A stretch of 64,000 nt of DNA from the NCBI RefSeq assembly GCF_036898465.1, contig NZ_JARUMJ010000001.1:868001-932000 (forward strand), in the 5' to 3' direction. Both the position numbers and the translations under genes were made by a program. Source of the DNA: Streptomyces sp. B21-105. Its GTDB lineage: Bacteria; Actinomycetota; Actinomycetes; Streptomycetales; Streptomycetaceae. This document shows, piece by piece, positions 1 through 64,000 of this stretch (positions are counted from its first letter, which is position 1; each line of letters begins with the position of its first letter). A model generated the notes under the pieces. The model was not told where the DNA came from. It worked only from the letters and a program-made list of their open reading frames with translations, and did no database searches.

Positions 1-297
1 ACGCTGCTCCTGCACAGTGACGAGCCGCTGCTCGGCCACCTGGCGGCGCGCGCCCTCGCGCCCCTCGACGCCGTCTCCGAGGGGCAGCGGGCCAGACTGG
101 CCGAAACGCTGCTGGCCTGGCTGCTGAGCGGCAGCAACGTGCCCGACGTGGCCGCCCGGCTGCACATCCACCCGCAGACGGTCCGCTACCGGCTGCGTCA
201 ACTGGAGAAGCTGTTCGGCGACGCCCTGCACGATCCCGGCGCCCGACTGGACCTGATCCTCGCCCTGCGCTCCACGGCTGAGCGCGACGGAGACTAA
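1..297 (+). CDS. PucR/CdaR-type transcriptional regulator, C-terminal part
   Basis: The reading frame is open from the first base to TAA at 295-297; the N-terminus lies outside the window. The visible 98 residues are the C-terminal helix-turn-helix of the PucR/CdaR family. They include the characteristic segment VAARLHIHPQTVRYRLRQLE at about residues 50-69, the recognition helix found in regulators of purine catabolism, sugar diacid use and many Streptomyces loci. The DNA-binding role follows from the family. The effector and targets cannot be judged from this fragment, and no linked catabolic gene is visible downstream. Confidence 0.85.
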   Translation, partial: TLLLHSDEPLLGHLAARALAPLDAVSEGQRARLAETLLAWLLSGSNVPDVAARLHIHPQTVRYRLRQLEKLFGDALHDPGARLDLILALRSTAERDGD

Positions 298-422
298 CTT
301 CGCCACAATAAAACGCGGGTTTTCTGAATTCCCGTCCATAACACCCGTCCAGGATACGCGAATACCTTCGGGACTGTCCTTTTCCATTGGCGCCCAACGC
401 GCCGCACCCTCAAAGGATCCCC

Positions 423-1064
423 ATGCGTATTCGCTTGTGCCTCGCCGCGCTCTCCCTCGCCGGCGGGGTCGGACTGACCGCTGCCCCGGCCTCCGCGGCC
501 TCCGCCGCCGCCTGTTCGGACATCGACGTCGTAGCAGCTCGCGGTACCTTCGAACCGGGCACGCTCGGACTGATCGTCGGCGACCCGGTGTATTCCGCCC
601 TGCAGAAGAAACTGACAGGAAAGAAACTGTCCAGCTACCGGGTGAACTATCCCGCCGACCTTTCTCTTACATCGGCCGCACAGGGAAACGCCGATCTGGT
701 GAACCACGTCAAGGCGCAGGCCGCGGCCTGTCCCGCTCAGCGCTTCGTACTGGTCGGCTATTCGCAGGGGGCGAACGTCGTGGACAACTCCCTGGGCATC
801 AGCAGCGCCGGCGCGGTGGTGGGCAGTCCCATCGTGGCGACCCTTCCCGCGGCCGTCGAACCGAAGGTCGCCGCGGTCCTGCTGTTCGGCAACCCGATCC
901 GGGCGCTGGGCAAGAGCGTCACCGGGGTCTACCAGAGCCGCACCGTCGACTTCTGCGCCGACGGCGACCCCATCTGTGAGAACGGCGGGGACGACGTGCT
1001 GGCGCACCTCGGCTACACCTCCGACGCCGGCGCGGCGGCCACATTCGCCGCGAGCAGGATCTGA
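423..1064 (+). CDS. Secreted cutinase-family serine esterase
   Basis: This 213-residue protein starts at ATG 423, about 5 nt after an AAAGGA ribosome-binding site. An n-region MRIRLC, a hydrophobic core and an Ala-rich segment (ASAASAA, about residues 23-30) form a Sec signal peptide, so the mature enzyme begins near residue 29 and is extracellular. The cutinase fold is shown by the nucleophile elbow GYSQGA, the C-D-G-D-P-I-C motif carrying the catalytic Asp, and the His in LAHLGY near the C-terminus. Cys residues before the first strand and around the elbow can form the usual disulfides. Family members hydrolyse cutin, short-chain esters or triglycerides. The natural substrate here is unknown. 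A frame extending upstream to 387 has no signal-peptide logic and is not used. Confidence 0.9.
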   Translation: MRIRLCLAALSLAGGVGLTAAPASAASAAACSDIDVVAARGTFEPGTLGLIVGDPVYSALQKKLTGKKLSSYRVNYPADLSLTSAAQGNADLVNHVKAQAAACPAQRFVLVGYSQGANVVDNSLGISSAGAVVGSPIVATLPAAVEPKVAAVLLFGNPIRALGKSVTGVYQSRTVDFCADGDPICENGGDDVLAHLGYTSDAGAAATFAASRI

Positions 1065-1075
1065 GCGTCGGAACA

Positions 1076-1127
1076 CGCGCACGCGACGGGCCCGGGAGGT
1101 TCTCCTCCCGGGCCCGTCGCGTGCGCG
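1076..1127 (+). terminator. Very strong hairpin after the cutinase gene
   Basis: A perfect 24-bp inverted repeat (arms 1076-1099 and 1104-1127) with a TTCT loop starts 11 nt after the cutinase stop codon. There is no U-tract, as is usual in Streptomyces. The position between a plus-strand gene and the 3' end of a minus-strand gene (ending 1237) suits a bidirectional terminator. Confidence 0.85.
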
Positions 1128-1236
1128 GTGGGTGCTAGGGGTGGATGTGCGTGCGGGGGGGGTGCTCGGGGTGTGCGGGGCACGGTGGCCGACGCCATGG
1201 TCTGACCGGCGTCGGCCACCTGCACCGCACCGCCCG

Positions 1237-3045
1237 CTATCGCGGAGCGCGGGCGAACGCGGCAAGGCCGGCGGACACCGGCTCGGGCCGGCCGTCGTTC
1301 TGCACCGGCGCCGCGGTCAGCACGTCGAGATGCTGGTAGCCGGACGCCACCAAGGGATGCAGGTCGGCCGGGATGCGGCCGGCGAGCAGTCCGTCGCCCG
1401 CGAGCACTGTGAGCGTCGGATTGGCCGTCAGCCCGCCGGGATGGACGACGAGCCTCTTCACCTGAGGCGACGTGCCCAACTGGATGTCGGTGATGAGCTT
1501 GGTGGGGAAGTACTGCTCGGTGAAGTCCAGCGGCTGCTCCGCCAGACTGCGGGCCAGTTCCCGGATGTCGGTGACCTCCTTGCCCGCCCCGGTGAACGGC
1601 GTGCCGTCGGCCGACCGGTACCCGGGGTCGTCGGCGTCACCGACGCGGTCGTAGTTCCGCCAGGTGTACAGCGGCCCGTGAGATTGCCCGGGGATGGCCT
1701 TGTACTCGACGCCGAACAGCTGCGTCGGCTGCGCACTGCCGTTGGCGGCGGGGAACTCCTTGTCCACGACCGGCCCGCCGTCGAAGAAGCCCACACTGCT
1801 CTGCAGGAACGCCAGCGGCACGGACTGATCGTCCATCAGCGCCCCGAGCACGGCGGCGTTGGTGAGCCGGAAGTCCTTCACCGCGGGTGAGCCGGTGAGG
1901 AACGCCGCGGCGTCCTTCGAGAACAGGAACCGGTTGGTGGCCTCGATGTTGAGGCCAGAGGGCAGGTAGGCGGGCAGGTCCGCCTCGGCGTCCGGGTCGT
2001 GCACGGCCCCCAGGCCGGCGATGGCGAGCAGGGTCATGGTCTCCGGGTTGAGCAGGACCGGCGCGGACAGCGAGCGCGGGAGCACTCCGGTGTCGAGGCC
2101 CGCCTGCACCGCCGCGTAGCCGAGTCCGACGTCCGGCAGGCCGGTGTCGTCGGGGATGCTGCCGCTCAGATCGTCCAGGGAGGTGGAGACCGTGGTGTCC
2201 AGGGCGAAGTAGCCGGCGCACTGGTTCTGGCCGGCGTCCGCCGTGGTGGCGGGGTCGCCGTCGAAGTCGGCGGCGGCGAAGTACCCGGTGATCACGCCGC
2301 CCAGCGAGTGCCCGCCGCACAGCAGCTTGCTCCTGCGCACGCTGCGGTCGGGCAATTCGGCGACGAGCAGGTCGTACTGGTCCCGCACGGTCTGTTCGAT
2401 GCCGAGCTTCGCCATCCACCCGAGCCGGGCGTTGCCCGCGAACCCGTCGAAGGTCCGGCCGCCGACCTGCCGACCGCGGTAGTAGTAGTCGACGGCCGCG
2501 TGCTGGTCGCCGGAGGCGATGCCGGTGCGGTCCTCCAGACAGTTGGAGCGCCGGTCCAGCGCCCAGAACTCGATGTGCCGGCCCTGCGCGGCGGCCTTGG
2601 CGACGGTGCCGCGGGCGACGCTGTCGAAGGCTCCGGCGCCCTCCAGGATGCCCGGCTGGGCCACGAGGATCCGGTCGGCGTCGGCCGACGCGCCCGGCCC
2701 GTCCGCAGACCGGTAGCGCAGATACGACAGCCAGTCGCACGCCGCCGGACGGCTGCCGAACGACGACGGCAACGGCGCCTTCACCCGCACCATCGACTCG
2801 GTCACACCGTCGGCCGGGTGCGTCGACGCCACGGGCGTCTCGGTGCGCGTACCGGCCCCCTGGGCATTCGGGACGGCTCCGGTGAGGGCCCCCGCGGTCA
2901 GCAGCGCCGCCAGCGCGGCGCCTCGCCATGTCCTGCCTCTGCGGGGACTCGTACGCGTCTTCACGGGCTTCAGCGACGTCATGGACGTCGCGGGCTTCAA
3001 GGACGTCATGGGCTTCAGGGACGTCTTGGACTCCATGGACTTCAT
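1237..3045 (-). CDS. Secreted alpha/beta-hydrolase (lipase-like)
   Basis: A 602-residue protein as drawn. The first ~35 residues are an unusual repetitive basic stretch (three TSLKP-like units), followed by RRGRTWRG and a hydrophobic core (ALAALLTAGALTGA), i.e. a signal peptide with a very long n-region. Translation may really begin at an internal Met (about residue 13 or 22), because no convincing ribosome-binding site precedes 3045. The mature domain has the serine-hydrolase elbow GGHSLGG near residue 245, and a late His (GQSHG) could complete a triad. Substrate is unknown. The family resembles large secreted actinobacterial lipase/esterase-like proteins. It is flanked by the cutinase gene in convergent orientation. 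Confidence 0.75.
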   Translation of the reverse strand: MKSMESKTSLKPMTSLKPATSMTSLKPVKTRTSPRRGRTWRGAALAALLTAGALTGAVPNAQGAGTRTETPVASTHPADGVTESMVRVKAPLPSSFGSRPAACDWLSYLRYRSADGPGASADADRILVAQPGILEGAGAFDSVARGTVAKAAAQGRHIEFWALDRRSNCLEDRTGIASGDQHAAVDYYYRGRQVGGRTFDGFAGNARLGWMAKLGIEQTVRDQYDLLVAELPDRSVRRSKLLCGGHSLGGVITGYFAAADFDGDPATTADAGQNQCAGYFALDTTVSTSLDDLSGSIPDDTGLPDVGLGYAAVQAGLDTGVLPRSLSAPVLLNPETMTLLAIAGLGAVHDPDAEADLPAYLPSGLNIEATNRFLFSKDAAAFLTGSPAVKDFRLTNAAVLGALMDDQSVPLAFLQSSVGFFDGGPVVDKEFPAANGSAQPTQLFGVEYKAIPGQSHGPLYTWRNYDRVGDADDPGYRSADGTPFTGAGKEVTDIRELARSLAEQPLDFTEQYFPTKLITDIQLGTSPQVKRLVVHPGGLTANPTLTVLAGDGLLAGRIPADLHPLVASGYQHLDVLTAAPVQNDGRPEPVSAGLAAFARAPR

Positions 3046-3274
3046 GGGCGGACCGTAGGGCGGCGGGGCGCGCCTTGTCGGGGAGTGCTCACAACAACGC
3101 AGCGCCCGACGTCGTCCTTGTCACCGGCCCGCAGTCACCGGCCCGCAGTCACCCGCCCGCAGTCGCCGTTCGGCCGCCAGGACGGCAGCCGCACCCCCGC
3201 CGTGGCCGGTGACGCCGACCGGTGATTGGCTGGTTCCGTTCCGGCATCCAGTCCATCCGCAGGAAGGCCCCGCC

Positions 3275-3490
3275 ATGAGCAGCCCGCACGCACTCGAGTA
3301 CAAGGTCGTCACCTTCCGGGAGTCGCTGATCGGCGACGCCCTGGACAGCGACAAGCTGGAGAAGGTCCTCAACAAGCACGCCGAGGACGGCTGGGCCCTG
3401 AAGGCGATCACCTCCGCCGACGTCAAGGGCCGCATCGGTCCCGGCGCGGTCGAGGGCCTGCTGCTCACCCTGGAGCGTCCGCGCCGCTGA
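3275..3490 (+). CDS. DUF4177 family small protein
   Basis: A 71-residue protein starting at ATG 3275 with ribosome-binding site AGGAAGG at 3261-3267. The sequence opens with LEYKVVTFRES, contains KLEKVLNKHAEDGWAL, and ends with LLLTLERP. This is the YEYKVV..LN..G.eGWelv pattern of DUF4177, a small beta-strand/helix/strand fold. No enzymatic residues are evident and the function is unknown. It is monocistronic, with a hairpin immediately downstream. Confidence 0.85.
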   Translation: MSSPHALEYKVVTFRESLIGDALDSDKLEKVLNKHAEDGWALKAITSADVKGRIGPGAVEGLLLTLERPRR

Positions 3491-3497
3491 CGACCGC

Positions 3498-3532
3498 GGC
3501 CCGGCCCGTCGTGCTGCACGGCGGGTCGGGCC
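3498..3532. terminator. Hairpin between DUF4177 gene and DEAD-box gene
   Basis: Inverted repeat with 16-nt arms (3498-3513 and 3517-3532, two mismatches) and a 3-nt loop, 7 nt after the DUF4177 stop. The convergent helicase gene ends at 3590, so it may serve both sides. Confidence 0.6.
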
Positions 3533-3589
3533 GGTCTCTCACGACGGCCGAGAACCGGCCGCGACCCGGCCCGTACCGGTCTGCACGGC

Positions 3590-5068
3590 CTACGCGCCGC
3601 GACGGATCCGGGCCGCCTTGCGGGCCTCGGCGATCTGGCGTGCCTCGGTGGCCTTGCGGGATTCGCCGCCGGCCCGGCCGGGGCGGGCGCCCATGCCGCG
3701 GAAGGGAGCCCCGCCGCGCTTCGGACGCTCGGTGGCCGATCCGCTGCCGGGGAGCGGGACACCGGAGGGAGTCCGGGCGCCGGTGATGCGGCTCAGCTCG
3801 GCCTCGCCGGAACGGACCTGCGTGATCTGCGGCCGGATGCCCGCGTCGGACAGCAGGCGGGCCATGTCCCGGCGCTGGTTGGGCAGCACCAGAGTGACGA
3901 CGCTGCCCGACTCTCCGGCGCGGGCGGTACGGCCGCCGCGGTGCAGGTAGTCCTTGTGGTCGGCGGGCGGGTCGACGTTGACGACGAGGTCGAGGTCGTC
4001 GATGTGGATGCCGCGGGCCGCGACGTTGGTGGCCACCAGCACCGTCACATGGCCGGTCTTGAACTGGGCCAGGGTGCGGGTGCGCTGGGGCTGCGACTTG
4101 CCGCCGTGCAGTGCCGCGGCCTGCACGCCGCTGCCCAGCAGGTGCTTGGTGAACTGGTCCACCGCGTGCTTGGTGTCCAGGAACATCAGCACGCGTCCGT
4201 CGCGCGCGGCGATCTCGGTGGCGGCGGCGTACTTGTCGGTGCCGTGCACCTGCAGCACGTGGTGCTCCATCGTGGTGACCGTGCCCGCCGAGGGGTCGAC
4301 CGAGTGCACCACCGGATCATGGAGGTACCGGCGGACCAGCAGGTCGATGTTGCGGTCCAGGGTGGCCGAGAACAGCATGCGCTGGCCGTCGGGTCGTACC
4401 AGGTCCAGGAGTTCGGTGACCTGGGGCATGAAGCCCATGTCGGCCATTTGGTCGGCCTCGTCGAGGACCGTGATCTTCACCCGGTCCAGACGGCAGTCCT
4501 TGCGCTCGACGAGGTCCGCGAGGCGGCCCGGCGTCGCGACGACGACCTCGGCCCCGCCGCGCAGTGCACCCGCCTGCCGGCCGATCGACATGCCGCCGAC
4601 CACCGTGGCGAGGCGCAGCTTCAGCAACCTGGCGTACGGGGTGAGCGCGTCGGTGACCTGCTGGGCCAGTTCGCGCGTGGGGACGAGGACCAGGGCCAGC
4701 GGCTTGCGCGGCTCGGCACGCTGTCCCGCCGTCCGCACCAGGAGCGCCAGACCGAAGGCGAGGGTCTTGCCCGATCCCGTCCGCCCGCGGCCCAGGACGT
4801 CGCGCCCCGCGAGGGAGTTCGGCAAGGTGGCGGCCTGGATCGGGAACGGCTCGTGCACACCGAGCTCGGTGAGCGTGCTCAGCAGCTCGGCGGGCAGGTC
4901 CAGTTCGCCGAAGTTCGCGACCGCCGGGAGCGCGGGGGTGAGGGTGTCCGGCGGCGCGAACTCCCCCTGCGGTGCGGCGGGGCGACGTCCGCCGCCGGCC
5001 GGGGCGACGCCGGCGCGGGCCCGGCCCTGCGGTCGGAAACGGTCGTTCGTGCGAGCTGAACGGCTCAC
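3590..5068 (-). CDS. DEAD-box ATP-dependent RNA helicase
   Basis: 492 residues from GTG 5068, chosen because GAGGAAGG lies 7 nt upstream; longer frames add only low-complexity sequence. All helicase motifs are present in order: Q-motif region (PFPIQ), motif I GRTGSGKT (about 95-102), PTREL, TPGRL, motif II DEAD (about 203-206), SAT, ATNVAARGIHID and motif VI HRGGRTARAG. A basic, Gly/Arg-rich C-terminal tail (about residue 415 on) is typical of RNA-binding extensions. Such enzymes remodel mRNA and rRNA structure, often under cold stress. The cold-shock gene just upstream on the same strand fits that role, although a hairpin separates them. Cytoplasmic. Confidence 0.93.
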   Translation of the reverse strand: MSRSARTNDRFRPQGRARAGVAPAGGGRRPAAPQGEFAPPDTLTPALPAVANFGELDLPAELLSTLTELGVHEPFPIQAATLPNSLAGRDVLGRGRTGSGKTLAFGLALLVRTAGQRAEPRKPLALVLVPTRELAQQVTDALTPYARLLKLRLATVVGGMSIGRQAGALRGGAEVVVATPGRLADLVERKDCRLDRVKITVLDEADQMADMGFMPQVTELLDLVRPDGQRMLFSATLDRNIDLLVRRYLHDPVVHSVDPSAGTVTTMEHHVLQVHGTDKYAAATEIAARDGRVLMFLDTKHAVDQFTKHLLGSGVQAAALHGGKSQPQRTRTLAQFKTGHVTVLVATNVAARGIHIDDLDLVVNVDPPADHKDYLHRGGRTARAGESGSVVTLVLPNQRRDMARLLSDAGIRPQITQVRSGEAELSRITGARTPSGVPLPGSGSATERPKRGGAPFRGMGARPGRAGGESRKATEARQIAEARKAARIRRGA

Positions 5069-5187
5069 GGAGAACCTTCCTCGAGGGGCACGCATCGAGG
5101 AATTCCCGACAGGCATGAGCCGGATGAATTGCAAGTACGAGCCGAATACAAGAATGACAGCGTTCCAACGGAACGCAGAAAGCAGGA

Positions 5188-5221
5188 AGCTGGGGCCCCA
5201 CCGAACGGTGGGACCCCAGCT
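5188..5221 (-). terminator. Hairpin terminator of the cold-shock gene
   Basis: 15-nt arms (5188-5202 and 5207-5221, one mismatch) with a GAAC loop, 18 nt past the cold-shock stop and upstream of the helicase gene on the same strand. It should end the short cold-shock transcript and limit read-through. Confidence 0.75.
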
Positions 5222-5239
5222 ATCGCGCGCGCTTCGGCA

Positions 5240-5443
5240 TCAGGCGGGAGTGATGTTCTCCGCCTGCGGGCCCTTCTGGCCCTGCGTGACGTCGAAGTTC
5301 ACCTTCTGGCCCTCCTGGAGCTCGCGGAAGCCCTGGGTGGCGATGTTCGAGTAGTGGGCGAAGACGTCGGGGCCGCCGCCGTCCTGCTCGATGAAGCCGA
5401 AGCCCTTTTCCGAGTTGAACCACTTGACGGTGCCAGTAGCCAT
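5240..5443 (-). CDS. Cold-shock domain protein (CspA family)
   Basis: 67 residues starting at ATG 5443, preceded by GAAGGAG. A single cold-shock (OB-fold) domain carries RNP1-like KGFGFI and RNP2-like VFAHY aromatic motifs, which bind single-stranded RNA/DNA and act as RNA chaperone. Length and sequence (opening [10 protein letters not shown]) match the SC7.0/CspA proteins that Streptomyces encodes in several copies. It is cytoplasmic and probably abundant. A long untranslated leader with a near-palindrome lies just upstream. Confidence 0.95.
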
Positions 5444-5470
5444 GTCACATCTCCTTCGGGGCAGTGCCCA

Positions 5471-5493
5471 GAGGCTCACACCGTGTGAACCTC
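5471..5493 (-). promoter_or_regulatory. Near-palindrome in the cold-shock leader
   Basis: 23-nt imperfect palindrome with arms GAGGCTCACAC (5471-5481) and GTGTGAACCTC (5483-5493), one mismatch, 28-50 nt before the cold-shock start codon. It could be an operator or a leader hairpin. Further upstream (5540-5565) a small ACGGC/GCCGT stem followed on the minus strand by six T could act as an attenuator. Neither role is proven. Confidence 0.4.
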
Positions 5494-5732
5494 TTGTGTT
5501 GCCACAAATGAACCCCGTCCGGATAAGCACCGGAGATACAAAAAACGCCCCACGGCTACGGCCGTAGAGGCACTTGAAGATTCGGGAACCACAACTGCAA
5601 CTAGGTCCAGACTACCACGGCATGCACAAGCGCACTACCTTTCACCGCGCAGGCCACACCGGCCGCGCGGCGCCGCGTGTGCCGCGTCGGCCGCCGTGGC
5701 GCCCATTCCGCCCGGTGGTTTTCCGCGCCGGC

Positions 5733-6158
5733 TCAGTGCCCCAGGAAGCTCAGACGGACCCGGCGCTCCGCGTTGTCGCGGTTCGTGTCCACCAGGCACA
5801 CGGACTGCCAGGTTCCGAGTTCCAGCCTCCCTTCCACGACCGGCAGGGTGGCGTGGGGCGGAACCAGGGCCGGCAACACGTGGTCTCGGCCGTGGCCGGG
5901 GCTTCCGTGCCGGTGCTGCCAGCGGTCGTCGGCCGGCAGGAGCGTGTGCAGGGCGGTCAGCAGGTCGTCGTCGCTGCCGGCGCCCGTTTCCATGATCGCG
6001 ACGCCTGCCGTGGCGTGCGGCACGAAGACGTTCAGGAGGCCGTCGCGGCCGTCGGCCGCCTCCCGCAGGAACGCCTCGCAGTCACCGGTGAGGTCGACGA
6101 CCCTCTCCCGGGAGCCGGAGGACACATGGAGGACTCGGGTGGTGAACGCGTCTGACAT
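5733..6158 (-). CDS. YjbQ/UPF0047 family protein
   Basis: 141 residues from ATG 6158 (a Met three codons earlier is an alternative). The family signature is clear: NVFVPHATAGVAIMET, a DD-L acidic stretch, HGRDHVLPALVPPHATLPV, LELGTWQ and a C-terminal DTNRDN..R.V.LSF. Members are trimeric proteins of about 140 residues reported to have weak thiamine-phosphate synthase activity in vitro. The conserved His/Asp/Glu residues form the presumed active site. The physiological role is unsettled. It is divergent from the flavin monooxygenase gene, with about 97 nt between start codons. Confidence 0.88.
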   Translation of the reverse strand: MSDAFTTRVLHVSSGSRERVVDLTGDCEAFLREAADGRDGLLNVFVPHATAGVAIMETGAGSDDDLLTALHTLLPADDRWQHRHGSPGHGRDHVLPALVPPHATLPVVEGRLELGTWQSVCLVDTNRDNAERRVRLSFLGH

Positions 6159-6255
6159 GCCGTCCATCCTGACGCATGGGGCGCGGGCGCACGCACTCGG
6201 CGCAGGCCACCGGCGCTCCGGGAAGATCCCCGCCTGGCGCACCGTTGGTAGAAGC

Positions 6256-7331
6256 GTGAACAATGTGCGTGAGGTCGAGGTGGTCGTCATCGGGGCGGGT
6301 CAGGCCGGTCTGGCCGGGGCCTATCACCTGCGGCGCAGCGGTTTCGAGCCGGAGCGCGACTTCGTGGTGCTCGACCACGCCCCCGCGCCGGGCGGCGCCT
6401 GGCAGTTCCGGTGGCGGTCGCTGACCTACGGCAAGGTGCACGGAATGCACGCGCTGCCCGGCATGGAGCTGACGGGCCCGGACCCGTCCCGGCCGTCCTC
6501 CGAGGTGGTCGCCGAGCACTTCGGCGCCTACGAGCGCGCCTTCGACCTGCGCGTACGGCGGCCCGTCGACGTGAAGGCCGTGCGGGAGGGCGTCGGCGGG
6601 CGACTGCTGGTCGAGACCTCCGACGACACCTGGTCGACGCGGGCGCTGATCAACGCGACCGGCACCTGGGACCGTCCGTTCTGGCCGCGGTATCCGGGGC
6701 AGGAGACCTTCCGCGGACGGCAGCTGCACACCGCGCGGTACGCGGGCCCCGAGGCGTTCGCCGGGCAGCGGGTGGTCGTGGTGGGCGGCGGCGCGTCCGG
6801 TACGCAGCACCTGCTGGAGCTCGCGCCGTACGCCGCCGCCACGACATGGGTGACGCGGCGGCCCCCGGTCTTCCGCGAGGGGCCCTTCGACGAGGACGCG
6901 GGCCGTGCCGCCGTCGCGCGCGTGGAGGAGCGGGTACGGCAGGGACTGCCGCCCGAGAGCGTGGTCTCGGTGACCGGGCTGCCCCTCAACGACGCGATCC
7001 GGCAGGGGCTGGCCGACGGGGTACTGGACCGGCTGCCCATGTTCGACCGGATCACCCCGGACGGCGTGGCGTGGGACGACGGCCGGCAGGTCGCCACGGA
7101 CGTGATCCTGTGGGCGACCGGATTCCGGGCCGCCGTCGACCATCTTGCCCCTTGCGGCTGCGGGAGCCGGGCGGCGGGATCCGCGTCGAGGGCACGCGGG
7201 CGGTCGCCGATCCACGCGTCCACCTGGTGGGCTACGGACCGTCGGCCAGCACCATCGGCGCCAACCGGGCCGGGCGTGCCGCCGTACGGGACATCCGGCG
7301 GCTGCCGACGCGGGATCCGGTCGCCGCCTGA
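6256..7331 (+). pseudogene. Flavin-dependent monooxygenase/oxidoreductase with a frameshift
   Basis: From GTG 6256 the protein reads as a CzcO/FMO-like enzyme. It has the FAD-binding GAGQAGLAGA near residue 14, the FMO-type GGAWQFRW segment, an NADPH-binding GGGASGT near residue 178 and ATGFR near the C-terminus. At about 7145-7152 the frame breaks. After VDHLAP the continuation (LRLREPGGG ... HLVGYGPSASTIGANRAGR ... stop 7331) lies in a different frame, consistent with loss of one C from the run GCCCCTT. The repaired protein would be 358 residues, a normal family length. The gene is either a real pseudogene that has lost the C-terminal FAD-contact segment, or carries a sequencing error. Substrate unknown. 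Confidence 0.8.
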
Positions 7332-7371
7332 TCTCCCGCAGGCCCTCCAGGCCGCGATTCCGGTCGGCGGC

Positions 7372-8310
7372 TCACCCGGCCGCCGCCGATGTGCTCGTCG
7401 GGGTCTGCGGAGCGCTTGTCGGGGTCTGCAGACCGCCCGTCGGGCTCTGCGGAGGGCTTTGCAGAGGGGCCGTCGGAGGGGTCTGACGGCTGCCGTTGAA
7501 CTCGGCGACGTTGCGCTGGTGCTCCGCGAAGCTCGACGTGAAGCGCGTGTCGCCGGGCCCGACCGTGACGAAGTACAGCCAGTCGCCCGGGGTCGGGGCG
7601 ATGGCGGCGCGCATCGCCTCCTCGCCGGGGTTGTCGATCGGCGTCGGCGGCAGACCCATGCGCTGGTAGGAGTTGTAGGGGCTCTCGATGCGGGTGTCGC
7701 TCTCGGTCGTCTTCAGGGTGGAGCGGTTCAGGGCGTAGTTGATGGTCGAGTCCATCTGCAACGGCATCCCGCGCTCGAGGCGGTTGTACACGACGCGGGC
7801 CACCTTGCCCATGTCCGTCTTGGTGGCGGCCTCGGCCTGCACGAGGCTGGCGACGGTGACCGCCTGATAGACGTTCAGGGCGTTGCGCTGGGCGCCGGCC
7901 GTGACGGGCGCTCCGGTGAACTTCCTGTTCGCGGTGTCGACCATGTACGTGAGCAGCGTCTGCGGCGTCGACTTCTTGTCAAGCGGGTACGTCGCCGGGA
8001 AGAGATAGCCCTCCGGGTTGCCCGCGGCCTCGTTCGGCAGCTTCAGACCGGCCTGCGGAAGCGCCCTTCTGGTGGTGCCGGGGGCCAGGGCGAGGGCCTT
8101 GTCCACAGCCTCGTAGACCTGACTCGCCCGCCAGCCTTCGGGGACCACCAGGGTCGGCGGCGCCTTGGCCGCCTTCTCCTTCGGCGCCTGGACGCTCAGC
8201 AGCGGCACCGCCACGGCGGTGCCGGCCACGACGGCTCCGGTCGCGATGAGAACGAGACGGCCCCGGCGCGTCAGTCGAATCGTGCTCCGTGGCGGAGTGT
8301 TCATCTGCAT
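7372..8310 (-). CDS. Short MltG-like endolytic transglycosylase
   Basis: 312 residues with a basic N-terminus and one transmembrane segment (LVLIATGAVVAGTAVAVPLL, about 19-38), so membrane-anchored with the domain outside. The YceG/MltG core is recognisable from ASLVQAEA (catalytic Glu region), PLQMDSTINYAL, SPYNSY, GLPPTPI.NPG and a late YFV strand. MltG cleaves nascent glycan strands and helps set peptidoglycan strand length. Streptomyces normally has a longer MltG in the aroE/ruvX region (established knowledge), so this is probably a second paralogue. It ends in a Pro/Thr/Ser/Gln-rich tail with QTPTS-like repeats. Met3 is an alternative start. Confidence 0.82.
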   Translation of the reverse strand: MQMNTPPRSTIRLTRRGRLVLIATGAVVAGTAVAVPLLSVQAPKEKAAKAPPTLVVPEGWRASQVYEAVDKALALAPGTTRRALPQAGLKLPNEAAGNPEGYLFPATYPLDKKSTPQTLLTYMVDTANRKFTGAPVTAGAQRNALNVYQAVTVASLVQAEAATKTDMGKVARVVYNRLERGMPLQMDSTINYALNRSTLKTTESDTRIESPYNSYQRMGLPPTPIDNPGEEAMRAAIAPTPGDWLYFVTVGPGDTRFTSSFAEHQRNVAEFNGSRQTPPTAPLQSPPQSPTGGLQTPTSAPQTPTSTSAAAG

Positions 8311-8341
8311 GCGGGCACGGTAACCCCGATAGCGTCACAAA

Positions 8342-8356
8342 CCCGGCATAACCGGG
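8342..8356 (-). terminator. Small hairpin after the ABC exporter gene
   Basis: CCCGG/CCGGG arms with a 5-nt spacer between the ABC gene (ends 8364) and the MltG-like gene start (8310) on the same strand. The stem is short and a few T follow, so it is only a weak terminator candidate. Confidence 0.35.
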
Positions 8357-8363
8357 CATATTT

Positions 8364-10214
8364 TCATCTTGTCGGCTCCAGTCGGGCATCTCGTCGCACC
8401 AGGGCCGCGTACCGGCCGTCCTGCTCCAACAGCTCCTCGTGCGTGCCCCGTTCGGCCACCTGGCCCGAGTCGAGGACGACGATCTGGTCGGCGCCTCGAA
8501 TGGTGGACAGGCGGTGGGCGATGGTGAGCGTGGTGCGGTTGGCCGAGAGAGCGTCGATGGCCTCTTGAACCGCCTGCTCCGTGCGGGTGTCCAGAGCACT
8601 GGTGGCCTCGTCGAGGATCAGCACCGGCGGGTCGCGCAGGACGGTGCGGGCGATCGCCAGCCGCTGCTTCTCTCCGCCGGAGAACCGGTGACCGCGTTCG
8701 CCGACGACCGTGTCGTACCCGTCGGGCAGTGCCGCGATGTGGTCGTGGATCTGTGCCGCGCGCGCCGCCGCGTACAGCTCCTCGTCGGTGGCGTCCGGCT
8801 TGGCGAAGCGCAGGTTGTCGCCGACCGTGGCATGGAAGAGGTACGTCTCCTGCGAGACGACGCCGACCGCGCGGGCGAGCGTGTCGAAGTCGAGGTCGCG
8901 CACGTCGACGCCGTCGAGGGTGACCCGGCCTCCACTCACGTCGTACAGACGCGGCACCAGGTAGCCGAGCGTGGACTTGCCGGCGCCGGTCGGACCGACG
9001 ACGGCGAGACTGCCGCCGGCCGGGACGGTGACGTCGATGCCGTCGAGGACGGGCTCGCCCTTGTCGTCGTACCGGAAGGTGACGCCCTCGAAGCGGATCT
9101 CGCCCTTGATGTGGTCGAGGCGGACCGGCTCCTCGTGCTCGGTGATGTCTATGGGCAGGTCGAGGTACTCGAAGATGCGCTGGAAGAGCGCCAGGGAGGT
9201 CTGGATCTGCACGCCGGTCGACAGCAGGCTGACGGCGGGCCGGAACAGGCCCTGCTGGAGCGAGACGAAGGCGACGATGGTGCCCAGCGAGACGTCGGGG
9301 CCGCCGACCTGGAGCGTCATGCCCGCCGTCCAGTAGATGACGGCCGGCATGGCGGACATGACGATCCCGATCACGGCCATGCGCCAGCGGCCGGCCATGT
9401 TCGACCGCACCTCGAGGTCGACGAGCTGCTCCGACTCCGCCGCGAAGGACCGGGTGAGCGAGTCGGCGCGGCCCATGGTGCGGCCCAGCAGGATGCCGCT
9501 GACCGACAGCGACTCGGTGACCGTGGCTGCCATGGCGGCCATCTGCTTCTGACGCTGGGTGGTGATCTTCTTGCGTTCGTTGCCGACCCGGCGGCTGATC
9601 CACACGAAGACGGGCAGCAGGACCAGCGAGACGGCCGTCAGCCGCCAGTCGAGCGCGACCATCGCGATGATCGTGGCGACCACACTGGTGAAGTTGGAGA
9701 CCAGGGACGTGGCCGTGGAGGTGACGGTGGCCTGCATGCCGCCGATGTCGTTGGCGATGCGGGACTGTACCTCGCCGGTACGCGTACGCGTGAAGAAGGC
9801 GAGGGACATGCGCTGCAGACGCCCGTAGACGGCGGTGCGCAGGTCGTGCATGACGCGCTGGCCGACCGTCGTGGAGATCAGCGTCTGCAGGACGCCGAAG
9901 ACCCCGCCGAGGAGCGCGCTGAAGATCATGCCGAGGGCGAGCAGGCTCAGCAGGCCGGTGCGCCCCTCGGGGATGGCGACGTCCAGCGTCTCCTTCAGCA
10001 GGAACGGGGTGGCCACGGCGACCAGCGACGAGGCGGCGACCAGGAGGCCGACCACCGCGAGGCGGGCGCGATAGGGCTTGAAGAGTCTGAGGATGCGGCG
10101 CACCTGCCGGGGCTGGTCGGGCGCGGCGCCGGGCGAGGGGGTCCAGTCGATGTGGTCGCGGGGCATGGCTCCTACGGAGGGTGAGACGGTGAGGGCAGAC
10201 GGAGCGTAGCTCAT
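8364..10214 (-). CDS. ABC-type multidrug exporter, half-transporter (TMD-NBD)
   Basis: 616 residues as drawn. The N-terminal six-helix ABC_membrane domain spans about 45-330, and the NBD (about 375-605) has Walker A GPTGAGKST, Q-loop VVSQET, signature FSGGE, Walker B VLILDEATSALD and H-loop IAHRLST. All ATPase motifs are intact, so it probably works as a homodimeric exporter in the cytoplasmic membrane. The start is ambiguous: ATG 10214 would give an almost leaderless message behind a TATAGGT -10-like box. ATG 10166 has TAGGAG nearby but very short spacing. It is divergent from a MarR gene and likely controlled by it. Confidence 0.93.
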   Translation of the reverse strand: MSYAPSALTVSPSVGAMPRDHIDWTPSPGAAPDQPRQVRRILRLFKPYRARLAVVGLLVAASSLVAVATPFLLKETLDVAIPEGRTGLLSLLALGMIFSALLGGVFGVLQTLISTTVGQRVMHDLRTAVYGRLQRMSLAFFTRTRTGEVQSRIANDIGGMQATVTSTATSLVSNFTSVVATIIAMVALDWRLTAVSLVLLPVFVWISRRVGNERKKITTQRQKQMAAMAATVTESLSVSGILLGRTMGRADSLTRSFAAESEQLVDLEVRSNMAGRWRMAVIGIVMSAMPAVIYWTAGMTLQVGGPDVSLGTIVAFVSLQQGLFRPAVSLLSTGVQIQTSLALFQRIFEYLDLPIDITEHEEPVRLDHIKGEIRFEGVTFRYDDKGEPVLDGIDVTVPAGGSLAVVGPTGAGKSTLGYLVPRLYDVSGGRVTLDGVDVRDLDFDTLARAVGVVSQETYLFHATVGDNLRFAKPDATDEELYAAARAAQIHDHIAALPDGYDTVVGERGHRFSGGEKQRLAIARTVLRDPPVLILDEATSALDTRTEQAVQEAIDALSANRTTLTIAHRLSTIRGADQIVVLDSGQVAERGTHEELLEQDGRYAALVRRDARLEPTR

Positions 10215-10234
10215 TGTTACCTATACTCACAATG
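10212..10234. promoter_or_regulatory. Putative MarR operator overlapping the ABC promoter
   Basis: A dyad with CATTGT (10212-10217) and ACAATG (10229-10234) arms and an AT-rich 11-nt centre containing TATACT on the plus strand and TATAGGT on the minus strand. It covers the ABC start codon and both presumed -10 elements between divergent genes. That is the expected layout for autoregulation by the adjacent MarR protein. Binding is inferred. Confidence 0.55.
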
Positions 10235-10259
10235 AACGGCATCCTGATATTGTTCCCTC

Positions 10260-10754
10260 ATGACCACCCCCGATTCCGACGGCCTGCTCGCCGAGCAGCT
10301 GCTGCGGCTCACGCGTCGGGTGCACCGCATCCAGAAGCGCCATCTGCAGCAGAGCGGGCTCGGCGTCACCCCGGCCCAGGCCCGGCTGCTGCGCACGCTG
10401 GCCCACTGCCCCGCACCGCCGCGCATGGCCGACCTCGCCGCGCGGCTGGAGGTGGTGCCGCGGGCCGTCACGACACTGGTCGACGGACTGGAGGCGAGCG
10501 GCAAGGTGCGGCGGGCGCCCGATCCCACCAACCGCCGGGTCGTGCGCATCGAGCTCACCGAGGACGGCCGTGCGGCGCTGCGGGAGTTGCAGGGTGCGAA
10601 GAGGTCCGCCGCGGAGGAGATCCTGGATCCGCTGACGGACCTCGAGCGCCAGGTCCTGAGCGGGCTGCTGGACGCCCTGGTGGGCGCGGACGACACGGCG
10701 GAACCTGGACACAAGGCGCCCCACCCGGGACGGACCCCGGGTCAGACCTGCTGA
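10260..10754 (+). CDS. MarR-family transcriptional regulator
   Basis: 164 residues with the winged helix-turn-helix of the MarR family. The recognition-helix region is MADLAARLEVVPRAVTTLVD (about 55-74), followed by a wing with PDPTNRRVVRIELTEDGR (about 86-103); flanking helices form the dimer interface. The protein probably represses the divergent exporter and its own gene through the dyad at 10212-10234, with relief by a ligand. The ligand is unknown. No clear Shine-Dalgarno precedes ATG 10260. Confidence 0.92.
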   Translation: MTTPDSDGLLAEQLLRLTRRVHRIQKRHLQQSGLGVTPAQARLLRTLAHCPAPPRMADLAARLEVVPRAVTTLVDGLEASGKVRRAPDPTNRRVVRIELTEDGRAALRELQGAKRSAAEEILDPLTDLERQVLSGLLDALVGADDTAEPGHKAPHPGRTPGQTC

Positions 10755-10766
10755 ACGAGCGCGAAC

Positions 10767-10816
10767 GGGTCGCAGCCGCTCCCCCGGCAGTACCAGGGAA
10801 AAAGCGGCCGCGACCC
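10767..10816. terminator. Hairpin between convergent MarR and dctA genes
   Basis: 13-nt arms (10767-10779 and 10804-10816, one mismatch) with a 24-nt spacer, lying between the MarR stop and the symporter stop. A bidirectional terminator is plausible, but the long loop weakens the call. Confidence 0.45.
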
Positions 10817-10835
10817 AGGTCGGACCCGCCGTGCA

Positions 10836-12341
10836 TCAGCTGTTCTCGGAGGCGGCTTCCTTGCCGAGCCGCGGGGGAACGACCACGACCGGGGCGCCGC
10901 CGGCCGGCTCCGGGCTCCCGGAATCCGCCGGGCCCACCGGACCTGACGGCGCACCGGACGGACCCGCGGCGCTCTCCGACGCCGGGGCGCCGGACGGACC
11001 CGCGGCGCTCTCCGGCTGCCCCGACTCCTCTCCGGTTTCCGCGACGGCCTCGCCGTCGAGGACCTTCTTCGCCCGCTCCACGTCCAGCGCGCCCTCCCAG
11101 CGGGAGACGGCGAAGACCGCCACGCAGTTGCCGAGGAGGTTGGTGACCACGCGCATCGAGTCCATGATGCGGTCGACGCCCAGCAACAGGGCCACGGCGC
11201 CGGCGGGGATGGCTCCCAGCGAGGAGGCGGTCGCGGACAGGGCGAGGAAGGCCGACCCGGGGATGCCGGCCATACCCTTGCTGGTGAGCATCAGGACCAG
11301 AACCACGGTGATCTGCTGGCTCAGGCTGAGGTCCACGCCGACGGCCTGGGCGATGAACAGGGTACCGATGGACAGGTAGAGCGACGCGCCGTCGAGGTTG
11401 AAGGAGTACCCCGTCGGCAGCACCAGGCCCACGGCGTCCTCGCGGGCGCCCGCCCTGCGCAGTTTCTGCATCACGCGCGGCATGACGGACTCGGTGGAGG
11501 CCGTACCGAGCGCGAGCAGCAGTTCCTCGCGGATGTAGCGCAGGAACTTCCACAGGCTCAGCCCCGTGACCAGGCGCAGGGCGACCGCCAGCAGCGTGAC
11601 GAACAGGGCCGCGGCCGCGTAGCACAGGATGATCAGCTTGCCGTAGGTCTCGATCACTCCGAGGCCGTAGTTGCCGATCAGGACGGCCATCGCACCGAAC
11701 ACGGCGATCGGCGCCAGCCGCATGACGAAGCCGACGATCGCGAAGATGATCTCCTGGGCCTGCTCGACGGCCGGCAGCACCTTCGGCACCTTGGTGTGGC
11801 CGAGGTGCAGGAGCGCGGCGCCCACCAGACAGGCCAGGATGAGCACTTGGAGCAGGGAGTTCTCCGCGAAGGCGCCGACGAAGCTGGTGGGCAGCGAGTG
11901 CACGATGAACTCGGTGGTCGAGGGCAGCGAGCCGCCGCCCGTCTTGGCGTCCACCGCCGAGGTGTCGAGCGTGGCCGGGTCGACGTTCATTCCCGCACCG
12001 GGCCGGACGATGCCCGCGGCCAGCAGCCCGATCAGCAGGGCGAGCGTGCTCGCGACCTCGAACCAGATCAGGGCCTTGAGGCCGATACGGCCGAACGCCT
12101 TCAGGTCACCGGCCTTGGCGATGCCGACGACGACCACGCAGAACACCAGGGGCGAGATGATCGTCTTGATCAGCCGTGTGAAGCCGTCGCCGAGCGGCTG
12201 CAGGTCCGTGGCCACGTCGGGCCAGAGTTTCCCGACGGCGACGCCGAGCACGAGTGCGCAGGCGACCTGCGCGAAGAGTGAGGTACGCAGTATGCGTGCG
12301 ACGCGTCGCGACAGGGACGGGACGGACGGCGGCACGGGCAC
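10836..12341 (-). CDS. dctA: DctA-type dicarboxylate/amino acid:cation symporter
   Basis: 501 residues. Eight or so membrane segments lie between about residues 20 and 430, with the family hallmarks LGTASTESVMPRV (serine-rich hairpin), the TM7-region motif GYSFNLDGASLY and LTSKGMAGIPGSAF (second hairpin). Together they identify a DAACS/SLC1-fold transporter of C4-dicarboxylates or glutamate/aspartate with H+ or Na+. The C-terminal ~70 residues are an extra Pro/Ser/Gly tail with a duplicated ESAAGPSGAP unit that is not part of the fold. It is convergent with the MarR gene. No two-component partner is nearby. Confidence 0.9.
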   Translation of the reverse strand: MPVPPSVPSLSRRVARILRTSLFAQVACALVLGVAVGKLWPDVATDLQPLGDGFTRLIKTIISPLVFCVVVVGIAKAGDLKAFGRIGLKALIWFEVASTLALLIGLLAAGIVRPGAGMNVDPATLDTSAVDAKTGGGSLPSTTEFIVHSLPTSFVGAFAENSLLQVLILACLVGAALLHLGHTKVPKVLPAVEQAQEIIFAIVGFVMRLAPIAVFGAMAVLIGNYGLGVIETYGKLIILCYAAAALFVTLLAVALRLVTGLSLWKFLRYIREELLLALGTASTESVMPRVMQKLRRAGAREDAVGLVLPTGYSFNLDGASLYLSIGTLFIAQAVGVDLSLSQQITVVLVLMLTSKGMAGIPGSAFLALSATASSLGAIPAGAVALLLGVDRIMDSMRVVTNLLGNCVAVFAVSRWEGALDVERAKKVLDGEAVAETGEESGQPESAAGPSGAPASESAAGPSGAPSGPVGPADSGSPEPAGGAPVVVVPPRLGKEAASENS

Positions 12342-12617
12342 TCCTAGGGGCGACGGGGCACACAGAAGCAGGGACGGGGACTTCTGCGATACGGAAAGCA
12401 GATTCCGTAGCGATCACTTTGGAGGCCATGCCGACCGCGCACAAGACCCCCGTGTTGCCAATCTGTAAATCCCGTCACCCGCGACGCCACACACGCTCCA
12501 CCGTCCGGCGGCCCCGGCGATTCCCCGTCGACGCCCTCGGCCCCGCCGTCGGCCCCGCCGTCGGCCGGGGATCGTGGCAGCTCTCGGAGCCGTACGGCCG
12601 CTCCGCCACCGCAAGAG

Positions 12618-13391
12618 CTACCCCTGCAACGCGGCCCTGTCCCCCATGACCACCACGGGATGCCGATCCGGGTCGAGCGTGCGCAGCAGGTACTCCATCG
12701 CGGCCCTGGACAGGCTGACGCAGGCCGACGTCCCGCTTCCGTGGTCCATGTGCAGCCAGATGCCGCCACCCTTCTCCTCACCCTCGGGCCGCGTCGGATC
12801 GTCGGGCGGGGCGCCCTTGACGCGGTTGTAGTCGATGGCGATGACGTAGTCGAAGTCGTGCCAGTGCGAACGCGCCCACCAACGCGGCGCAGCGAAGGCA
12901 GGGGACCGCGTGTACGGGAGCCTGCTGCCGGGGTCGGCCAGCACCCCGCCCGCGTCGGTGAGGGTGAACACGCCGACCGGGCTGCGGTTGTCGCCGGCCC
13001 GGTGTCCGAGGGTCCACCCCTTCTTGCCGTTGTGCCCCGGCCAGCCTCGGACGCGCACCCAGTTCGGGCCACGCCGGGCGTAGAGGACGACCTTGGAGTC
13101 GGCGGAGTCCCTGCCGTCGCCGTAGACCACCACGACCTGACGCGTATGCGCGGGCATCCGCCGCCGCAGCCGGTTCCCGACGCCCGGGATCCTGGGCGCG
13201 GCGGTCGCCTTCGGCGGGTCGTCACCGCCGGCGCCGCTCCCCACGCCACTCCCTTCACGCCCGATGCCGCCTGCCATGTCGCCATCGGCCGCGGCACCAC
13301 CGGTCGTGCCGCCGCAGGCGGCCAGTGCCGCGAGCAGGAGAGCGCAGACCGCCAAGGCGGTTCCCGTTCGCCGCACTTCACCATGTCGCAT
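12618..13391 (-). CDS. L,D-transpeptidase-like lipoprotein
   Basis: 257 residues. The signal peptide ends in a lipobox (LLAALAACGG, Cys about residue 26), so the protein is lipid-anchored outside the membrane. A Gly/Asp-rich linker is followed by a YkuD/ErfK-like catalytic domain. Visible features are KVVLYAR..G near the start, SPVGVFTL, and the active-site region HMDHGSGTSACVSLS, in which the His and the Cys of the H...SxxC pattern are present. Such domains make 3-3 peptidoglycan cross-links or are divergent hydrolases. The motif deviates from the strict SHGCxR pattern, so activity is inferred. It is divergent from the ABC pair at 13630. Confidence 0.75.
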   Translation of the reverse strand: MRHGEVRRTGTALAVCALLLAALAACGGTTGGAAADGDMAGGIGREGSGVGSGAGGDDPPKATAAPRIPGVGNRLRRRMPAHTRQVVVVYGDGRDSADSKVVLYARRGPNWVRVRGWPGHNGKKGWTLGHRAGDNRSPVGVFTLTDAGGVLADPGSRLPYTRSPAFAAPRWWARSHWHDFDYVIAIDYNRVKGAPPDDPTRPEGEEKGGGIWLHMDHGSGTSACVSLSRAAMEYLLRTLDPDRHPVVVMGDRAALQG

Positions 13392-13561
13392 CGGGCCATG
13401 CTCGCATCACTTTCCGGACTTTCGGGGAAGCTTACGGACATCATGACCTCGTCGAACGGTTACCGGATCCTGCCGGCGCCACAGAAAACCGGTTGATTCT
13501 GAACACCCTGCGCCGTCAACCTTGCACGGTTTGTTGCCGCTTCCCGCGAACCCGCCCGATG

Positions 13562-13606
13562 CCCCCTTGCCCCCCTCCCCCCTCCCCGCCCTCCCCCATC
13601 CCCCCT
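13562..13606 (-). promoter_or_regulatory. Polypyrimidine tract; G-quadruplex-prone on the minus strand
   Basis: The plus strand carries six C-runs of 3-6 bases with 1-4-nt spacers, so the minus strand has the matching G-runs of a strong quadruplex motif. It lies 24-68 nt before the first ABC start codon in the divergent intergenic region. A transcriptional role is only inferred. Confidence 0.5.
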
Positions 13607-13629
13607 CTGACTCGAGCCACTGGGACGTC

Positions 13630-15504
13630 ATGCAGATCCAAGACCTTCCGTATCCCGACCCAGGTGTGCCGGATGTGCGCTCGGGCCCCCGCTTCCTGTG
13701 GTGGCTCGGCCAAAACCAGCTGGGCGGTCAGCTCAAGGCCCTGGCCTGGGGCCTGCTGCACTTCGTCGCCGTCTCCGCTCAGCCGTTCTGCGTCGGGTTC
13801 GCGATCGAGGCCGTCGTCGACCGCTCCGGAACCCGACTGGCTCTCACCGGCGGGGTGATGGCGCTGTGCGGGGCCGCCACCGCGGTCGGCGACACCTTCC
13901 TGCACCGCGCCGCCGTCACCAACTGGATCACCGCCGCCGCACGGGTCCAGCAGTTGCTCTCCCACAAGGCCTCGCACCTCGGCTCCGCGCTGACCCGGCG
14001 CGTCGCGGCGGGCGAGGTCGTGGCGGTCTCCACGGGCGACGTCGAGAAGATCGGCTGGTTCGTGGAGGCCGTGTCCCGTTTCACCGCCGCCGCGATCACG
14101 GTGCTGCTGGTCTGCGTCGGTCTGGTCGTCTACCAGCCCGCACTCGGCATCGTGGTCGCCGTGGGCCTGCCCGCTCTGGCCCTGGCGGTCCTGCCCCTGC
14201 TGCCCAGAGCGACGCAACGGGCCGACTTCCAGCGCGAGAAGGCCGGACGGGCCACCGAACTCGCCTCGGACACCGTGGCCGGCCTGCGGGTGCTGCGTGG
14301 CATCGGCGGCGAGGAGCTGTTCCTCGACCGCTATCGCAGCGCCTCCCAGGAGGTCCGGCACGCGGCTGTGCGCAGCGCCCGGATGTGGTCGCTGATCAGC
14401 GCCATCCAGGTGCTGATGCCGGGCCTGCTGTTGATCGCGGTCGTCTGCTACGGCGTCCACCTGGCCCGCGAGGGCCGCATCTCGGTCGGCGAACTCGTCA
14501 CGGTCTACAGCTCCGTGATGGTCCTCACCTACCCGCTCAGGCACTTCGAAGAGATCGCGATGGCCTACTCCTTCTCCCGCCCGTCTGCGACCCGGGCCGC
14601 GCGCGTGCTGTCCCTGGAGCGGGCCACGGACGTCGGCGGATCGCGCCCGGCCGACGCCCCTACGGGCGACCTGTACGACCCGGTCACCGGTCTGCTCGCC
14701 CCGGCCTCACAGCTGACCGCCGTGGTGTGCGGCGACCCGGACGCGGCCGGACGTCTGGCGGAACGGCTCGGCGGACACCCCCCGCAGGACGGGCCGTCGG
14801 TCCTGCTCGGCGGCGTTCCACTGGACGAACTGCCGCTCGACTCCGCGCGATCGGCCGTCCTCGTGCAGGACAAGGACCCTGTGCTGCTGTCCGGTTCGCT
14901 GCGTGACCTGCTCGACGTGCCCGCCTCCGGCGCGGTCGACGCCCGGGCCGCGCTGGCCGCCGCCCAGTGCGGCGACGTCCTCGACGCGCTCGTCCAGGGC
15001 TCGTTCGACGCCGACGAACCGATGGACGCCCGCATCACCGAACGGGGCCGGTCCCTGTCCGGCGGGCAGCGCCAACGCCTCGCGCTGGCCCGCTCGTTGT
15101 ACACGGACCCCGAGGTCCTCGTCCTGGACGAACCGACCTCCGCCGTCGACTCGCACACCGAGGCCCGGATCGCCGAAAGCATGCGCGACCTGCGGGAAGG
15201 GCGCACGACTGTCGTGTTCACCTCCTCTCCGCTGCTGCTGGACCGCGCCGACCGGGTCGTGCTCGTGCACGAGGGCGAGGCCGTCGCGATCGGCGCGCAC
15301 CGCGAACTGCTGCACTCCGAGCCCCGGTACCGGGCCGTGGTGACCAGGGAGACCGACGAGGAGGCCGCCGGGGGAACGGTGCCCGCGCCGGCGGCAGGCG
15401 AGGTTCCGAAGTCCGGGAAAGCTCCCCTGAACGACGTGTTGAAGGACCTGGAAGCCGACGAGCTCGCATGCGACGAGCTCGAAGAGATCGAGGAGACGGC
15501 ATGA
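13630..15504 (+). CDS. ABC half-exporter A, degenerate Walker A, canonical signature
   Basis: 624 residues from ATG 13630 (upstream GGGA is a weak ribosome-binding site). It has a six-helix transmembrane domain (about 30-330) and an NBD. The Walker A position reads CGDPDAAGRL, lacking the Lys and Gly of GxxGxGKS/T. The H-loop His is replaced (VFTSSPLLLD). In contrast the signature LSGGQRQRLALARSL and Walker B VLVLDEPTSAVD are perfect. This pattern belongs to the catalytically impaired half of a heterodimeric exporter. It overlaps its partner by 4 nt (ATGA), implying co-translation. An acidic C-terminal tail (EADELACDELEEIEE) follows the NBD. Cargo unknown. Confidence 0.9.
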   Translation: MQIQDLPYPDPGVPDVRSGPRFLWWLGQNQLGGQLKALAWGLLHFVAVSAQPFCVGFAIEAVVDRSGTRLALTGGVMALCGAATAVGDTFLHRAAVTNWITAAARVQQLLSHKASHLGSALTRRVAAGEVVAVSTGDVEKIGWFVEAVSRFTAAAITVLLVCVGLVVYQPALGIVVAVGLPALALAVLPLLPRATQRADFQREKAGRATELASDTVAGLRVLRGIGGEELFLDRYRSASQEVRHAAVRSARMWSLISAIQVLMPGLLLIAVVCYGVHLAREGRISVGELVTVYSSVMVLTYPLRHFEEIAMAYSFSRPSATRAARVLSLERATDVGGSRPADAPTGDLYDPVTGLLAPASQLTAVVCGDPDAAGRLAERLGGHPPQDGPSVLLGGVPLDELPLDSARSAVLVQDKDPVLLSGSLRDLLDVPASGAVDARAALAAAQCGDVLDALVQGSFDADEPMDARITERGRSLSGGQRQRLALARSLYTDPEVLVLDEPTSAVDSHTEARIAESMRDLREGRTTVVFTSSPLLLDRADRVVLVHEGEAVAIGAHRELLHSEPRYRAVVTRETDEEAAGGTVPAPAAGEVPKSGKAPLNDVLKDLEADELACDELEEIEETA

Positions 15505-17282
15505 TCGGCGTGGCGCCGCCCGCCTACGACCCGGCGGCACCGACGACGGCGAACACCCTGCCCGTCGGAGCCCCCGCGACCGTACGCGCCTACGTGGCCG
15601 AACTCCTGCGCCGACACCGGCGTGCCTTCCTGCTCCTCCTGCTCGTCAACACGGTCGCCACGGTCGCCTCCATGGTGGGCCCCTGGCTGGTCGGCGACAC
15701 GGTGGAACGGCTGTCGGAGGGGGCACCGGAACTGCACCTCGGGCTCACCGCGACGCTGTTCGTGCTCGCCCTGGCCGTCCAGGCCGCCTTCGTACGGCAG
15801 GTCCGGCTGCGCGGCGCGATGCTCGGCGAACAGATGCTGGCCGACCTGCGCGAGGACTTCCTCGTCCGGTCGGTCCGGCTGCCGCCCGGCGTGTTGGAGC
15901 GGGCCGGGACGGGCGACCTGCTGTCCCGCATCACCACGGACGTCGACCGGCTGGCCAACGCGATGCGGGAGGCTGTGCCCCAGCTCACGATCGGCGTGAT
16001 GTGGGCCCTGCTGCTGCTCGGCGGACTCGTGATCACCTCGCCGCCGCTGGCGCCCGCGGTGCTCGTCGCGGTGCCGCTGCTGGTGGTCGGATGCCGCTGG
16101 TACTACAAGCGGGCGCCGGCCGGGTACCGCTCCGAGGCCGCTGGCTACGCGGCTGTGGCCGCCGCCCTCGCCGAGACCGTGGACGCGGGCCGCACCGTCG
16201 AGGCCCACCGTCTCGGCGAGCGCCGCATCGCGCTTTCGGAGCAGCGCATCCGGCAGTGGACGGCGTGGGAGCGCTACACCCTGTGGCTGCGGTCCGTGCT
16301 CTTCCCGGTGATCAACATGGTGCACGTCACCGTGCTCGGCTCGGTCCTCATGCTCGGCGGGGCGTTCGTGCTGCAGGGCTGGATCGACGTCGGTCAGCTC
16401 ACGACCGGCGCGCTGCTGGCGCAGATGCTCGTCGACCCGGTGAACCTCATCCTGCGCTGGTACGACGAGCTTCAGGTGGCCCAGGTGTCGCTGGCGCGTC
16501 TCGTCGGCGTGCGCGACATCGAGCCTGAGGGCGGGGACACCACGGTGGCGCCGGACGGGCGCGACGTGCTCGCGGACCAGGTCCACTTCGGCTACCGGGA
16601 GGGCGTCGACGTGCTGCGCAAGGTGTCCCTCGAGGTCTCCCCCGGCACCCGGCTGGCCCTGGTGGGCCCGTCCGGCGCGGGCAAGTCCACCCTGGGCCGG
16701 CTGCTCGCCGGGATCTACGCGCCGCGCGACGGCCGGATCACCCTGGGCGGCGCCGAACTGTCGCAGATGACCGCCGAACGCGTCCGCTCGCATGTGGCGC
16801 TCGTCAACCAGGAGCACCACGTCTTCGTCGGCGCCCTGCGTGACAACCTCCGGCTCGCCCGCACCGACGCCGAGGACGCCGAACTGTGGGCGGCCCTCGA
16901 CGCCGTCGACGCGGACGGCTGGGCGCGAGCCCTGGACGACGGTCTCGACACCGAGGTCGGCTCCGGCGGGGTGCTGCTCACACCGGCACAGGCCCAGCAG
17001 ATCGCACTGGCGCGACTGGTCCTGGCCGACCCGCACACACTGGTCCTGGACGAGGCGACCTCGCTGCTCGACCCTCGCGCGGCACGCCACCTCGAGCGGT
17101 CCCTGGCCCGCGTGCTGGAGGGCCGCACCGTGGTCGCCATCGCCCACCGTCTGCACACCGCGCACGACGCCGACGTCATCGCCGTCGTCGAGAACGGCCG
17201 GATCAGCGAGCTCGGCAGCCACACGGAGCTGGTCGCGGCGGACGGGGCGTACGCGGCCCTGTGGCGTTCGTGGCACGGGTGA
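15501..17282 (+). CDS. ABC half-exporter B, canonical Walker A, degenerate signature
   Basis: 593 residues. The TMD spans about 40-325, and the NBD has intact Walker A GPSGAGKST, Q-loop VNQEHH, Walker B TLVLDEATSLLD and H-loop IAHRLHT. The signature motif is replaced by LTPAQAQQIALARL. In the heterodimer the working ATP site would be built from this Walker A/B/H set and the LSGGQ of partner A. The second site would combine A's missing Lys with this broken signature. The pair therefore has one consensus and one degenerate ATPase site, as in TM287/288 and BmrCD. The protein is a cytoplasmic-membrane exporter; substrate unknown. Confidence 0.92.
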   Translation: MIGVAPPAYDPAAPTTANTLPVGAPATVRAYVAELLRRHRRAFLLLLLVNTVATVASMVGPWLVGDTVERLSEGAPELHLGLTATLFVLALAVQAAFVRQVRLRGAMLGEQMLADLREDFLVRSVRLPPGVLERAGTGDLLSRITTDVDRLANAMREAVPQLTIGVMWALLLLGGLVITSPPLAPAVLVAVPLLVVGCRWYYKRAPAGYRSEAAGYAAVAAALAETVDAGRTVEAHRLGERRIALSEQRIRQWTAWERYTLWLRSVLFPVINMVHVTVLGSVLMLGGAFVLQGWIDVGQLTTGALLAQMLVDPVNLILRWYDELQVAQVSLARLVGVRDIEPEGGDTTVAPDGRDVLADQVHFGYREGVDVLRKVSLEVSPGTRLALVGPSGAGKSTLGRLLAGIYAPRDGRITLGGAELSQMTAERVRSHVALVNQEHHVFVGALRDNLRLARTDAEDAELWAALDAVDADGWARALDDGLDTEVGSGGVLLTPAQAQQIALARLVLADPHTLVLDEATSLLDPRAARHLERSLARVLEGRTVVAIAHRLHTAHDADVIAVVENGRISELGSHTELVAADGAYAALWRSWHG

Positions 17283-17645
17283 GGAGGCACCCACCACACC
17301 CGGGAGTCCGCCGCCGCGGTACGTGAACCGGCAGGCGCCCGTCGTACCCCGGAGACGGGTGCCACCGGCGCCGGTTCCGCCCTCACCGAGCGAGCGGGGC
17401 TCCGCGCGAGCACGCGCTGGTCGTGGCCCCGACGCCGCCGCCGGGTCGCCGAGGCGGCGGTGCCGCGGCGAGCGCTCTGGCGTTGCGGGGAACCGATCAG
17501 GGGTGGAACGCTGGATATCGGCACCCGTGCGGGCGACCGTCGGGATCCATCCGGAAAGACACGACGAGACCGGCCGGTGCCCCGTGCGGCGGCAGCTCGT
17601 CGCCGACCGCGGTGAGAACGGGCCAGTCACCCCCTGGAGGTAGCC
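17283..17645. other. 363-nt intergenic region
   Basis: No coding potential is convincing in either strand. The segment is GC-rich and contains the GGAGG ribosome-binding site of the DUF5709 gene at its end. Two GGAAC elements near 17490-17510 are noted, without a matching -10 element at ECF spacing. Confidence 0.5.
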
Positions 17646-18116
17646 GTGACCAGCGCCGACGGATGGGGAGACGATGTGTACCAGCCCGACTCCGCCGACA
17701 TCCAGGACGACGCGGGGCTGCTCGACGCGGAAGACACCCTGGAGGACGACGGTGTCGACGACCCGCTCGACCGCGGCTGGTCCCCTCCGGACCGCCCCTG
17801 GGCCGTGGAGCGCGCCGGGGTGACCGCCGCGGAGCGCCGCCGGGGGGAAACCCTGGACCAGCGGCTCGCGGAGGAGCGCCCCGACCTCGGCGTGCCGGAC
17901 GGAGACGGTTTGGGCGACTGCGACGGCACCGACGGGGAACTCCTCGACAACGAGGTCGGAGCCGCACGCTCCGGCCGGCTCGTGGCACCGGACGAAGGAG
18001 CACACGAGGACGAGGAGAGCGCGCTGGTCGCCACGGACGTGGGCATCGACGGGGCGGCCGCTTCGGCGGAGGAGGCCGCCATGCACATCGTCGACGAGGA
18101 CGCCCTGTCCGGTTGA
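17646..18116 (+). CDS. DUF5709 family acidic protein
   Basis: 156 residues starting at GTG 17646 behind a good GGAGG. It is highly acidic, opens with DGWGDDVYQPD and contains LDAEDTLEDDGVDDPLDRG, RPWAVERAGVTAAERRRGET and a late EEAAMHIVDED. This pattern is shared by DUF5709 proteins, which are widespread in Streptomyces. No membrane segment or catalytic motif is seen, and disorder is likely. Function unknown. The L31 gene follows 99 nt downstream on the same strand. Confidence 0.8.
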   Translation: MTSADGWGDDVYQPDSADIQDDAGLLDAEDTLEDDGVDDPLDRGWSPPDRPWAVERAGVTAAERRRGETLDQRLAEERPDLGVPDGDGLGDCDGTDGELLDNEVGAARSGRLVAPDEGAHEDEESALVATDVGIDGAAASAEEAAMHIVDEDALSG

Positions 18117-18215
18117 CCCCCGCCTGCCGGCCCACCCGTCGGCCCTCCCGTCACCGGCCGTTCCCGGCCGGTCGCCGCCACCTCCACCGCCATCGCGACC
18201 GCACGAGGAGCATTC

Positions 18216-18473
18216 ATGCAGCAGGACCAGCAGCCCGACTACCACCCGGTCGTCTTCCGCGACCGCACCGCCGGGTACGCCTTCCTGACCCGGTCCACGG
18301 CGACCAGCGAACAGACGATCGAATGGGACGACGGCGAGACCTACCCGGTGGTGGACGTGGAGATCTCCTCGGAGAGCCACCCCTTCTACACCGGCAAGTC
18401 GCGCACCGTGGACACCGAGGGGCGTGTCGCCCGATTCGAGCGCCGCTACGGCGACGGCGGAGCGATGACCTGA
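18216..18473 (+). CDS. rpmE2: Ribosomal protein bL31, zinc-independent type B
   Basis: 85 residues, ATG 18216 after GAGGAG. The sequence has the type B L31 signature: [19 protein letters not shown], the [20 protein letters not shown] region and [11 protein letters not shown]. The CxxC zinc ligands of type A L31 are absent. It replaces zinc-containing L31 on the large subunit when zinc is scarce, and in Streptomyces this gene belongs to the Zur regulon (established knowledge). No AT-rich Zur-like palindrome is visible in the 99 nt upstream, so control may act from a more distant promoter. Confidence 0.95.
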
Positions 18474-18538
18474 GCGGACACGGCCGCCGCCGGGAGCATG
18501 ACAGGCGCCGCGGCCGGCCGTCCCGGTCGCGCTCCGGG

Positions 18539-19333
18539 TCAGATGTAGTTGAGGGCGGCTGCCCCGCCCACTCCCCCGAGCACCATGAACACGGGCATCA
18601 GCACCTTCAGCTCGATCCAGCTGCCCGCCCGGAACCGCATCGCCTTGGGCGGGCCGATCGGATACCAGCGCTTGCGCCCGATCGGGATGGGCCACAGCAC
18701 CGGACAGCCCGAGACGGTCAAGGCGTCCCCGATGTCGTGGACCAGGGCGCCGAGCACGATGGGCAGCCCCAGCCACAGGTACTCCTGGCCGGGCTGGGTG
18801 AACAGCCAGTCCGAGCCGTTTCCTGGCTTGTCCAGAACACCGGCCAGGATCCACGCGCTGGTCGCGGCGAGCAGCCACACCAGGACGTCGCTGCTGGAGC
18901 CCCGGGCGGCCCGCCACAGCAGGCCCTCGATCGCCAGCACCATGTGCACGAAGAGGAGCCCCAGCACCGCCCAGCGGCCACCGGCGATCGCCAGCGCCGA
19001 GGCGCCCGCGCCGATCATGACCGCCCACAGCCAGGTGTGCGTGAGAGTGCGGTGCCCGCCGGAGCGGCGCGGGTCGCCCTGCTTCCTCGTGGACTTGTAG
19101 ACGGCGTAGGAGAGCTTGTCGACGATCTCGCACAGCCAGCGCGAGACGGGGCCGAAGGATCGGGAGATGGTGGCGGCCTTGTGGTCGAGATCCGGCGCGA
19201 GCGCGGCGCCGGCACAGATCAGCGCACCGGCGAGCAGGACCGGCCAGGGCATGGTGTGTCCTGCGGCGGCCGCGGCCGCACCGACGCCGAGCCAGGCGGC
19301 GGCGCCCGACAGTGAGTGTGCTGGTCCCATCAT
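18539..19333 (-). CDS. DUF457/YdjM-type membrane-bound metal-dependent hydrolase
   Basis: 264 residues with 5-6 hydrophobic segments and the conserved family His/Asp motifs: AHSLSG at the N-terminus, PDLDH (about 47-51), HRTLTHT (about 93-99) and HDIGDALT near residue 200, followed by GCPVLWP. These residues form the presumed metal site. Members are annotated as membrane-bound metal-dependent hydrolases with unknown substrates, related to LexA-regulated YdjM. It converges with rpmE2 and is divergent from the helicase gene. Confidence 0.82.
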   Translation of the reverse strand: MMGPAHSLSGAAAWLGVGAAAAAAGHTMPWPVLLAGALICAGAALAPDLDHKAATISRSFGPVSRWLCEIVDKLSYAVYKSTRKQGDPRRSGGHRTLTHTWLWAVMIGAGASALAIAGGRWAVLGLLFVHMVLAIEGLLWRAARGSSSDVLVWLLAATSAWILAGVLDKPGNGSDWLFTQPGQEYLWLGLPIVLGALVHDIGDALTVSGCPVLWPIPIGRKRWYPIGPPKAMRFRAGSWIELKVLMPVFMVLGGVGGAAALNYI

Positions 19334-19478
19334 GGCCCTTGCCCGCCCTATCCCTCATGTACCGCTGTCCAGTTGACCGGGTGCGATGACGCTCCGTCGG
19401 CGACACAGCGTAGCTGCCGTGATCTTCGGGTCGGCATCCGATTCCCCTCTGCGGACCGGGGGCAGGCAAGATGGGGTC

Positions 19479-21992
19479 GTGACCCTCATCGATCAGCTGC
19501 CGCCGACCGCAGATCCCGACGCCCTGTACGAAGCCTTCGAGTCCTGGGCGCAGGAGCGCGGTCTGACGCTCTACCCCCATCAGGAGGAGGCGCTGATCGA
19601 GGTGGTCTCCGGGGCGAACGTGATCGTTTCGACGCCCACCGGCTCCGGCAAGAGCATGATCGCCGCTGCCGCGCACTTCGCGGCCCTCGCCCGCGACGAG
19701 GTCACCTTCTACACGGCTCCGATCAAGGCGCTGGTGTCGGAGAAGTTCTTCGAGCTGTGCAAGATCTTCGGCACCGAGAACGTCGGCATGCTGACCGGCG
19801 ACGCGTCCGTGAACTCCGACGCGCCGGTCATCTGCTGCACCGCCGAGGTGCTCGCCTCGATCGCGCTGCGCGACGGCAAGCAGGCCGACGTCGGCCAGGT
19901 CGTCATGGACGAGTTCCACTTCTACGCCGAGGGCGACCGCGGCTGGGCCTGGCAGATCCCCGTCCTGGAGCTGCCGCAGGCGCAGTTCGTGCTCATGTCG
20001 GCGACCCTGGGCGACGTGTCCTTCTTCGAGAAGGACCTGACCCGGCGCACCGGCCGCCCCACGGCGGTGGTCCGCTCGGCGACCCGGCCCGTGCCGCTGT
20101 CCTACGAGTACCGGTACACCCCGATGACGGAGACCCTCACCGATCTGCTGGACACCCGGCAGGCGCCCGTCTACATCGTGCACTTCACCCAGGCGCAGGC
20201 GGTGGAACGGGCGCAGGCGCTGATGAGCATCAACATGTGCTCGCGTGAGGAGAAGGAACGGATCGCCGACCTGATCGGCAACTTCCGCTTCAGCACCAAG
20301 TTCGGCCAGAACCTCTCGCGTTACGTGCGGCACGGCATCGGCGTCCACCACGCCGGCATGCTGCCGAAGTACCGGCGGCTGGTGGAGAAGCTCGCCCAGG
20401 CCGGTCTGCTGAAGGTCATCTGCGGCACGGACACGCTCGGCGTCGGCGTCAACGTGCCCATCCGGACAGTGCTGTTCACCGCACTCACCAAATACGACGG
20501 CAACCGGGTGCGCACACTGCGGGCCCGTGAGTTCCACCAGATCGCGGGCCGGGCCGGCCGGGCCGGTTTCGACACGGCGGGCCTGGTGGTCGCGCAGGCG
20601 CCCGAGCACGTCATCGAGAACGAGAAGGCCCTCAGCAAGGCGGGCGACGACCCGAAGAAGCGTCGCAAGGTGGTGCGCAAGAAGGCGCCGGAAGGATTCG
20701 TGGGCTGGACGGAGAGCACCTTCGACAAGCTCATCGAGTCCGATCCGGAGCCGCTGACGTCCCGTTTCCGGGTCACCCACACGATGCTGCTGTCCGTGAT
20801 CGCCCGCCCCGGAGACGCCTTCGCGGCGATGCGGCACCTGCTGGAGGACAACCACGAGCCGCGCAAGCAGCAACTGCGGCACATCCGGCGCGCCATCGCG
20901 ATCTACCGGTCGTTGCTGGACGGCGGCGTCGTGGAGAAGCTCGACGAGCCGGACGCCTCCGGCCGTGTCGTCCGCCTCACCGTGGATCTGCAGCAGGACT
21001 TCGCGCTGAACCAGCCGCTGTCCACGTTCGCGCTGGCCGCGTTCGAACTGCTGGACCCCGAGTCGCCCTCCTACGCCCTCGACATGGTCTCCGTCGTGGA
21101 GTCCACGCTGGACGACCCGCGCCAGATCCTGGCCGCCCAGCAGAACAAGGCGCGCGGCGAGGCGGTGGCCGCGATGAAGGCGGACGGCGTCGAGTACGAG
21201 GAGCGCATGGAACGTCTCCAGGACGTGTCGTACCCGAAGCCGCTGGAGGAGCTGCTCTTCCACGCGTACGACACCTACCGCAAGAGCCACCCGTGGGTGG
21301 GCGACCATCCGCTGTCGCCGAAGTCCGTCATCCGCGACATGTACGAGCGTGCGATGTCGTTCACCGAGCTGGTCTCCCACTACGAGCTGGCCCGCACCGA
21401 GGGCATCGTGCTGCGGTACCTGGCCGGCGCCTACAAGGCGCTCGACCACACCGTCCCGGACGATCTGAAGTCCGAGGACCTGCAGGACCTGATCGCGTGG
21501 CTGGGCGAGATGGTGCGCCAGGTGGACTCGAGCCTGCTGGACGAGTGGGAGCAGCTCGCCAACCCGGAGGAGATGACCGCCGAGGAGGCCCAGGAGAAGG
21601 CCGACGAGGTCAAGCCGGTCACGGCGAACGCGCGTGCCTTCCGTGTCCTGGTCCGCAACGCGATGTTCCGCCGTGTCGAGCTCGCCGCACTCGATCACGT
21701 CGCCGAACTCGGCGAGCTGGACGCGGACGCCGGTTGGGACGCCGACGCCTGGGGCGAGGCGATGGACAAGTACTGGGACGAGTACGACGACCTCGGCACC
21801 GGCCCCGACGCGCGGGGCCCGAAGCTGCTCGTCATCCAGGAGGAGCCGCAGAACGCGCTGTGGCGCGTCCGTCAGATCTTCGACGACCCGAACGACGACC
21901 ACGACTGGGGCATCAGCGCGGAGGTCGACCTCACGGCGTCCGACGCCGAGGGCCGCGCGGTCGTCCGCGTCACGTCCGTCGGCCAGTTGTGA
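19479..21992 (+). CDS. DExH-box helicase with C-terminal DUF3516 (Ski2/Mtr4-like)
   Basis: 837 residues from GTG 19479. The core has motif I PTGSGKS (about 50-56), motif II DEFH (within VMDEFHFYAEG, about 144), SATLGD, HHAGMLPKYR, GTDTLGVGVNVPIRTVLF and motif VI QIAGRAGRAGFD. The remaining ~400 residues match the actinobacterial DUF3516 extension. The DExH motif and the HHAGM element are those of the Ski2-like superfamily, so RNA unwinding or turnover is likely. Substrate unknown. The thioesterase gene follows 82 nt downstream on the same strand and may be co-transcribed. Confidence 0.9.
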   Translation: MTLIDQLPPTADPDALYEAFESWAQERGLTLYPHQEEALIEVVSGANVIVSTPTGSGKSMIAAAAHFAALARDEVTFYTAPIKALVSEKFFELCKIFGTENVGMLTGDASVNSDAPVICCTAEVLASIALRDGKQADVGQVVMDEFHFYAEGDRGWAWQIPVLELPQAQFVLMSATLGDVSFFEKDLTRRTGRPTAVVRSATRPVPLSYEYRYTPMTETLTDLLDTRQAPVYIVHFTQAQAVERAQALMSINMCSREEKERIADLIGNFRFSTKFGQNLSRYVRHGIGVHHAGMLPKYRRLVEKLAQAGLLKVICGTDTLGVGVNVPIRTVLFTALTKYDGNRVRTLRAREFHQIAGRAGRAGFDTAGLVVAQAPEHVIENEKALSKAGDDPKKRRKVVRKKAPEGFVGWTESTFDKLIESDPEPLTSRFRVTHTMLLSVIARPGDAFAAMRHLLEDNHEPRKQQLRHIRRAIAIYRSLLDGGVVEKLDEPDASGRVVRLTVDLQQDFALNQPLSTFALAAFELLDPESPSYALDMVSVVESTLDDPRQILAAQQNKARGEAVAAMKADGVEYEERMERLQDVSYPKPLEELLFHAYDTYRKSHPWVGDHPLSPKSVIRDMYERAMSFTELVSHYELARTEGIVLRYLAGAYKALDHTVPDDLKSEDLQDLIAWLGEMVRQVDSSLLDEWEQLANPEEMTAEEAQEKADEVKPVTANARAFRVLVRNAMFRRVELAALDHVAELGELDADAGWDADAWGEAMDKYWDEYDDLGTGPDARGPKLLVIQEEPQNALWRVRQIFDDPNDDHDWGISAEVDLTASDAEGRAVVRVTSVGQL

Positions 21993-22074
21993 GCACAGCG
22001 GCGACCACGGCCGCGGCAACAACCGGACCAGGTACAGCACAGGGCACAGCAGAGGGCACAGGAGAAGCGCACCG

Positions 22075-22941
22075 ATGACGAATCCGGCCGAGAGACTCGT
22101 CGACCTGCTCGACCTGGAGCAGATCGAGGTCAACATCTTCCGGGGCCGCAGCCCGCACGAGTCCCTGCAGCGGGTCTTCGGCGGCCAGGTGGCCGGCCAG
22201 GTGCTGGTCGCGGCCGGCCGGACCACCGAGGGCGACCGGCCCGTGCACTCGCTGCACGCGTACTTCCTGCGCCCGGGCCGACCGGGCGTCCCCATCGTGT
22301 ACCAGGTGGAACGGGTGCGTGACGGCCGGTCGTTCACGACCCGCCGGGTCACCGCCGTGCAGCAAGGGCGGACGATCTTCAATCTCACCGCCTCCTTTCA
22401 TCAGCCTGAGGAAGGTCCTTTCGAGCACCAGCTGCCGCCGGCCCGTGAGGTGCCGGACCCGGAGACCCTGCCGACCGTCACGGACGAGATCCGGGCGCAT
22501 CTGGGGTCACTGCCGGAGCAGTTGGAGCGGATGGCGCGCCGTCAGCCCTTCGACATCCGGTACGCGGACCGGCTGCGCTGGACCGCCGAGGACGTGAAGG
22601 ATGCCGAGCCGCGCAGCGCGGTGTGGATGCGTGCCGTCGGGCCGCTCGGCGACGACCCGCTCGTCCACACCTGCGCGCTCACCTACGCCAGCGACATGAC
22701 GCTTCTGGACGCGGTCCGCCTCCCGGTGGAGCCGCTGTGGGGGCCGCGGAACTTCGACATGGCGTCGCTGGACCACGCGATGTGGTTCCATCGGCCGTTC
22801 CGCGCGGACGAGTGGTTCCTGTACGACCAGGAGTCGCCGATCGCCACGGGCGGGCGCGGCCTGGCCCGGGGCCGCATCTACGACCTGGATGGGCGGCTGT
22901 TGGTGTCCGTCGTCCAGGAGGGTCTCTTCCGCGCGCTGTAG
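22075..22941 (+). CDS. tesB: Acyl-CoA thioesterase II
   Basis: 288 residues, ATG 22075 with AGGAGA upstream. It has the double hot-dog fold of TesB: QRVFGGQVAGQVLVAA near residue 31, LHAYFLRPG, the DGRSFTTRRV strand, a central YASDMTLLDAVRL and the C-terminal SLDHAMWFHRPFRADEW plus GLARGRIYD..G.L. TesB hydrolyses medium- and long-chain acyl-CoA to free acid and CoA in the cytoplasm. The catalytic Asp/Thr/Gln network residues are in place. Confidence 0.95.
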   Translation: MTNPAERLVDLLDLEQIEVNIFRGRSPHESLQRVFGGQVAGQVLVAAGRTTEGDRPVHSLHAYFLRPGRPGVPIVYQVERVRDGRSFTTRRVTAVQQGRTIFNLTASFHQPEEGPFEHQLPPAREVPDPETLPTVTDEIRAHLGSLPEQLERMARRQPFDIRYADRLRWTAEDVKDAEPRSAVWMRAVGPLGDDPLVHTCALTYASDMTLLDAVRLPVEPLWGPRNFDMASLDHAMWFHRPFRADEWFLYDQESPIATGGRGLARGRIYDLDGRLLVSVVQEGLFRAL

Positions 22942-22949
22942 GCCGTGCG

Positions 22950-23873
22950 TCAGCCGCTGCGTCGGCGCAGCCAGCCGAACAGGGCGCGGGTCGACGGGTT
23001 CGGCTCGTCCGACTCGTCCAGCACCTGCGGCGCGTCCAGCTCGTCCTGGAGTTCGCATCGCGGTGAGGGGCGCTGCCGGGCGGGTTTCGGGAAGGGGCGC
23101 GGCGCGGGCTGCCCGGCCCGTGCCTCGGCCAGGGTGTTCGCCAGGTCGGAGCTCAGCCAGTCGATCTCGTCGTGGTCCTGCGCGGTAATGATCCTCTCGA
23201 TGAGCTGAGCGGCGGGGGAACCTGGGGCCCCGTACGCCGGCGGCCCCGGCCGGAACCTGTTCAGGTGGGAGCGCTCGTAGGGGTCGCCGACGATCTCCGC
23301 GACGAGCGACGGGTCGAGGAAGGCCGCCAGCACGCCGGCACGCTGCCAGGGGTCGTCCGTCTGCCGCAGCAGGAAGCCCATGTGGCGTCCCCGCCAGTTA
23401 CGCGACCTCAGGTCGACCCCTGCGGCCAGCTGGCTGCGCAACACCTCGGGCGTCCGCCCCGTGAGCAGGAACGCATTCGTCCGGTCGGCCGCGAACTGGC
23501 GAAGTTCTTCGGCGAGATACAGCCATACGACTGCCCTGTACCGGTTGAGGTAGAACTTGACGGGCACCACCATTCCCACCCGTGCAAGACGGGTGAAGCG
23601 GGTGGGCGGCACCTCCAGGATCGCGGCGCCCTCGCCGGTGCCCACGGCGTGCACCCGTCGGCGCATCGTCTCGGGAAATCCCGGTTCCGCGCGCAGGCGG
23701 TCGATCTCCGCGTGGGCCACCCGACGGCCTCCTCCCCCTTCGTCGGGTGTCGTCCTGATGCGACCGAGATGCACGCCGAGATCGAACTCGCTGCGTTTCA
23801 GGCTCAGTTCGCGCGCCGCCCGACCGGGCGCGAAGGATGCGGGGTGCAGGCGTGTGGCGGTGTTCTTGGACAT
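22950..23873 (-). CDS. Conserved Streptomyces protein (DUF6397-like), possible DNA-binding
   Basis: 307 residues from ATG 23873 (GGGGAG at good spacing). The N-terminal half seems to contain two similar helix-turn-helix-like units, RAARELSLKRSEFDLGVHLG (about 17) and AAILEVPPTRFTRLARVGMV (about 80). A conserved middle follows (AFLLTGRTPEVLRSQLAAGV), then a Pro/Arg-rich tail. I recognise it as a Streptomyces-restricted hypothetical, probably DUF6397, with no known function. It lies 140 nt downstream of cvnD on the same strand, so it may belong to the conservon operon. It converges with tesB with an 8-nt gap. Confidence 0.65.
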   Translation of the reverse strand: MSKNTATRLHPASFAPGRAARELSLKRSEFDLGVHLGRIRTTPDEGGGGRRVAHAEIDRLRAEPGFPETMRRRVHAVGTGEGAAILEVPPTRFTRLARVGMVVPVKFYLNRYRAVVWLYLAEELRQFAADRTNAFLLTGRTPEVLRSQLAAGVDLRSRNWRGRHMGFLLRQTDDPWQRAGVLAAFLDPSLVAEIVGDPYERSHLNRFRPGPPAYGAPGSPAAQLIERIITAQDHDEIDWLSSDLANTLAEARAGQPAPRPFPKPARQRPSPRCELQDELDAPQVLDESDEPNPSTRALFGWLRRRSG

Positions 23874-24013
23874 GGTCGATCTCCCCGTGGAGCGAGCCAG
23901 TGGAGTGAAGCAGGACCGCATCGTCCGCGGTGGCCTCGGAAAAAACCGTACCCGCGGTCGCCGATTTCGTGGCGGCCTGTGGATAACTCCGAAAGGGAGG
24001 GTGAAAGCGCAGG

Positions 24014-24619
24014 TCAGCCGACTGAGTCGAGCAGCCGGGCGGTGTGCATCCGCCCCGCGTACTCGACCAGCCGGATCAGCACCTCCTTCCCCGAGTTTCG
24101 GTCGCGGGCGTCGCACAGCACGACCGGGGTGCCGGCGTCGAGGTCGAGGGCGCGCGACACGTCCCGGGCGCCGTACGTCCGCGTGCCCGTGAAGCAGTTG
24201 ACGGCCACCACGAACGGAATGTTCCGGTGCTCGAAGTAGTCGACCGCGGGAAAGCAGTCCTCGAGCCGTCGAGTGTCGGCCAGAACCACCGCACCCAGCG
24301 CTCCCTGGGACAGCTCGTCCCACAGGAACCAGAAGCGGTCCTGCCCCGGAGTACCGAACAGGTAGAGGGAGAGACCGGAACGGATGGTGATGCGGCCGAA
24401 GTCCATGGCGACGGTGGTCGTGACCTTCTGGTCCACGCCGTCGGTGTCGTCCACCGACTGCCCGGCCTGACTGAGCAGTTCCTCGGTGCGCAGCGGTTTG
24501 ATCTCGCTGACCGCGCCCACCATGGTGGTCTTGCCCACGCCGAACCCGCCGGCGACCAGAATCTTCAACGCCATGGGGGCCGACTCGCCGTCGGCGGCGT
24601 CTGAGTGCTCGGAGACCAT
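24014..24619 (-). CDS. cvnD: Conservon GTP-binding protein CvnD (first conservon)
   Basis: 201 residues. It has a P-loop GGFGVGKTT (about 25-33), switch-region residues TVAMDFG, G3-like LFGTPGQ and VAVNCFTG in place of the NKxD motif, as usual in this ATP/GTP-binding family. Cvn GTPases work with the CvnA-C proteins in a membrane-associated complex resembling eukaryotic G-protein modules (established for S. coelicolor Cvn9). An unusual 181-nt G-rich gap separates it from cvnC; in most conservons these genes overlap or nearly touch. Confidence 0.92.
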   Translation of the reverse strand: MVSEHSDAADGESAPMALKILVAGGFGVGKTTMVGAVSEIKPLRTEELLSQAGQSVDDTDGVDQKVTTTVAMDFGRITIRSGLSLYLFGTPGQDRFWFLWDELSQGALGAVVLADTRRLEDCFPAVDYFEHRNIPFVVAVNCFTGTRTYGARDVSRALDLDAGTPVVLCDARDRNSGKEVLIRLVEYAGRMHTARLLDSVG

Positions 24620-24800
24620 GGATCACTTCTCTCGGGATCGGGTCGGGATGGGGACCGGGGTCGGGTTCGAGGGCCGGCTCGGGGGCGGGTTCGGGGGGCG
24701 GGTTCGGGGCGTCGGAAACGGTCGGCGCGGCACGGGGAGGCGCGGCACGAACGAGGCGTCGTGGGTTCCGTGCGTCTCCGAGTCGGTCGGAAAGGTCCGT
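24620..24800. repeat. G-rich degenerate repeats between cvnC and cvnD
   Basis: Within 24640-24715 the plus strand repeats CGGGTTCGGG-like units (e.g. GGCGGGTTCGGG) with many G-runs. The mRNA strand is C-rich. The gap sits inside an otherwise compact operon and holds no gene. Confidence 0.55.
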
Positions 24801-25211
24801 CTACAGGGCTCGCAGCCCCGCGATCACCTCACGCAGGATCCGTTCGTCGGGCAACTGCGCGGGCGGGACCGGACGGCTGACGGTGACGCAGCCCAGTTCC
24901 AGCAGATCGCCGAGGAGCACCCGGACCACACCCACCGGCAGGTCCGCGCCCGCCGCGAGTTCCGCGACGGACTGTGTCTCCTCGCGGCAGAGACCGAGGA
25001 GGGTGCGGTGCTCCGGTCCGATCGCCATGCCGTCCGTACCGGGCGCGCCCGGATCCAGGGTGACCAGGGCGATCAGGTCGAAGCGCACTCCCGTGGGGCC
25101 GGGTTTCGTGCGTCCGCCCGTCATGGCGTACGGGCGGACGAGTGGGCCGGCCTCGGTGTCGAACCATTGGCTGCCCGGTTCGTGCGGGGCGCCGATCATG
25201 TCCTCGGTCAT
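24801..25211 (-). CDS. cvnC: Conservon DUF742 protein CvnC (first conservon)
   Basis: 136 residues. DUF742 is recognised from GPLVRPYAMTGGRT near the N-terminus, the LCREETQSVAELAAGADLPV winged-helix-like region and the C-terminal LLGDLLELGCVTVSRP followed by LREVIAGLRAL. Family members form part of the multi-protein complex with the histidine kinase-like CvnA and the GTPase. There is a 16-nt gap to cvnB. Confidence 0.92.
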   Translation of the reverse strand: MTEDMIGAPHEPGSQWFDTEAGPLVRPYAMTGGRTKPGPTGVRFDLIALVTLDPGAPGTDGMAIGPEHRTLLGLCREETQSVAELAAGADLPVGVVRVLLGDLLELGCVTVSRPVPPAQLPDERILREVIAGLRAL

Positions 25212-25227
25212 CTGCGCGGCTCTCGCC

Positions 25228-25665
25228 TCATCCGGCGGCGGGCGGCCGCGCGGCGAGGCGCGGGGGCGTGTAGAGATGCTCGCCGACGCGCTTGACCAAC
25301 CGTGCCATCTCGTACGCCACCAAGCCGATGTCGGCGGTCACGGCGGTGAGCACGGCCAGGCAGGAGCCTTGGCCCGCGGCGGCCACGAAGAGGAAGCCGT
25401 CGTCCATCTCCACCATGGTCTGGCGTACCCCGCCGGCGCCGAAGTGGCGGCCCGCGCCCTTGGCGAGGCTGTGGAAGCCGGAGGCGACGGCGGCGAGGTG
25501 TTCGGCGTCCTCGCGTCTGAGGTCGCTGGAGGCGCCGACTGCGAGGCCGTCGTTGGACAGCACCACCGCGTGCCGTACCTCGCTCACACGCATCACCAAG
25601 TCGTCCAGCAGCCAGTCGAGTTCGCCGGACCGCTGGGCCGACCTCATGCTCGGTTCCTGGATCAT
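25228..25665 (-). CDS. cvnB: Conservon roadblock/LC7 protein CvnB (first conservon)
   Basis: 145 residues with the roadblock/LC7 fold. Visible signatures are LDWLLDDLVMRVSEVRHAVVLS, the GLAVGAS strand, DAEHLAAVASGFHSLAKG and VEMDDGFLFVAAAGQGSCLAVL. Roadblock proteins regulate partner GTPases, here CvnD. Its start overlaps the cvnA stop by 4 nt, suggesting translational coupling. Confidence 0.93.
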   Translation of the reverse strand: MIQEPSMRSAQRSGELDWLLDDLVMRVSEVRHAVVLSNDGLAVGASSDLRREDAEHLAAVASGFHSLAKGAGRHFGAGGVRQTMVEMDDGFLFVAAAGQGSCLAVLTAVTADIGLVAYEMARLVKRVGEHLYTPPRLAARPPAAG

Positions 25666-28361
25666 GCGTGGTCTCCTTCACTGCTGTCGCTGCCCGGTGC
25701 GCAATCCGGGGCCGCGCCGCGCCCGGGTCGCCTTCCGCCGCCCCGTGCCCAGCCCTCCCGGTACGCGGCCATGCGGTCCCGTACAACCTCGGGTGTGCGT
25801 CCTTCGTCACCGCGCGGGGCGGGCGTCGGGGCCGGTTCCTCCGGGCGCGCACGGCGCAGTTGCGGGGCGAGACTGGCCTGCCGGACCCGTCGTGGTAGGT
25901 CGTCCGTGTCGTCGGCGTATCCGACGTGTTCGGCGTGCCCGATTCTCTCGGCGTGCCCGACGATTTCGGCGTCTTCGCCGTCGTCTTGGGGACGGTGCAG
26001 GCGCAAAGCGGTCACTCCGGGAGGCGGTGGGCCGACCTCGGCCGGTTCGGAGGTGCCCTGCACGGGGGACGCGAGCGCGGGGCGTTCGACGGGCGCGGCA
26101 ACGGACTCGCGGCGTCGGCCGGAGGGGCTCGGGTCAACGGCGTGCCGGTGGTCGAGCGGTCGCTCGGCCATGTCGTGCGGTCCGAAGGCGTGCACATCGG
26201 CAGTACGGCCGTCGGACGCTTGCCCTTCGGACGCCTGCCGGTCGCCTGCGGGCACGCGCGCGTAGGCGCGTTCCGTCGGCTGCCCTGCCGCCACCTCTCG
26301 GGCGCCCTCCGGCGTGCCGCGGTGCAGCAGAGCCGTCGGCAGCAGGACGACCGCCGTGGTGCCGCCGTAGGGCGAGGTCCTCAGATGCACCTTGACGCCG
26401 TGCCGGGCGGCGAGCCTGCTGACCACGAACAGGCCGAGCCGGTCGCTGTCGAACAGGTCGAGGGCCTCGGACTGCGTGATGCGCCGGTTGGCCTCGTCGA
26501 GGGTTTCCCTGCCCATGCCCAGACCCCGGTCCTCGACCTCCACGGCGTAGCCGTTGCCGACGGGCTCGCCGGTGACGCGCACGCGCGTGTGCGGGGGCGA
26601 GAACTGCGCCGCGTTCTCGACGAGTTCGGCGAGCAGGTGGGTGAGGTCGGCCACGGCGGTGCCGATGACGGCGGCCTCCGGGAGTTGCCGTACCTCCACG
26701 CGCGCATAGTCCTCGACCTCGGAGACGGCGGCACGGATGACGTTGGTGAGCGAGACCGGCATGCGCCAGGCCCGGCCGGGCGCCGCGCCGGAGAGGATGA
26801 TCAGGCTTTCCGCGTGGCGTCGCATGCGGGTGGTGAGGTGGTCGAGCCGGAAGAGGTCGCTGAGCTCGTTCGGGTCGTCGGAGCGTCGTTCCATGCTGTC
26901 CAGGAGGCTCAACTGGCGGTGGACGAGGACCTGGCTGCGGCGAGCCAGGTTGACGAAGACCCCGGAGATGCCGCTGGCGAGTTCGGCGCGCTCCACGGCG
27001 GCGCGCAGAGCGGCCCGGTGCACGGTGTTCAGGGCCTCGGCGACCTGACCGGTCTCGTCCTCGGAAGGAGGACCGGGCGGAGCCTCCGCGTGGACGTCGA
27101 TCTCCTCCCCGGCACGCAGTTTCCCCATCGCCTCCGGGAGTTTGCGCCGGGCGATCTCCAGGGCACTGTTACGGAGGCTGACCAGCTCGACGACGAGCCC
27201 GCGACCGATGCGCACGGAGATGACGAGCGAGGCCACGACGGCGGCGAGGCCCAGCAGCACCGCTGCTCCGGGTGCGGTGAGCAGACCACGGGTGAGCGGG
27301 TCCGCGCGGCCGGCGACGTCGCCCTCGATGCTCCGCATCCCGTTCTGCACGCGCGCGTGTGCCGGGTCCCAGGTACTCGCGGGAGCGGCCGCGAGCGCCT
27401 TCGCTCCCGGCCGTCCGGCGAGCACCCTGTCCTCGAAGGCCCGCAGGGCCGCGTAGGCGCTGCCGGCGGCGAGACGGCGCCAGGCGGTCTGCTCGGGTCC
27501 GCGCAGGTCCGCGGTGGCCGACCCGGTGAGGGCGCGCCGTGTGTCGACGGCGCGGGTGAACAGCCGCAGCCGCGTTGTGTCGAGTCGCCCGTGCAGCCGC
27601 GCACCGGCGAGCACGGCGTCCTCCTGGGCCAGTGCCTCTCCCGCGCGGGAGAACTCGAGCAGCACACGCGCGTCGGAGCCGAGTTCGGCGTCCTGGATGC
27701 CCGATAGGGCGCCGCCGACCGCGAACGCCGAGGAGATGGCGCCGGTGTACCGGCTGTACGCCACCTCCCAGCCGGCGCTGCCGTCGAGCACGGCGGTCCG
27801 CAGCGAGGACAGCGCTTCGGCGCCGGAGACGAACGTCTCGAGACGCCGGGCCACGCCCGTGGGCAGGTCCTGGCCGTCGGCGACGGTGCTGTCGTCGCCG
27901 AGCCGCAGGCCGGACACCGCCCGGTCGGTGCGTTCGGCGAGCGCCCTCAGGTCGGCTTCCTGCCCGGGTGCGGGACGGGTCGCGTACCGTACGGCAGCCG
28001 TCCGTTCGGTCTGGAGGGCGGCCACGGCGGCCGCGACGGGGGCTCGGACCTGGGAGTCCACCCGCTGCAACTGGCGCAGCCGGGCGACGTCCTGTGCGGT
28101 GCCGACCGTGGCGTAGGCCCACAGGGCGAGCAGGGAGACGACCGGCACCATCAACAGGCAGACGATCTTGGCTCGTACGGTGCGCGGCCGAAGGCGCCAG
28201 CGTTCCGCGCGCGGGACCGGCGCGTCCACGGACGGGTCCGTCGACGGGTCCGTCCGTTCGTCCGGCCCTTCGTCGGCCGGGGGTCCGGCGTGGGCGCGCC
28301 GCCCGCGCGCGGGGGGCGGCGCCTCGGCGCCGGCCGTCGGGGTCCTGCGGGGTGTGCGCAT
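25662..28361 (-). CDS. cvnA: Conservon sensor histidine kinase-like CvnA (first conservon)
   Basis: 899 residues, ATG 28361 with GAGGAGG. An N-terminal Pro-rich cytoplasmic segment precedes TM1 (IVCLLMVPVVSLLALWAYA, about 47-65). Next come an extracellular nitrate-sensor-like NIT domain (about 75-345), TM2 with HAMP (about 365-430) and a cytoplasmic helical plus HATPase region (N-box LLAELVENAAQFSPP, DRGLGM, LGLFVVSRLAARHG). No classical H-box is seen, as in other CvnA proteins. The long C-terminal tail (about 690 on) is low complexity. It probably senses an extracytoplasmic cue and recruits CvnB-D. Confidence 0.92.
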   Translation of the reverse strand: MRTPRRTPTAGAEAPPPARGRRAHAGPPADEGPDERTDPSTDPSVDAPVPRAERWRLRPRTVRAKIVCLLMVPVVSLLALWAYATVGTAQDVARLRQLQRVDSQVRAPVAAAVAALQTERTAAVRYATRPAPGQEADLRALAERTDRAVSGLRLGDDSTVADGQDLPTGVARRLETFVSGAEALSSLRTAVLDGSAGWEVAYSRYTGAISSAFAVGGALSGIQDAELGSDARVLLEFSRAGEALAQEDAVLAGARLHGRLDTTRLRLFTRAVDTRRALTGSATADLRGPEQTAWRRLAAGSAYAALRAFEDRVLAGRPGAKALAAAPASTWDPAHARVQNGMRSIEGDVAGRADPLTRGLLTAPGAAVLLGLAAVVASLVISVRIGRGLVVELVSLRNSALEIARRKLPEAMGKLRAGEEIDVHAEAPPGPPSEDETGQVAEALNTVHRAALRAAVERAELASGISGVFVNLARRSQVLVHRQLSLLDSMERRSDDPNELSDLFRLDHLTTRMRRHAESLIILSGAAPGRAWRMPVSLTNVIRAAVSEVEDYARVEVRQLPEAAVIGTAVADLTHLLAELVENAAQFSPPHTRVRVTGEPVGNGYAVEVEDRGLGMGRETLDEANRRITQSEALDLFDSDRLGLFVVSRLAARHGVKVHLRTSPYGGTTAVVLLPTALLHRGTPEGAREVAAGQPTERAYARVPAGDRQASEGQASDGRTADVHAFGPHDMAERPLDHRHAVDPSPSGRRRESVAAPVERPALASPVQGTSEPAEVGPPPPGVTALRLHRPQDDGEDAEIVGHAERIGHAEHVGYADDTDDLPRRVRQASLAPQLRRARPEEPAPTPAPRGDEGRTPEVVRDRMAAYREGWARGGGRRPGRGAAPDCAPGSDSSEGDHA

Positions 28362-28407
28362 GGCCTCCTCGCTCGGATGGGGGACTGGGGGCGGGTGTTC
28401 CGGCCGG

Positions 28408-29217
28408 TCAGACGGACCGTGCCTGTTGTCGTTCCGGACCGCCCTGGGCGCTCTCCACCGCCTGCTGTGCCGAGGCGGAGGCCGTGCGCTCCCCCGTGGT
28501 GGGCGACAGCGCGACGAAGGCCGAGGTCAGGAAGAGGTAGGACCCGAGGCCGACGGCGAGGGGGAAGATGAACTGCATCGCCGTGGCCCCGGGCAGCGGC
28601 TCGCCCGAGGGCATGACGTGCACCCGCACCGCGAACATCCCCGTGTAGTGCATGCTGCTCACCGCCACGCCCATGACGAGGGAGGCGAGGGTGACGGCGA
28701 TCGGCGACTTGATGTTGAGCGCCGCCCAGAGGGCCGCGGTGGCCGCGACGACGGCGATCAGGACGGAGAGTCCCACCCGTACCGCGTTGTAGGTGATGTC
28801 ACCGTGCAGCCGGACCGCCGCCATGCCCAGGTAGTGCATGCTCGCCACGCCGAGACCGGTGGTGAGCCCGCCGATCAGCAACGCGCGCGTGCGGTCGCCG
28901 CTGTAGCCGACGGCGAAGACGCCGGCGCAGACCACGACCACGGCCACGAGCAGGCTGAGCACCGTCAGGGGAACGTCGTAGCGGATGTCGGTGCCGGTGA
29001 CGCCGAATCCGAGCATGGCCACGAAGTGCATGGTCCAGATGCCGGTGCCGATCGCCGACGCCGCGGTGATCAGCCAGTTGCGGCGTGAGCGCCCAAAGGC
29101 GCCGAGCGCGCGCATGGTGCAGCGCAGCCCGAGGGCGGCGCCGATGCAGGCCATCGCGTACGACAGCACGGGGGTCAGCCAGCCGAAGGCGGCGTGGTCC
29201 AGGTGTCCCATGGCCAC
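28408..29217 (-). CDS. MHYT-domain integral membrane sensor
   Basis: 269 residues beginning at GTG 29217 (or ATG 29211). There are seven hydrophobic segments and three MHYT-type motifs (MHFVAM, MHYLGM, MHYTGM), the repeated pattern proposed to bind copper and sense small gases. The usual GGDEF/EAL or kinase output domain is absent. The protein ends in a short Gln/Ala/Arg tail, so any signal must pass to another protein. It lies 47 nt upstream of cvnA on the same strand and probably shares its operon. Confidence 0.88.
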   Translation of the reverse strand: MAMGHLDHAAFGWLTPVLSYAMACIGAALGLRCTMRALGAFGRSRRNWLITAASAIGTGIWTMHFVAMLGFGVTGTDIRYDVPLTVLSLLVAVVVVCAGVFAVGYSGDRTRALLIGGLTTGLGVASMHYLGMAAVRLHGDITYNAVRVGLSVLIAVVAATAALWAALNIKSPIAVTLASLVMGVAVSSMHYTGMFAVRVHVMPSGEPLPGATAMQFIFPLAVGLGSYLFLTSAFVALSPTTGERTASASAQQAVESAQGGPERQQARSV

Positions 29218-29354
29218 GGGACGCTAGCCGGGGCACGGGAGCACAAAGGCGGCGCATTTCGAAAGCTGTTGGAATATGACCCAGAGATGCGCCGGAACGA
29301 TCGGGTCACGCTCGAACATGTGCGCCGAGGCATCCTCCGGGCCGGTGAGGGATC

Positions 29355-29963
29355 ATGCGGAGGATGAGCGACCTTCACACACACGTTCAGGAGTTCTTCG
29401 GCGCCCGTGCTGCCGGCTGGGACGACCGTTTCCCCGACGACGGTCCCGCCTACGCGGCCGCGATCGGCGCCCTCGGGCTGCGCGAGGGGGACCGCGTGCT
29501 GGACGCCGGCTGCGGCACCGGGCGGGCCCTGACGCCGCTGCGTGCCGCCGTGGGGCCTTCGGGAGTGGTCGCCGGGGTGGATCTGACCCCGGCCATGCTG
29601 AAGGCCGCCGTACGGGCAGGACGCGACCGCGACGGGCGGCTGGTGCTCGCCGACGTCACCGCGCTCCCTCTGCGCTCCGGGGCCCTGGACGCCGTATTCG
29701 GTGCGGGTCTCGTCGCCCATCTGCCCCGGCCGGAGGAGAACCTGCGCGAGTTGGCGCGTGTGGTGCGCCCCGGCGGCACACTGGCGCTGTTCCACCCCAT
29801 CGGCCGGGCGGCGCTCGCGGCCCGCCAGGGCCGGCAGATCACGCCGGAGGATCTGCGGGCGGAACCCCGCCTTCGTCCGCTGCTGGCGGGCGCCGGATGG
29901 CGCATGACGTCGTACGTCGACGAGGACGCGCGGTTCCTGGCAGTGGCCGTGCGCGGGGACTGA
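29355..29963 (+). CDS. Class I SAM-dependent methyltransferase
   Basis: 202 residues. The Rossmann methyltransferase motifs are clear: motif I VLDAGCGTGRAL (about 48-59), the post-I acidic VAGVDLTPAML, motif II-like LVLADVTALPL and motif III LRELARVVRPGGTLALFHP. Substrate unknown; UbiE/Coq5-like small-molecule methylases are the nearest style. ATG 29355 has GAGGG upstream; a second ATG (29364) is possible. It converges on the hydrolase gene with a 5-nt gap. Confidence 0.88.
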   Translation: MRRMSDLHTHVQEFFGARAAGWDDRFPDDGPAYAAAIGALGLREGDRVLDAGCGTGRALTPLRAAVGPSGVVAGVDLTPAMLKAAVRAGRDRDGRLVLADVTALPLRSGALDAVFGAGLVAHLPRPEENLRELARVVRPGGTLALFHPIGRAALAARQGRQITPEDLRAEPRLRPLLAGAGWRMTSYVDEDARFLAVAVRGD

Positions 29964-29968
29964 GGGGG

Positions 29969-30727
29969 TCAGGCGCCGCCGGCGACCGCCCGCACGAACG
30001 CGTCGGGGTTGTCGAACATGACGTTGTGGCCGGCGCCCGGCACCGTGACCACGCGCACCCCGGCGGCCTCCAGCGCGTCCGCTCCGTCGAGCGGGCCGGT
30101 GAGCTCACCCTGCAGGTAGACGCGCTCCACCGAGTGGAGCCCGGTCAGGATGTCGCGCATGACCGGATCGGATCCGCGCCGCAGACCGACGGCGCTGCGG
30201 TGCAACGCGCGCGGGTCGGCGAGCCGCATCGTCGCGGCCCACACGGGCCCGACCTCGTCGAGCACGCGCGCGTACCCGCCGACGACGAACTCGTCCTCCG
30301 CGTACGAGGCGATGCCGCTGCTGCCCGCCGCGGGCGGCGGGAAGGCGTCGAGGTTGGCCTCCGTCAGCACCAGCCGGGCGACCAGATCAGGCCGGCGGTG
30401 GGCCAGGACGACGGCCACGGAGCCGCCCATGCTGTGCCCGACCAGTTCGGCGCCGGTCACCTCTGCCGCGTCCAGCGCGGCCGCCAGCGCGTCGGCGTGC
30501 TCCTCGAGCGTGTAGCCGAAGTCCGCGGGACGGTCGCTGATGCCGTGGCCCGGCAGGTCGACGAACATGCTCCGACGACCGGCCAGCTCAGGCCGCGCCG
30601 CCACGTGCGCGTGGTAGACGGTCGAGGCCGCGCCCAGTCCGTGCACGTACACCCGCATGGGTCCGCCGCCCCGGGTCTCCGTCCAGCGCACTCGGCTGCC
30701 CCTGCCGTCGAACTCGGTCTGCTGCAT
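29969..30727 (-). CDS. Alpha/beta-fold hydrolase
   Basis: 252 residues from ATG 30727 (GGGGGA at good spacing; a longer frame to 30847 lacks support). Visible elements are the oxyanion-hole HGLGAAS (about 30), DLPGHGISD, the nucleophile elbow GHSMGG (about 97-102), a candidate acid after strand 6 and catalytic His in VPGAGHNVMFDNP. No signal peptide, so cytoplasmic. Substrate not predictable. It is divergent from a PadR gene, which may regulate it. Confidence 0.88.
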   Translation of the reverse strand: MQQTEFDGRGSRVRWTETRGGGPMRVYVHGLGAASTVYHAHVAARPELAGRRSMFVDLPGHGISDRPADFGYTLEEHADALAAALDAAEVTGAELVGHSMGGSVAVVLAHRRPDLVARLVLTEANLDAFPPPAAGSSGIASYAEDEFVVGGYARVLDEVGPVWAATMRLADPRALHRSAVGLRRGSDPVMRDILTGLHSVERVYLQGELTGPLDGADALEAAGVRVVTVPGAGHNVMFDNPDAFVRAVAGGA

Positions 30728-30829
30728 CGCTCCCCCTCGTATCACCGTCGTCGTCCGTCCGGATCCGTCTGGCCGTCTGGCCGTCTGGATCGATCGCCAT
30801 AAGGATCGCGACGATAATACCTCGGCAAC

Positions 30830-30845
30830 GATGTACAACGTCATC
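30830..30845. promoter_or_regulatory. Possible PadR operator
   Basis: GATG-N8-CATC dyad (ATGT/TCAT core) in the 182-nt intergenic region between divergent hydrolase and PadR genes. PadR proteins commonly bind ATGT-N8-ACAT-like sites. Position and symmetry fit, but the match is loose. Confidence 0.35.
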
Positions 30846-30909
30846 ATGGTATCCGTTTCGCGTGGTACCCAGCCGGCGAGGTACAGCGGTTCTGGGGCAG
30901 AATGCGGGC

Positions 30910-31452
30910 ATGTTGGAGCTCGCCGTCCTCGGCTTCCTGTTCGACGCCCCGCTGCACGGCTACGAGCTGCGCAAGCGCATCACCGCACTCACCGGGCACG
31001 TACGCCCGGTGGCCGAGAGCACCCTGTACCCGGCGATCAAGCGGCTGGAGAAGGCGGGCCTCCTGGTGCGCACCAAGGAGCCCGGCGCCGTAGCCGCTCC
31101 CCGGCACGTCCTGAGTCTCACCTCCGACGGCCGGGACGAACTGCGCAGGCGGCTCGCCGAACCCGACCGGCGCGACATCACCGACGAGAACCGATGGTTC
31201 ACGCTGCTCGCCTTCCTGCGGCACCTGGACGACTCCGCCGCCCAGGCCGCGGTGCTGCGCCGCCGACTGGCCTTCCTCGAGGAGCCGGCGAGCTTCTTCT
31301 ACGACGGCGCCCGGCCGCTGCGGGCCGAGGAACTGACGGACCCGTTCCGGCGCGGTGTCCTGACCATCGCCCGGGCCACCTCGCGGGCCGAACTCACCTG
31401 GCTGCGCGACACGCTCGACTCGCTCGACCCGCAAGACCCGCAGGATCACTGA
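30910..31452 (+). CDS. PadR-family transcriptional regulator
   Basis: 180 residues from ATG 30910. The N-terminal winged helix has the PadR signature: LELAVLGFL..APLHGYEL, STLYPAIKRLEKAGL and the wing ending RHVLSLTSDGRDEL. A C-terminal helical (Vir_act_alpha_C-like) dimerisation domain follows. It probably represses the divergent hydrolase gene and itself. No strong ribosome-binding site is seen, so the message may be leaderless. Confidence 0.9.
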   Translation: MLELAVLGFLFDAPLHGYELRKRITALTGHVRPVAESTLYPAIKRLEKAGLLVRTKEPGAVAAPRHVLSLTSDGRDELRRRLAEPDRRDITDENRWFTLLAFLRHLDDSAAQAAVLRRRLAFLEEPASFFYDGARPLRAEELTDPFRRGVLTIARATSRAELTWLRDTLDSLDPQDPQDH

Positions 31453-31588
31453 GCCGCTACCGCAGCCTCGTCCGCCGACCCGGTTCCCCCAAGCCCGTTC
31501 CCTCCCGCCTCCGAGCGGGCAACTCCAGGGTGAGCAGCGGGAGATGTACGGCCCGTCGACGCATTGCGGCACTGGGAAGGCGGTCTGC

Positions 31589-31918
31589 ATGTTGAGTGCG
31601 ATACACAAGGCCTACGGAAGACTCCTCGACGCGAGACGCGCGCGCTCCGGCCCGGGTGGCGCGGGAAGTCCGGGCGGGACGGCGCGCACGGGCGGAAAGC
31701 GCACGCACAACCTGTTCGAGGCGGCAGCCGCGTATGTCTCGGCCTGCGCGGAGGACGATCAGGACAGAATCGACGAGACGGTGGACTGGGTGTCGCCGGA
31801 GGCGTTGTCCTTCGGCGTCAACGAACTGGCCTGTCGCGCCGTCATCGCCCTCGCACGGGAACGCGGCGAATCGCCGCGGACCGTGGCTCGCGAACTCCTC
31901 GGACTGCCGACAGCGTGA
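31589..31918 (+). CDS. Conserved small hypothetical protein
   Basis: 109 residues from ATG 31589 with GGGAAGG upstream. A basic, Gly-rich N-terminal third precedes a helical C-terminal domain (THNLFEAAAAYVSACAEDDQ, VDWVSPEALSFGVNELACRA, ESPRTVARELL). The pattern looks like a conserved actinobacterial protein, but I do not recognise a family. It is probably cytoplasmic. The reading frame has strong codon bias and no antisense competitor. Confidence 0.6.
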   Translation: MLSAIHKAYGRLLDARRARSGPGGAGSPGGTARTGGKRTHNLFEAAAAYVSACAEDDQDRIDETVDWVSPEALSFGVNELACRAVIALARERGESPRTVARELLGLPTA

Positions 31919-32058
31919 CGCATCCGACGGGTCACACGTGGTCGATTCGCCCCGTCCGGCCGGAAACCTGCAGCTCCGGGTATGTCGGCCAGTCGTGACA
32001 AGCGCCTTCTCGCCGCACTAGGGTGCGCGCGGTTGGACGAACCGATGGGGAGGCTGAG

Positions 32059-33027
32059 ATGGCCGGGACGGACGAGGACACCGTCGCCGCCGCGGACGAC
32101 GCGCTCTATGTGCTCACGGCGGTGCTGTTGACGCCGGCGAAGTTCCCGAGCGCGCTGGGCGACGACTATCCGGAGGCCTGCGCGGCGCTCGGCATGCCGC
32201 CGCTCGCCGACGGGTATGGCCTGGTGCTGGGCCAGGACGGCGGAGGGGCACGGTGGACCGTCGTCATCGACGACGTGTCCTTGGTGGCCGTCGCCATCGC
32301 GTCGTGGGACTGCGGCATGGAGTACGACCTGTCGCCCGACGAGCGGACGGTCGTCGCCGCACTGCCCGGCTGGCCGCTGGCGGTCGCCGTCGCGGCTCCG
32401 GGCGTGCCCGCGCCGCACGACCCGGCCCCGGACGTCGCGGACGGTTCCGCGCTTACGCCTCCGGACACCAGTACCTGGGGTCCGGCGCAGCGTCGGCTCG
32501 GCGCCGACGAGATCGCGCTCCAGTGGGCCCTGTGGCGGGAGCAGATCGACGACGCGGAGTTCACGGCGTCGCGGGAGCGCGCCGAGGCGGCCGCAGGGGC
32601 CGCCGGCGGTGCCGGCCACGACGGCGAGTCCGCTGCGGCCGACGCGCCCGGGTCGCGCGGGTCCGTCGCCGCGGCGGAGCACTCGGGACGGCAGACCGAG
32701 AAGACGGACTCGGTCGACGACGCCGGGTCCGACGCGGCCGGCAAGGCATCGCCGGGCGGCCACAGCGGGATCCGACGAGTGCTGGCCGAGGTGCGCGCCT
32801 ACGTCGACAGCCCGCCTCCGCTGGGTCGGGTGCGGTCCTCCTTCGCTCCCGGTGACGCACGAACTCTGCGCGCCGACGGCCCCGGCTGGTCGCTCGTCGC
32901 CAGAACCGACGACATCGCGTTCGTGCTGCTCGACGAGGAGCCGGGCGAGGTGCTGCCGGTCGGCCGCGGCCCCGAGCTGCCCGGACTTCTGGAAGCGCTC
33001 GACAAGATGGCCGTACGACCCCTCTGA
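32059..33027 (+). CDS. Hypothetical protein, two-domain with acidic linker
   Basis: 322 residues from ATG 32059, preceded by GGGGAGG. The N-terminal ~130 residues (LYVLTAVLLTPAKFPSALGD ... GGARWTVVIDDVSLVAVAIA) and the C-terminal ~80 residues (RVRSSFAPGDARTLRADGPG, SLVARTDDIAFVLLDEEPGE) look folded. They are joined by an Ala/Gly/Asp-rich linker (about 180-250). No catalytic or membrane motifs are seen and I do not recognise the family. Confidence 0.65.
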   Translation: MAGTDEDTVAAADDALYVLTAVLLTPAKFPSALGDDYPEACAALGMPPLADGYGLVLGQDGGGARWTVVIDDVSLVAVAIASWDCGMEYDLSPDERTVVAALPGWPLAVAVAAPGVPAPHDPAPDVADGSALTPPDTSTWGPAQRRLGADEIALQWALWREQIDDAEFTASRERAEAAAGAAGGAGHDGESAAADAPGSRGSVAAAEHSGRQTEKTDSVDDAGSDAAGKASPGGHSGIRRVLAEVRAYVDSPPPLGRVRSSFAPGDARTLRADGPGWSLVARTDDIAFVLLDEEPGEVLPVGRGPELPGLLEALDKMAVRPL

Positions 33028-33052
33028 GGCCGGTCGGGCCTTCCCGAGCGGA

Positions 33053-33082
33053 CGACGGGGACCGCCCCCGCGGTCCCCGTCG
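33053..33082. terminator. Perfect hairpin between convergent genes
   Basis: 13-bp perfect stem (33053-33065 / 33070-33082) with a CCCC loop, 26 nt after the upstream stop and touching the stop of the minus-strand small membrane protein. Bidirectional terminator. Confidence 0.8.
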
Positions 33083-33083
33083 C

Positions 33084-33266
33084 TCAGCGGCCGATTTCCT
33101 TGCGCGTGACCCGGCGCAGCCTGCGCCGTTGTGACGGATCCAGCGTGAGGTAGGCCGCCGCGGGAACCCCCACCACGATCAGCAGGGCGGCCCACCAGGG
33201 CAGCCAGATCAGCAGGAGGAGCCCTACCGCCACGCCCCCTGCGGCGATCTTCGCGTTCTTCGACAT
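33084..33266 (-). CDS. Small two-helix membrane protein
   Basis: 60 residues from ATG 33266, chosen because AAGGAGG lies upstream inside a longer in-frame extension. A hydrophobic stretch (about 9-43, VAVGLLLLIWLPWWAALLIV and following) gives one long or two short transmembrane helices. It is followed by a basic cytoplasmic tail (RRRLRRVTRKEIGR). Function unknown. Confidence 0.6.
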   Translation of the reverse strand: MSKNAKIAAGGVAVGLLLLIWLPWWAALLIVVGVPAAAYLTLDPSQRRRLRRVTRKEIGR

Positions 33267-33541
33267 CTGTGCGTCGCCTCCTTCGCGGCCGTTGCCGCTC
33301 TCTGCCATGAAAACGGGTCCGCGCCGCCCGCGGTTCCGGAAGCGACCCTGAGACGTCCCTGAACTACGCCCCCGAGACGCCCCCGAGACGGCCGAGTACC
33401 CGCAGCCGGACATGCAGCCGGACATGCAGCCGAACCGACCCCGACCGGCCCGCCAAGAACACCGTGTGCTCTCCCCTCCCCAGTGCTGTACCCTCGGCGA
33501 CTCCGCCCTGGTAGTCAAACTTGAGGAGCAAGCTCATCACC

Positions 33542-36500
33542 GTGCACAGGGTTCCCACGGAAGTATCAACCGAGACCTCCGAACTGGTCCGCTGCTGCGC
33601 CCTGTTCGTGCCCGGCGCCCCGGCTCGCACGGGCAGCGTCGCCTTCTGGCGAACCGACGGTGCCGTCCCTCCCGTCACACGGCCGCGGAGCGCGCAGTAT
33701 CCGCCCTCGAGTCTGTCCGTCGTCCGGCCGACCGACGCGGGCGTGGCTCTCACCCGCGTGCCCGTGCTGCAGATGCCAGTGCTGGACGCTCTTGCCGTGC
33801 TCGTCCACGCACGCACCGACCCGGACGCCCACCGCGCCACCGCGTTCTGGGGTGCGGCCGCCCTGCTGTCCCTGCGCTTCACGGCGCGCGGCCTGTTGCT
33901 GCCCGGCCTGTCCGCACAGGACCACGACGCCTGGCGGGCCGGACCGCTGGGCCCGGACGACGTCGAGGAGGTGCGTCGACTGGCCGCATCCATGCCGCCC
34001 GAGGCACACGCCGTGCCGGTGGACGACACCTCACCGCTGCGACTCCCCGCCCCCGAGCGGCTGCTGCGCGCCTTTCTGGACGCCGTCGCGGACGCTCTGC
34101 CCCGCACGTCCGCCGCGGAACTCGTGACCGGCGGGCCCGCCTACGCGGCGCGAGAGCCGCGAACGGCGCCGGAGCTCCGCGGATGGGCGGCCGACGTCGC
34201 CGCGGGCCACGACGCCGGCGTACGGATCTCGCTGCGGATCGAGGTGTCGGGCATCGGGGTACCGGAGCTCGCCGGTCACGAATCGCCGGGGGGCGTACCG
34301 GCCGTCGACGAGAGCGACGCCGCCGAATTCCGGACATTCGTCCACGGATCCGGTGCGTCCGCGTCCGCCTTGCCCGGCCCCGGCGGAGCGGGACCCGGCT
34401 TCCGGGCCGTGCCGCAGGTGCACAGTGTCAGCGATCCCGGGCTCGTCGCCGACGCCGCCGAGGTCTGGGGCGGCCCGAAGGTGACGCGCGAGGCGTTCGG
34501 GCCCCGCGCGCGGACGGACGCCCTGCTCGCCCTGCGCCGGGCCGCGCGAGCCTGGCCCGCGCTCGATCCGCTGCTGTCGGCGACGGTCCCCGAGGCCGTC
34601 GACCTCGTCGACGAGGAGATCATCGAGCTCCTGGGGGACGGTTCTCGGGCGCTGGCGAACACAGGCGTCGAGGTGCACTGGCCCAGAGAGCTCGCCCGCA
34701 CCCTGACCGCCCGCGCGGTCGTAGGCCCTCCGGAGCCGGTCCCGCGCTCGGGAGAGGCGGACTCGGGAGGCAACGATTCTGGAAGCAGTGGCCCGGGAGG
34801 CACGGGCTCCGGAGGCCGGGGGTCGGACACGCCGTCGTTCCTGTCGGCGGACGCTCTCCTGACGTTCACCTGGCGGTTCGGGCTCGGCGACCGGCAGCTC
34901 ACGCGTGAGGAGCTCGACCGTCTGGCCGAGGCGAAGCGGCCGCTGGTGCGGCTGCGTGATCGGTGGGTCCTGATCGATCCCGGGGAACTGCGTCGGGCCG
35001 GTGCCCGGCAAGACCGCAAGCTGACGCCCGTGGACGCCCTGAGCGCCGCTCTGACGGGCTCCGCAGAGGTGGACGGCCTCCAGGTCGACGTGGAGCCCAC
35101 GGGATGGCTGGCGGCCCTGCGGGAGCGGCTGACGCGTCCCGAGGGGCGGGAGCCGGTGGCACAGCCCGCCGCACTCCACGCCACCCTGCGCGACTACCAG
35201 CGGCGCGGGCTGGACTGGCTGGCCCGGAACACAGCCCTCGGCCTGGGCTGCTGCCTGGCGGACGACATGGGGCTGGGCAAGACCGTCACACTGATCGCCC
35301 TGCACCTGCACCGCCAGACGGACGCCTCGGCCGCAGGCCCCACCCTCGTGGTCTGTCCGACGTCCTTGATGGGCAACTGGCAGCGGGAGATCGAGAGGTT
35401 CGCCCCGGGCACGCCGGTGCGCCGCTTCCACGGCCCGCGTCGTGACCTCGCGGCGACGGCCGACGGGGAATTCGTGCTCACGACCTACGGCACCCTGAGG
35501 CTGGACGCGAAACGACTCGGCACGGTGCCATGGGGTCTGGTCGTCGCGGACGAGGCACAGCACGTGAAGAACCCGTACTCGGCCACCGCGCGGGCGCTGC
35601 GAACCATCGGCGCACGCGCGCGGGTGGCCCTCACGGGCACTCCGGTGGAGAACAATCTGTCGGAGCTGTGGGCGATCCTGGACTGGACGACGCCAGGCCT
35701 TCTGGGCCGCCTCGGCCACTTCCGCGCGCGCTATGCGCGAGCGGTCGAAGGCGGCGGGGAGCCGGCGGCGGCAGAGCGGCTCGCCCGGCTGGTCGGACCG
35801 TTCCTGCTGCGCCGGCGCAAGGCGGACCCGGGGATCGCGCCGGAGCTGCCGCCCAAGACCGAGACCGACCGGCCCGTCTCCCTCACCGATGAGCAGGCGG
35901 GCCTGTACGAGGCCGTGGTGCGCGAGACCCTTGCGGCGATCGCCGACGCCGACGACATGGCGCGGCGCGGCCTGATCATGAAGTTGCTGACCGCTCTCAA
36001 GCAGATCTGCAACCATCCCGCGCAGTACCTCAAGGAGGACCGGCCGAAGACCGTCGGACGCTCCGGGAAGCTGGAGCTCCTGGACGAACTCCTCGACGTT
36101 CTCCTCGCCGAGGGAGCGAGCGTGCTGGTCTTCACGCAGTACGTGCGCCTGGCGCGGCTGCTGGAACAGCACCTTGCCGCACGGGGCGTCCCCACCCTGT
36201 TCCTGCACGGCGGCACGCCGGTCGCCGAGCGCGAGGCCATGGTCCGGCGCTTCCAGGACGGGCAGGCCCCCGTGTTCCTGCTGTCCCTGCGGGCCGCGGG
36301 CACCGGGCTCAACCTCACGCGCGCGGAGCACGTCGTGCATTACGACCGCTGGTGGAATCCGGCCGTCGAGGCACAGGCCACCGACCGCGCGTACCGCATC
36401 GGCCAGACCCGGCCCGTTCAGGTGCACCGGCTGATCGCCGAAGGGACCATCGAGGATCGCATCGCCGACATGCTGCGACGTAAACGGGCTGTCGCGGACG

Positions 36501-36589
36501 CCGTCCTCGAGGCCGGAGAGGGGGCGCTCACCGAACTGACGGACGCCGAGCTGGCCGATCTGGTGGAACTGCGAGGGAGCACGCGTTGA
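33542..36589 (+). CDS. SNF2-family DEAD/DEAH helicase
   Basis: 1015 residues from GTG 33542. The N-terminal ~500 residues match the bacterial SNF2-associated domain (DUF3670 type). The SNF2 core has motif I DDMGLGKT (about 576), motif II DEAQ within VADEAQHVKNP, LTGTPVENNLSELW, and helicase-C elements VFTQYVRLARLL, RAAGTGLNL and AYRIGQTRPVQV. SNF2 ATPases translocate on duplex DNA and displace bound proteins. It overlaps the SWIM gene by 4 nt (TTGA), and the pair is recurrent in actinobacteria, suggesting a joint role on DNA. Confidence 0.93.
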   Translation: MHRVPTEVSTETSELVRCCALFVPGAPARTGSVAFWRTDGAVPPVTRPRSAQYPPSSLSVVRPTDAGVALTRVPVLQMPVLDALAVLVHARTDPDAHRATAFWGAAALLSLRFTARGLLLPGLSAQDHDAWRAGPLGPDDVEEVRRLAASMPPEAHAVPVDDTSPLRLPAPERLLRAFLDAVADALPRTSAAELVTGGPAYAAREPRTAPELRGWAADVAAGHDAGVRISLRIEVSGIGVPELAGHESPGGVPAVDESDAAEFRTFVHGSGASASALPGPGGAGPGFRAVPQVHSVSDPGLVADAAEVWGGPKVTREAFGPRARTDALLALRRAARAWPALDPLLSATVPEAVDLVDEEIIELLGDGSRALANTGVEVHWPRELARTLTARAVVGPPEPVPRSGEADSGGNDSGSSGPGGTGSGGRGSDTPSFLSADALLTFTWRFGLGDRQLTREELDRLAEAKRPLVRLRDRWVLIDPGELRRAGARQDRKLTPVDALSAALTGSAEVDGLQVDVEPTGWLAALRERLTRPEGREPVAQPAALHATLRDYQRRGLDWLARNTALGLGCCLADDMGLGKTVTLIALHLHRQTDASAAGPTLVVCPTSLMGNWQREIERFAPGTPVRRFHGPRRDLAATADGEFVLTTYGTLRLDAKRLGTVPWGLVVADEAQHVKNPYSATARALRTIGARARVALTGTPVENNLSELWAILDWTTPGLLGRLGHFRARYARAVEGGGEPAAAERLARLVGPFLLRRRKADPGIAPELPPKTETDRPVSLTDEQAGLYEAVVRETLAAIADADDMARRGLIMKLLTALKQICNHPAQYLKEDRPKTVGRSGKLELLDELLDVLLAEGASVLVFTQYVRLARLLEQHLAARGVPTLFLHGGTPVAEREAMVRRFQDGQAPVFLLSLRAAGTGLNLTRAEHVVHYDRWWNPAVEAQATDRAYRIGQTRPVQVHRLIAEGTIEDRIADMLRRKRAVADAVLEAGEGALTELTDAELADLVELRGSTR

Positions 36590-37908
36590 ACGGGCACGAC
36601 AGCGCCGGGCGGCGAGGCGAGGGACGCGTCGAGGGAATCGAGGAACGCACGTTCACGGCGCTGCCTCCCTCGCACGGGACGGGATTCGCGCAGACCTGGT
36701 GGGGCAGGGCGTGGCTCACGGCGCTGGAGGACGGCGCCATGGACGGGGAGCAGGTGAAGGCGGGCCGGCGACTGGCGCGCGCGGGCTCCGTGGGCGCGGT
36801 GACCGTGCGGCCGGGCCGCGTCACGGCCGTCGTCCGCGGCCGTGACCGCACGCCGCACCGGGCCGACGTGCTGCTCGACACGCTGTCGGACGCACAGTGG
36901 GACCGCTTCCTGGATCTGACGGTCGAACGCGCCGCCCACATGGCTGCGCTGCTCGACCGGGAGATGCCGCCCCATCTCGTCGAGGATGCCGACTCGGCGG
37001 GTGTCCATCTGCTGCCGGGGCTCGGCGACCTGGAGGCCGAGTGCGACTGCGGCGCCTGGGACCACTGCGGTCACACGGCGGCCGTCTGCTACCAGGTGGC
37101 GAGGCTGCTCGACCAGGATCCGTTCGTCCTGCTCCTGCTTCGAGGCCGCGCCGAACGGGTCCTGCTGGACAACCTCCAGGCACGCAGCGCCGCCGCTCCG
37201 GCGGCATCGGCGGCGGTGGACCGGGCCGAAGGGGTGGACGCGGCGGAGGCGTACGCCGCCGGGGACATCCTGCCCGCCTTGCCCGCCGCCCCCGTGCTCC
37301 CGCCGGAGCCGGGCGTGCCGCCCGCGTTGGACACGGACACGCCGCCCCCGCCCGGAGTGGAGCCCGCTGCCCTGGAGTTCCTGGCCGCCCAGGCGGCCGC
37401 CGGGGCGTACCGGTTGCTCGCGCAGGCGCTGCGCGGGCAGCCGGGACGGGGCGCGGAGACGGAGCCGTCGTCGATCGGCCAGGACGCCGTGCGGCTGGCG
37501 GCCGGTGTCGGCGACGGCCGTCCGGACGCGCAGCAGCTCGCTGCCGTGACCGTGCGGCTGGCCTCCGGCTCCGGGCGCAGCCGTGAGCAGCTGGCCTCGG
37601 CCGTACGGGCCTGGCGGCACGGCGGACCGGCTGCCCTGGCGGTGTTCGAGGAGGAACGGGCCGTCGAGGGCGATGACCTCGCCCGCGCGCGGGCCGCACT
37701 GGCTGCCGCCTGGGAGGACGACGAGCGGCCGGTGCTGCGGGCGCGGGCCAACCGGTGGACGGTCGTCGGTGAGGCCTGCCAACTGAGGCTGGGACCGGAC
37801 GGTCGCTGGTGGCCGTACCGCAAGGAGAGCGGTCGCTGGATGCCGGCCGGGGACTCCGCCCACGATCCGGCGACGGCCCTGGCAACGGCGCGCGCCGACG
37901 GCGAGTGA
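36586..37908 (+). CDS. SWIM zinc-finger protein
   Basis: 440 residues from TTG 36586, coupled to the SNF2 gene. The N-terminal part (FAQTWWGRAWLTALE ... RRLARAGSVGAVTVRPG) is typical of SWIM-containing partners of SNF2. The SWIM motif CDCGAWDHCGHTAAVCYQ (about 149-166) supplies Cys-x-Cys and Cys-x-His zinc ligands. An Ala/Pro-rich middle and a C-terminal WTVVGEACQLRLGPDGRWWP segment complete the protein. It probably targets the helicase to nucleic acid or protein partners. Confidence 0.9.
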   Translation: MNGHDSAGRRGEGRVEGIEERTFTALPPSHGTGFAQTWWGRAWLTALEDGAMDGEQVKAGRRLARAGSVGAVTVRPGRVTAVVRGRDRTPHRADVLLDTLSDAQWDRFLDLTVERAAHMAALLDREMPPHLVEDADSAGVHLLPGLGDLEAECDCGAWDHCGHTAAVCYQVARLLDQDPFVLLLLRGRAERVLLDNLQARSAAAPAASAAVDRAEGVDAAEAYAAGDILPALPAAPVLPPEPGVPPALDTDTPPPPGVEPAALEFLAAQAAAGAYRLLAQALRGQPGRGAETEPSSIGQDAVRLAAGVGDGRPDAQQLAAVTVRLASGSGRSREQLASAVRAWRHGGPAALAVFEEERAVEGDDLARARAALAAAWEDDERPVLRARANRWTVVGEACQLRLGPDGRWWPYRKESGRWMPAGDSAHDPATALATARADGE

Positions 37909-38002
37909 GCGCCGGCCCCGACAGAGACGCCTTCCGCTGTCGTACGACAGGCGCGCGGCGGCGAGGCCTCACACGCGTGGGCCGCGGGGCCGGTGACGTC
38001 GG

Positions 38003-38452
38003 CTACCGCACAAGGTCCTCCAACGAGGGCAGCAGCGACTCCAGTTCGCTGGGCAGCCCGGTCGGCAGCGTGCTGGGCAGATCCGTCGGCAATGTGCTCG
38101 GCAGTGCCGTGGGCAGCTCGGTCGGCAGAGCACTGGGGAAGCCGCTGGGGAAGCCGCTCGGCAGGTCCGAGGGAAGGCTGGGGGACGGCTTGGGGGAGCT
38201 CGTGGCGCTGCCCCCGGTCGTCGGCCCGTCGTCCGGCGAGTCGCCGCTTCCCGAGGCCATCAGCACGACGGCGACGACGGCCGCGGCCAGAACCAGCAGT
38301 GCGAACACCACGAAGAGCGGGTGCCTGCGTCGCCGGCCGGGGCCGCCGGGATCACCGGTTGCGAAGGGGGCGGTGGGCGGTCCGAAGCCGCCGGGAGGCG
38401 GCAGGTCACCCGGCGGTCCGGGCGGTTGCGGTGGTACGGGGGGCGTGGCCAT
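38003..38452 (-). CDS. Membrane protein with tandem LP(S/T)x tail
   Basis: 149 residues from ATG 38452 (a start 22 codons upstream is possible). A Pro/Gly-rich cytoplasmic N-terminus (PPVPPQPPGPPGDLPPPGG) leads to RRRRHPLFVV and one transmembrane helix (about 50-72). A Ser/Asp/Thr linker follows, then about 12 tandem four-residue units of the form (L/F)P(S/T)x before a short SELESLLPSLEDLVR end. The outside tail looks like a wall-spanning rod. Function unknown. Confidence 0.7.
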   Translation of the reverse strand: MATPPVPPQPPGPPGDLPPPGGFGPPTAPFATGDPGGPGRRRRHPLFVVFALLVLAAAVVAVVLMASGSGDSPDDGPTTGGSATSSPKPSPSLPSDLPSGFPSGFPSALPTELPTALPSTLPTDLPSTLPTGLPSELESLLPSLEDLVR

Positions 38453-38584
38453 ACCGTCCAGCGTGACCGTGCGCCCGTGCGAGGGGCGCCCTCCGCACGC
38501 GACTTGATACCGATTCATGTCATGGAGCGCATGATTCCGGCGTATCGCGCGCGGAGGTCGACCAGGCGAGGAAAGTCCGGCGGC

Positions 38585-38621
38585 ACGCGCGTGTGTGGCT
38601 GCTCGACGCACACACGCGCGT
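38585..38621 (-). terminator. Terminator of xylA
   Basis: 13-bp perfect stem (38585-38597 / 38609-38621) with an 11-nt loop, starting 8 nt after the xylA stop on the minus strand. Confidence 0.8.
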
Positions 38622-38628
38622 ACGCGGT

Positions 38629-39934
<1,306 letters not shown>

Positions 39935-41380
39935 ATGTCAGCAGCCGAGGGTCCGCTCGTCGTCGGCGTGGACACGTCCACCCAGTCCACGAAGGTCCTG
40001 GTCGTCGACGCCGCCACCGGAGCCGTTGTCTCAAGCGGCCAGGCGCCGCACACCGTGTCCTCGGGGGCGGGCCGCGAAAGCGACCCGCGCCAGTGGTGGG
40101 ACGCCCTGCGCGAGGCGCTGCACCAGTGCGGCGACGCGGCGCGCGAGGCCGCTGCCGTGTCGATCGGCGGCCAGCAGCACGGACTCGTCACGCTGGACGA
40201 GCTCGGGGAGCCGGTGCGCCCGGCGCTGCTGTGGAACGACGTCCGTTCGGCTCCGCAGGCCCGCCGCCTGACCGAGGAGCTGGGCGGCGCGAAGTTCTGG
40301 GCGGAGCGCACCGGATCCGTGCCGGCGGCCTCCTTCACGGTGACGAAGTGGGCGTGGCTGGCGGAGAACGAGCCGGAGGCGCTGCGTGCGACCCGGTCCG
40401 TACGTCTCCCCCACGACTACCTCACCGAGCGCCTGACGGGCGAGGGGACCACCGACCGCGGCGACGCCTCGGGCACCGGCTGGTGGGCTTCGGGGACCGA
40501 GGCGTACGACGAGGAGATCCTCGCCCATGTGGGACTCGACCCGGCCCTGCTGCCCCGCGTGGTACGGCCCGGGGAGGTCGCGGGCACCGTGCGCGACAGC
40601 CACGACCTGCCGTTCGCCAAGGGAACGCTGGTCGCCGCGGGCACCGGGGACAACGCGGCGGCGGCGCTCGGCCTCGGGCTGCGGCCCGGCACGCCCGTGC
40701 TGAGCCTCGGCACCTCGGGCACGGTGTACGCGGTGGCCAAGCGCCGCCCCACCGACCCCACGGGCACCGTGGCGGGCTTCGCCGACGCCCACGGCGACTG
40801 GCTGCCCCTGGCCTGCACCCTGAACTGCACCCTCGCCGTAGACCGCGTCGCCGCTCTGTTGGGCCTGGACCGCGAGGCGGTGGAGCCCACCGCGCACCTC
40901 ACGCTCCTGCCCTACCTGGACGGGGAGCGCACCCCGAACCTGCCGAACGCCTCGGGCGTGCTGCACGGCCTGCGTCACGACACGACCGCCGGCGAGCTGC
41001 TCCAGGCCGCCTACGACGGCGCCGTGCACTCCCTGCTCGGCGCGCTCGACCTCGTCCTCGACGAGGACGCGGACCGCTCGGCGCCCCTGCTGCTGATCGG
41101 CGGGGGCGCCCGGGGCACGGCCTGGCAGCAGACCGTGCGCCGGCTGTCGGGGCGGCCGGTCCAGGTTCCCGAGGCGAAGGAACTCGTCGCGCTGGGGGCC
41201 GCGGCGCAGGCGGCGGGCCTGCTGACCGGCGAGGACCCGGCCGCCGTCGCCCGTCGCTGGAACACCGCCCGGGGTCCGGTCCTCGACGCCGTCGAGCGGG
41301 ACGAGGCGGCGCTGACGAGAATCGCCGGGGTACTCTCCGACGCGTCCCCGCTGCTGGAGCGGAGCGCACCCGCCCACTGA
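39935..41380 (+). CDS. xylB: Xylulokinase
   Basis: 481 residues from ATG 39935 (GAGGGAGA upstream). FGGY carbohydrate kinase motifs include GVDTSTQSTKVLVVDA at the N-terminus, SIGGQQHGLVTLD, the LLWNDVRSAPQA substrate loop, GTGDNAAAALG, LGTSGTVYAV and a C-terminal GGGARGTAWQQ with KELVALGAAAQA. It phosphorylates D-xylulose to xylulose-5-phosphate for the pentose phosphate pathway. The ROK regulator follows 98 nt later. Confidence 0.96.
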   Translation: MSAAEGPLVVGVDTSTQSTKVLVVDAATGAVVSSGQAPHTVSSGAGRESDPRQWWDALREALHQCGDAAREAAAVSIGGQQHGLVTLDELGEPVRPALLWNDVRSAPQARRLTEELGGAKFWAERTGSVPAASFTVTKWAWLAENEPEALRATRSVRLPHDYLTERLTGEGTTDRGDASGTGWWASGTEAYDEEILAHVGLDPALLPRVVRPGEVAGTVRDSHDLPFAKGTLVAAGTGDNAAAALGLGLRPGTPVLSLGTSGTVYAVAKRRPTDPTGTVAGFADAHGDWLPLACTLNCTLAVDRVAALLGLDREAVEPTAHLTLLPYLDGERTPNLPNASGVLHGLRHDTTAGELLQAAYDGAVHSLLGALDLVLDEDADRSAPLLLIGGGARGTAWQQTVRRLSGRPVQVPEAKELVALGAAAQAAGLLTGEDPAAVARRWNTARGPVLDAVERDEAALTRIAGVLSDASPLLERSAPAH

Positions 41381-41478
41381 CCGTCGAGGAACCGACCCGG
41401 GTCCGACAACCCGGCGACCCGGCGTCCGCAATTCGACCAGCCAGCCCATCGACGAATCGACGACGAATCGACGGAGGC

Positions 41479-42687
41479 ATGACCGCACCGCTGCACGAGG
41501 CCCGGCCGGCAGGCCCGGGGCGCGCGACTCCCGACACCCAGCAGGGCATGCGTCGCCGCAACCTGGCCCGGGTGATGCACGCCGTCCGTGCCGAGGGTTC
41601 GCTCTCGCGGGCCGCGGTCGCCTCACGGATCGGTCTGACCAGGGCGGCGGTGTCGACCCTCGTCGACGAACTCATACGCACCGGACTCCTCGAGGAACTC
41701 GGTCCCGAACGCCCCGGCCGGGTGGGCCGACCCGGTTCGGCGCTCGCGGTCAGCGGGCGCGGTCCCGCGGGCATAGGCGCCGAGATCGGCGTCGACCACC
41801 TGGCGGTCTGCGCCGTCGACCTGCGCGGCGAGGTACGGGCGCGGGCCGTGCGACACGGCACGAACCGCGGCCGCTCCCCCGAGCCGGTCGTCGAGGAGCT
41901 GACCGACCTGCTGCACCAGGTCGTCACGGCCGCGGAACGCGAGGGGTTGTGGCCTGCCGGGCTTTCCGTCGCCGTCCCGGGCCTCGTGGCCCGGGACGCC
42001 CGTACGATCGTGCGCGCGCCGAACCTCGACTGGCAGGACGTCGACCTCGGCGCGCTGCTGCCCGGGGCGTACCCGTTGACCGTGGACAACGAGGCCAATT
42101 TCGGCGGCCTGGCCGAGCTCTGGCTCGGCACGGACACACCGAGGGACTTCCTGCACGTGTCGGCCGAGATCGGCATCGGCGCCGCACTCGTCGTGGACGG
42201 CGCCCTTCTGCGCGGCACCCGCGGTTTCGCGGGTGAGCTCGGCCATGTACCGGTGCACCCCGACGGGCCGGCATGCGTGTGCGGCGGGCGCGGATGTCTG
42301 GAGCAGTACGCCGGCGAGGAGGCGGTGCTGCGCGCTGCCGGGTTGGAACCGGGCGAGGACCGCGTAGGTCTCCTCGCCGGGCGGGCCGCGGACGGCGATC
42401 CTGACGTGCGGCGTGCTCTGCGGGAGGCCGGGACGTCGCTGGGAATCGCCCTGACCGGGGCCATCAACCTGCTGGACCCCGATGGCGTCGTGCTCGGCGG
42501 CGCCCTGGCCGGCCTCGCGCCCTGGCTTCTCCCGTCGCTCGAGTCCGAGCTCTCCCGGCGCACCGCGGGCCCTGCCCGCCCGGTGTCCGTCTCGCGGCTG
42601 GGCCCCGAAGGACCGCTGCTGGGGGCCGCGCACTCGGTGGTGCGGGCGGTGCTGGACGATCCGGCGGCGGTGGCGGAGCGGGCCTGA
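41479..42687 (+). CDS. xylR: ROK-family repressor of the xylose genes (XylR-like)
   Basis: 402 residues from ATG 41479 (GGAGG, very close to the start). An N-terminal winged HTH (SRAAVASRIGLTRAAVSTLV, about 36-55) is fused to a ROK sugar-kinase-like domain. The ROK domain has EIGIGAALVVDGALLRGTRG, GELGHVPVHPDG and the zinc motif CVCGGRGCLEQY (Cys-x-Cys-x4-Cys). Linkage to xylA/xylB makes xylose the probable inducer. No kinase activity is expected. A run of ATCGACGA-like repeats lies just before the gene (41449-41473). Confidence 0.9.
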   Translation: MTAPLHEARPAGPGRATPDTQQGMRRRNLARVMHAVRAEGSLSRAAVASRIGLTRAAVSTLVDELIRTGLLEELGPERPGRVGRPGSALAVSGRGPAGIGAEIGVDHLAVCAVDLRGEVRARAVRHGTNRGRSPEPVVEELTDLLHQVVTAAEREGLWPAGLSVAVPGLVARDARTIVRAPNLDWQDVDLGALLPGAYPLTVDNEANFGGLAELWLGTDTPRDFLHVSAEIGIGAALVVDGALLRGTRGFAGELGHVPVHPDGPACVCGGRGCLEQYAGEEAVLRAAGLEPGEDRVGLLAGRAADGDPDVRRALREAGTSLGIALTGAINLLDPDGVVLGGALAGLAPWLLPSLESELSRRTAGPARPVSVSRLGPEGPLLGAAHSVVRAVLDDPAAVAERA

Positions 42688-43100
42688 ACGCTGAACGGAC
42701 CGGGCCCTCACCGACTCCGGCCGACCTGTCTGCCGGTCACGTTCCCCGCCCGAAAGGCCTTGTGAACACCGGATACGCCGGGCACGCCGCACCTGCCGGA
42801 CCGACCGTGCCTGCCGTGCCTGCCGTGCCTGCCGTCCTGCCCCCTCCTGCCGCTCCGGCCGCTCCCGCTGGGCATGCGGAACTCCTCGTTCGCGTGAGGG
42901 AGTTGTCCACAACCACCGGCGCGTCCACTGATTCCGTGCGCTGCCCGCACGGCTGCACGGCATCGGACACCATGGGTTCCGGGCGACGGGTCCGGATCGG
43001 ACTGGACGGATCGCCTTCGGTGAGGGCCGTCCGGACGGTTGTCGGCCCGCGCACCGGGAGTGACGATGTCTCCAGCCGTATCGCCTTCCAGGAGGAAGAG
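42688..43100. other. 413-nt intergenic region upstream of the GAF regulator
   Basis: An open frame through most of this stretch is low-complexity Pro/Ala and lacks a ribosome-binding site, whereas an excellent site precedes TTG 43101. Contents: a tandem TGCCGTGCC-type repeat (about 42800-42840) and a GTTGTCCACAAC palindrome at 42903-42914. Otherwise nothing is recognised. Confidence 0.55.
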
Positions 43101-44369
43101 TTGACCGATCCCTGGGTGGCCCTCGAACCGGGGGCCGACCCTGCCGAGCGGGTACGGATTCTGCGCCGGGCCCATGAGACGTTCACCGAGGCGGGCACCG
43201 TGCCGCTGCCGGTGCGGGCCGTCGTGGCCGATTCGTGGCGGCGTTCGGCGCGGGCCGGCGTCGGCCCCGACGGCACCGCGGACGTGGAACTGACCGACGG
43301 CGACCTCGGAACGTACCGGTCGGAACATCCGCTGGCGCGGGTGATGCCGCTGTTCCGCGAGCTGATGGGCACGTTCGCCGCGGACGGTGAGCATCTCCTG
43401 GCGGTGTGCGACGCGCACGGCAGGCTGCTGTGGGTCGAGGGTCACGCGGTGACACGGCGGCACGCGGGGCGGATGAACTTCGTGCCCGGGGCGCGGTGGT
43501 CGGAGAACGCGGTCGGGACGAACGCGCCGGGCACGGCGGTCGCCCTGGACCGGCCGGTGCAGGTGTTCGCGGCCGAGCACTTCAAACGACGGGTGCAGCC
43601 GTGGACGTGCGCGGCCGCCCCGGTGCACGACCCTCGAACGGGTCGGGTGCTGGGTGCCGTGGACATCACGGGCGGCAACAGGCTGGCGCATCCGCACAGC
43701 CTGGGTTTCGTCCAGGCCGTCGCCCGGGCCGCGGAGGCTCATCTGGCCCTGCTCGCCCCGGAGCGGCCCGGCACCGACACCGGGCGACTGAGCGTGCTGG
43801 GCCGGGACGAGGCGCGACTGGTCACCGGCGACCGGGAGTTGCGGCTGAGCCGACGGCACAGCGAGATCCTGCTGCTGCTCGCCCGGCACCCCGAAGGCCT
43901 GACCGGCGACGGGCTGCTGTGCGCGCTCTACGAGGACGAGTCGGTGACCCCGGTGACCCTGCGGGCCGAACTCGCCCGGCTGCGCGCCGTGCTCGGCCCC
44001 GGTCTGCTGGCCTCGCGCCCCTACCGGCTCACGGTCGCCTGTGAGTCGGACCTGGCCGTCGTCGAGAGACGGCTGGCGGCCGGCGCGGTGACGGCGGCGG
44101 TGACGGCGTACGCCGGACCGCCGCTGCCGGGGTCGCAGGCCCCGGCGGTGGTCCGGCTCAGACGCCGCCTCACCGAGGGTCTGCGCGCCGCTCTGATCAC
44201 CTGCGGCGACCCCGATCTGCAGGCGGACTGGGCACACGCGCCGTGGGGCGAGGAGGACGTCGACGTGTGGCGGGCCCTTACGACGGCCCGTCCGACTGCG
44301 GCGACACGGGCGCGCCTCGCATCGCTGGACACGGAGCTGACGGCCCCACCGGGATGGCCGCGCCTCTAG
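43101..44369 (+). CDS. GAF-domain transcriptional regulator
   Basis: 422 residues from TTG 43101, chosen because AGGAGGAAGAG directly precedes it. The N-terminal region with VVADSWRRSARAGV and the GAF-type domain (LLAVCDAHGRLLWVEG, NFVPGARWSENAVGTNAPGT, AAPVHDPRTGRVLGAVDITG) is that of AcoR/DhaR-like activators. The sigma54 AAA+ domain is absent. The C-terminus (about 260 on) has a helical DNA-binding-like region (LRLSRRHSEILLLLARHPEG). Its position 175 nt upstream of an ExaC-type aldehyde dehydrogenase, a common pairing in actinobacteria, points to control of that gene. Confidence 0.82.
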   Translation: MTDPWVALEPGADPAERVRILRRAHETFTEAGTVPLPVRAVVADSWRRSARAGVGPDGTADVELTDGDLGTYRSEHPLARVMPLFRELMGTFAADGEHLLAVCDAHGRLLWVEGHAVTRRHAGRMNFVPGARWSENAVGTNAPGTAVALDRPVQVFAAEHFKRRVQPWTCAAAPVHDPRTGRVLGAVDITGGNRLAHPHSLGFVQAVARAAEAHLALLAPERPGTDTGRLSVLGRDEARLVTGDRELRLSRRHSEILLLLARHPEGLTGDGLLCALYEDESVTPVTLRAELARLRAVLGPGLLASRPYRLTVACESDLAVVERRLAAGAVTAAVTAYAGPPLPGSQAPAVVRLRRRLTEGLRAALITCGDPDLQADWAHAPWGEEDVDVWRALTTARPTAATRARLASLDTELTAPPGWPRL

Positions 44370-44458
44370 GCCGTGTCCGCAGGCGTCCACCGACGGGCAC
44401 GCGGGCCGTCGCCCCTCTGCGGTGCGGTGTGGGCTCGGCCTGCACGCCGCTGCCGCAC

Positions 44459-44476
44459 GCAACGTGGTTGCAACGT
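44459..44476 (+). promoter_or_regulatory. GCAACGT direct repeat before the aldehyde dehydrogenase gene
   Basis: Two GCAACGT copies (44459-44465 and 44470-44476) spaced 11 bp apart, i.e. on one helix face, 69-86 nt before the start codon. Candidate activator site for the adjacent GAF regulator. Confidence 0.4.
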
Positions 44477-44544
44477 CCGTGTCCCTAGCTTCGCGCGGAG
44501 AGCTGTCCAACGACGGGCAGCGCTGCTGAAGGAGGCAGAGCAGG

Positions 44545-46068
44545 ATGACTCGTTACGCGGCGCCCGGCACCGAAGGCGCGATCGTCTCCTACGAGACGCG
44601 TTACGACCACTTCATCGGCGGCGAGTACGTCCCCCCGGCTCTCGGGCGGTACTTCGACAACCCGTCGCCGGTGAACGGGGAGAGCTTCACGGAGGTGGCA
44701 CGCGGCACGGCGGAGGACGTGGAACGGGCGCTGGACGCGGCGCACGCCGCCGCGCCGGGCTGGGGGCGCACCTCGGCAACCGAGCGCTCCGACATCCTGC
44801 TGAAGATCGCCGACAGGATGGAGGCCTACCTGGAGCCCCTCGCCGTCGCGGAGAGCTGGGAGAACGGCAAGCCGGTCCGGGAGACACTCGCGGCGGACAT
44901 CCCCCTGGCCATCGATCACTTCCGCTACTTCGCCGGTGCGATCCGCGCTCAGGAGGGCTCGCTCAGCGAGGTGGACGACGACACCGTGGCGTATCACTTC
45001 CACGAGCCGCTCGGCGTCGTCGCGCAGATCATCCCGTGGAACTTCCCCATCCTGATGGCCACATGGAAGCTCGCGCCCGCCCTCGCCGCGGGCAACGCGG
45101 TGGTCATCAAACCCGCCGAGCAGACCCCGGTGTCGCTGCACTACTGGATGAGTCTGGTCGCGGACCTGCTGCCGCCCGGCGTGGTCAACATCGTCAACGG
45201 GTTCGGACCGGAGGCGGGCAAACCGCTCGCGTCCAGCCCTCGGGTGGCGAAGGTCGCCTTCACGGGCGAGACGTCCACGGGCCGGCTGATCATGCAGTAC
45301 GCGGCGGAGCACCTCAAGCCGGTCACCCTGGAACTCGGCGGCAAGTCGCCGAACATCTTCTTCGACGACGTCTGGGAGAAGGACGACGACCTCCGGGACA
45401 AGGCCCTCGAGGGGTTCACCATGTTCGCGCTGAACCAGGGCGAAGTCTGCACCTGCCCGTCGCGCGGCCTCATACAGCGCGGCAATTACGGCGACTTCCT
45501 CCAGGCGGCGGTCGCCCGCACCGAGCTCATCAAGCCCGGCCACCCGCTCGACACGGAAACGATGATCGGCGCGCAGGCCTCCGGTGATCAGCTGGCGAAG
45601 ATCCTCTCCTATATCGACATCGGCCGGAACGAGGGCGCCAGAATCCTCACCGGCGGCGAACGCACAGAGTACGACGGGGAGTTGAAGGGCGGTTACTACG
45701 TCCAGCCGACGATCTTCGAGGGCGACAACCGGATGCGGATCTTCCAGGAGGAGATCTTCGGCCCGGTCCTCTCGGTTGCCTCGTTCGACGACTTCGACGA
45801 CGCCATCAAGATCGCCAACGACACGTCGTACGGCCTCGGCGCCGGGGTGTGGACACGGGACATCAACACGGCGTACCGCGCGGGCCGGGCGATCCAGGCG
45901 GGGCGCGTGTGGACCAACTGCTACCACGCGTACCCCGCGCACGCCGCCTTCGGCGGCTACAAGCAGTCCGGGATCGGCCGGGAGACCCACAAGATGATGC
46001 TGGAGCACTACCAGCAGACGAAGAACCTCCTCGTGTCGTACTCGCCGAAGAAACTGGGCTTCTTCTAG
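44545..46068 (+). CDS. exaC: NAD-dependent aldehyde dehydrogenase (ExaC/ThcA type)
   Basis: 507 residues, the normal size for this class; ATG 44545 with AAGGAGG upstream. Catalytic Cys lies in [11 protein letters not shown], the general-base Glu in [12 protein letters not shown]-binding [13 protein letters not shown] and FTGETSTGR, and the C-terminal [10 protein letters not shown]. ExaC/ThcA-type enzymes oxidise acetaldehyde and related short aldehydes to acids, often in alcohol or thiocarbamate catabolism. Cytoplasmic. Probably activated by the upstream GAF regulator. Confidence 0.94.
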
Positions 46069-46077
46069 ACGTCAAAA

Positions 46078-46117
46078 AAGGGCGCCTGACCAGGCACTTC
46101 ACCTGTCAGGCGCCCTT
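46078..46117 (+). terminator. Terminator of the aldehyde dehydrogenase gene
   Basis: 13-bp perfect stem (46078-46090 / 46105-46117) with a 14-nt loop, 9 nt after the stop and preceded by an A-run. The mobile-element genes begin just beyond it. Confidence 0.85.
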
Positions 46118-46166
46118 CCCAGCGTGCATCTAAGTCACGGGGTGAAGTGCAGAGTAACTCCCGATA

Positions 46167-46184
46167 TGTCCCACTGCTGTCCCA
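46167..46184. repeat. TGTCCCA direct repeat next to int
   Basis: Two TGTCCCA copies (46167-46173 and 46178-46184) with an 11-bp period, between the aldehyde dehydrogenase terminator and the int stop. Helically phased short repeats are typical of recombinase arm or Xis binding sites. Confidence 0.4.
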
Positions 46185-46228
46185 TCTCTGACCAGCTGTT
46201 CCGGGGCATTTCCGGGCCAAGGCCCGGC

Positions 46229-47620
46229 TCACGCGTCCTCTGCGCTGCCGTCCTGCCCCTCCCACCTTCGCATCGACTCCTCGATCAGGCTGTTGGCATG
46301 GTTCCGCGCCTCGGCCAGAAACTTGGCGTAGTAGCGGAAGAGAACCTGGATGCTTTGTCCGGCGCGGCGCGCACACTCTGCCGGGTCGACACCGGAGGCA
46401 AGCCAGAATGAGATTCCTGCGTGGCGCAGGTCGTAGGGGCGTTTCGCAAGCTCAAGGGCGTGTTCATCGAGAGTCAGTGCGGCCTCACGCGCACGTCCCC
46501 ATGTGATGCCGTACGCGGAAGGATCGACGTAGTTTCCCGCTGCATTGCGGAACAGACGTCCATCGGGCGCGACACCGAAACTCTCTATGTGCTCGCGCAG
46601 CATGCGCACCAGCACAGGCGGGATGGGCACGGGCCTCGTCGCCTTGGCCGCCCGTCGCTTCAGTGAGTGGACCTCGTGAACGGCACCGTCATTCGTCCAC
46701 TCCTTCCCCGCCATGACCACCCCGCCCTTCAGGTTGAGGAGCCCCCATCCGCTCGCTGGCAGTCGGCACTGAGACTTCTGCAAGTGAATAACCTCAGCAG
46801 GACGCATCGCGGCGTAGTACATACACCCGAAAAAGGCGTACAGGTGTGGGCCTCGACCGGGCAGCGCCCTGACCGCAGCAAGCAGGCGGCCCACCTGCGC
46901 CGGATTGGGCACGCAGTCCGGATCGACTTCGTCGGCAACTTCCGGCGCAGACCACCGCAAGCCGCTCAGCGGGTTCTGGGTGAAGTACCCACGTTCCACT
47001 GCGACTCCGAACACCTCGTTGACGGCAGCTTTCTTGCGCTTCACGGTCTTCGCTGCAGCGGCTGCCCCATCAACCTTGCGGCACAGAGCATCGAGTCCCC
47101 GGCGCAGAACATCGGGCTCCGCCAACTCGCCCACGGGCAGCGAATGGCGCTGCAGCCAATCCAGTGCTGCCTGCCACTCCTCGGGTGGATCCTCCCTCCA
47201 GGCTTTTTTGTTGAAAGCCCATGAATACAGTGCCCTCCGCAGTTCACGAGGTGCCCGGGACATGTGTTCTGGCTCGACGAAGGCTGGAGTGATGGTCGCG
47301 AGAGCATCGGCAAGCGTTCGACGTGTATTTCCCGGCGTACGGTCCCAACGCTGCTCAATGTACTCCTGCGCCAGGACATACCAGGTGGTGCGCTGCTTCA
47401 GTGCCCGGAGCTCGGAGGCCGGCAGGCCCGTCCTTGTGTCGAACGGCTCGCCGTCGCGCGCGGCAGTCACGAGTTTGGAACGTCGGCTCTCCGCAAGCCC
47501 CTTCGTGAGAAAGGACTCGGATTTCTCCCGCCCATTGACCGTCCATCGAACCTCAAACCCCTTGCGACGGTCGGGCCGCTCACGTGTGTCCCAAAATCGA
47601 ACTCTGTAACTCATCGCCAT
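46229..47620 (-). CDS. int: Site-specific tyrosine recombinase (integrase)
   Basis: 463 residues. An N-terminal arm-binding and SAM-like region is followed by a catalytic domain with the first Arg in AAMRPAEVIHL (about 274), RPYDLRHAGISFWLASG carrying the Arg/His pair (Tyr in place of the usual first His), and the nucleophilic Tyr in VLFRYYAKF (about 440). It resembles integrases of actinobacterial integrative elements. Its start overlaps the excisionase stop by 10 nt. Upstream Met3 is an alternative start. Confidence 0.93.
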   Translation of the reverse strand: MAMSYRVRFWDTRERPDRRKGFEVRWTVNGREKSESFLTKGLAESRRSKLVTAARDGEPFDTRTGLPASELRALKQRTTWYVLAQEYIEQRWDRTPGNTRRTLADALATITPAFVEPEHMSRAPRELRRALYSWAFNKKAWREDPPEEWQAALDWLQRHSLPVGELAEPDVLRRGLDALCRKVDGAAAAAKTVKRKKAAVNEVFGVAVERGYFTQNPLSGLRWSAPEVADEVDPDCVPNPAQVGRLLAAVRALPGRGPHLYAFFGCMYYAAMRPAEVIHLQKSQCRLPASGWGLLNLKGGVVMAGKEWTNDGAVHEVHSLKRRAAKATRPVPIPPVLVRMLREHIESFGVAPDGRLFRNAAGNYVDPSAYGITWGRAREAALTLDEHALELAKRPYDLRHAGISFWLASGVDPAECARRAGQSIQVLFRYYAKFLAEARNHANSLIEESMRRWEGQDGSAEDA

Positions 47621-47808
47621 TCAGGCGTATCCCTCTCACACGCTTCCCACCACGCGTCTAGATCGACGCGGCGGCAGCGGAGTTCACCATTCGGAAGTTT
47701 GATCATTCGGGGCGCTTGACCACGAGCGCGCAAGCGGTAGAACGCTGACGGGCTCATTCGGATTTCCGCCAGGACCTCGGCGAGTTTGAGCGCAGGAGGG
47801 CGAGCCAT
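47611..47808 (-). CDS. xis: Excisionase-like HTH protein
   Basis: 65 residues with an AlpA/excisionase MerR-like HTH: LAEVLAEIRMSPSAFYRLRA, followed by PRMIKLPNGELRCRRVDLDAWW. ATG 47808 has AGGGG upstream. Overlap with int indicates an operon. It probably directs excision of the element. Confidence 0.88.
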   Translation of the reverse strand: MARPPALKLAEVLAEIRMSPSAFYRLRARGQAPRMIKLPNGELRCRRVDLDAWWEACERDTPEWR

Positions 47809-47950
47809 TTTTCCCCTGAAGATTTGAACGAGTCGCCAGACGCTGGGCGGTACAACAGAGCTAACTCAGTTGAGCGTTGGCATGGAAGTTCACCGCATCC
47901 GCACAGCTCCACCGCCAAGCGCAGCCGCCGCGAACTCCTCAATGGTCGCG

Positions 47951-47981
47951 ACGATCGCCGGTTTGGCTAACCGGCGATCGT
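47951..47981. repeat. Perfect 13-bp inverted repeat upstream of xis
   Basis: ACGATCGCCGGTT and its exact complement, separated by TGGCT, 143-173 nt before the xis start codon. It could be an operator, a terminator protecting the element's promoter, or a crossover-proximal site. Confidence 0.6.
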
Positions 47982-48036
47982 GGTCTATGTTGCGTGCCGC
48001 ATCGCCAGAGTCCGGTTGCTCCCGCGCTGGCTTCAG

Positions 48037-48282
48037 CTAGGAAGCCAACCGGTATGAGCGCAGCGCAGGGGTCGCGCCGTCCGTGACGATTACCAGCAGA
48101 CCCTCATCAGTGAGTCTGTCAAGATTTCGCGCTACGACACGCTCAGGAGCCCTAATGGCCGGGGCCACGTGCCAAGTTGCAGATCCGGGGTGCACTGCTC
48201 GGTCGCGGCGATGGCTGCGTTGCAGTAGATCCTCGCCGAACCGTCCGGCCGCAAAGGCGCAAACGCCCAGCCCAGTAGACAC
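48037..48282 (-). pseudogene. Truncated HTH-like regulator fragment
   Basis: Only the last ~37 residues look protein-like (RVVARNLDRLTDEGLLVIVT followed by SYRLAS). They resemble the second half of a winged helix-turn-helix. The upstream part of the frame has no plausible domain or ribosome-binding site. Best read as a decayed 3' fragment of a regulator. Confidence 0.3.
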
Positions 48283-48426
48283 GGTGCCGTGGTCACCGGC
48301 CGTGGCCGGACCAAGCGCTCAGTGCGCCTAGCGCGAAGAGAACAGGGGAAGGGAAGCGAGCGGAGCAAATAGCGAAATCCGACAGACCAACCTCCTAGCA
48401 AGGGACGACGCCAGAAGGAGCCCGGT

Positions 48427-48699
48427 GTGGGCGGTACTTCTGACCTGGTGTTTTCCGGGACGTTGTACGTTGACATGCTCCCGGCGGAGGTTTCCAGTCC
48501 TTTGGAGTTCTTTCTTGTCTGCGGTCGGCGAATGCATGCCGACAGCTGCGTGGAGCCCTTCTGTCACGGGGGGTTGAGGCGCAAGACATGCCGCCGCCTT
48601 CGTCATGAAGTCGCTGCCCGTGTCTCGTCGACAAGAGGACCTTCACCGTGCTGCCGAAAACGTCGCGCCACCCTGGAAGACAGGCTGCCGACTGACTGA
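48427..48699 (+). CDS. Short ORF with a good ribosome-binding site, possibly a truncated gene
   Basis: 90 residues from GTG 48427 with AAGGAG 6 nt upstream. The first ~35 residues (GGTSDLVFSGTLYVDMLPAE ... EFFLV) look like a genuine protein N-terminus, loosely of PfkB sugar-kinase style. The rest turns into Arg/Cys-rich nonsense, suggesting that only the 5' end of an old gene survives. Weak call. Confidence 0.3.
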   Translation: MGGTSDLVFSGTLYVDMLPAEVSSPLEFFLVCGRRMHADSCVEPFCHGGLRRKTCRRLRHEVAARVSSTRGPSPCCRKRRATLEDRLPTD

Positions 48700-48809
48700 C
48701 CGGGGCCGGTGGGTGAGTCCCGCCCATCTTGACCGGTAGCGACCGACTGTCTCGGCGTGTGCTGAACGGCTGGGTAGGGTCGCGGTATCCGAGCTGGAGA
48801 GGTAGATGC

Positions 48810-49130
48810 ATGGCCCACGAGATTGTGATCGCGCAGACGACCAGCGACAACGAGGATCAGGCGAAGGCGCTGGCCCGAGGCGCGGTCGAGAGCAAGCTGG
48901 CAGCGGGCGTTCACATCGATGCGCCAATCACCGCCTTCTATTGGTGGAAGGGGGAGGTCGAGACGGCGCAAGAGTGGCGGATCTCGTACATGACGACGAC
49001 GGACCGTCTACCGGCACTGGAGGCGTGGCTGCACGAGAAGCACCCATACGACGTCCCCCAGTGGATCACACTGCCCGTGACCGGCGGTTCGGAGGCGTAC
49101 CTGTCCTGGGTTGTCGCGGAGACGGCATAG
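48810..49130 (+). CDS. cutA: CutA1-type divalent-cation tolerance protein
   Basis: 106 residues from ATG 48810 with GGAGAGG upstream. The CutA1 pattern is complete: IVIAQTTSDNEDQAKALARG, ESKLAAGVHI, ITAFYWWKGEVETAQEW, the EAWLHEKHPYDVPQWITLPV core and a C-terminal YLSWV. CutA1 proteins are small, very stable trimers of the PII-like ferredoxin fold, historically tied to copper tolerance. The real role is unclear. Confidence 0.92.
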   Translation: MAHEIVIAQTTSDNEDQAKALARGAVESKLAAGVHIDAPITAFYWWKGEVETAQEWRISYMTTTDRLPALEAWLHEKHPYDVPQWITLPVTGGSEAYLSWVVAETA

Positions 49131-49201
49131 GTCTGCGGAGCGACGGACCGGCCGTACGACCGCGTTCGCGTCCTGGGCTTGTCCGCGTGCCGCGCAGGGA
49201 C

Positions 49202-50443
49202 TCAGGATGCGAACTGCTTCAGATGGCGGCTGAGTTCCTGCTCGCTGTCGGGGAGCGACGCTGCGATTGTCGATGCGCGCTCCTTGCCCATCGTGTTGGG
49301 CTTGGCCTGTGCCGCGGCGGCGAACTGTCGTGACACGTAGACCCCTTGGTCGACGTCGCCTCCACGCAGCAGGGCCGAAGCGAGATCACCGAGGACCACG
49401 ACGCCTCCGTCCGGGAGTTCGTCTCCGAGTCGGTCGACTGCGGTGTCTGCTGTAGCGGTGAGTTCGGGACGCCTCAACTGCCCGTATACAGAGAGGGCCA
49501 GCGAGTCCATGCGGTACGGGGTCACGAACCGGACCCACGCCTGCTCGTTGGTGTGATCCGCGAAGTCGTAGGCGAAGCGCGCTCGCTCCAACGCCCGGAG
49601 CGCCCCCATCTCGTCGCCGGCCGCCGCAGCCTCCTCCGCGTGCCTGCCGAGGACCCAGGCGGCAGCAGTAGCGTTGCCGTGGCCTCGCACATCGCTGGCC
49701 GCTTGGGAAAGGAACTCCAACTTCGCCTTCGGCGTCGAGGCGCCGTAGCTGCTGTAGGTCAGGGCCAGGGCTCGGAGCGGAGGGTGCCCGGCGGTCGTCG
49801 CGCACTGCGACGTGACCTTGTAGTAGGCGTCGGCTTTGTCGTGCTCACCTAGGTCCCAGGCAACCCAACCGGCCAGGGCAGCGGTTTCTCCGGCGGCGAT
49901 GGTGAGAGCCCGCTCGTGTTCGCCGGCACGGGGCAGAGCCGCAGTGATCGCGTCAAGATGCGACTCGACCGTGCTTTGTAGCCGCCGGGCGCTGAGATTG
50001 AGTTCCTGGACGTGTAGTTCAGCGGCCCGGTCGATGAGCGCGACAGCGGAGGGCGAATCGATCTTGGACCCCTTGCTGAGGGCGAAGGCGAGGCGCCCCC
50101 AGGGCTCGGCAGCCGCGCTCACGCCGACAGCGGCGCCACCCAGCAGCGTGCGACGCTTCACGGCGTCCTGGTCCTCCCCTGCATTGGCATGCCCCTTTCT
50201 CTTCCGAGCGCGGGCAGCCTTGGCCTCCCGCTGTAGCTCCTCGAAGGGGACACCGCAGGCCGCCGCGATGTGGCCGATTGTGTGATTGGTAGGGATGTTT
50301 TCGAAGTTCTCATAGCGGCTGATCTCTCGGCGGGTCATGGTGTCCCGGCCGGAGACAGCGTTGATCGCGTCTGCCTGCTCCTCCTGCGTCCTGCCTGCGT
50401 CCTGCCGAAGCCGGAGAAGCAGGTCGGCGAAGGGATCTGGCAT
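49202..50443 (-). CDS. XRE-family regulator with TPR-like C-terminal domain
   Basis: 413 residues from ATG 50443 (GAGG upstream). An XRE HTH (about 5-75: ADLLLRLRQDAGRTQEEQAD, TRREISRYE, IAAACGVPFEEL) is followed by a basic linker (RARKRKGH) and a Tat-like segment RRTLLGGAAVGVSAAA. A ~280-residue all-helical TPR-like sensor domain completes the protein. Large families of these regulators occur in Streptomyces, often beside small HATPase proteins as here. Target and signal unknown. Confidence 0.85.
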   Translation of the reverse strand: MPDPFADLLLRLRQDAGRTQEEQADAINAVSGRDTMTRREISRYENFENIPTNHTIGHIAAACGVPFEELQREAKAARARKRKGHANAGEDQDAVKRRTLLGGAAVGVSAAAEPWGRLAFALSKGSKIDSPSAVALIDRAAELHVQELNLSARRLQSTVESHLDAITAALPRAGEHERALTIAAGETAALAGWVAWDLGEHDKADAYYKVTSQCATTAGHPPLRALALTYSSYGASTPKAKLEFLSQAASDVRGHGNATAAAWVLGRHAEEAAAAGDEMGALRALERARFAYDFADHTNEQAWVRFVTPYRMDSLALSVYGQLRRPELTATADTAVDRLGDELPDGGVVVLGDLASALLRGGDVDQGVYVSRQFAAAAQAKPNTMGKERASTIAASLPDSEQELSRHLKQFAS

Positions 50444-50487
50444 GAGTGTGACCTCTGTCGGTGGGCGGAATCCAATCATGGCCCTAA

Positions 50488-50540
50488 TTCCCCCTCCAGC
50501 TTTCCCCCTTGACAGATTTTTCCCCCTCTGGATTCCCCTG
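50488..50540. promoter_or_regulatory. Four TTCCCC(C) iterons between XRE and HATPase genes
   Basis: TTCCCCCT at 50488, 50502 and 50520, and TTCCCCTG at 50533 (spacings 14, 18, 13), in the short divergent region. A TTGACA box (50509-50514) lies between copies two and three. Candidate binding array for the XRE regulator. Confidence 0.5.
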
Positions 50541-50574
50541 GTCGACGGCGTCGCCACGCGGTGCGATAGCCCCT

Positions 50575-51084
50575 ATGACCAGGCTCCAAGAGGAGACCCC
50601 GCCCGGCGGGGGCATCCGTAGCTTTGCCGCCACAGCATGCGTGTCATGCGCGAGGTCGGTTCACGAAGACCGGCACAGCACATCGGCAAGGGCAGGCATA
50701 CCGGCGGCATCCCATGGCTGTCAGGCGGCCTTTCTCCCTGATCTCGCGAGAGTTGGGGAGATGCGGCAGACAGCCGGGGCGTTCCTGCGGCGGTGCCGTG
50801 TTTCGCAGCCGGTGGTGGGGGTCGTCGTACTGGCCGTCTCGGAGCTGGTCACCAACGCCGTGGTTCACGGAGAGGGAGAAGTCGTGCTCCGGATCACGGT
50901 GGCCGTCGACGTGGTGCGCGTCTCGGTCACCGATCACCATCCGGCCCCAGCTGTACTCAAGGAAGCCGGACCCGACGGTGAATCCGGTCGAGGGATCCGG
51001 CTTGTCGATGCGATCTCAGACGCCTGGGAGAGCAGCGGCAAAGAGACGTGGTGTGAGTTCCGGTACGCGAGGGCTGCGGGTTGA
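50575..51084 (+). CDS. ATP-binding protein, RsbW/SpoIIAB-like HATPase domain
   Basis: 169 residues from ATG 50575; the start is uncertain because no ribosome-binding site is seen. The C-terminal ~110 residues form a GHKL ATPase: N-box VLAVSELVTNAVVHGEGEVV (about 83-102), G1 box VTDHHPAP and G2 box SGRGIRLVDAISDAW. Such stand-alone kinases act as anti-sigma factors or as partners of XRE regulators in Streptomyces. It is divergent from the XRE gene, which it may modulate. Confidence 0.85.
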   Translation: MTRLQEETPPGGGIRSFAATACVSCARSVHEDRHSTSARAGIPAASHGCQAAFLPDLARVGEMRQTAGAFLRRCRVSQPVVGVVVLAVSELVTNAVVHGEGEVVLRITVAVDVVRVSVTDHHPAPAVLKEAGPDGESGRGIRLVDAISDAWESSGKETWCEFRYARAAG

Positions 51085-51146
51085 GCCAGACCTCCAACTG
51101 GTTCCCGGCCATGCGGTTGTCGATTCGGGCAGCTCAGTCACCTCCC

Positions 51147-51647
51147 CTACAAGGGACGCTCCGAGGGGCGTTCGCTTGCCTTCGCCCAGTAGTTCGGTTC
51201 GAGCATCTCGCCAGGCCATGCGGGCTGACGGACCGGGCCCTGAGGCCCCATCTGTTCGAAGTACGGTGCCAGGTCGATCACGGGCGTCCCGTCGACGGCG
51301 TCGAGATCGGTGACCAGCAGGTCCCTGCCTTCGACCTTGAGCAACCGCGGGTAGCTGACCGCCAGTTGGTTGGGGCGCCGGTGGTTGCGGTGGACGAACG
51401 TACCGGTCGCCGGCCAGTTCTGGTTTCCCCTTGGACTGCGTGCGTGGAGCTGGACGTCTTCGGGTCGGGCCAGATGGAAGCGCCAGGTCACGGTCAGGTG
51501 GGAGAACTCCTCGATTCCTTGCAGCGTTTCGAGGGGATAGGCATCGTCGAGCCGGATGATCGATTCGACCCCGCCTTGGTAGTCGTCCTGTACGCGGGTG
51601 TGGCCGCCGACGACCATTGCGATCGACTTGACCTCGTAGGTCGGCAT
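51147..51647 (-). CDS. TrmO-like SAM-binding protein (UPF0066/TsaA family)
   Basis: 166 residues. Family markers are EFSHLTVTWRFH, LHARSPRGNQNWPATGTFVH, RRPNQLAVSYPRLLKVEG, LLVTDLDAVDGTPVIDLAPY and a C-terminal basic tail. TrmO uses SAM to N6-methylate t6A37 in tRNA-Thr. This member is shorter and more divergent than E. coli TrmO, so the substrate is open. Convergent with the HATPase gene. Confidence 0.8.
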   Translation of the reverse strand: MPTYEVKSIAMVVGGHTRVQDDYQGGVESIIRLDDAYPLETLQGIEEFSHLTVTWRFHLARPEDVQLHARSPRGNQNWPATGTFVHRNHRRPNQLAVSYPRLLKVEGRDLLVTDLDAVDGTPVIDLAPYFEQMGPQGPVRQPAWPGEMLEPNYWAKASERPSERPL

Positions 51648-51719
51648 CAGCGCTCGTTCCTCTCCCTGGGCGTAGCGTGCGCGGCGGCCTCCGGTCGGCG
51701 CCGCGAAACCGTTCTGTGG

Positions 51720-53108
51720 TCAGCCTATGGCGCGCAACATGCCTCGCGCGCGACGGTCCAGTTCGGCGACGTGGAGACCACCGCGCTGCCGGACGGGCGA
51801 GATGTCGCTCTGCATGCGGACGATGACGTCGCGGGCTCGCCCGGACTGGATACCGGCCATGGCGTCGAGTGCTTCGTTCCAGGTCGCGCATGCCTCGTCG
51901 AGGCGTCCCTGCTGGACTTGGACTGCGCCGAGGTAGCCGAGGGTCACGCTGTGGGTACGGGCGAACTGCTGGCGTCGGCGCGTGGCCACGCTGCGCTTGA
52001 AGTGGATCTCCGCGTCGCGAGGCTGGCCCATGTCGCGCAGAGCGCAGGCCGTCTCGTGGGCGAGGGAGGCTTCCTGGAAAAAGCCGACGCGGGCCGGTGC
52101 CTCGGTGGCGTCGGCGCGGGCGAGGTCCCGCTCCGCGCGGCTAATGGCCGCGAGGGTGCCGGCCCGGTCGCCATCGGACGCGAGGGCGCGTGCATGGACG
52201 ATCGCCAGCAGCGCCTTTTCACGATGGCTGGCCTGGCCGTAGCGGTCGCGGGACATCGAGGCGTCGGCCAGGGCCAGCGCCCGGCGTGGATGCCCGAGGT
52301 CCACGGCCTGGTGGGCGAGGGCGCGCAGGACATGACCACCGAGCGGTCCGTCTCCCGCTTCCGCCGCGATGCGGGCGGCAATGGTGAGGTAGCGCTGAGC
52401 AGTGCGGTGTTCACTGGCGTCGAAGGCCATCCAACCGGCGAGGTAAGTCATCTCCGCCACGGCGGAGTACGTGTCGCGGCGAAGCTGATCTGTACGGAAT
52501 CGGCCGCCAAGCAGCGGTACCGCACCGTCGAGCAGGTGGCTGGCGAGGGCCTTGCGGCCGGATGCGCCGCCTCGCTGCTGGTCGCGCGCGGAGTAGTAGA
52601 CCGTGAGGTCGCGGACGTCGTCGACGTCGGCCTGAGTCACCGGGCGCGAGGAGGCCGGTCGGCGGTTCGTCGCTGCAGCGGGGGCGGCTGCCCACCACGA
52701 GGTTGTGGGCAGGGCAAGGCCGACCGCGGAGTAGGCGGCGGTGGCCAGCAGCTTGCGTCGGTGCATGTCGAGATCGTCGCTTCCCAGCTCGGCCAGTGCG
52801 GTCAGAGGGTCGACGCTCCAGTCGGATCCGGTGTCGGTCGTGCCTGTCGGCGCTTCTTCCAGCCCGAGGTCGGCCAGGGAGAGGCGGCGGCCGAGTCTGC
52901 GGGACAGCGTCTCGCGCAGGATATGCGGCGCTCTGCCACTCGGCTTCGTGCCGAGCACCCACATGGAGATGTGCGAGCGGGAGATCGCCTCCAGCTCGCG
53001 CACTCCGCACTCCGCGGCCACGCGGGCAACAGCGGCGGCTGCTTGCGGCTGGGACCAGCCTGCTTCGCGCAGGAGTGCGGCGAGGGCGACGTTTCGTTCA
53101 CGGGCCAT
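51720..53108 (-). CDS. XRE-like regulator with TPR domain
   Basis: 462 residues. The N-terminal HTH-like domain (ALAALLREAGWSQPQAAAAV, ISRSHISMWVLGTKPS) is followed by an RRKLLATAAYSAVGLALP segment and long TPR-like helices to about residue 440. The architecture parallels the 49202-50443 gene but the sequence is clearly different. It is probably a DNA-binding regulator with a helical sensor. It is divergent, across 189 nt, from the operon that starts at 53298 and is the nearest candidate regulator of it. Confidence 0.8.
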   Translation of the reverse strand: MARERNVALAALLREAGWSQPQAAAAVARVAAECGVRELEAISRSHISMWVLGTKPSGRAPHILRETLSRRLGRRLSLADLGLEEAPTGTTDTGSDWSVDPLTALAELGSDDLDMHRRKLLATAAYSAVGLALPTTSWWAAAPAAATNRRPASSRPVTQADVDDVRDLTVYYSARDQQRGGASGRKALASHLLDGAVPLLGGRFRTDQLRRDTYSAVAEMTYLAGWMAFDASEHRTAQRYLTIAARIAAEAGDGPLGGHVLRALAHQAVDLGHPRRALALADASMSRDRYGQASHREKALLAIVHARALASDGDRAGTLAAISRAERDLARADATEAPARVGFFQEASLAHETACALRDMGQPRDAEIHFKRSVATRRRQQFARTHSVTLGYLGAVQVQQGRLDEACATWNEALDAMAGIQSGRARDVIVRMQSDISPVRQRGGLHVAELDRRARGMLRAIG

Positions 53109-53297
53109 GGACTGCCCCTCAGTTCCGAAATGATCTTTGGCGCCTTTGGCGGCCTTCCCGTCCGCGCAGGCATACCCCTCGGACGGGATTCACGGTTCGC
53201 TCAACGTAGCTGCCAGGTCACTCACTTCGCACGCCAGCCGTCGGCTCCGACCGACGATCTCGGCTCACTTTGGCTTGATCCGAACAGGAGTTGCGTC

Positions 53298-53795
53298 ATG
53301 CGCCTTTCGCTGGACCCTCACCGAGACGGCAGCCAGCCCGTGGGAGAGCGCGGGCGGCGAGCGCCCGTCACTGAGGCGCCGGCGCCGACGCGCGATCACG
53401 TGGTGGCCACGTTGGAGACGGTGACGCTGGTGCTGGGCGAGGATTCGCCACTGCCCGACAGCGCTGCCGATGTGGAGGACCTCGTTCGCCTTCTGCGCGG
53501 CCACGTTGCCCAGTTGGGCGCACAGACCGCTCCCGGGATTCCCGCCCTGCTGCGCGCGCAGCGGCTCTGCTCCGACAGCGTCCCCGAGGGCTACATGCCG
53601 AGCCGGGTGTACCTGGTCAGGCTCGCCGAGGCCACCCAGGAGCTGATGGCACACGTGGAACGCGGCGGTCCCGGGCCGATCAGCGTGCAGGGCGGGCGGC
53701 GTTGGCGGAAGCCCACGGTCAACGTGCTGCGCGGGGCCGTCTTCGCCCTCGCCCTGGCCTGCCTGGTCTTCGCCGCTTCGGTGCCGCGGACATGA
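53298..53795 (+). CDS. DUF6415-like protein with C-terminal membrane anchor
   Basis: 165 residues from ATG 53298 with CAGGAG upstream. The helical domain (DHVVATLETVTLVLGED, DVEDLVRLLRGHVAQLG, GYMPSRVYLVRLAEATQELM) matches the Streptomyces DUF6415 pattern. It ends in one hydrophobic segment (VFALALACLVFAASV), so it is probably a tail-anchored membrane protein. It is the first gene of the co-directional run and overlaps the next gene by 4 nt. Confidence 0.65.
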   Translation: MRLSLDPHRDGSQPVGERGRRAPVTEAPAPTRDHVVATLETVTLVLGEDSPLPDSAADVEDLVRLLRGHVAQLGAQTAPGIPALLRAQRLCSDSVPEGYMPSRVYLVRLAEATQELMAHVERGGPGPISVQGGRRWRKPTVNVLRGAVFALALACLVFAASVPRT

Positions 53796-54097
53796 CGGTG
53801 ACCGGCGCCGTCGTCATCGCTTTGATCCTCGGGCCGACGGCCTGGCTGGTGCTTCGCGGCGAGCGGGCGGCCGGCCCTGCACGAGCCGTCGAGGACCTGC
53901 CGCCGCCCGGCAACGGTCCCCCTCACCCCGGTGACCACCGACCTGCCTTCTACCCACCGTTCCCGGCCGCTGCGGCGGCCCCGAAACCACCCCGGACCCG
54001 CGGGGCTCACGGAGATCCACACGATGAAACGGCTTCCGCGCATCGAGCAGTACGGCCTGATCGGCGACATGCAGACCAGCGCCCACGTCTGCGATGA
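53792..54097 (+). CDS. Small membrane protein
   Basis: 101 residues from ATG 53792, overlapping the previous stop (ATGA). An N-terminal transmembrane helix (TVTGAVVIALILGPTAWLVL, about 2-21) precedes a Pro-rich soluble tail. The last 74 nt overlap the GH15 gene in another frame, so the tail beyond about residue 77 may be coincidental. Function unknown. Confidence 0.5.
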   Translation: MTVTGAVVIALILGPTAWLVLRGERAAGPARAVEDLPPPGNGPPHPGDHRPAFYPPFPAAAAAPKPPRTRGAHGDPHDETASAHRAVRPDRRHADQRPRLR

Positions 54098-55868
54098 CGG
54101 TTCGATCGACTGGCTGTGCCTGCCCCGCTTCGACTCGTCGGCCCCGTTCGCGGCCCTGCTCGGTTCGGAGAAGCACGGGGCATGGCGCGTAGCCCCCGCC
54201 GCCGCCTGCCAGGAGGGCGCCGCGGTGAGCGCCGAGCGGCGCTATGTCGGCGAGTCCCTCGTGTTGGAGACGGTGTGGACGACCTCCTCCGGCAGCGTGA
54301 CGGTCACCGACTTCATGCCGCCGCGCAACGGAGCGCCGCAGGTGATCCGGATCGTGGAAGGCACGGCCGGTCAGGTCTCCATGGTGTCCGCGCTGCGCGC
54401 CCGCCCGGGGTACGGCCGCATCAGTCCGTGGGTCCATGAGGTGGGCGGACGCATGGTGGCCGAGGGCGGCGAGGACGCGCTGTGGCTGGACACGGCCACC
54501 GAGCAGCGGGAGAAGGACGGGGCGATCGTGGGTTCCTTCACGGTCGCCGTCGGCGACAGCGTGGCCTTCGTGCTGAGCTGGAGTCCGTCCCACGGCTGCG
54601 CGCCCGAGATCCCTGAGCCCGAGGCGGCGCTGGAGGCGACCCTGGCGTTCTGGGAAGACTGGGCGAGCCAGTGCACCTACACCGGGCCCTACCGCGACGC
54701 TGTCCTCCGCTCGCTCATCACCTTGAAGGCGATGACGTACGCGCCCAGCGGGGGTATCGTCGCCGCGCCGACCACGTCGCTGCCCGAGGAACTCGGCGGC
54801 GAACGGAACTGGGACTACCGCTACACCTGGCTGCGCGACGCCTCCACCACCCTGGCCGCACTGCTCGGGTCCGGCTTCCGCCAGGAGGCCGACTCCTTCC
54901 GCCGGTGGCTCCTGCGGGCGGCGGCCGGCGATCCGGAGAACCTGCAGATCATGTACGGCATCACCGGCCAGCGGGACCTGTCGGAGCGGGAGTTGGGATG
55001 GCTGCCCGGATACGAGAACTCGTCACCGGTCCGGATCGGCAACGGCGCGGCCGACCAGGTGCAGCTCGACGTCTACGGCTACGTGATCGAGACCCTCTAC
55101 CTCGCGCACGCGAGCGGCGTCGCACCGTGCGGGGACACCGCGGTCCTCCACCAGCGGCTCGTTGAACACCTGGCCGAGCGGTGGCAGATGCCCGACGAGG
55201 GGATCTGGGAAGTCCGCGGAGAGCGGCGGCACTTCGTCCACTCCAAGATCATGACCTGGGTGGCCGTCGACCGCACCATCCGCCTGGTCGAGGCCGGCGC
55301 CATGGAAGCCGACCTGTTCGCGCTGATCGAGCTGCGCGAGGCCATCCACCACGACGTGTGCACCCGCGGGTTCGACGCCGAGCGCAACACGTTCACCCAG
55401 TCCTACGGATCGCAGGAGGTTGATGCCGCCCTGCTGCTGATCCCCCGGGTGGGCTTCCTACCGCCGGACGACCCGCGCGTGGTCGGAACGGTGGAAGCGG
55501 TGCGCCGGGATCTGTCCACCCCCGAGGGCTTCGTGCACCGGTACCGGACCGCCGGGAAGCGCACCGGGATCGACGGCCTGACCGGTAACGAGGGGACCTT
55601 CCTCCTCTGCTCGTTCATGATGGTCGACGCGCTCGCCCTGACCGGCCGCCTGGACGAAGCCCACGCCCTGTTCAGCCGACTGCTGGCCCTGCGCACCGAC
55701 CTCGGCCTGCTCGCCGAGGAGTACGACCCCACCACCGGGCGGCAGCTGGGCAACTTCCCGCAGGCGTACAGCCACATCGGGGTCATCGGATCCGCGCTCC
55801 TGCTGCAGCAGTTCGGCGCGGGTGCGCCTGCGGCGGAGGCGGACGTCCTCGTGGCGGCGAGTGCCTGA
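54024..55868 (+). CDS. GH15 family trehalase/glucoamylase-like enzyme
   Basis: 614 residues from ATG 54024 (GGAGA upstream). The N-terminal beta-domain includes IEQYGLIGDMQTSAHVCDDG and DWLCLPRFDS. The (alpha/alpha)6 catalytic part has GGERNWDYRYTWLRDAS (about 257), ELGWLPGYENSSPV, FVHSKIMTWVAVDR and NEGTFLLCSF. These are the actinobacterial GH15 signatures, and family members include mycobacterial trehalase. Expected reaction: hydrolysis of trehalose or a related alpha-glucoside. No signal peptide, so cytoplasmic. Its stop codon overlaps the cvnA start by 1 nt, tying it to the signalling operon. Confidence 0.9.
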   Translation: MKRLPRIEQYGLIGDMQTSAHVCDDGSIDWLCLPRFDSSAPFAALLGSEKHGAWRVAPAAACQEGAAVSAERRYVGESLVLETVWTTSSGSVTVTDFMPPRNGAPQVIRIVEGTAGQVSMVSALRARPGYGRISPWVHEVGGRMVAEGGEDALWLDTATEQREKDGAIVGSFTVAVGDSVAFVLSWSPSHGCAPEIPEPEAALEATLAFWEDWASQCTYTGPYRDAVLRSLITLKAMTYAPSGGIVAAPTTSLPEELGGERNWDYRYTWLRDASTTLAALLGSGFRQEADSFRRWLLRAAAGDPENLQIMYGITGQRDLSERELGWLPGYENSSPVRIGNGAADQVQLDVYGYVIETLYLAHASGVAPCGDTAVLHQRLVEHLAERWQMPDEGIWEVRGERRHFVHSKIMTWVAVDRTIRLVEAGAMEADLFALIELREAIHHDVCTRGFDAERNTFTQSYGSQEVDAALLLIPRVGFLPPDDPRVVGTVEAVRRDLSTPEGFVHRYRTAGKRTGIDGLTGNEGTFLLCSFMMVDALALTGRLDEAHALFSRLLALRTDLGLLAEEYDPTTGRQLGNFPQAYSHIGVIGSALLLQQFGAGAPAAEADVLVAASA

Positions 55869-57328
55869 TGAACACGCTCGCCATCACCACACTCGTCCTG
55901 CTCACCCTCGCGGCCGTCGTCGCCGTGGCAGCGGTCTGGGTCACCCGTCGCCGCTGGCTCGCGGCACGGCAGCAGGCACTTCTCCTGGCCCGCGAGCAGC
56001 AGGCCACCGAGCAGGCTCTGGACCGGCTGGTCCACGAGGTGCTGCCGCAGATCCACAAGGTCGGCGGCCGGGCTGCTCCGCCTGTTCTGTCGCCGGAGCT
56101 GACCGGCACCGCGGTCGGCGAGCGGCTGGAGCTCGCGGTCAAGGCCACCGCCGGCCTCGCCCAGGCCATCGTCCGTGACATCCAGTACGCCGCGCACCAG
56201 GAGATCGAACAGGTCAAAACGCGCGGAGCGGAGGAGCTGCGCCGTGCGCACACCGACGCGCAAGCGCAGATCGCCCGCGTGCAGGCGAACGCCGTGCGGT
56301 CGACCGAGGCCGCGGTGCGCAGCGTGTCTTCGGCGCTGGTGGGAATGGCCGCCCGGACCAGCCGCAGGGTCAGCGAGGGGGTCCGGGCGCACCAGGACGA
56401 CGCCGCCTTCGAGACGCTGACCGGGATCGACCGCACCGTCCAGCAGACGCTGCTGGTCGCGCAGGGCTGGACGGTCCTGGCCGGCGGCAAGCTGACCCGG
56501 CACTGGACCACCACGACCCTGACCGATGTGGTGCGGGCCGCGATGGGCTACGTCGAGGACTACCAGCGCGTGGCACCGCAGGAGCTGCCCCTCGCGGTGA
56601 AGACCCGTGTCGTCGGGCCCGTAGTGCACACCCTCGCCCTCCTGCTGGACAACGCGCTGCGGTTCTCCCCGCCGCAGTCCCGCGTCCACGTCTCCTTCGA
56701 GCAGGGCCACCACGGGGTCACCGTCATCGTGGACGACAGCGGCCTGCAGATGACGCCGGAGCAGCTCGACGAGGCACGGGACGTCCTCACCGGCCAGCGC
56801 ACCGACGACATCACGCAGCTCGGCGCCCTGCCCAAAACCGGTTTCCGGGTCGCCGCCGCTCTCGCTCGCGCCTACGGCTTCCGGGTCGACGTCCAGGCCC
56901 CCAACGCGCTGCTGGGCACCCGCGCGCTCCTCACCCTGCCCCAGGACCTCCTCACCACCGTGGCCGAGGCCGCACCCGCACCCGCGCTGTCGGCGGACAG
57001 CGTCCCGCAAGGCGCGCTCGCCCCCGTCCCGGAGAGCCGCCTGGCACTGGCCCCGCCCGCGCGAGGACCGCAGCCCGTCGCCGTACCGGCACACCCGCCG
57101 GCAGAGGAGCGCCTCGATGCGCCGGCCGCTGCCGGGACGACGGCCAGCGGGCTGACGCGGCGCAACCGGCGCGGCACCCCGGCACCTGCTCCAGCCCGCC
57201 GCCCGGCCAATGCGGAGCCGGGACGCGCGAGCGTGATCGCCTCCTGGGCCCGCGGCACCCAGGCGGCACGCGCCGAACTTGACGCCGCCCCCTCCCTGAC
57301 CCCTGACGAGCAAGGACACGAGGCATGA
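55868..57328 (+). CDS. cvnA: Conservon kinase-like CvnA, short form (second conservon)
   Basis: 486 residues. One N-terminal transmembrane helix (about 5-25) is followed directly by a cytoplasmic coiled-coil-like stretch (about 30-190, rich in Ala/Gln/Glu/Arg). A HATPase region follows with N-box LLLDNALRFSPPQSRV (about 259), DDSGLQMTP and TGFRVAAALARAYG, then a Pro/Ala-rich tail. Unlike the first conservon's CvnA it has no extracytoplasmic sensor domain and no H-box. The input may therefore come from a partner protein. Start and stop overlap the neighbouring genes. Confidence 0.85.
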   Translation: MNTLAITTLVLLTLAAVVAVAAVWVTRRRWLAARQQALLLAREQQATEQALDRLVHEVLPQIHKVGGRAAPPVLSPELTGTAVGERLELAVKATAGLAQAIVRDIQYAAHQEIEQVKTRGAEELRRAHTDAQAQIARVQANAVRSTEAAVRSVSSALVGMAARTSRRVSEGVRAHQDDAAFETLTGIDRTVQQTLLVAQGWTVLAGGKLTRHWTTTTLTDVVRAAMGYVEDYQRVAPQELPLAVKTRVVGPVVHTLALLLDNALRFSPPQSRVHVSFEQGHHGVTVIVDDSGLQMTPEQLDEARDVLTGQRTDDITQLGALPKTGFRVAAALARAYGFRVDVQAPNALLGTRALLTLPQDLLTTVAEAAPAPALSADSVPQGALAPVPESRLALAPPARGPQPVAVPAHPPAEERLDAPAAAGTTASGLTRRNRRGTPAPAPARRPANAEPGRASVIASWARGTQAARAELDAAPSLTPDEQGHEA

Positions 57329-57735
57329 GCGAGAAGAACATCGGCTGGTTCCTGGAGCGCCTGGAGGAGACCGACGGCGTGGAGTACGCCGTGCTCGTCG
57401 CGGCCGACGGCATGAGCCCGGACTACACGCCCCGCCTCCCGCAGGAGCAGGCGGAGAAGATCGCCGCCATCACCTCGACGCTGTGGGCGGCGTCACGGGC
57501 CTACGACCACGAGACCGGCGGCGGGGGCGTGCGCCAGTTCGTCATGGAGTCGGTCGACCACATCTCCCTGCTCGTCCCGGCCGGGGAGAACACGATGCTC
57601 GCCGTCCGCACCAGCAGCCCCAACGTCGACGTCGGCGTGATCAGCGAGGCCGCCCTGCGGCTGGCGGGAAGCGTCGGCGATCATCTGGGCGTCAAGACCC
57701 GGGTGACCAGCGGCGTGGAAGCACCGCCGGCATGA
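57325..57735 (+). CDS. cvnB: Conservon roadblock/LC7 protein CvnB (second conservon)
   Basis: 136 residues. Roadblock/LC7 fold: NIGWFLERLEETDGVEYAVL, ADGMSPDYT, EKIAAITSTLWAASRAYD, VRQFVMESVDHISLLVPAGE and TMLAVRTSSP. Overlaps cvnA (ATGA) and cvnC (ATGA). It should regulate the CvnD GTPase. Confidence 0.93.
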   Translation: MSEKNIGWFLERLEETDGVEYAVLVAADGMSPDYTPRLPQEQAEKIAAITSTLWAASRAYDHETGGGGVRQFVMESVDHISLLVPAGENTMLAVRTSSPNVDVGVISEAALRLAGSVGDHLGVKTRVTSGVEAPPA

Positions 57736-58088
57736 GCAGGCCGCGGCAGGATCCCGACCTGGTCAGGCCCTACGTCCGCACGGGCGGACGTACCCGCCCC
57801 AGCACGGACGTGCGTCTGGAGAGCGTGGTCTTCGCCGCGACCGGCACACACCCCGGACTTAATGCCGACGGACGCCGCCTGCTGGCTCTGTTCGCCGGCT
57901 CCCGCGGCGGCGGTCTGGCCGTCGCCGAGATCGCCTCCGAACTCGCTCTGCCGCCCTCGACCACCCGCATCCTCGTCGCCGACCTCATCGGACTCGGGCT
58001 GATGACCCTCGCCCAGGCCCACGACGCCGAACGCCCTCCCGCCTCACTGATCGAAAGGGTCCTTCATGGCCTCCGCGCTCACGCCTGA
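57732..58088 (+). CDS. cvnC: Conservon DUF742 protein CvnC (second conservon)
   Basis: 118 residues. DUF742 markers are DPDLVRPYVRTGGRTRPSTD, LALFAGSRGGGLAVAEIASE, LPPSTTRILVADLIGLGLMT and a final LIERVLHGLRAHA. Shorter than its paralogue in the first conservon. It overlaps cvnD by 23 nt. Confidence 0.92.
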   Translation: MSRPRQDPDLVRPYVRTGGRTRPSTDVRLESVVFAATGTHPGLNADGRRLLALFAGSRGGGLAVAEIASELALPPSTTRILVADLIGLGLMTLAQAHDAERPPASLIERVLHGLRAHA

Positions 58089-58656
58089 CCGGTTCGTCGC
58101 GCCGACGGTGACGGCGACCGCGAAGATCGTGGTCGCCGGAGCCTTCGGCGTGGGCAAGACCACGTTCGTCGGCAGCGTCTCCGAAGTGCCGCCCGTGCAC
58201 ATGGAAGAGACCATCACCCGGGCCAGCGCTCTGGTCGACGACCTGGCCCGCACGCCGGAGAAGTCCACCACCACCGTCGGCGTCGACTTCGGGCGCAAGC
58301 ACCTCGGCGACGACCTGGTGCTGTACCTGTTCGGCACCCCGGGCCAGGCCCGGTTCCGGTTCCTGTGGGAGGAGCTGATCGTCGGCGCCCTCGGCGCCCT
58401 GGTCCTGGTCGACCCCCGCGACCTCGATGCCTCCCACGAGATCCTCACCCTCCTCGAAGAGGCCGAAGTGGCGTACGCGGTCGCGGTCAACCAGTTCGAC
58501 GGCGCACCCCTCTACCCGCTCGCCGAGATCCACGAGGCGCTCGTCCTGGAGGGAAACACCCCGCTGAGCGTGTGCGACGCCCGCGAGCGGGCGTCGTGCA
58601 TGCAGGCCCTGATCCAGCTCACCGAATACCTCGCACGTCTGGAGCCCCGACCGTGA
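58066..58656 (+). CDS. cvnD: Conservon GTP-binding protein CvnD (second conservon)
   Basis: 196 residues. P-loop GAFGVGKTT (about 25-33), TTTVGVDFGR, G3-like LFGTPGQARFRFLWEEL and VAVNQFDGAP as the diverged G4. Overlaps cvnC upstream and the P450 gene downstream (GTGA), so all five genes are likely translated together. It is probably the switch that connects CvnA-C to the P450s. Confidence 0.93.
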   Translation: MASALTPDRFVAPTVTATAKIVVAGAFGVGKTTFVGSVSEVPPVHMEETITRASALVDDLARTPEKSTTTVGVDFGRKHLGDDLVLYLFGTPGQARFRFLWEELIVGALGALVLVDPRDLDASHEILTLLEEAEVAYAVAVNQFDGAPLYPLAEIHEALVLEGNTPLSVCDARERASCMQALIQLTEYLARLEPRP

Positions 58657-59831
58657 GCACCGCGCCCCTTCGCATCTCCCTGTACGAGCCGGACTTCGCC
58701 CAAGACCCGCACGCCTTCTACCGGCGTATGCGCGAGCAGTTCGGTCCCCTGGTCCCGGTGGACCTGGCGCCCGGCGTGCCCGCCACGCTGGTCGTCGGCT
58801 ATGAGGCGGCCCGCCGTATCCTCGGCGACCCGCAGCGCTTCCCTGCCGACCCGCGCCGGTGGCAGACCACCGTCCCGGACGCCTGCCCCATCCGGCCGAT
58901 GATGGAGTACCGGCCCAACGCGCTGCGCTCCGCCGGCGCCGAGCACGCCCGCTACCGGGCCGCGAACACCGCCGCGTTGCAGGCCGTCGACCAGCACGCG
59001 CTGCGCGATCACGTCGAGGAGGTCGCTGCCCAGACCATCAGCGTCTTCGCTGCCGAGGGGAAGGCCGACCTGCTGGCCCAGTACGCCTGGCCGCTCGCCT
59101 TCAACACGCTCAGCCACCTGCTCGGCTGCCCCGACGAGGTCGGGCGACGGATCGCGGACGGCATGTCCAAGATCTTCGACGGGGTCAACGCCTCCATCGG
59201 CAACCAGATCCTCGCCCAAGCCGTCACCGACCTCGTCTCCCGGCGCCGGGCGCATCCCGGCGACGACGTGACCAGCAGGCTCCTCGTCCACGTCGCGCGG
59301 CTGAACGACATGGAGATGGGCCAGCAGCTCATCACCCTCTACGGCGCGGGCATCGAACCGCTGACCAACCTGATCACCAACACCCTCCTGGAGATGCTCA
59401 CCAACCCGGATTTCTCCGGGGACCTGCACGCCGGCGACGCCTCCGTCCGCGAAGCCCTGGACACGGTGCTGTACCGCGACCCCCCGCTCGCGAACTTCTC
59501 CATGAGCTACCCGCCCCGGCCTGCCGACGTCGGCGGCTACCTGCTCCCGGCCGACGAGCCGGTGGTCATCAGCTACGCCGCCTGCAACAACGACCCCGAT
59601 CTCGGCGGGCGCACGCCGCTGGGCAACCGCGCCCACCTCGCCTGGGGCGCTGGCCCGCACAGCTGCCCGGCCAGCTCTCACGCCTACCTCATCGCCGAGG
59701 CCGCCATCCTCCACATCCTCGACGCCCTGCCCGAAATGGACCTCGCCACCCGCCGCGAGGACCTCACCTGGCGCCCCGGCCCCTTCCACCGGTCCCTGGT
59801 GACCCTCCCGGTCACCTTCCCCACCAGCTGA
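58653..59831 (+). CDS. CYP157-like cytochrome P450 lacking ExxR
   Basis: 392 residues from GTG 58653. P450 features include the heme-ligand loop AHLAWGAGPHSCPASSHAYL (Cys retained) and an I-helix LYGAGIEPLTNLI in which the usual AGxxT is spread apart. The K-helix region reads REALDTVLYRDPPLANFSMS: where nearly all P450s have ExxR this protein has none. The same loss is known for the Streptomyces CYP157 family, which sits in conservons beside CYP154 enzymes (established knowledge). Catalysis, if any, or a structural/regulatory role remains open. Confidence 0.88.
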   Translation: MSTAPLRISLYEPDFAQDPHAFYRRMREQFGPLVPVDLAPGVPATLVVGYEAARRILGDPQRFPADPRRWQTTVPDACPIRPMMEYRPNALRSAGAEHARYRAANTAALQAVDQHALRDHVEEVAAQTISVFAAEGKADLLAQYAWPLAFNTLSHLLGCPDEVGRRIADGMSKIFDGVNASIGNQILAQAVTDLVSRRRAHPGDDVTSRLLVHVARLNDMEMGQQLITLYGAGIEPLTNLITNTLLEMLTNPDFSGDLHAGDASVREALDTVLYRDPPLANFSMSYPPRPADVGGYLLPADEPVVISYAACNNDPDLGGRTPLGNRAHLAWGAGPHSCPASSHAYLIAEAAILHILDALPEMDLATRREDLTWRPGPFHRSLVTLPVTFPTS

Positions 59832-59844
59832 AAGAGACCCCGAC

Positions 59845-61077
59845 GTGCCCGAACAGCAGATACTCGTCCTCGACCCCACCGGCAGCGACCCGGACGCCGA
59901 ACACCAGGCCCTGCGCGAGCGCGGCCCCGCCACCCTCGTGGACATCCTCGGCGTGCGCGCCTGGTCCGTCTCCGACCCGGCTCTCCTGAAGGAACTGCTC
60001 ACCAGTAAGGACGTCTCCAAGGACGGCCGCGCCCACTGGCCGGCCTTCGCCGAGACCGTCCCCACCTGGCCGCTGGCCCTGTGGGTCGCGGTGGAGAACA
60101 TGTTCACCGCCTACGGCGCCAACCACAGCCGCCTGCGCCGCATGGTCGCCCCCGCCCTCTCCGCCCGCCGCACCGCCGCCCTCCAGACGGGCATCGAGAC
60201 CCTGGTCACCGGGCTGCTCGACGACCTCGACGCCCTCCCGGCCGGGGAAAGTTCCGACCTGCGCGAGCACCTCGCCTACCCGCTGCCGATCGCCGTCATC
60301 GGACAGCTCATGGGCGTCCCCGCCGACCAGCGCGCCGAGTTCCGCACCGTGGTCGACAACGTCTTCGCCACCCACCTCACCGCCGAGGAACAGGCGGCCA
60401 ACACCGCCGCCCTCTACGGCCTGCTGGACGCCCTCATCGCCACCAAGCGGACCAGGCCCGACGAGGACACGACCTCGCTGCTGATCGCCACCCGCGACGA
60501 GGAAGGCGACGGTTCCGCCCTCAGCGACGCCGAACTGCGCGACACGCTCCTGCTGATGATCAGCGCCGGGTACGAGACCACTGTCAACGTCATCGACCAG
60601 GCCCTCACCACCCTGCTGTCCGACCCGGAGCAGCTCGCCCACGTCCGGGACGGACGGTGCACCTGGCAGGACATCGTCGAGGAGACCCTGCGGCACGAGC
60701 CCGCGGTCAAGCACCTGCCCCTGCGCTACGCCCTCACCGACATCCCGCTCCCCGACGGGCAGACCATCCGGTCCGGCGACGCCGTCCTCGCCTCCTACGC
60801 CGCCGCCAACCGACACCCCGGCCTGCACCAGGACGCCGACCAGTTCGACGCCACCCGGATCAGCAAGGAGCACCTCGCCTTCGGGCACGGCGTCCACTTC
60901 TGCCTCGGTGCCCCGCTGGCCCGCCTCGAAGTCGCCACGGCACTGCGCCTGTTCTTCGAGCGCTTCCCCGACGCCCAGCTCGCCACCAAGCGCGAAGACC
61001 TGCAGCGCCTACCGAGCCTCATCAGCAACGGACACACCAGCGTCCCCGTCCTGCTGCGCCCCACGACGACCGACTGA
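59845..61077 (+). CDS. Cytochrome P450, CYP154-like, canonical
   Basis: 410 residues, ATG 59845, 13 nt after the first P450. All motifs are intact: I-helix ISAGYETTVNVI, K-helix ETLR (within VEETLRHEPAV) and heme loop FGHGVHFCLGAPLARLE. It matches CYP154-type enzymes that accompany CYP157 in conservons; members oxidise steroids, fatty acids or aromatic substrates in vitro. Electron donors are not encoded nearby. Physiological substrate unknown. Confidence 0.92.
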   Translation: MPEQQILVLDPTGSDPDAEHQALRERGPATLVDILGVRAWSVSDPALLKELLTSKDVSKDGRAHWPAFAETVPTWPLALWVAVENMFTAYGANHSRLRRMVAPALSARRTAALQTGIETLVTGLLDDLDALPAGESSDLREHLAYPLPIAVIGQLMGVPADQRAEFRTVVDNVFATHLTAEEQAANTAALYGLLDALIATKRTRPDEDTTSLLIATRDEEGDGSALSDAELRDTLLLMISAGYETTVNVIDQALTTLLSDPEQLAHVRDGRCTWQDIVEETLRHEPAVKHLPLRYALTDIPLPDGQTIRSGDAVLASYAAANRHPGLHQDADQFDATRISKEHLAFGHGVHFCLGAPLARLEVATALRLFFERFPDAQLATKREDLQRLPSLISNGHTSVPVLLRPTTTD

Positions 61078-61103
61078 CCGGCCCTCAACGAGGAATCCTT
61101 GCC

Positions 61104-61586
61104 ATGACCGCCCTCGCCCCAACACAGCCCCTCACCCCGTCCGAACAGCGCATCGCCCAGCACGTGATCAAGGGCCTGGACGCTCGCGAGATCGCAGCCG
61201 CCACCCAGCTCAAGCCGAACACCGTGCACTCCACGCTGCGCACCGTGCGATGGAAGCTGGCCTGTCCCGAACGCTGCTCCCTCGCCGTCGTCGCCCACCG
61301 TCTTCTCGACTCCGGCCAGGTCACCGCCCCGACACCGCCACGCCCCGCTCCGGATCTCAGCCCCGAGCAGATCAGCCTGCTCAAGGCCGCCGCCGAACAC
61401 ACCCTGCCCCGCGACATCGCCCTCGCCGCCGGCCTCGCCCCGGCCGACCTACGCGACGCACTCGACCAACTCCACGCCGCCACAGGAGCACAGGACACCA
61501 CCGAACTGGTGGTCCTGGCGCACAGCTGGCAGCTGCTACCGGCCGAGCAAGCCGCCCACGCGACGCGAAGCGGGGCAACCCAGTGA
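61104..61586 (+). CDS. Protein with two tandem LuxR/sigma4-like HTH units
   Basis: 160 residues, ATG 61104 after GAGGAA. The first unit (LTPSEQRIAQHVIKGLDARE, IAAATQLKPNTVHSTLRTVR, then WKLACPERCSLAVVAHRLLD) is a LuxR-type HTH. A second, diverged copy starts near residue 82 (LSPEQISLLKAAAEHTLPRD, IALAAGLAPADLRDALDQLH). No receiver or sensor domain is present. It may be a stand-alone DNA-binding regulator of this operon. The stop overlaps the next start (GTGA). Confidence 0.75.
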   Translation: MTALAPTQPLTPSEQRIAQHVIKGLDAREIAAATQLKPNTVHSTLRTVRWKLACPERCSLAVVAHRLLDSGQVTAPTPPRPAPDLSPEQISLLKAAAEHTLPRDIALAAGLAPADLRDALDQLHAATGAQDTTELVVLAHSWQLLPAEQAAHATRSGATQ

Positions 61587-62233
61587 CCCGCCCCACGACC
61601 CCCACGGCCAGCGAGGACCGGTCCGTCCCCGTCTCGTTCACGCAGACGCCGCCGGCCGCCATCTACGAGATGCGCATGCTGAGCACCGCGGCCGAGCGCG
61701 AGGAAGCCGCCGCCCTCGTCCAGGACCGCCAGCGCTGGCTCACCCTGCACAGCCTGCCCGTACCCGCCCGGGCCGACATCCCCGCGCAGTTCCGCGAGGC
61801 GCAGACCATGCCCGCCGGACTGTTCGAGGACGGGAGGCTGCTGGCCTGCATGATCCCCGAGCACGACCCCGACCTCGGATGGGCTCAGGGGCCGTGCCTC
61901 TTCCTCCACAGCGTCCACACCCTGCCCGGCCAGTCCGACGACATCACCCGCCTGATCACCCTGTGGGCGTCCGACTTCGCCGCCCGACTCGACCTCCCTG
62001 TCGTACGGGCCGAGACCCTGGCCCGCCACGCCCTCGAAGCCGAACCCCTCGCTGCCCTCCTGCGTCGGCTCACCGACACCGGCTGGGACGTGTGCGGATC
62101 CGGCTCCGGACGCGACGGTGATCGAGTTGCCCGCCTCGAACTCCCCGCCGAGCCCCGTCCCGGGCTCAGCGCGCTGATCAGCTGCCAGGTCCACGCGCCT
62201 CAGCAGGCCCCGGATGCTCGGAGCAACGCGTGA
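61583..62233 (+). CDS. GNAT acetyltransferase-like protein
   Basis: 216 residues from GTG 61583. The middle resembles a GNAT fold: YEMRMLSTAAEREEAAALVQ, GLFEDGRLLACMIPE, GPCLFLHSVHTLPGQ as strand 4/motif A region, then a helix (ITRLITLWASDFAARLDLPV). The canonical Q/RxxGxG/A loop is not obvious, so CoA binding is uncertain. Overlaps both neighbours (GTGA each side), hence part of the operon. Confidence 0.55.
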   Translation: MTRPTTPTASEDRSVPVSFTQTPPAAIYEMRMLSTAAEREEAAALVQDRQRWLTLHSLPVPARADIPAQFREAQTMPAGLFEDGRLLACMIPEHDPDLGWAQGPCLFLHSVHTLPGQSDDITRLITLWASDFAARLDLPVVRAETLARHALEAEPLAALLRRLTDTGWDVCGSGSGRDGDRVARLELPAEPRPGLSALISCQVHAPQQAPDARSNA

Positions 62234-62805
62234 CAACCGACGAACCGCAGCGGCCCGACCTCGCCCGCGAGCTGATCGCCCGCGCCACGGAATCGGCCGC
62301 ACACCGGGCCAAGCGCGTGCGCGACCAGCTCGACGCCGTCCAACTCGGACAAGGCCGGCACACCGACCACGCCAACACCAAGGTGCTGCGCCGCATCCTG
62401 GCCGACCACGACTGGCCCGGCCACCGCCTCGTCGGCCCCGACGCGGCCCGCGCCGCCTGGAGTATCGCCCTGCACAGCGACGACGAACCCGACTTCCAGC
62501 GCGCCGCCGCCACCCTGCTGGGACGTGCGGTCCAGGCCGGCGACGCACTGGTCCAACACTGGGCGCACCTGCACGACCGCACCCTCATCACCAGCGGGCG
62601 AGACCAGGAGTACGGCACCCAGCTCCTGCTGCGCGCCGACGGCATCGAACTGTGCCCGCTGCGCGCGCCGGAGTCAGTCGACGCACGCAGGGCCACCGTC
62701 GGTCTGCCGCCGATCGCCGTCGCGCTGAAGACAGTGCGCCGCCGGTACACCCCCTACGGCTCTGCCGATGAGGCCCCGACCGTCGTCCTCGCGGGGGCCG
62801 CGTGA
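62230..62805 (+). CDS. DUF6624 family protein
   Basis: 191 residues from GTG 62230. The pattern WPGHRLVGPDAARAAWSIAL (about 60-79), DEPDFQRAAATLLGRAVQAG, LHDRTLITSGRDQEYGTQLL and SVDARRATVGLPPIA is that of DUF6624. This family is seen across bacteria and often near biosynthetic or toxin-like loci. No known activity. It overlaps the preceding gene by 4 nt. Confidence 0.75.
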   Translation: MTTDEPQRPDLARELIARATESAAHRAKRVRDQLDAVQLGQGRHTDHANTKVLRRILADHDWPGHRLVGPDAARAAWSIALHSDDEPDFQRAAATLLGRAVQAGDALVQHWAHLHDRTLITSGRDQEYGTQLLLRADGIELCPLRAPESVDARRATVGLPPIAVALKTVRRRYTPYGSADEAPTVVLAGAA

Positions 62806-62879
62806 AGAAGCGGAACCCCAAGTTCTCGACCAGTCGGTCTCACGGCCGCAACTCCGCTCTTCGAAAGGATCGTTGACGC

Positions 62880-63347
62880 ATGAAGCTCACCACCGCCGTT
62901 CTCGCTGCCGGTGTTGCAGTCTCCCTCACCACCGCCATGGTCGGAGCGGCCCGGCTCCGGCAGGACGCACGACACCAGGCCGAGCGAAACGAGGCGCTGC
63001 TCGCGGGCAACCAGATCGACTGGCTGGCGCAGATGTCCACCAATCCCGATCTCGCCAAGCTCTGGAAGCCGGAGGACATGGAGGCCGAGGAGTACATGCA
63101 GCTCATGTCGGCCAACCGGCTCATCTGCGCGCTCAGTCTGCGCGACCGCCTCGGCTTCGTCCCGAAGGGGCACCTGCCCTTCTTCGCGGCCTGGATCATG
63201 AAGAGCGACGTCAGCCGACGGTACTGGAAGCGGTTCGGTGACCTCCGCGCCCAGGAGGCCGAGGGAGACGAGCGCGCCGAGCGGTTCACGAACGCTCTGG
63301 ACCGGGCCGCTCAAGCCCGTTCGCACGAACACACCGCAGCCGCCTGA
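62880..63347 (+). CDS. DUF6082-like membrane-anchored protein
   Basis: 155 residues from ATG 62880 (AAAGGA upstream). An N-terminal transmembrane or signal-anchor helix (TTAVLAAGVAVSLTTAMVGA) is followed by QIDWLAQMSTNPDLAKLWKP, EAEEYMQLMSANRLICALSL and a late SRRYWKRFGDLRAQ. This matches the Streptomyces DUF6082 pattern. Function unknown. It is the third small membrane-anchored protein of this gene run. Confidence 0.65.
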   Translation: MKLTTAVLAAGVAVSLTTAMVGAARLRQDARHQAERNEALLAGNQIDWLAQMSTNPDLAKLWKPEDMEAEEYMQLMSANRLICALSLRDRLGFVPKGHLPFFAAWIMKSDVSRRYWKRFGDLRAQEAEGDERAERFTNALDRAAQARSHEHTAAA

Positions 63348-63386
63348 AGAAGAGGCTGCCTCGCCCTCAACTCGTGAAGGAACTCC

Positions 63387-63797
63387 GTGGACTTCAGTGC
63401 TGTTCCACTACCGCCCGGCGACTTCACCATCGGGAAGACGTTCAACTTCGAGGCTGGCCACCGGCTTCCCGGGCTGCCGGACGAGCACAAGTGCTCGCGC
63501 CAGCACGGGCACAGCTACGAGGTCGAGGTCATCCTCACCGCACCCTCGCTGGAGGAGCCCGGCTTCGTCGCCGACTTCGGGGCGCTCGCTCCGTTCAAAG
63601 AGTTCCTGAACACCGAACTCGACCATTACAACCTGCACGAGATTCTTCCCTTCGAGCCGACCTCGGAGCGCCTGGCCCAGTTCCTGGCCGGGTGGTTCCT
63701 CCAGAACCTTCAGCCCGCCATCCCCGGCCGCCTGGTCGCCGTCCTGGTCCGCGAGACCCAGAGCAGCTGGGCCCGCTTCGATGTGGAGGGACGGTGA
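63387..63797 (+). CDS. queD: 6-carboxytetrahydropterin synthase (QueD)
   Basis: 136 residues from GTG 63387. The zinc-binding histidines are present in FEAGHRLPG (first His) and CSRQHGHSYEVEV (Cys nucleophile and two His). Also visible are FVADFGALAPFK, LDHYNLHEI and the C-terminal VLVRETQSSWARF with catalytic Glu. It converts dihydroneopterin triphosphate to 6-carboxy-tetrahydropterin, the first committed step to preQ0 and 7-deazaguanines. Overlaps queE (GTGA). Confidence 0.93.
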   Translation: MDFSAVPLPPGDFTIGKTFNFEAGHRLPGLPDEHKCSRQHGHSYEVEVILTAPSLEEPGFVADFGALAPFKEFLNTELDHYNLHEILPFEPTSERLAQFLAGWFLQNLQPAIPGRLVAVLVRETQSSWARFDVEGR

Positions 63798-64000
63798 CCG
63801 CATTCGAGCCGATCACCGACGAACCGACGGCTGACGAAGGCGAATCCCGCCTGATCGTCGCGGAGTGCTTCGGCGTCGAGGTACCGACCTTCCAGGGCGA
63901 GGGACCGAGCTGCGGACACCCGGCGCTGTTCATCCGCCTGTCCCGGTGCAACCTCACCTGCGCGAAATGCGACACGAAGTACACCTGGGACTGGTCCCAG
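63794..64000 (+). CDS. queE: 7-carboxy-7-deazaguanine synthase (QueE), 5' part
   Basis: First 69 residues from GTG 63794; the rest lies outside the window. The radical-SAM cluster motif CxxxCxxC is seen as CNLTCAKCD, preceded by FQGEGPSCGHPALFIRLSR, the typical QueE substrate/SAM region. It converts carboxytetrahydropterin to 7-carboxy-7-deazaguanine. Linked queC or folE genes would be expected beyond the edge. Confidence 0.92.
   Translation, partial: MTAFEPITDEPTADEGESRLIVAECFGVEVPTFQGEGPSCGHPALFIRLSRCNLTCAKCDTKYTWDWSQ

What the first reader, a model, noticed from the sequence alone, without database searches (positions are those of the whole stretch)
53298..64000. One co-directional run joins a GH15 enzyme, a conservon, two P450s and preQ0 genes
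Fourteen genes follow each other on the plus strand. Nine of the thirteen junctions overlap, eight of them by 1-23 nt; the 53792/54024 pair overlaps by 74 nt. The remaining gaps are 13, 26, 74 and 39 nt. Conservons with CYP157/CYP154 are known in Streptomyces. A trehalase-like GH15 gene fused translationally to cvnA and a 7-deazaguanine pathway at the 3' end is not a layout I know. It suggests a G-protein-like switch controlling oxidation of a deazapurine- or sugar-derived product.
Basis: partly seen in the sequence, partly recalled or inferred. Interest (0 to 1): 0.72.

Follow-up and report, generated by a model that had tools for sequence, protein, structure and literature searches.

The report
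Conservon-led island with swappable biosynthetic cargo
In this Streptomyces genome a known type of G-protein-like switch sits, together with a sugar-enzyme gene, in front of genes for a guanine-like compound, and relatives carry the same front part before different product genes, so the neighbourhood looks like a regulated slot whose contents are exchanged.

Summary
The run is real, as described, and continues past the window to 22 same-strand genes (53298-70229). It is two modules, not one pathway. Header: GH15 gene, conservon with CYP157/CYP154A-type P450s, LuxR-type gene, three small genes. Cargo: queD-queE-folE plus TGT-fold, nucleoside-phosphorylase-fold, kinase-like, methyltransferase and NUDIX genes. 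It is not a full preQ0 pathway: no true QueC was found in this genome. Of 27 loci anchored on this GH15 subgroup (392 Streptomyces genomes), 23 have a conservon directly downstream, of two distinct lineages; 8 have queD/queE/folE and 13 a LanB lanthipeptide dehydratase behind the header; 6 show neither. Eight of the 13 and 4 of the 8 share a right-hand NUDIX gene. No conservon was seen near g17 in 27 of 27 non-streptomycete loci, within the flanks held. The published Cvn8 locus (glycosyl hydrolase upstream of cvnA8; adjacent lan cluster repressed) is the closest precedent. Best reading: a conservon-controlled island with exchangeable cargo, here probably derived from 7-carboxy-7-deazaguanine. 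That the switch controls deazapurine oxidation is not supported.

The parts
51720..53108 (-). g0: divergent gene at the left border of the header (regulator-like by my reading; not searched against families)
   Evidence: Open frame; orthologues 83-98% identical on the minus strand in most header loci, 53% in G095
53298..53795 (+). g1: DUF6415 protein
   Evidence: PF19979 8.7e-8; DUF6415 genes also precede queD on plasmids L147 and L149, named 'natural product biosynthesis protein' there
53792..54097 (+). g2: small protein without family, overlaps GH15 start by 74 nt
   Evidence: No Pfam; protein-level hits 46-93% in relatives other than G107
54024..55868 (+). g3: GH15 (trehalase-like) enzyme of the header subgroup
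   Evidence: PF00723 7.4e-89, PF19291 4.5e-17; subgroup in 27 of 392 genomes
55868..57328 (+). g4: CvnA-like kinase, one N-terminal hydrophobic segment, no sensor domain found
   Evidence: PF02518 2.8e-8 only; hydropathy
57325..57735 (+). g5: CvnB-like roadblock protein
   Evidence: PF03259 6e-16
57732..58088 (+). g6: CvnC-like DUF742 protein
   Evidence: PF05331 1.5e-26
58066..58656 (+). g7: CvnD-like small GTPase, lineage I
   Evidence: PF03029 2.5e-23; CvnD tree
58653..59831 (+). g8: CYP157-like P450 (CvnE type), ExxR site reads T-V-L-Y
   Evidence: PF00067 3.1e-8; pairwise alignment with g9; the name CYP157 is by motif and place, not by a family search
59845..61077 (+). g9: CYP154A-type P450
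   Evidence: CYP154A1 structure 1odo, 3e-183
61104..61586 (+). g10: LuxR/GerE-type helix-turn-helix protein
   Evidence: PF00196 1.3e-7
61583..62233 (+). g11: header protein, no Pfam family
   Evidence: conserved in header loci
62230..62805 (+). g12: DUF6624 protein
   Evidence: PF20329 1.4e-21
62880..63347 (+). g13: DUF6082 protein, last header gene; cargo starts after it
   Evidence: PF19560 3.8e-13
63387..63797 (+). g14: QueD-like, first cargo gene
   Evidence: PF01242 6.3e-26; TIGR03367 7e-22, below its cut-off
63794..64000 (+). g15: QueE-like radical SAM enzyme, continues to 64540 outside the window
   Evidence: phrog_2076 3.9e-52; NCBIfam QueE models 2.3e-24 at best, below cut-offs

Best explanation
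The run is the left part of a chromosomal island with a recurrent header and an exchangeable cargo. Header: GH15 enzyme, an actinobacterial G-protein system (conservon) with its accessory proteins, a LuxR-type protein and three small genes. Cargo here: a QueC-less 7-deazaguanine module. FolE, QueD and QueE would make 7-carboxy-7-deazaguanine (CDG); a TGT-fold enzyme, a nucleoside-phosphorylase-fold enzyme, a kinase-like protein, a methyltransferase and NUDIX hydrolases would turn it into a modified nucleoside or nucleotide. The conservon most likely senses a cytosolic cue through its P450 accessory and sets expression of the adjacent cargo, as Cvn8 does for its neighbouring lan cluster. Shown here: gene content, recurrence of the header, two conservon lineages at one place, several cargos at one place, no true QueC, the two predicted folds. 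Inferred: CDG as intermediate, enzyme roles, regulation of the cargo by this conservon, role of GH15.
Against: No expression data for this locus. Cargo labels are clustered on the header trees (fewer changes than any of 200 shuffles), so exchange is not free. On the GH15 tree conservon type changes only 3 times, so the conservon swap rests on few events. Counts are not independent: G107 is nearly identical to G000. Six of 27 loci show neither cargo; G110 and G225, read 32-33 kb, have que genes but neither g17 nor the right-hand NUDIX genes, and 0 of 6 full-LanB loci have the latter. The QueC model's weak hits lie just over its cut-off of 22 bits, and L017 encodes a distant QueC-like protein in G000, though G107 with the same cargo shows only one hit, of 23.1 bits. 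hhalign finds no sequence-level match of g17 to E. coli Tgt; four of five g17 models were poor; QueD/QueE score below NCBIfam cut-offs.
Confidence: 0.66

Rival explanations
1. One dedicated pathway: GH15 releases a sugar, the P450s oxidise it or a deazapurine, and the que genes supply the base, all co-regulated by the conservon.
For: Tight co-directional packing; same order in G107 and G110, and from g3 on in L048.
Against: Of 13 collection loci with que genes and a conservon, 12 have GAF + acyl-CoA dehydrogenase genes and no P450 pair there; the same header stands before LanB genes in 13 of 27 anchors; no conservon was seen near g17 in 27 of 27 non-streptomycete loci within the flanks held.
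Confidence: 0.12
2. Neighbourhood without function: an accessory-gene hotspot in which header and cargo lie side by side by chance and by shared descent.
For: The cargo is mobile (plasmids L147-L149) and G110 breaks into other-strand and conjugation-like genes after folE (by reading).
Against: The same header end (after g13) meets several cargos, and the same right border returns in two cargo types; in the 199-genome sample a conservon lies within about 11 kb of g17 in 6 of 7 genomes, not all independent, against 13 roadblock-domain places in 9.2 Mb of the own genome.
Confidence: 0.17
3. The que cargo is a nucleic-acid modification system (the TGT-fold enzyme inserts CDG or a derivative into DNA or RNA), not a small-molecule pathway.
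For: TGT fold, with DpdA (7ui4) among the Foldseek hits; QueE scores best with a phage family and has phage relatives at about 40% identity; a phage lacking only QueC was said to be possibly modified by CDG (PMC6884629, passage).
Against: No dpdB-K-type family among the cargo genes scanned and no PADLOC hit for g17 or g18; the nucleoside-phosphorylase fold, kinase-like and NUDIX genes suit monomers; the related header locus G225 has a phosphoribosyltransferase and no g17 hit.
Confidence: 0.3

Closest known systems
S. coelicolor Cvn8 system and its adjacent lan cluster (PMC8510531, PMC13343842; passages and sections)
   Same: cvnA-D operon, glycosyl hydrolase directly upstream of cvnA8, a biosynthetic cluster adjacent, CvnA without sensor domain plus an accessory type. 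Lineage-II loci match closely: CvnA of 505 aa with H183 in L035, GAF accessory in L063, LanB cargo in others.
   Different: The window has a lineage-I conservon with P450s instead of GAF, and a 7-deazaguanine cargo instead of lanthipeptide genes. No S. coelicolor sequence was compared.
CYP157/CYP154 conservons of Streptomyces (PMC3599690, passages)
   Same: CYP157-like protein without ExxR next to a CYP154A-like protein (1odo) behind cvnD.
   Different: Here the conservon sits inside the GH15 header and before que genes. That it corresponds to S. coelicolor cvn10 is recalled, not tested.
Tubercidin (tub) cluster (PMC6112128, passages)
   Same: CPH4 synthase, radical SAM protein, GTP cyclohydrolase I, NUDIX hydrolase; CDG used directly; no QueC among the genes of the passage's table.
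   Different: No phosphoribosyltransferase or UbiD decarboxylase found in the window's cargo; TGT-fold and phosphorylase-fold proteins instead. G225 has a phosphoribosyltransferase variant.
dpd DNA-modification islands / phage DpdA systems (PMC11888242, PMC6884629; passages)
   Same: 7-deazaguanine synthesis genes beside a TGT-fold protein.
   Different: No QueC, no dpdB-K-type family among the cargo genes scanned; g17 is only 275 aa.

Membership tests
Conservon / actinobacterial G protein system | cvnA-B-C-D in order: HATPase, roadblock, DUF742, small GTPase | tested here: met
Conservon / actinobacterial G protein system | P450 (CvnE) or GAF (CvnF) accessory goes with a CvnA lacking a sensor domain | tested here: met
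   P450s g8/g9; CvnA with one hydrophobic segment and HATPase as only Pfam family; rule from PMC13343842 section 6
Cvn8-type locus | Glycosyl hydrolase directly upstream of cvnA | tested here: met
   GH15 g3, 1-nt overlap; description in PMC8510531
Cvn8-type locus | GAF-domain accessory CvnF and adjacent lan cluster | tested here: not met
   Two P450s and que genes instead; lineage-II loci have GAF, and LanB in 13 of 18 lineage-II anchors
preQ0 pathway | FolE, QueD, QueE | tested here: met
   Domain hits; QueD and QueE below, FolE above an NCBIfam cut-off
preQ0 pathway | QueC in cluster or genome | tested here: not met
   Own genome only 25.8 and 23.1 bits (cut-off 22): by reading a distant 443-aa protein and GuaA; 6 of 7 g17 genomes at most 27.4 bits
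tRNA-guanine transglycosylase superfamily (g17) | TGT-type barrel fold | tested here: met
tRNA-guanine transglycosylase superfamily (g17) | Sequence-level match and catalytic aspartates | tested here: inconclusive
   hhalign with E. coli Tgt found nothing; D60 and D211 invariant in 23 sequences, their equivalence to TGT aspartates is only my reading of motifs
dpd island | dpdB/dpdC and dpdD-K type genes beside dpdA | tested here: not met
   Pfam of g14-g24 and PADLOC of eight of them; the rest of the genome was not searched for dpd genes
Tubercidin-type cluster | CDG phosphoribosyltransferase and UbiD decarboxylase | tested here: not met
   No such domain among g14-g24; g25 not scanned; phosphoribosyltransferase present in G225

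The most novel reading that the evidence does not exclude
Streptomyces hold a dedicated chromosomal slot in which one conservon-led header controls interchangeable antibiotic-like cassettes, and one of the cassettes is an undescribed QueC-less system, spread over actinobacteria and carried on plasmids, in which a TGT-fold enzyme, working with a nucleoside-phosphorylase-fold enzyme and a nucleotide kinase, makes a CDG-based nucleotide or nucleic-acid modification.
Probability: 0.3. Interest if true: 0.78.

Novelty: new variant of a known kind. Interest (0 to 1): 0.56.

Why it matters
What conservons control, and how, is largely open. If the same header stands before different biosynthetic cassettes, comparison of strains gives a natural experiment: which header genes are needed for control whatever the cargo, and what the P450 versus GAF accessory changes. 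It also points to a QueC-less deazaguanine cassette in 42 actinobacterial loci, whose TGT-fold and phosphorylase-fold proteins are labelled hypothetical in the records I saw, as a source of a new nucleoside or nucleic-acid modification. For genome mining, the GH15-conservon header is a practical flag for uncharacterised clusters.

Tried and rejected
Considered and rejected: preQ0 as product (no true QueC); a GH15-CvnA fusion (two ORFs sharing one base); phage origin of the whole cassette (QueE has phage relatives at about 40% identity, but g17 has only weak partial hits in six Bacillus/Weizmannia phage records covering 28-36% of it; by fold it resembles some phage proteins, TM 0.74-0.77); a known defence system (PADLOC on ten proteins: weak pVip and VakA hits, and a mad2 methyltransferase-domain hit of 3.9e-13 for g21; none for g17, g18, g20, g24). 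Tried without useful result: PDB sequence searches for g17, g18 and GH15; hhalign of g17 with E. coli Tgt.

L044 begins at queD, L068 ends after g19, L066 lacks queD and g19 onward, L073 is a partial g17 without cassette. LanB calls rest on tblastn; one of the 13, G289, is only 37% identical to the query. G195 and G104 carry headers but are not among the 27 anchors. Literature: 'conservon'+'queuosine' and 'conservon'+'deaza' gave 0 papers; a broader search gave 162 papers with two of five terms, the 12 listed without 'conservon'. Only an open library was searched.
Full report
Observation. The window is C1:868001-932000 of a 9.2-Mb genome; the nearest named relatives of the cargo are Streptomyces. 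Reading past the edge, the co-directional run goes on with queE (63794-64540 in window numbering), folE (64598-65227), g17 (65224-66051), g18 (66048-67127), g19 thymidylate-kinase-like (67124-67816), g20 DUF2797-like (67853-68782), g21 methyltransferase (68779-69687; an ATG at 68842 is the alternative start) and g22 NUDIX (69684-70229). A minus-strand NUDIX gene (70250-70789) ends it. Further right lie g24 (no Pfam family), g25 (not scanned), an ABC transporter g26 and two multi-NUDIX genes g27 and g28.

Families. Pfam gives DUF6415, GH15 + trehalase-like N domain, HATPase, roadblock, DUF742, an ATP_bind_1/Ras-type GTPase, two P450s, GerE, DUF6624, DUF6082, QueD, radical SAM, FolE; g2, g11 and g17 have none. 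g9 is CYP154A-like (1odo, 3e-183). g8 aligns with g9 at 25%, and at the ExxR site reads TVLY where g9 reads ETLR; CYP157 proteins are reported to lack the motif (PMC3599690, passages). P450 and GAF proteins are the two published accessory types, CvnE and CvnF, found with CvnA proteins lacking a sensor domain (PMC13343842, sections 3, 6 and 15); the window's CvnA fits.

No QueC. In the own genome PF06508 gives 25.8 and 23.1 bits, just over the cut-off of 22. By reading the sequences these are a 443-aa distant relative and GuaA. Of seven genomes with g17, only G019 has a strong hit (211 bits), about 24 kb from its g17; the others have at most 27.4 bits. So the cargo should branch off at CDG. CDG as a direct substrate has a precedent in tubercidin (PMC6112128, passages).

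Header and conservon lineages. In 12 of the 43 collection loci (among them L033 and L063, the same records as G003 and G169) the place before g10 holds a different conservon, with a GAF gene and an acyl-CoA dehydrogenase gene in place of the P450s; one of the 43 (L048) has the window's type at 97-99%. CvnD of the two types is 47-50% identical. In the tree lineage I is one clade (SH-aLRT 98), apart from lineage II; deeper forks are weak. The own-genome paralogues match lineage II better than lineage I (11 of 11 entries besides the window's own). So this looks like replacement, not slow drift. The lineage-II CvnA has 505 aa with H183 in L035 (504 aa, H182 in L063), as described for CvnA8 (construct 81-505, H183), so I take lineage II as Cvn8-type; no S. 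coelicolor sequence was compared.

Header without que, and other cargo. GH15 as such is near-universal in the genus (198 of 199 genomes at 1e-150), but this subgroup is in 27 of 392. Of these 27 loci, 23 have a conservon directly downstream: lineage I in G000, G107, G110, G225, G390; lineage II in 18. Four lack it: G019, G149, G095, and G147 with a CvnB-like remnant. Cargo: QueD/QueE/FolE in 8 (G000, G107, G110, G225, G355, G279, G169, G095; G110 and G225 without a g17 hit), LanB in 13 (8 of a split type, 5 full-length, one of these, G289, only 37% identical to the query), neither seen in 6 (G390, G057, G147, G149, G019, and G099, whose contig ends). The LanB domain was checked by Pfam in four loci, one of them (G195) outside the 27. 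G225's cargo goes on with phosphoribosyltransferase, kinase-like, radical SAM and DegT genes, a second deazapurine-type cargo.

Right border. g28 is present in all 8 split-LanB loci, g27 in 7 of 8; both are in que loci G000, G107 and G355, and g27 in G169. G279 runs out of sequence there; G110, G225 (32-33 kb read) and G095 (21 kb read) show neither. None of six full-LanB loci (five anchors plus G195) shows them, two of these read only 17-19 kb.

Exchange. On the GH15 tree conservon type needs 3 changes and cargo 11 with 'other' as a state, or 7 for the three named cargos (23 rows) against a shuffled mean of 11.1. On a lineage-II header tree (CvnD + acyl-CoA dehydrogenase, 31 rows) cargo needs 8, shuffled mean 13.5; branches with SH-aLRT of 95 or more force at least 3 changes for que, 4 for split LanB, 3 for full LanB. 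So cargo has been exchanged several times, yet it is clustered, not random (0 of 200 shuffles as low). The conservon-que link is confined: CvnD hits in 13 of 16 streptomycete loci, 0 of 27 others, within the flanks held. Two further que loci have divergent GAF-type conservons beside them, G172 upstream without GH15 and G095 downstream.

Mechanism. Shown by others: Cvn8 represses the lan genes next to it, CvnF8 stimulates CvnA8, and a glycosyl hydrolase lies directly upstream of cvnA8 (PMC8510531, passages; PMC13343842, abstract, sections and passages). By position the window's conservon should do the same for the que cargo, with the CYP157-like protein as sensor or modulator. The effector is unknown; the linked LuxR-type g10 is a candidate (inference). 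The GH15 role is open. For the cargo I favour a CDG-derived nucleoside or nucleotide; a nucleic-acid modification remains a serious rival.

Novelty. Conservons, their P450s, the glycosyl-hydrolase/lan arrangement at cvn8 and QueC-less CDG pathways are known. New, as far as my searches of an open library tell (0 papers; none among the 12 listed), is the conservon-deazaguanine link and the exchange of cargo behind one header.

Noticed in passing
L098 and L097 (genomes G191, G130): Lineage-I conservon followed by a thymidylate-synthase-like gene in both, with glycosyltransferase-like, kinase-like and methyltransferase-like genes by reading: perhaps a third, pyrimidine-type cargo, without GH15 in G191.
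   Followed up: partly
L112 and L133 (genome G225): Lineage-I header with QueD, QueE, FolE, phosphoribosyltransferase, kinase-like, radical SAM and DegT genes: looks like an uncharacterised deazapurine nucleoside cluster.
   Followed up: partly
L016 4853-5782 (g20) and relatives in alignment A3: DUF2797-like family with invariant motifs suggestive of a GIY-YIG-type fold and four invariant cysteines; found in 40 of the 43 collection loci.
   Followed up: no
L049, L051, L053-L056, L058-L062, L064, L065, L072 and G019: Two adjacent QueD-like hits in tandem instead of one; apart from G019 these genera are, from recall, Pseudonocardiales.
   Followed up: no
L094/L095 (genome G110): Header plus QueD, QueE, FolE at 95-100% identity, then a break into minus-strand and conjugation-like genes (by reading); g17 onward was not found.
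   Followed up: partly
L017 1099-2430 (own genome): 443-aa protein with a QueC-like ATP-pyrophosphatase motif and a cysteine-rich segment, scored 25.8 bits by the QueC model; function unknown.
   Followed up: partly
L149 (NZ_CP107821): The que cargo lies on a 133-kb plasmid near a phage portal protein gene, so it may travel on a phage-plasmid.
   Followed up: no
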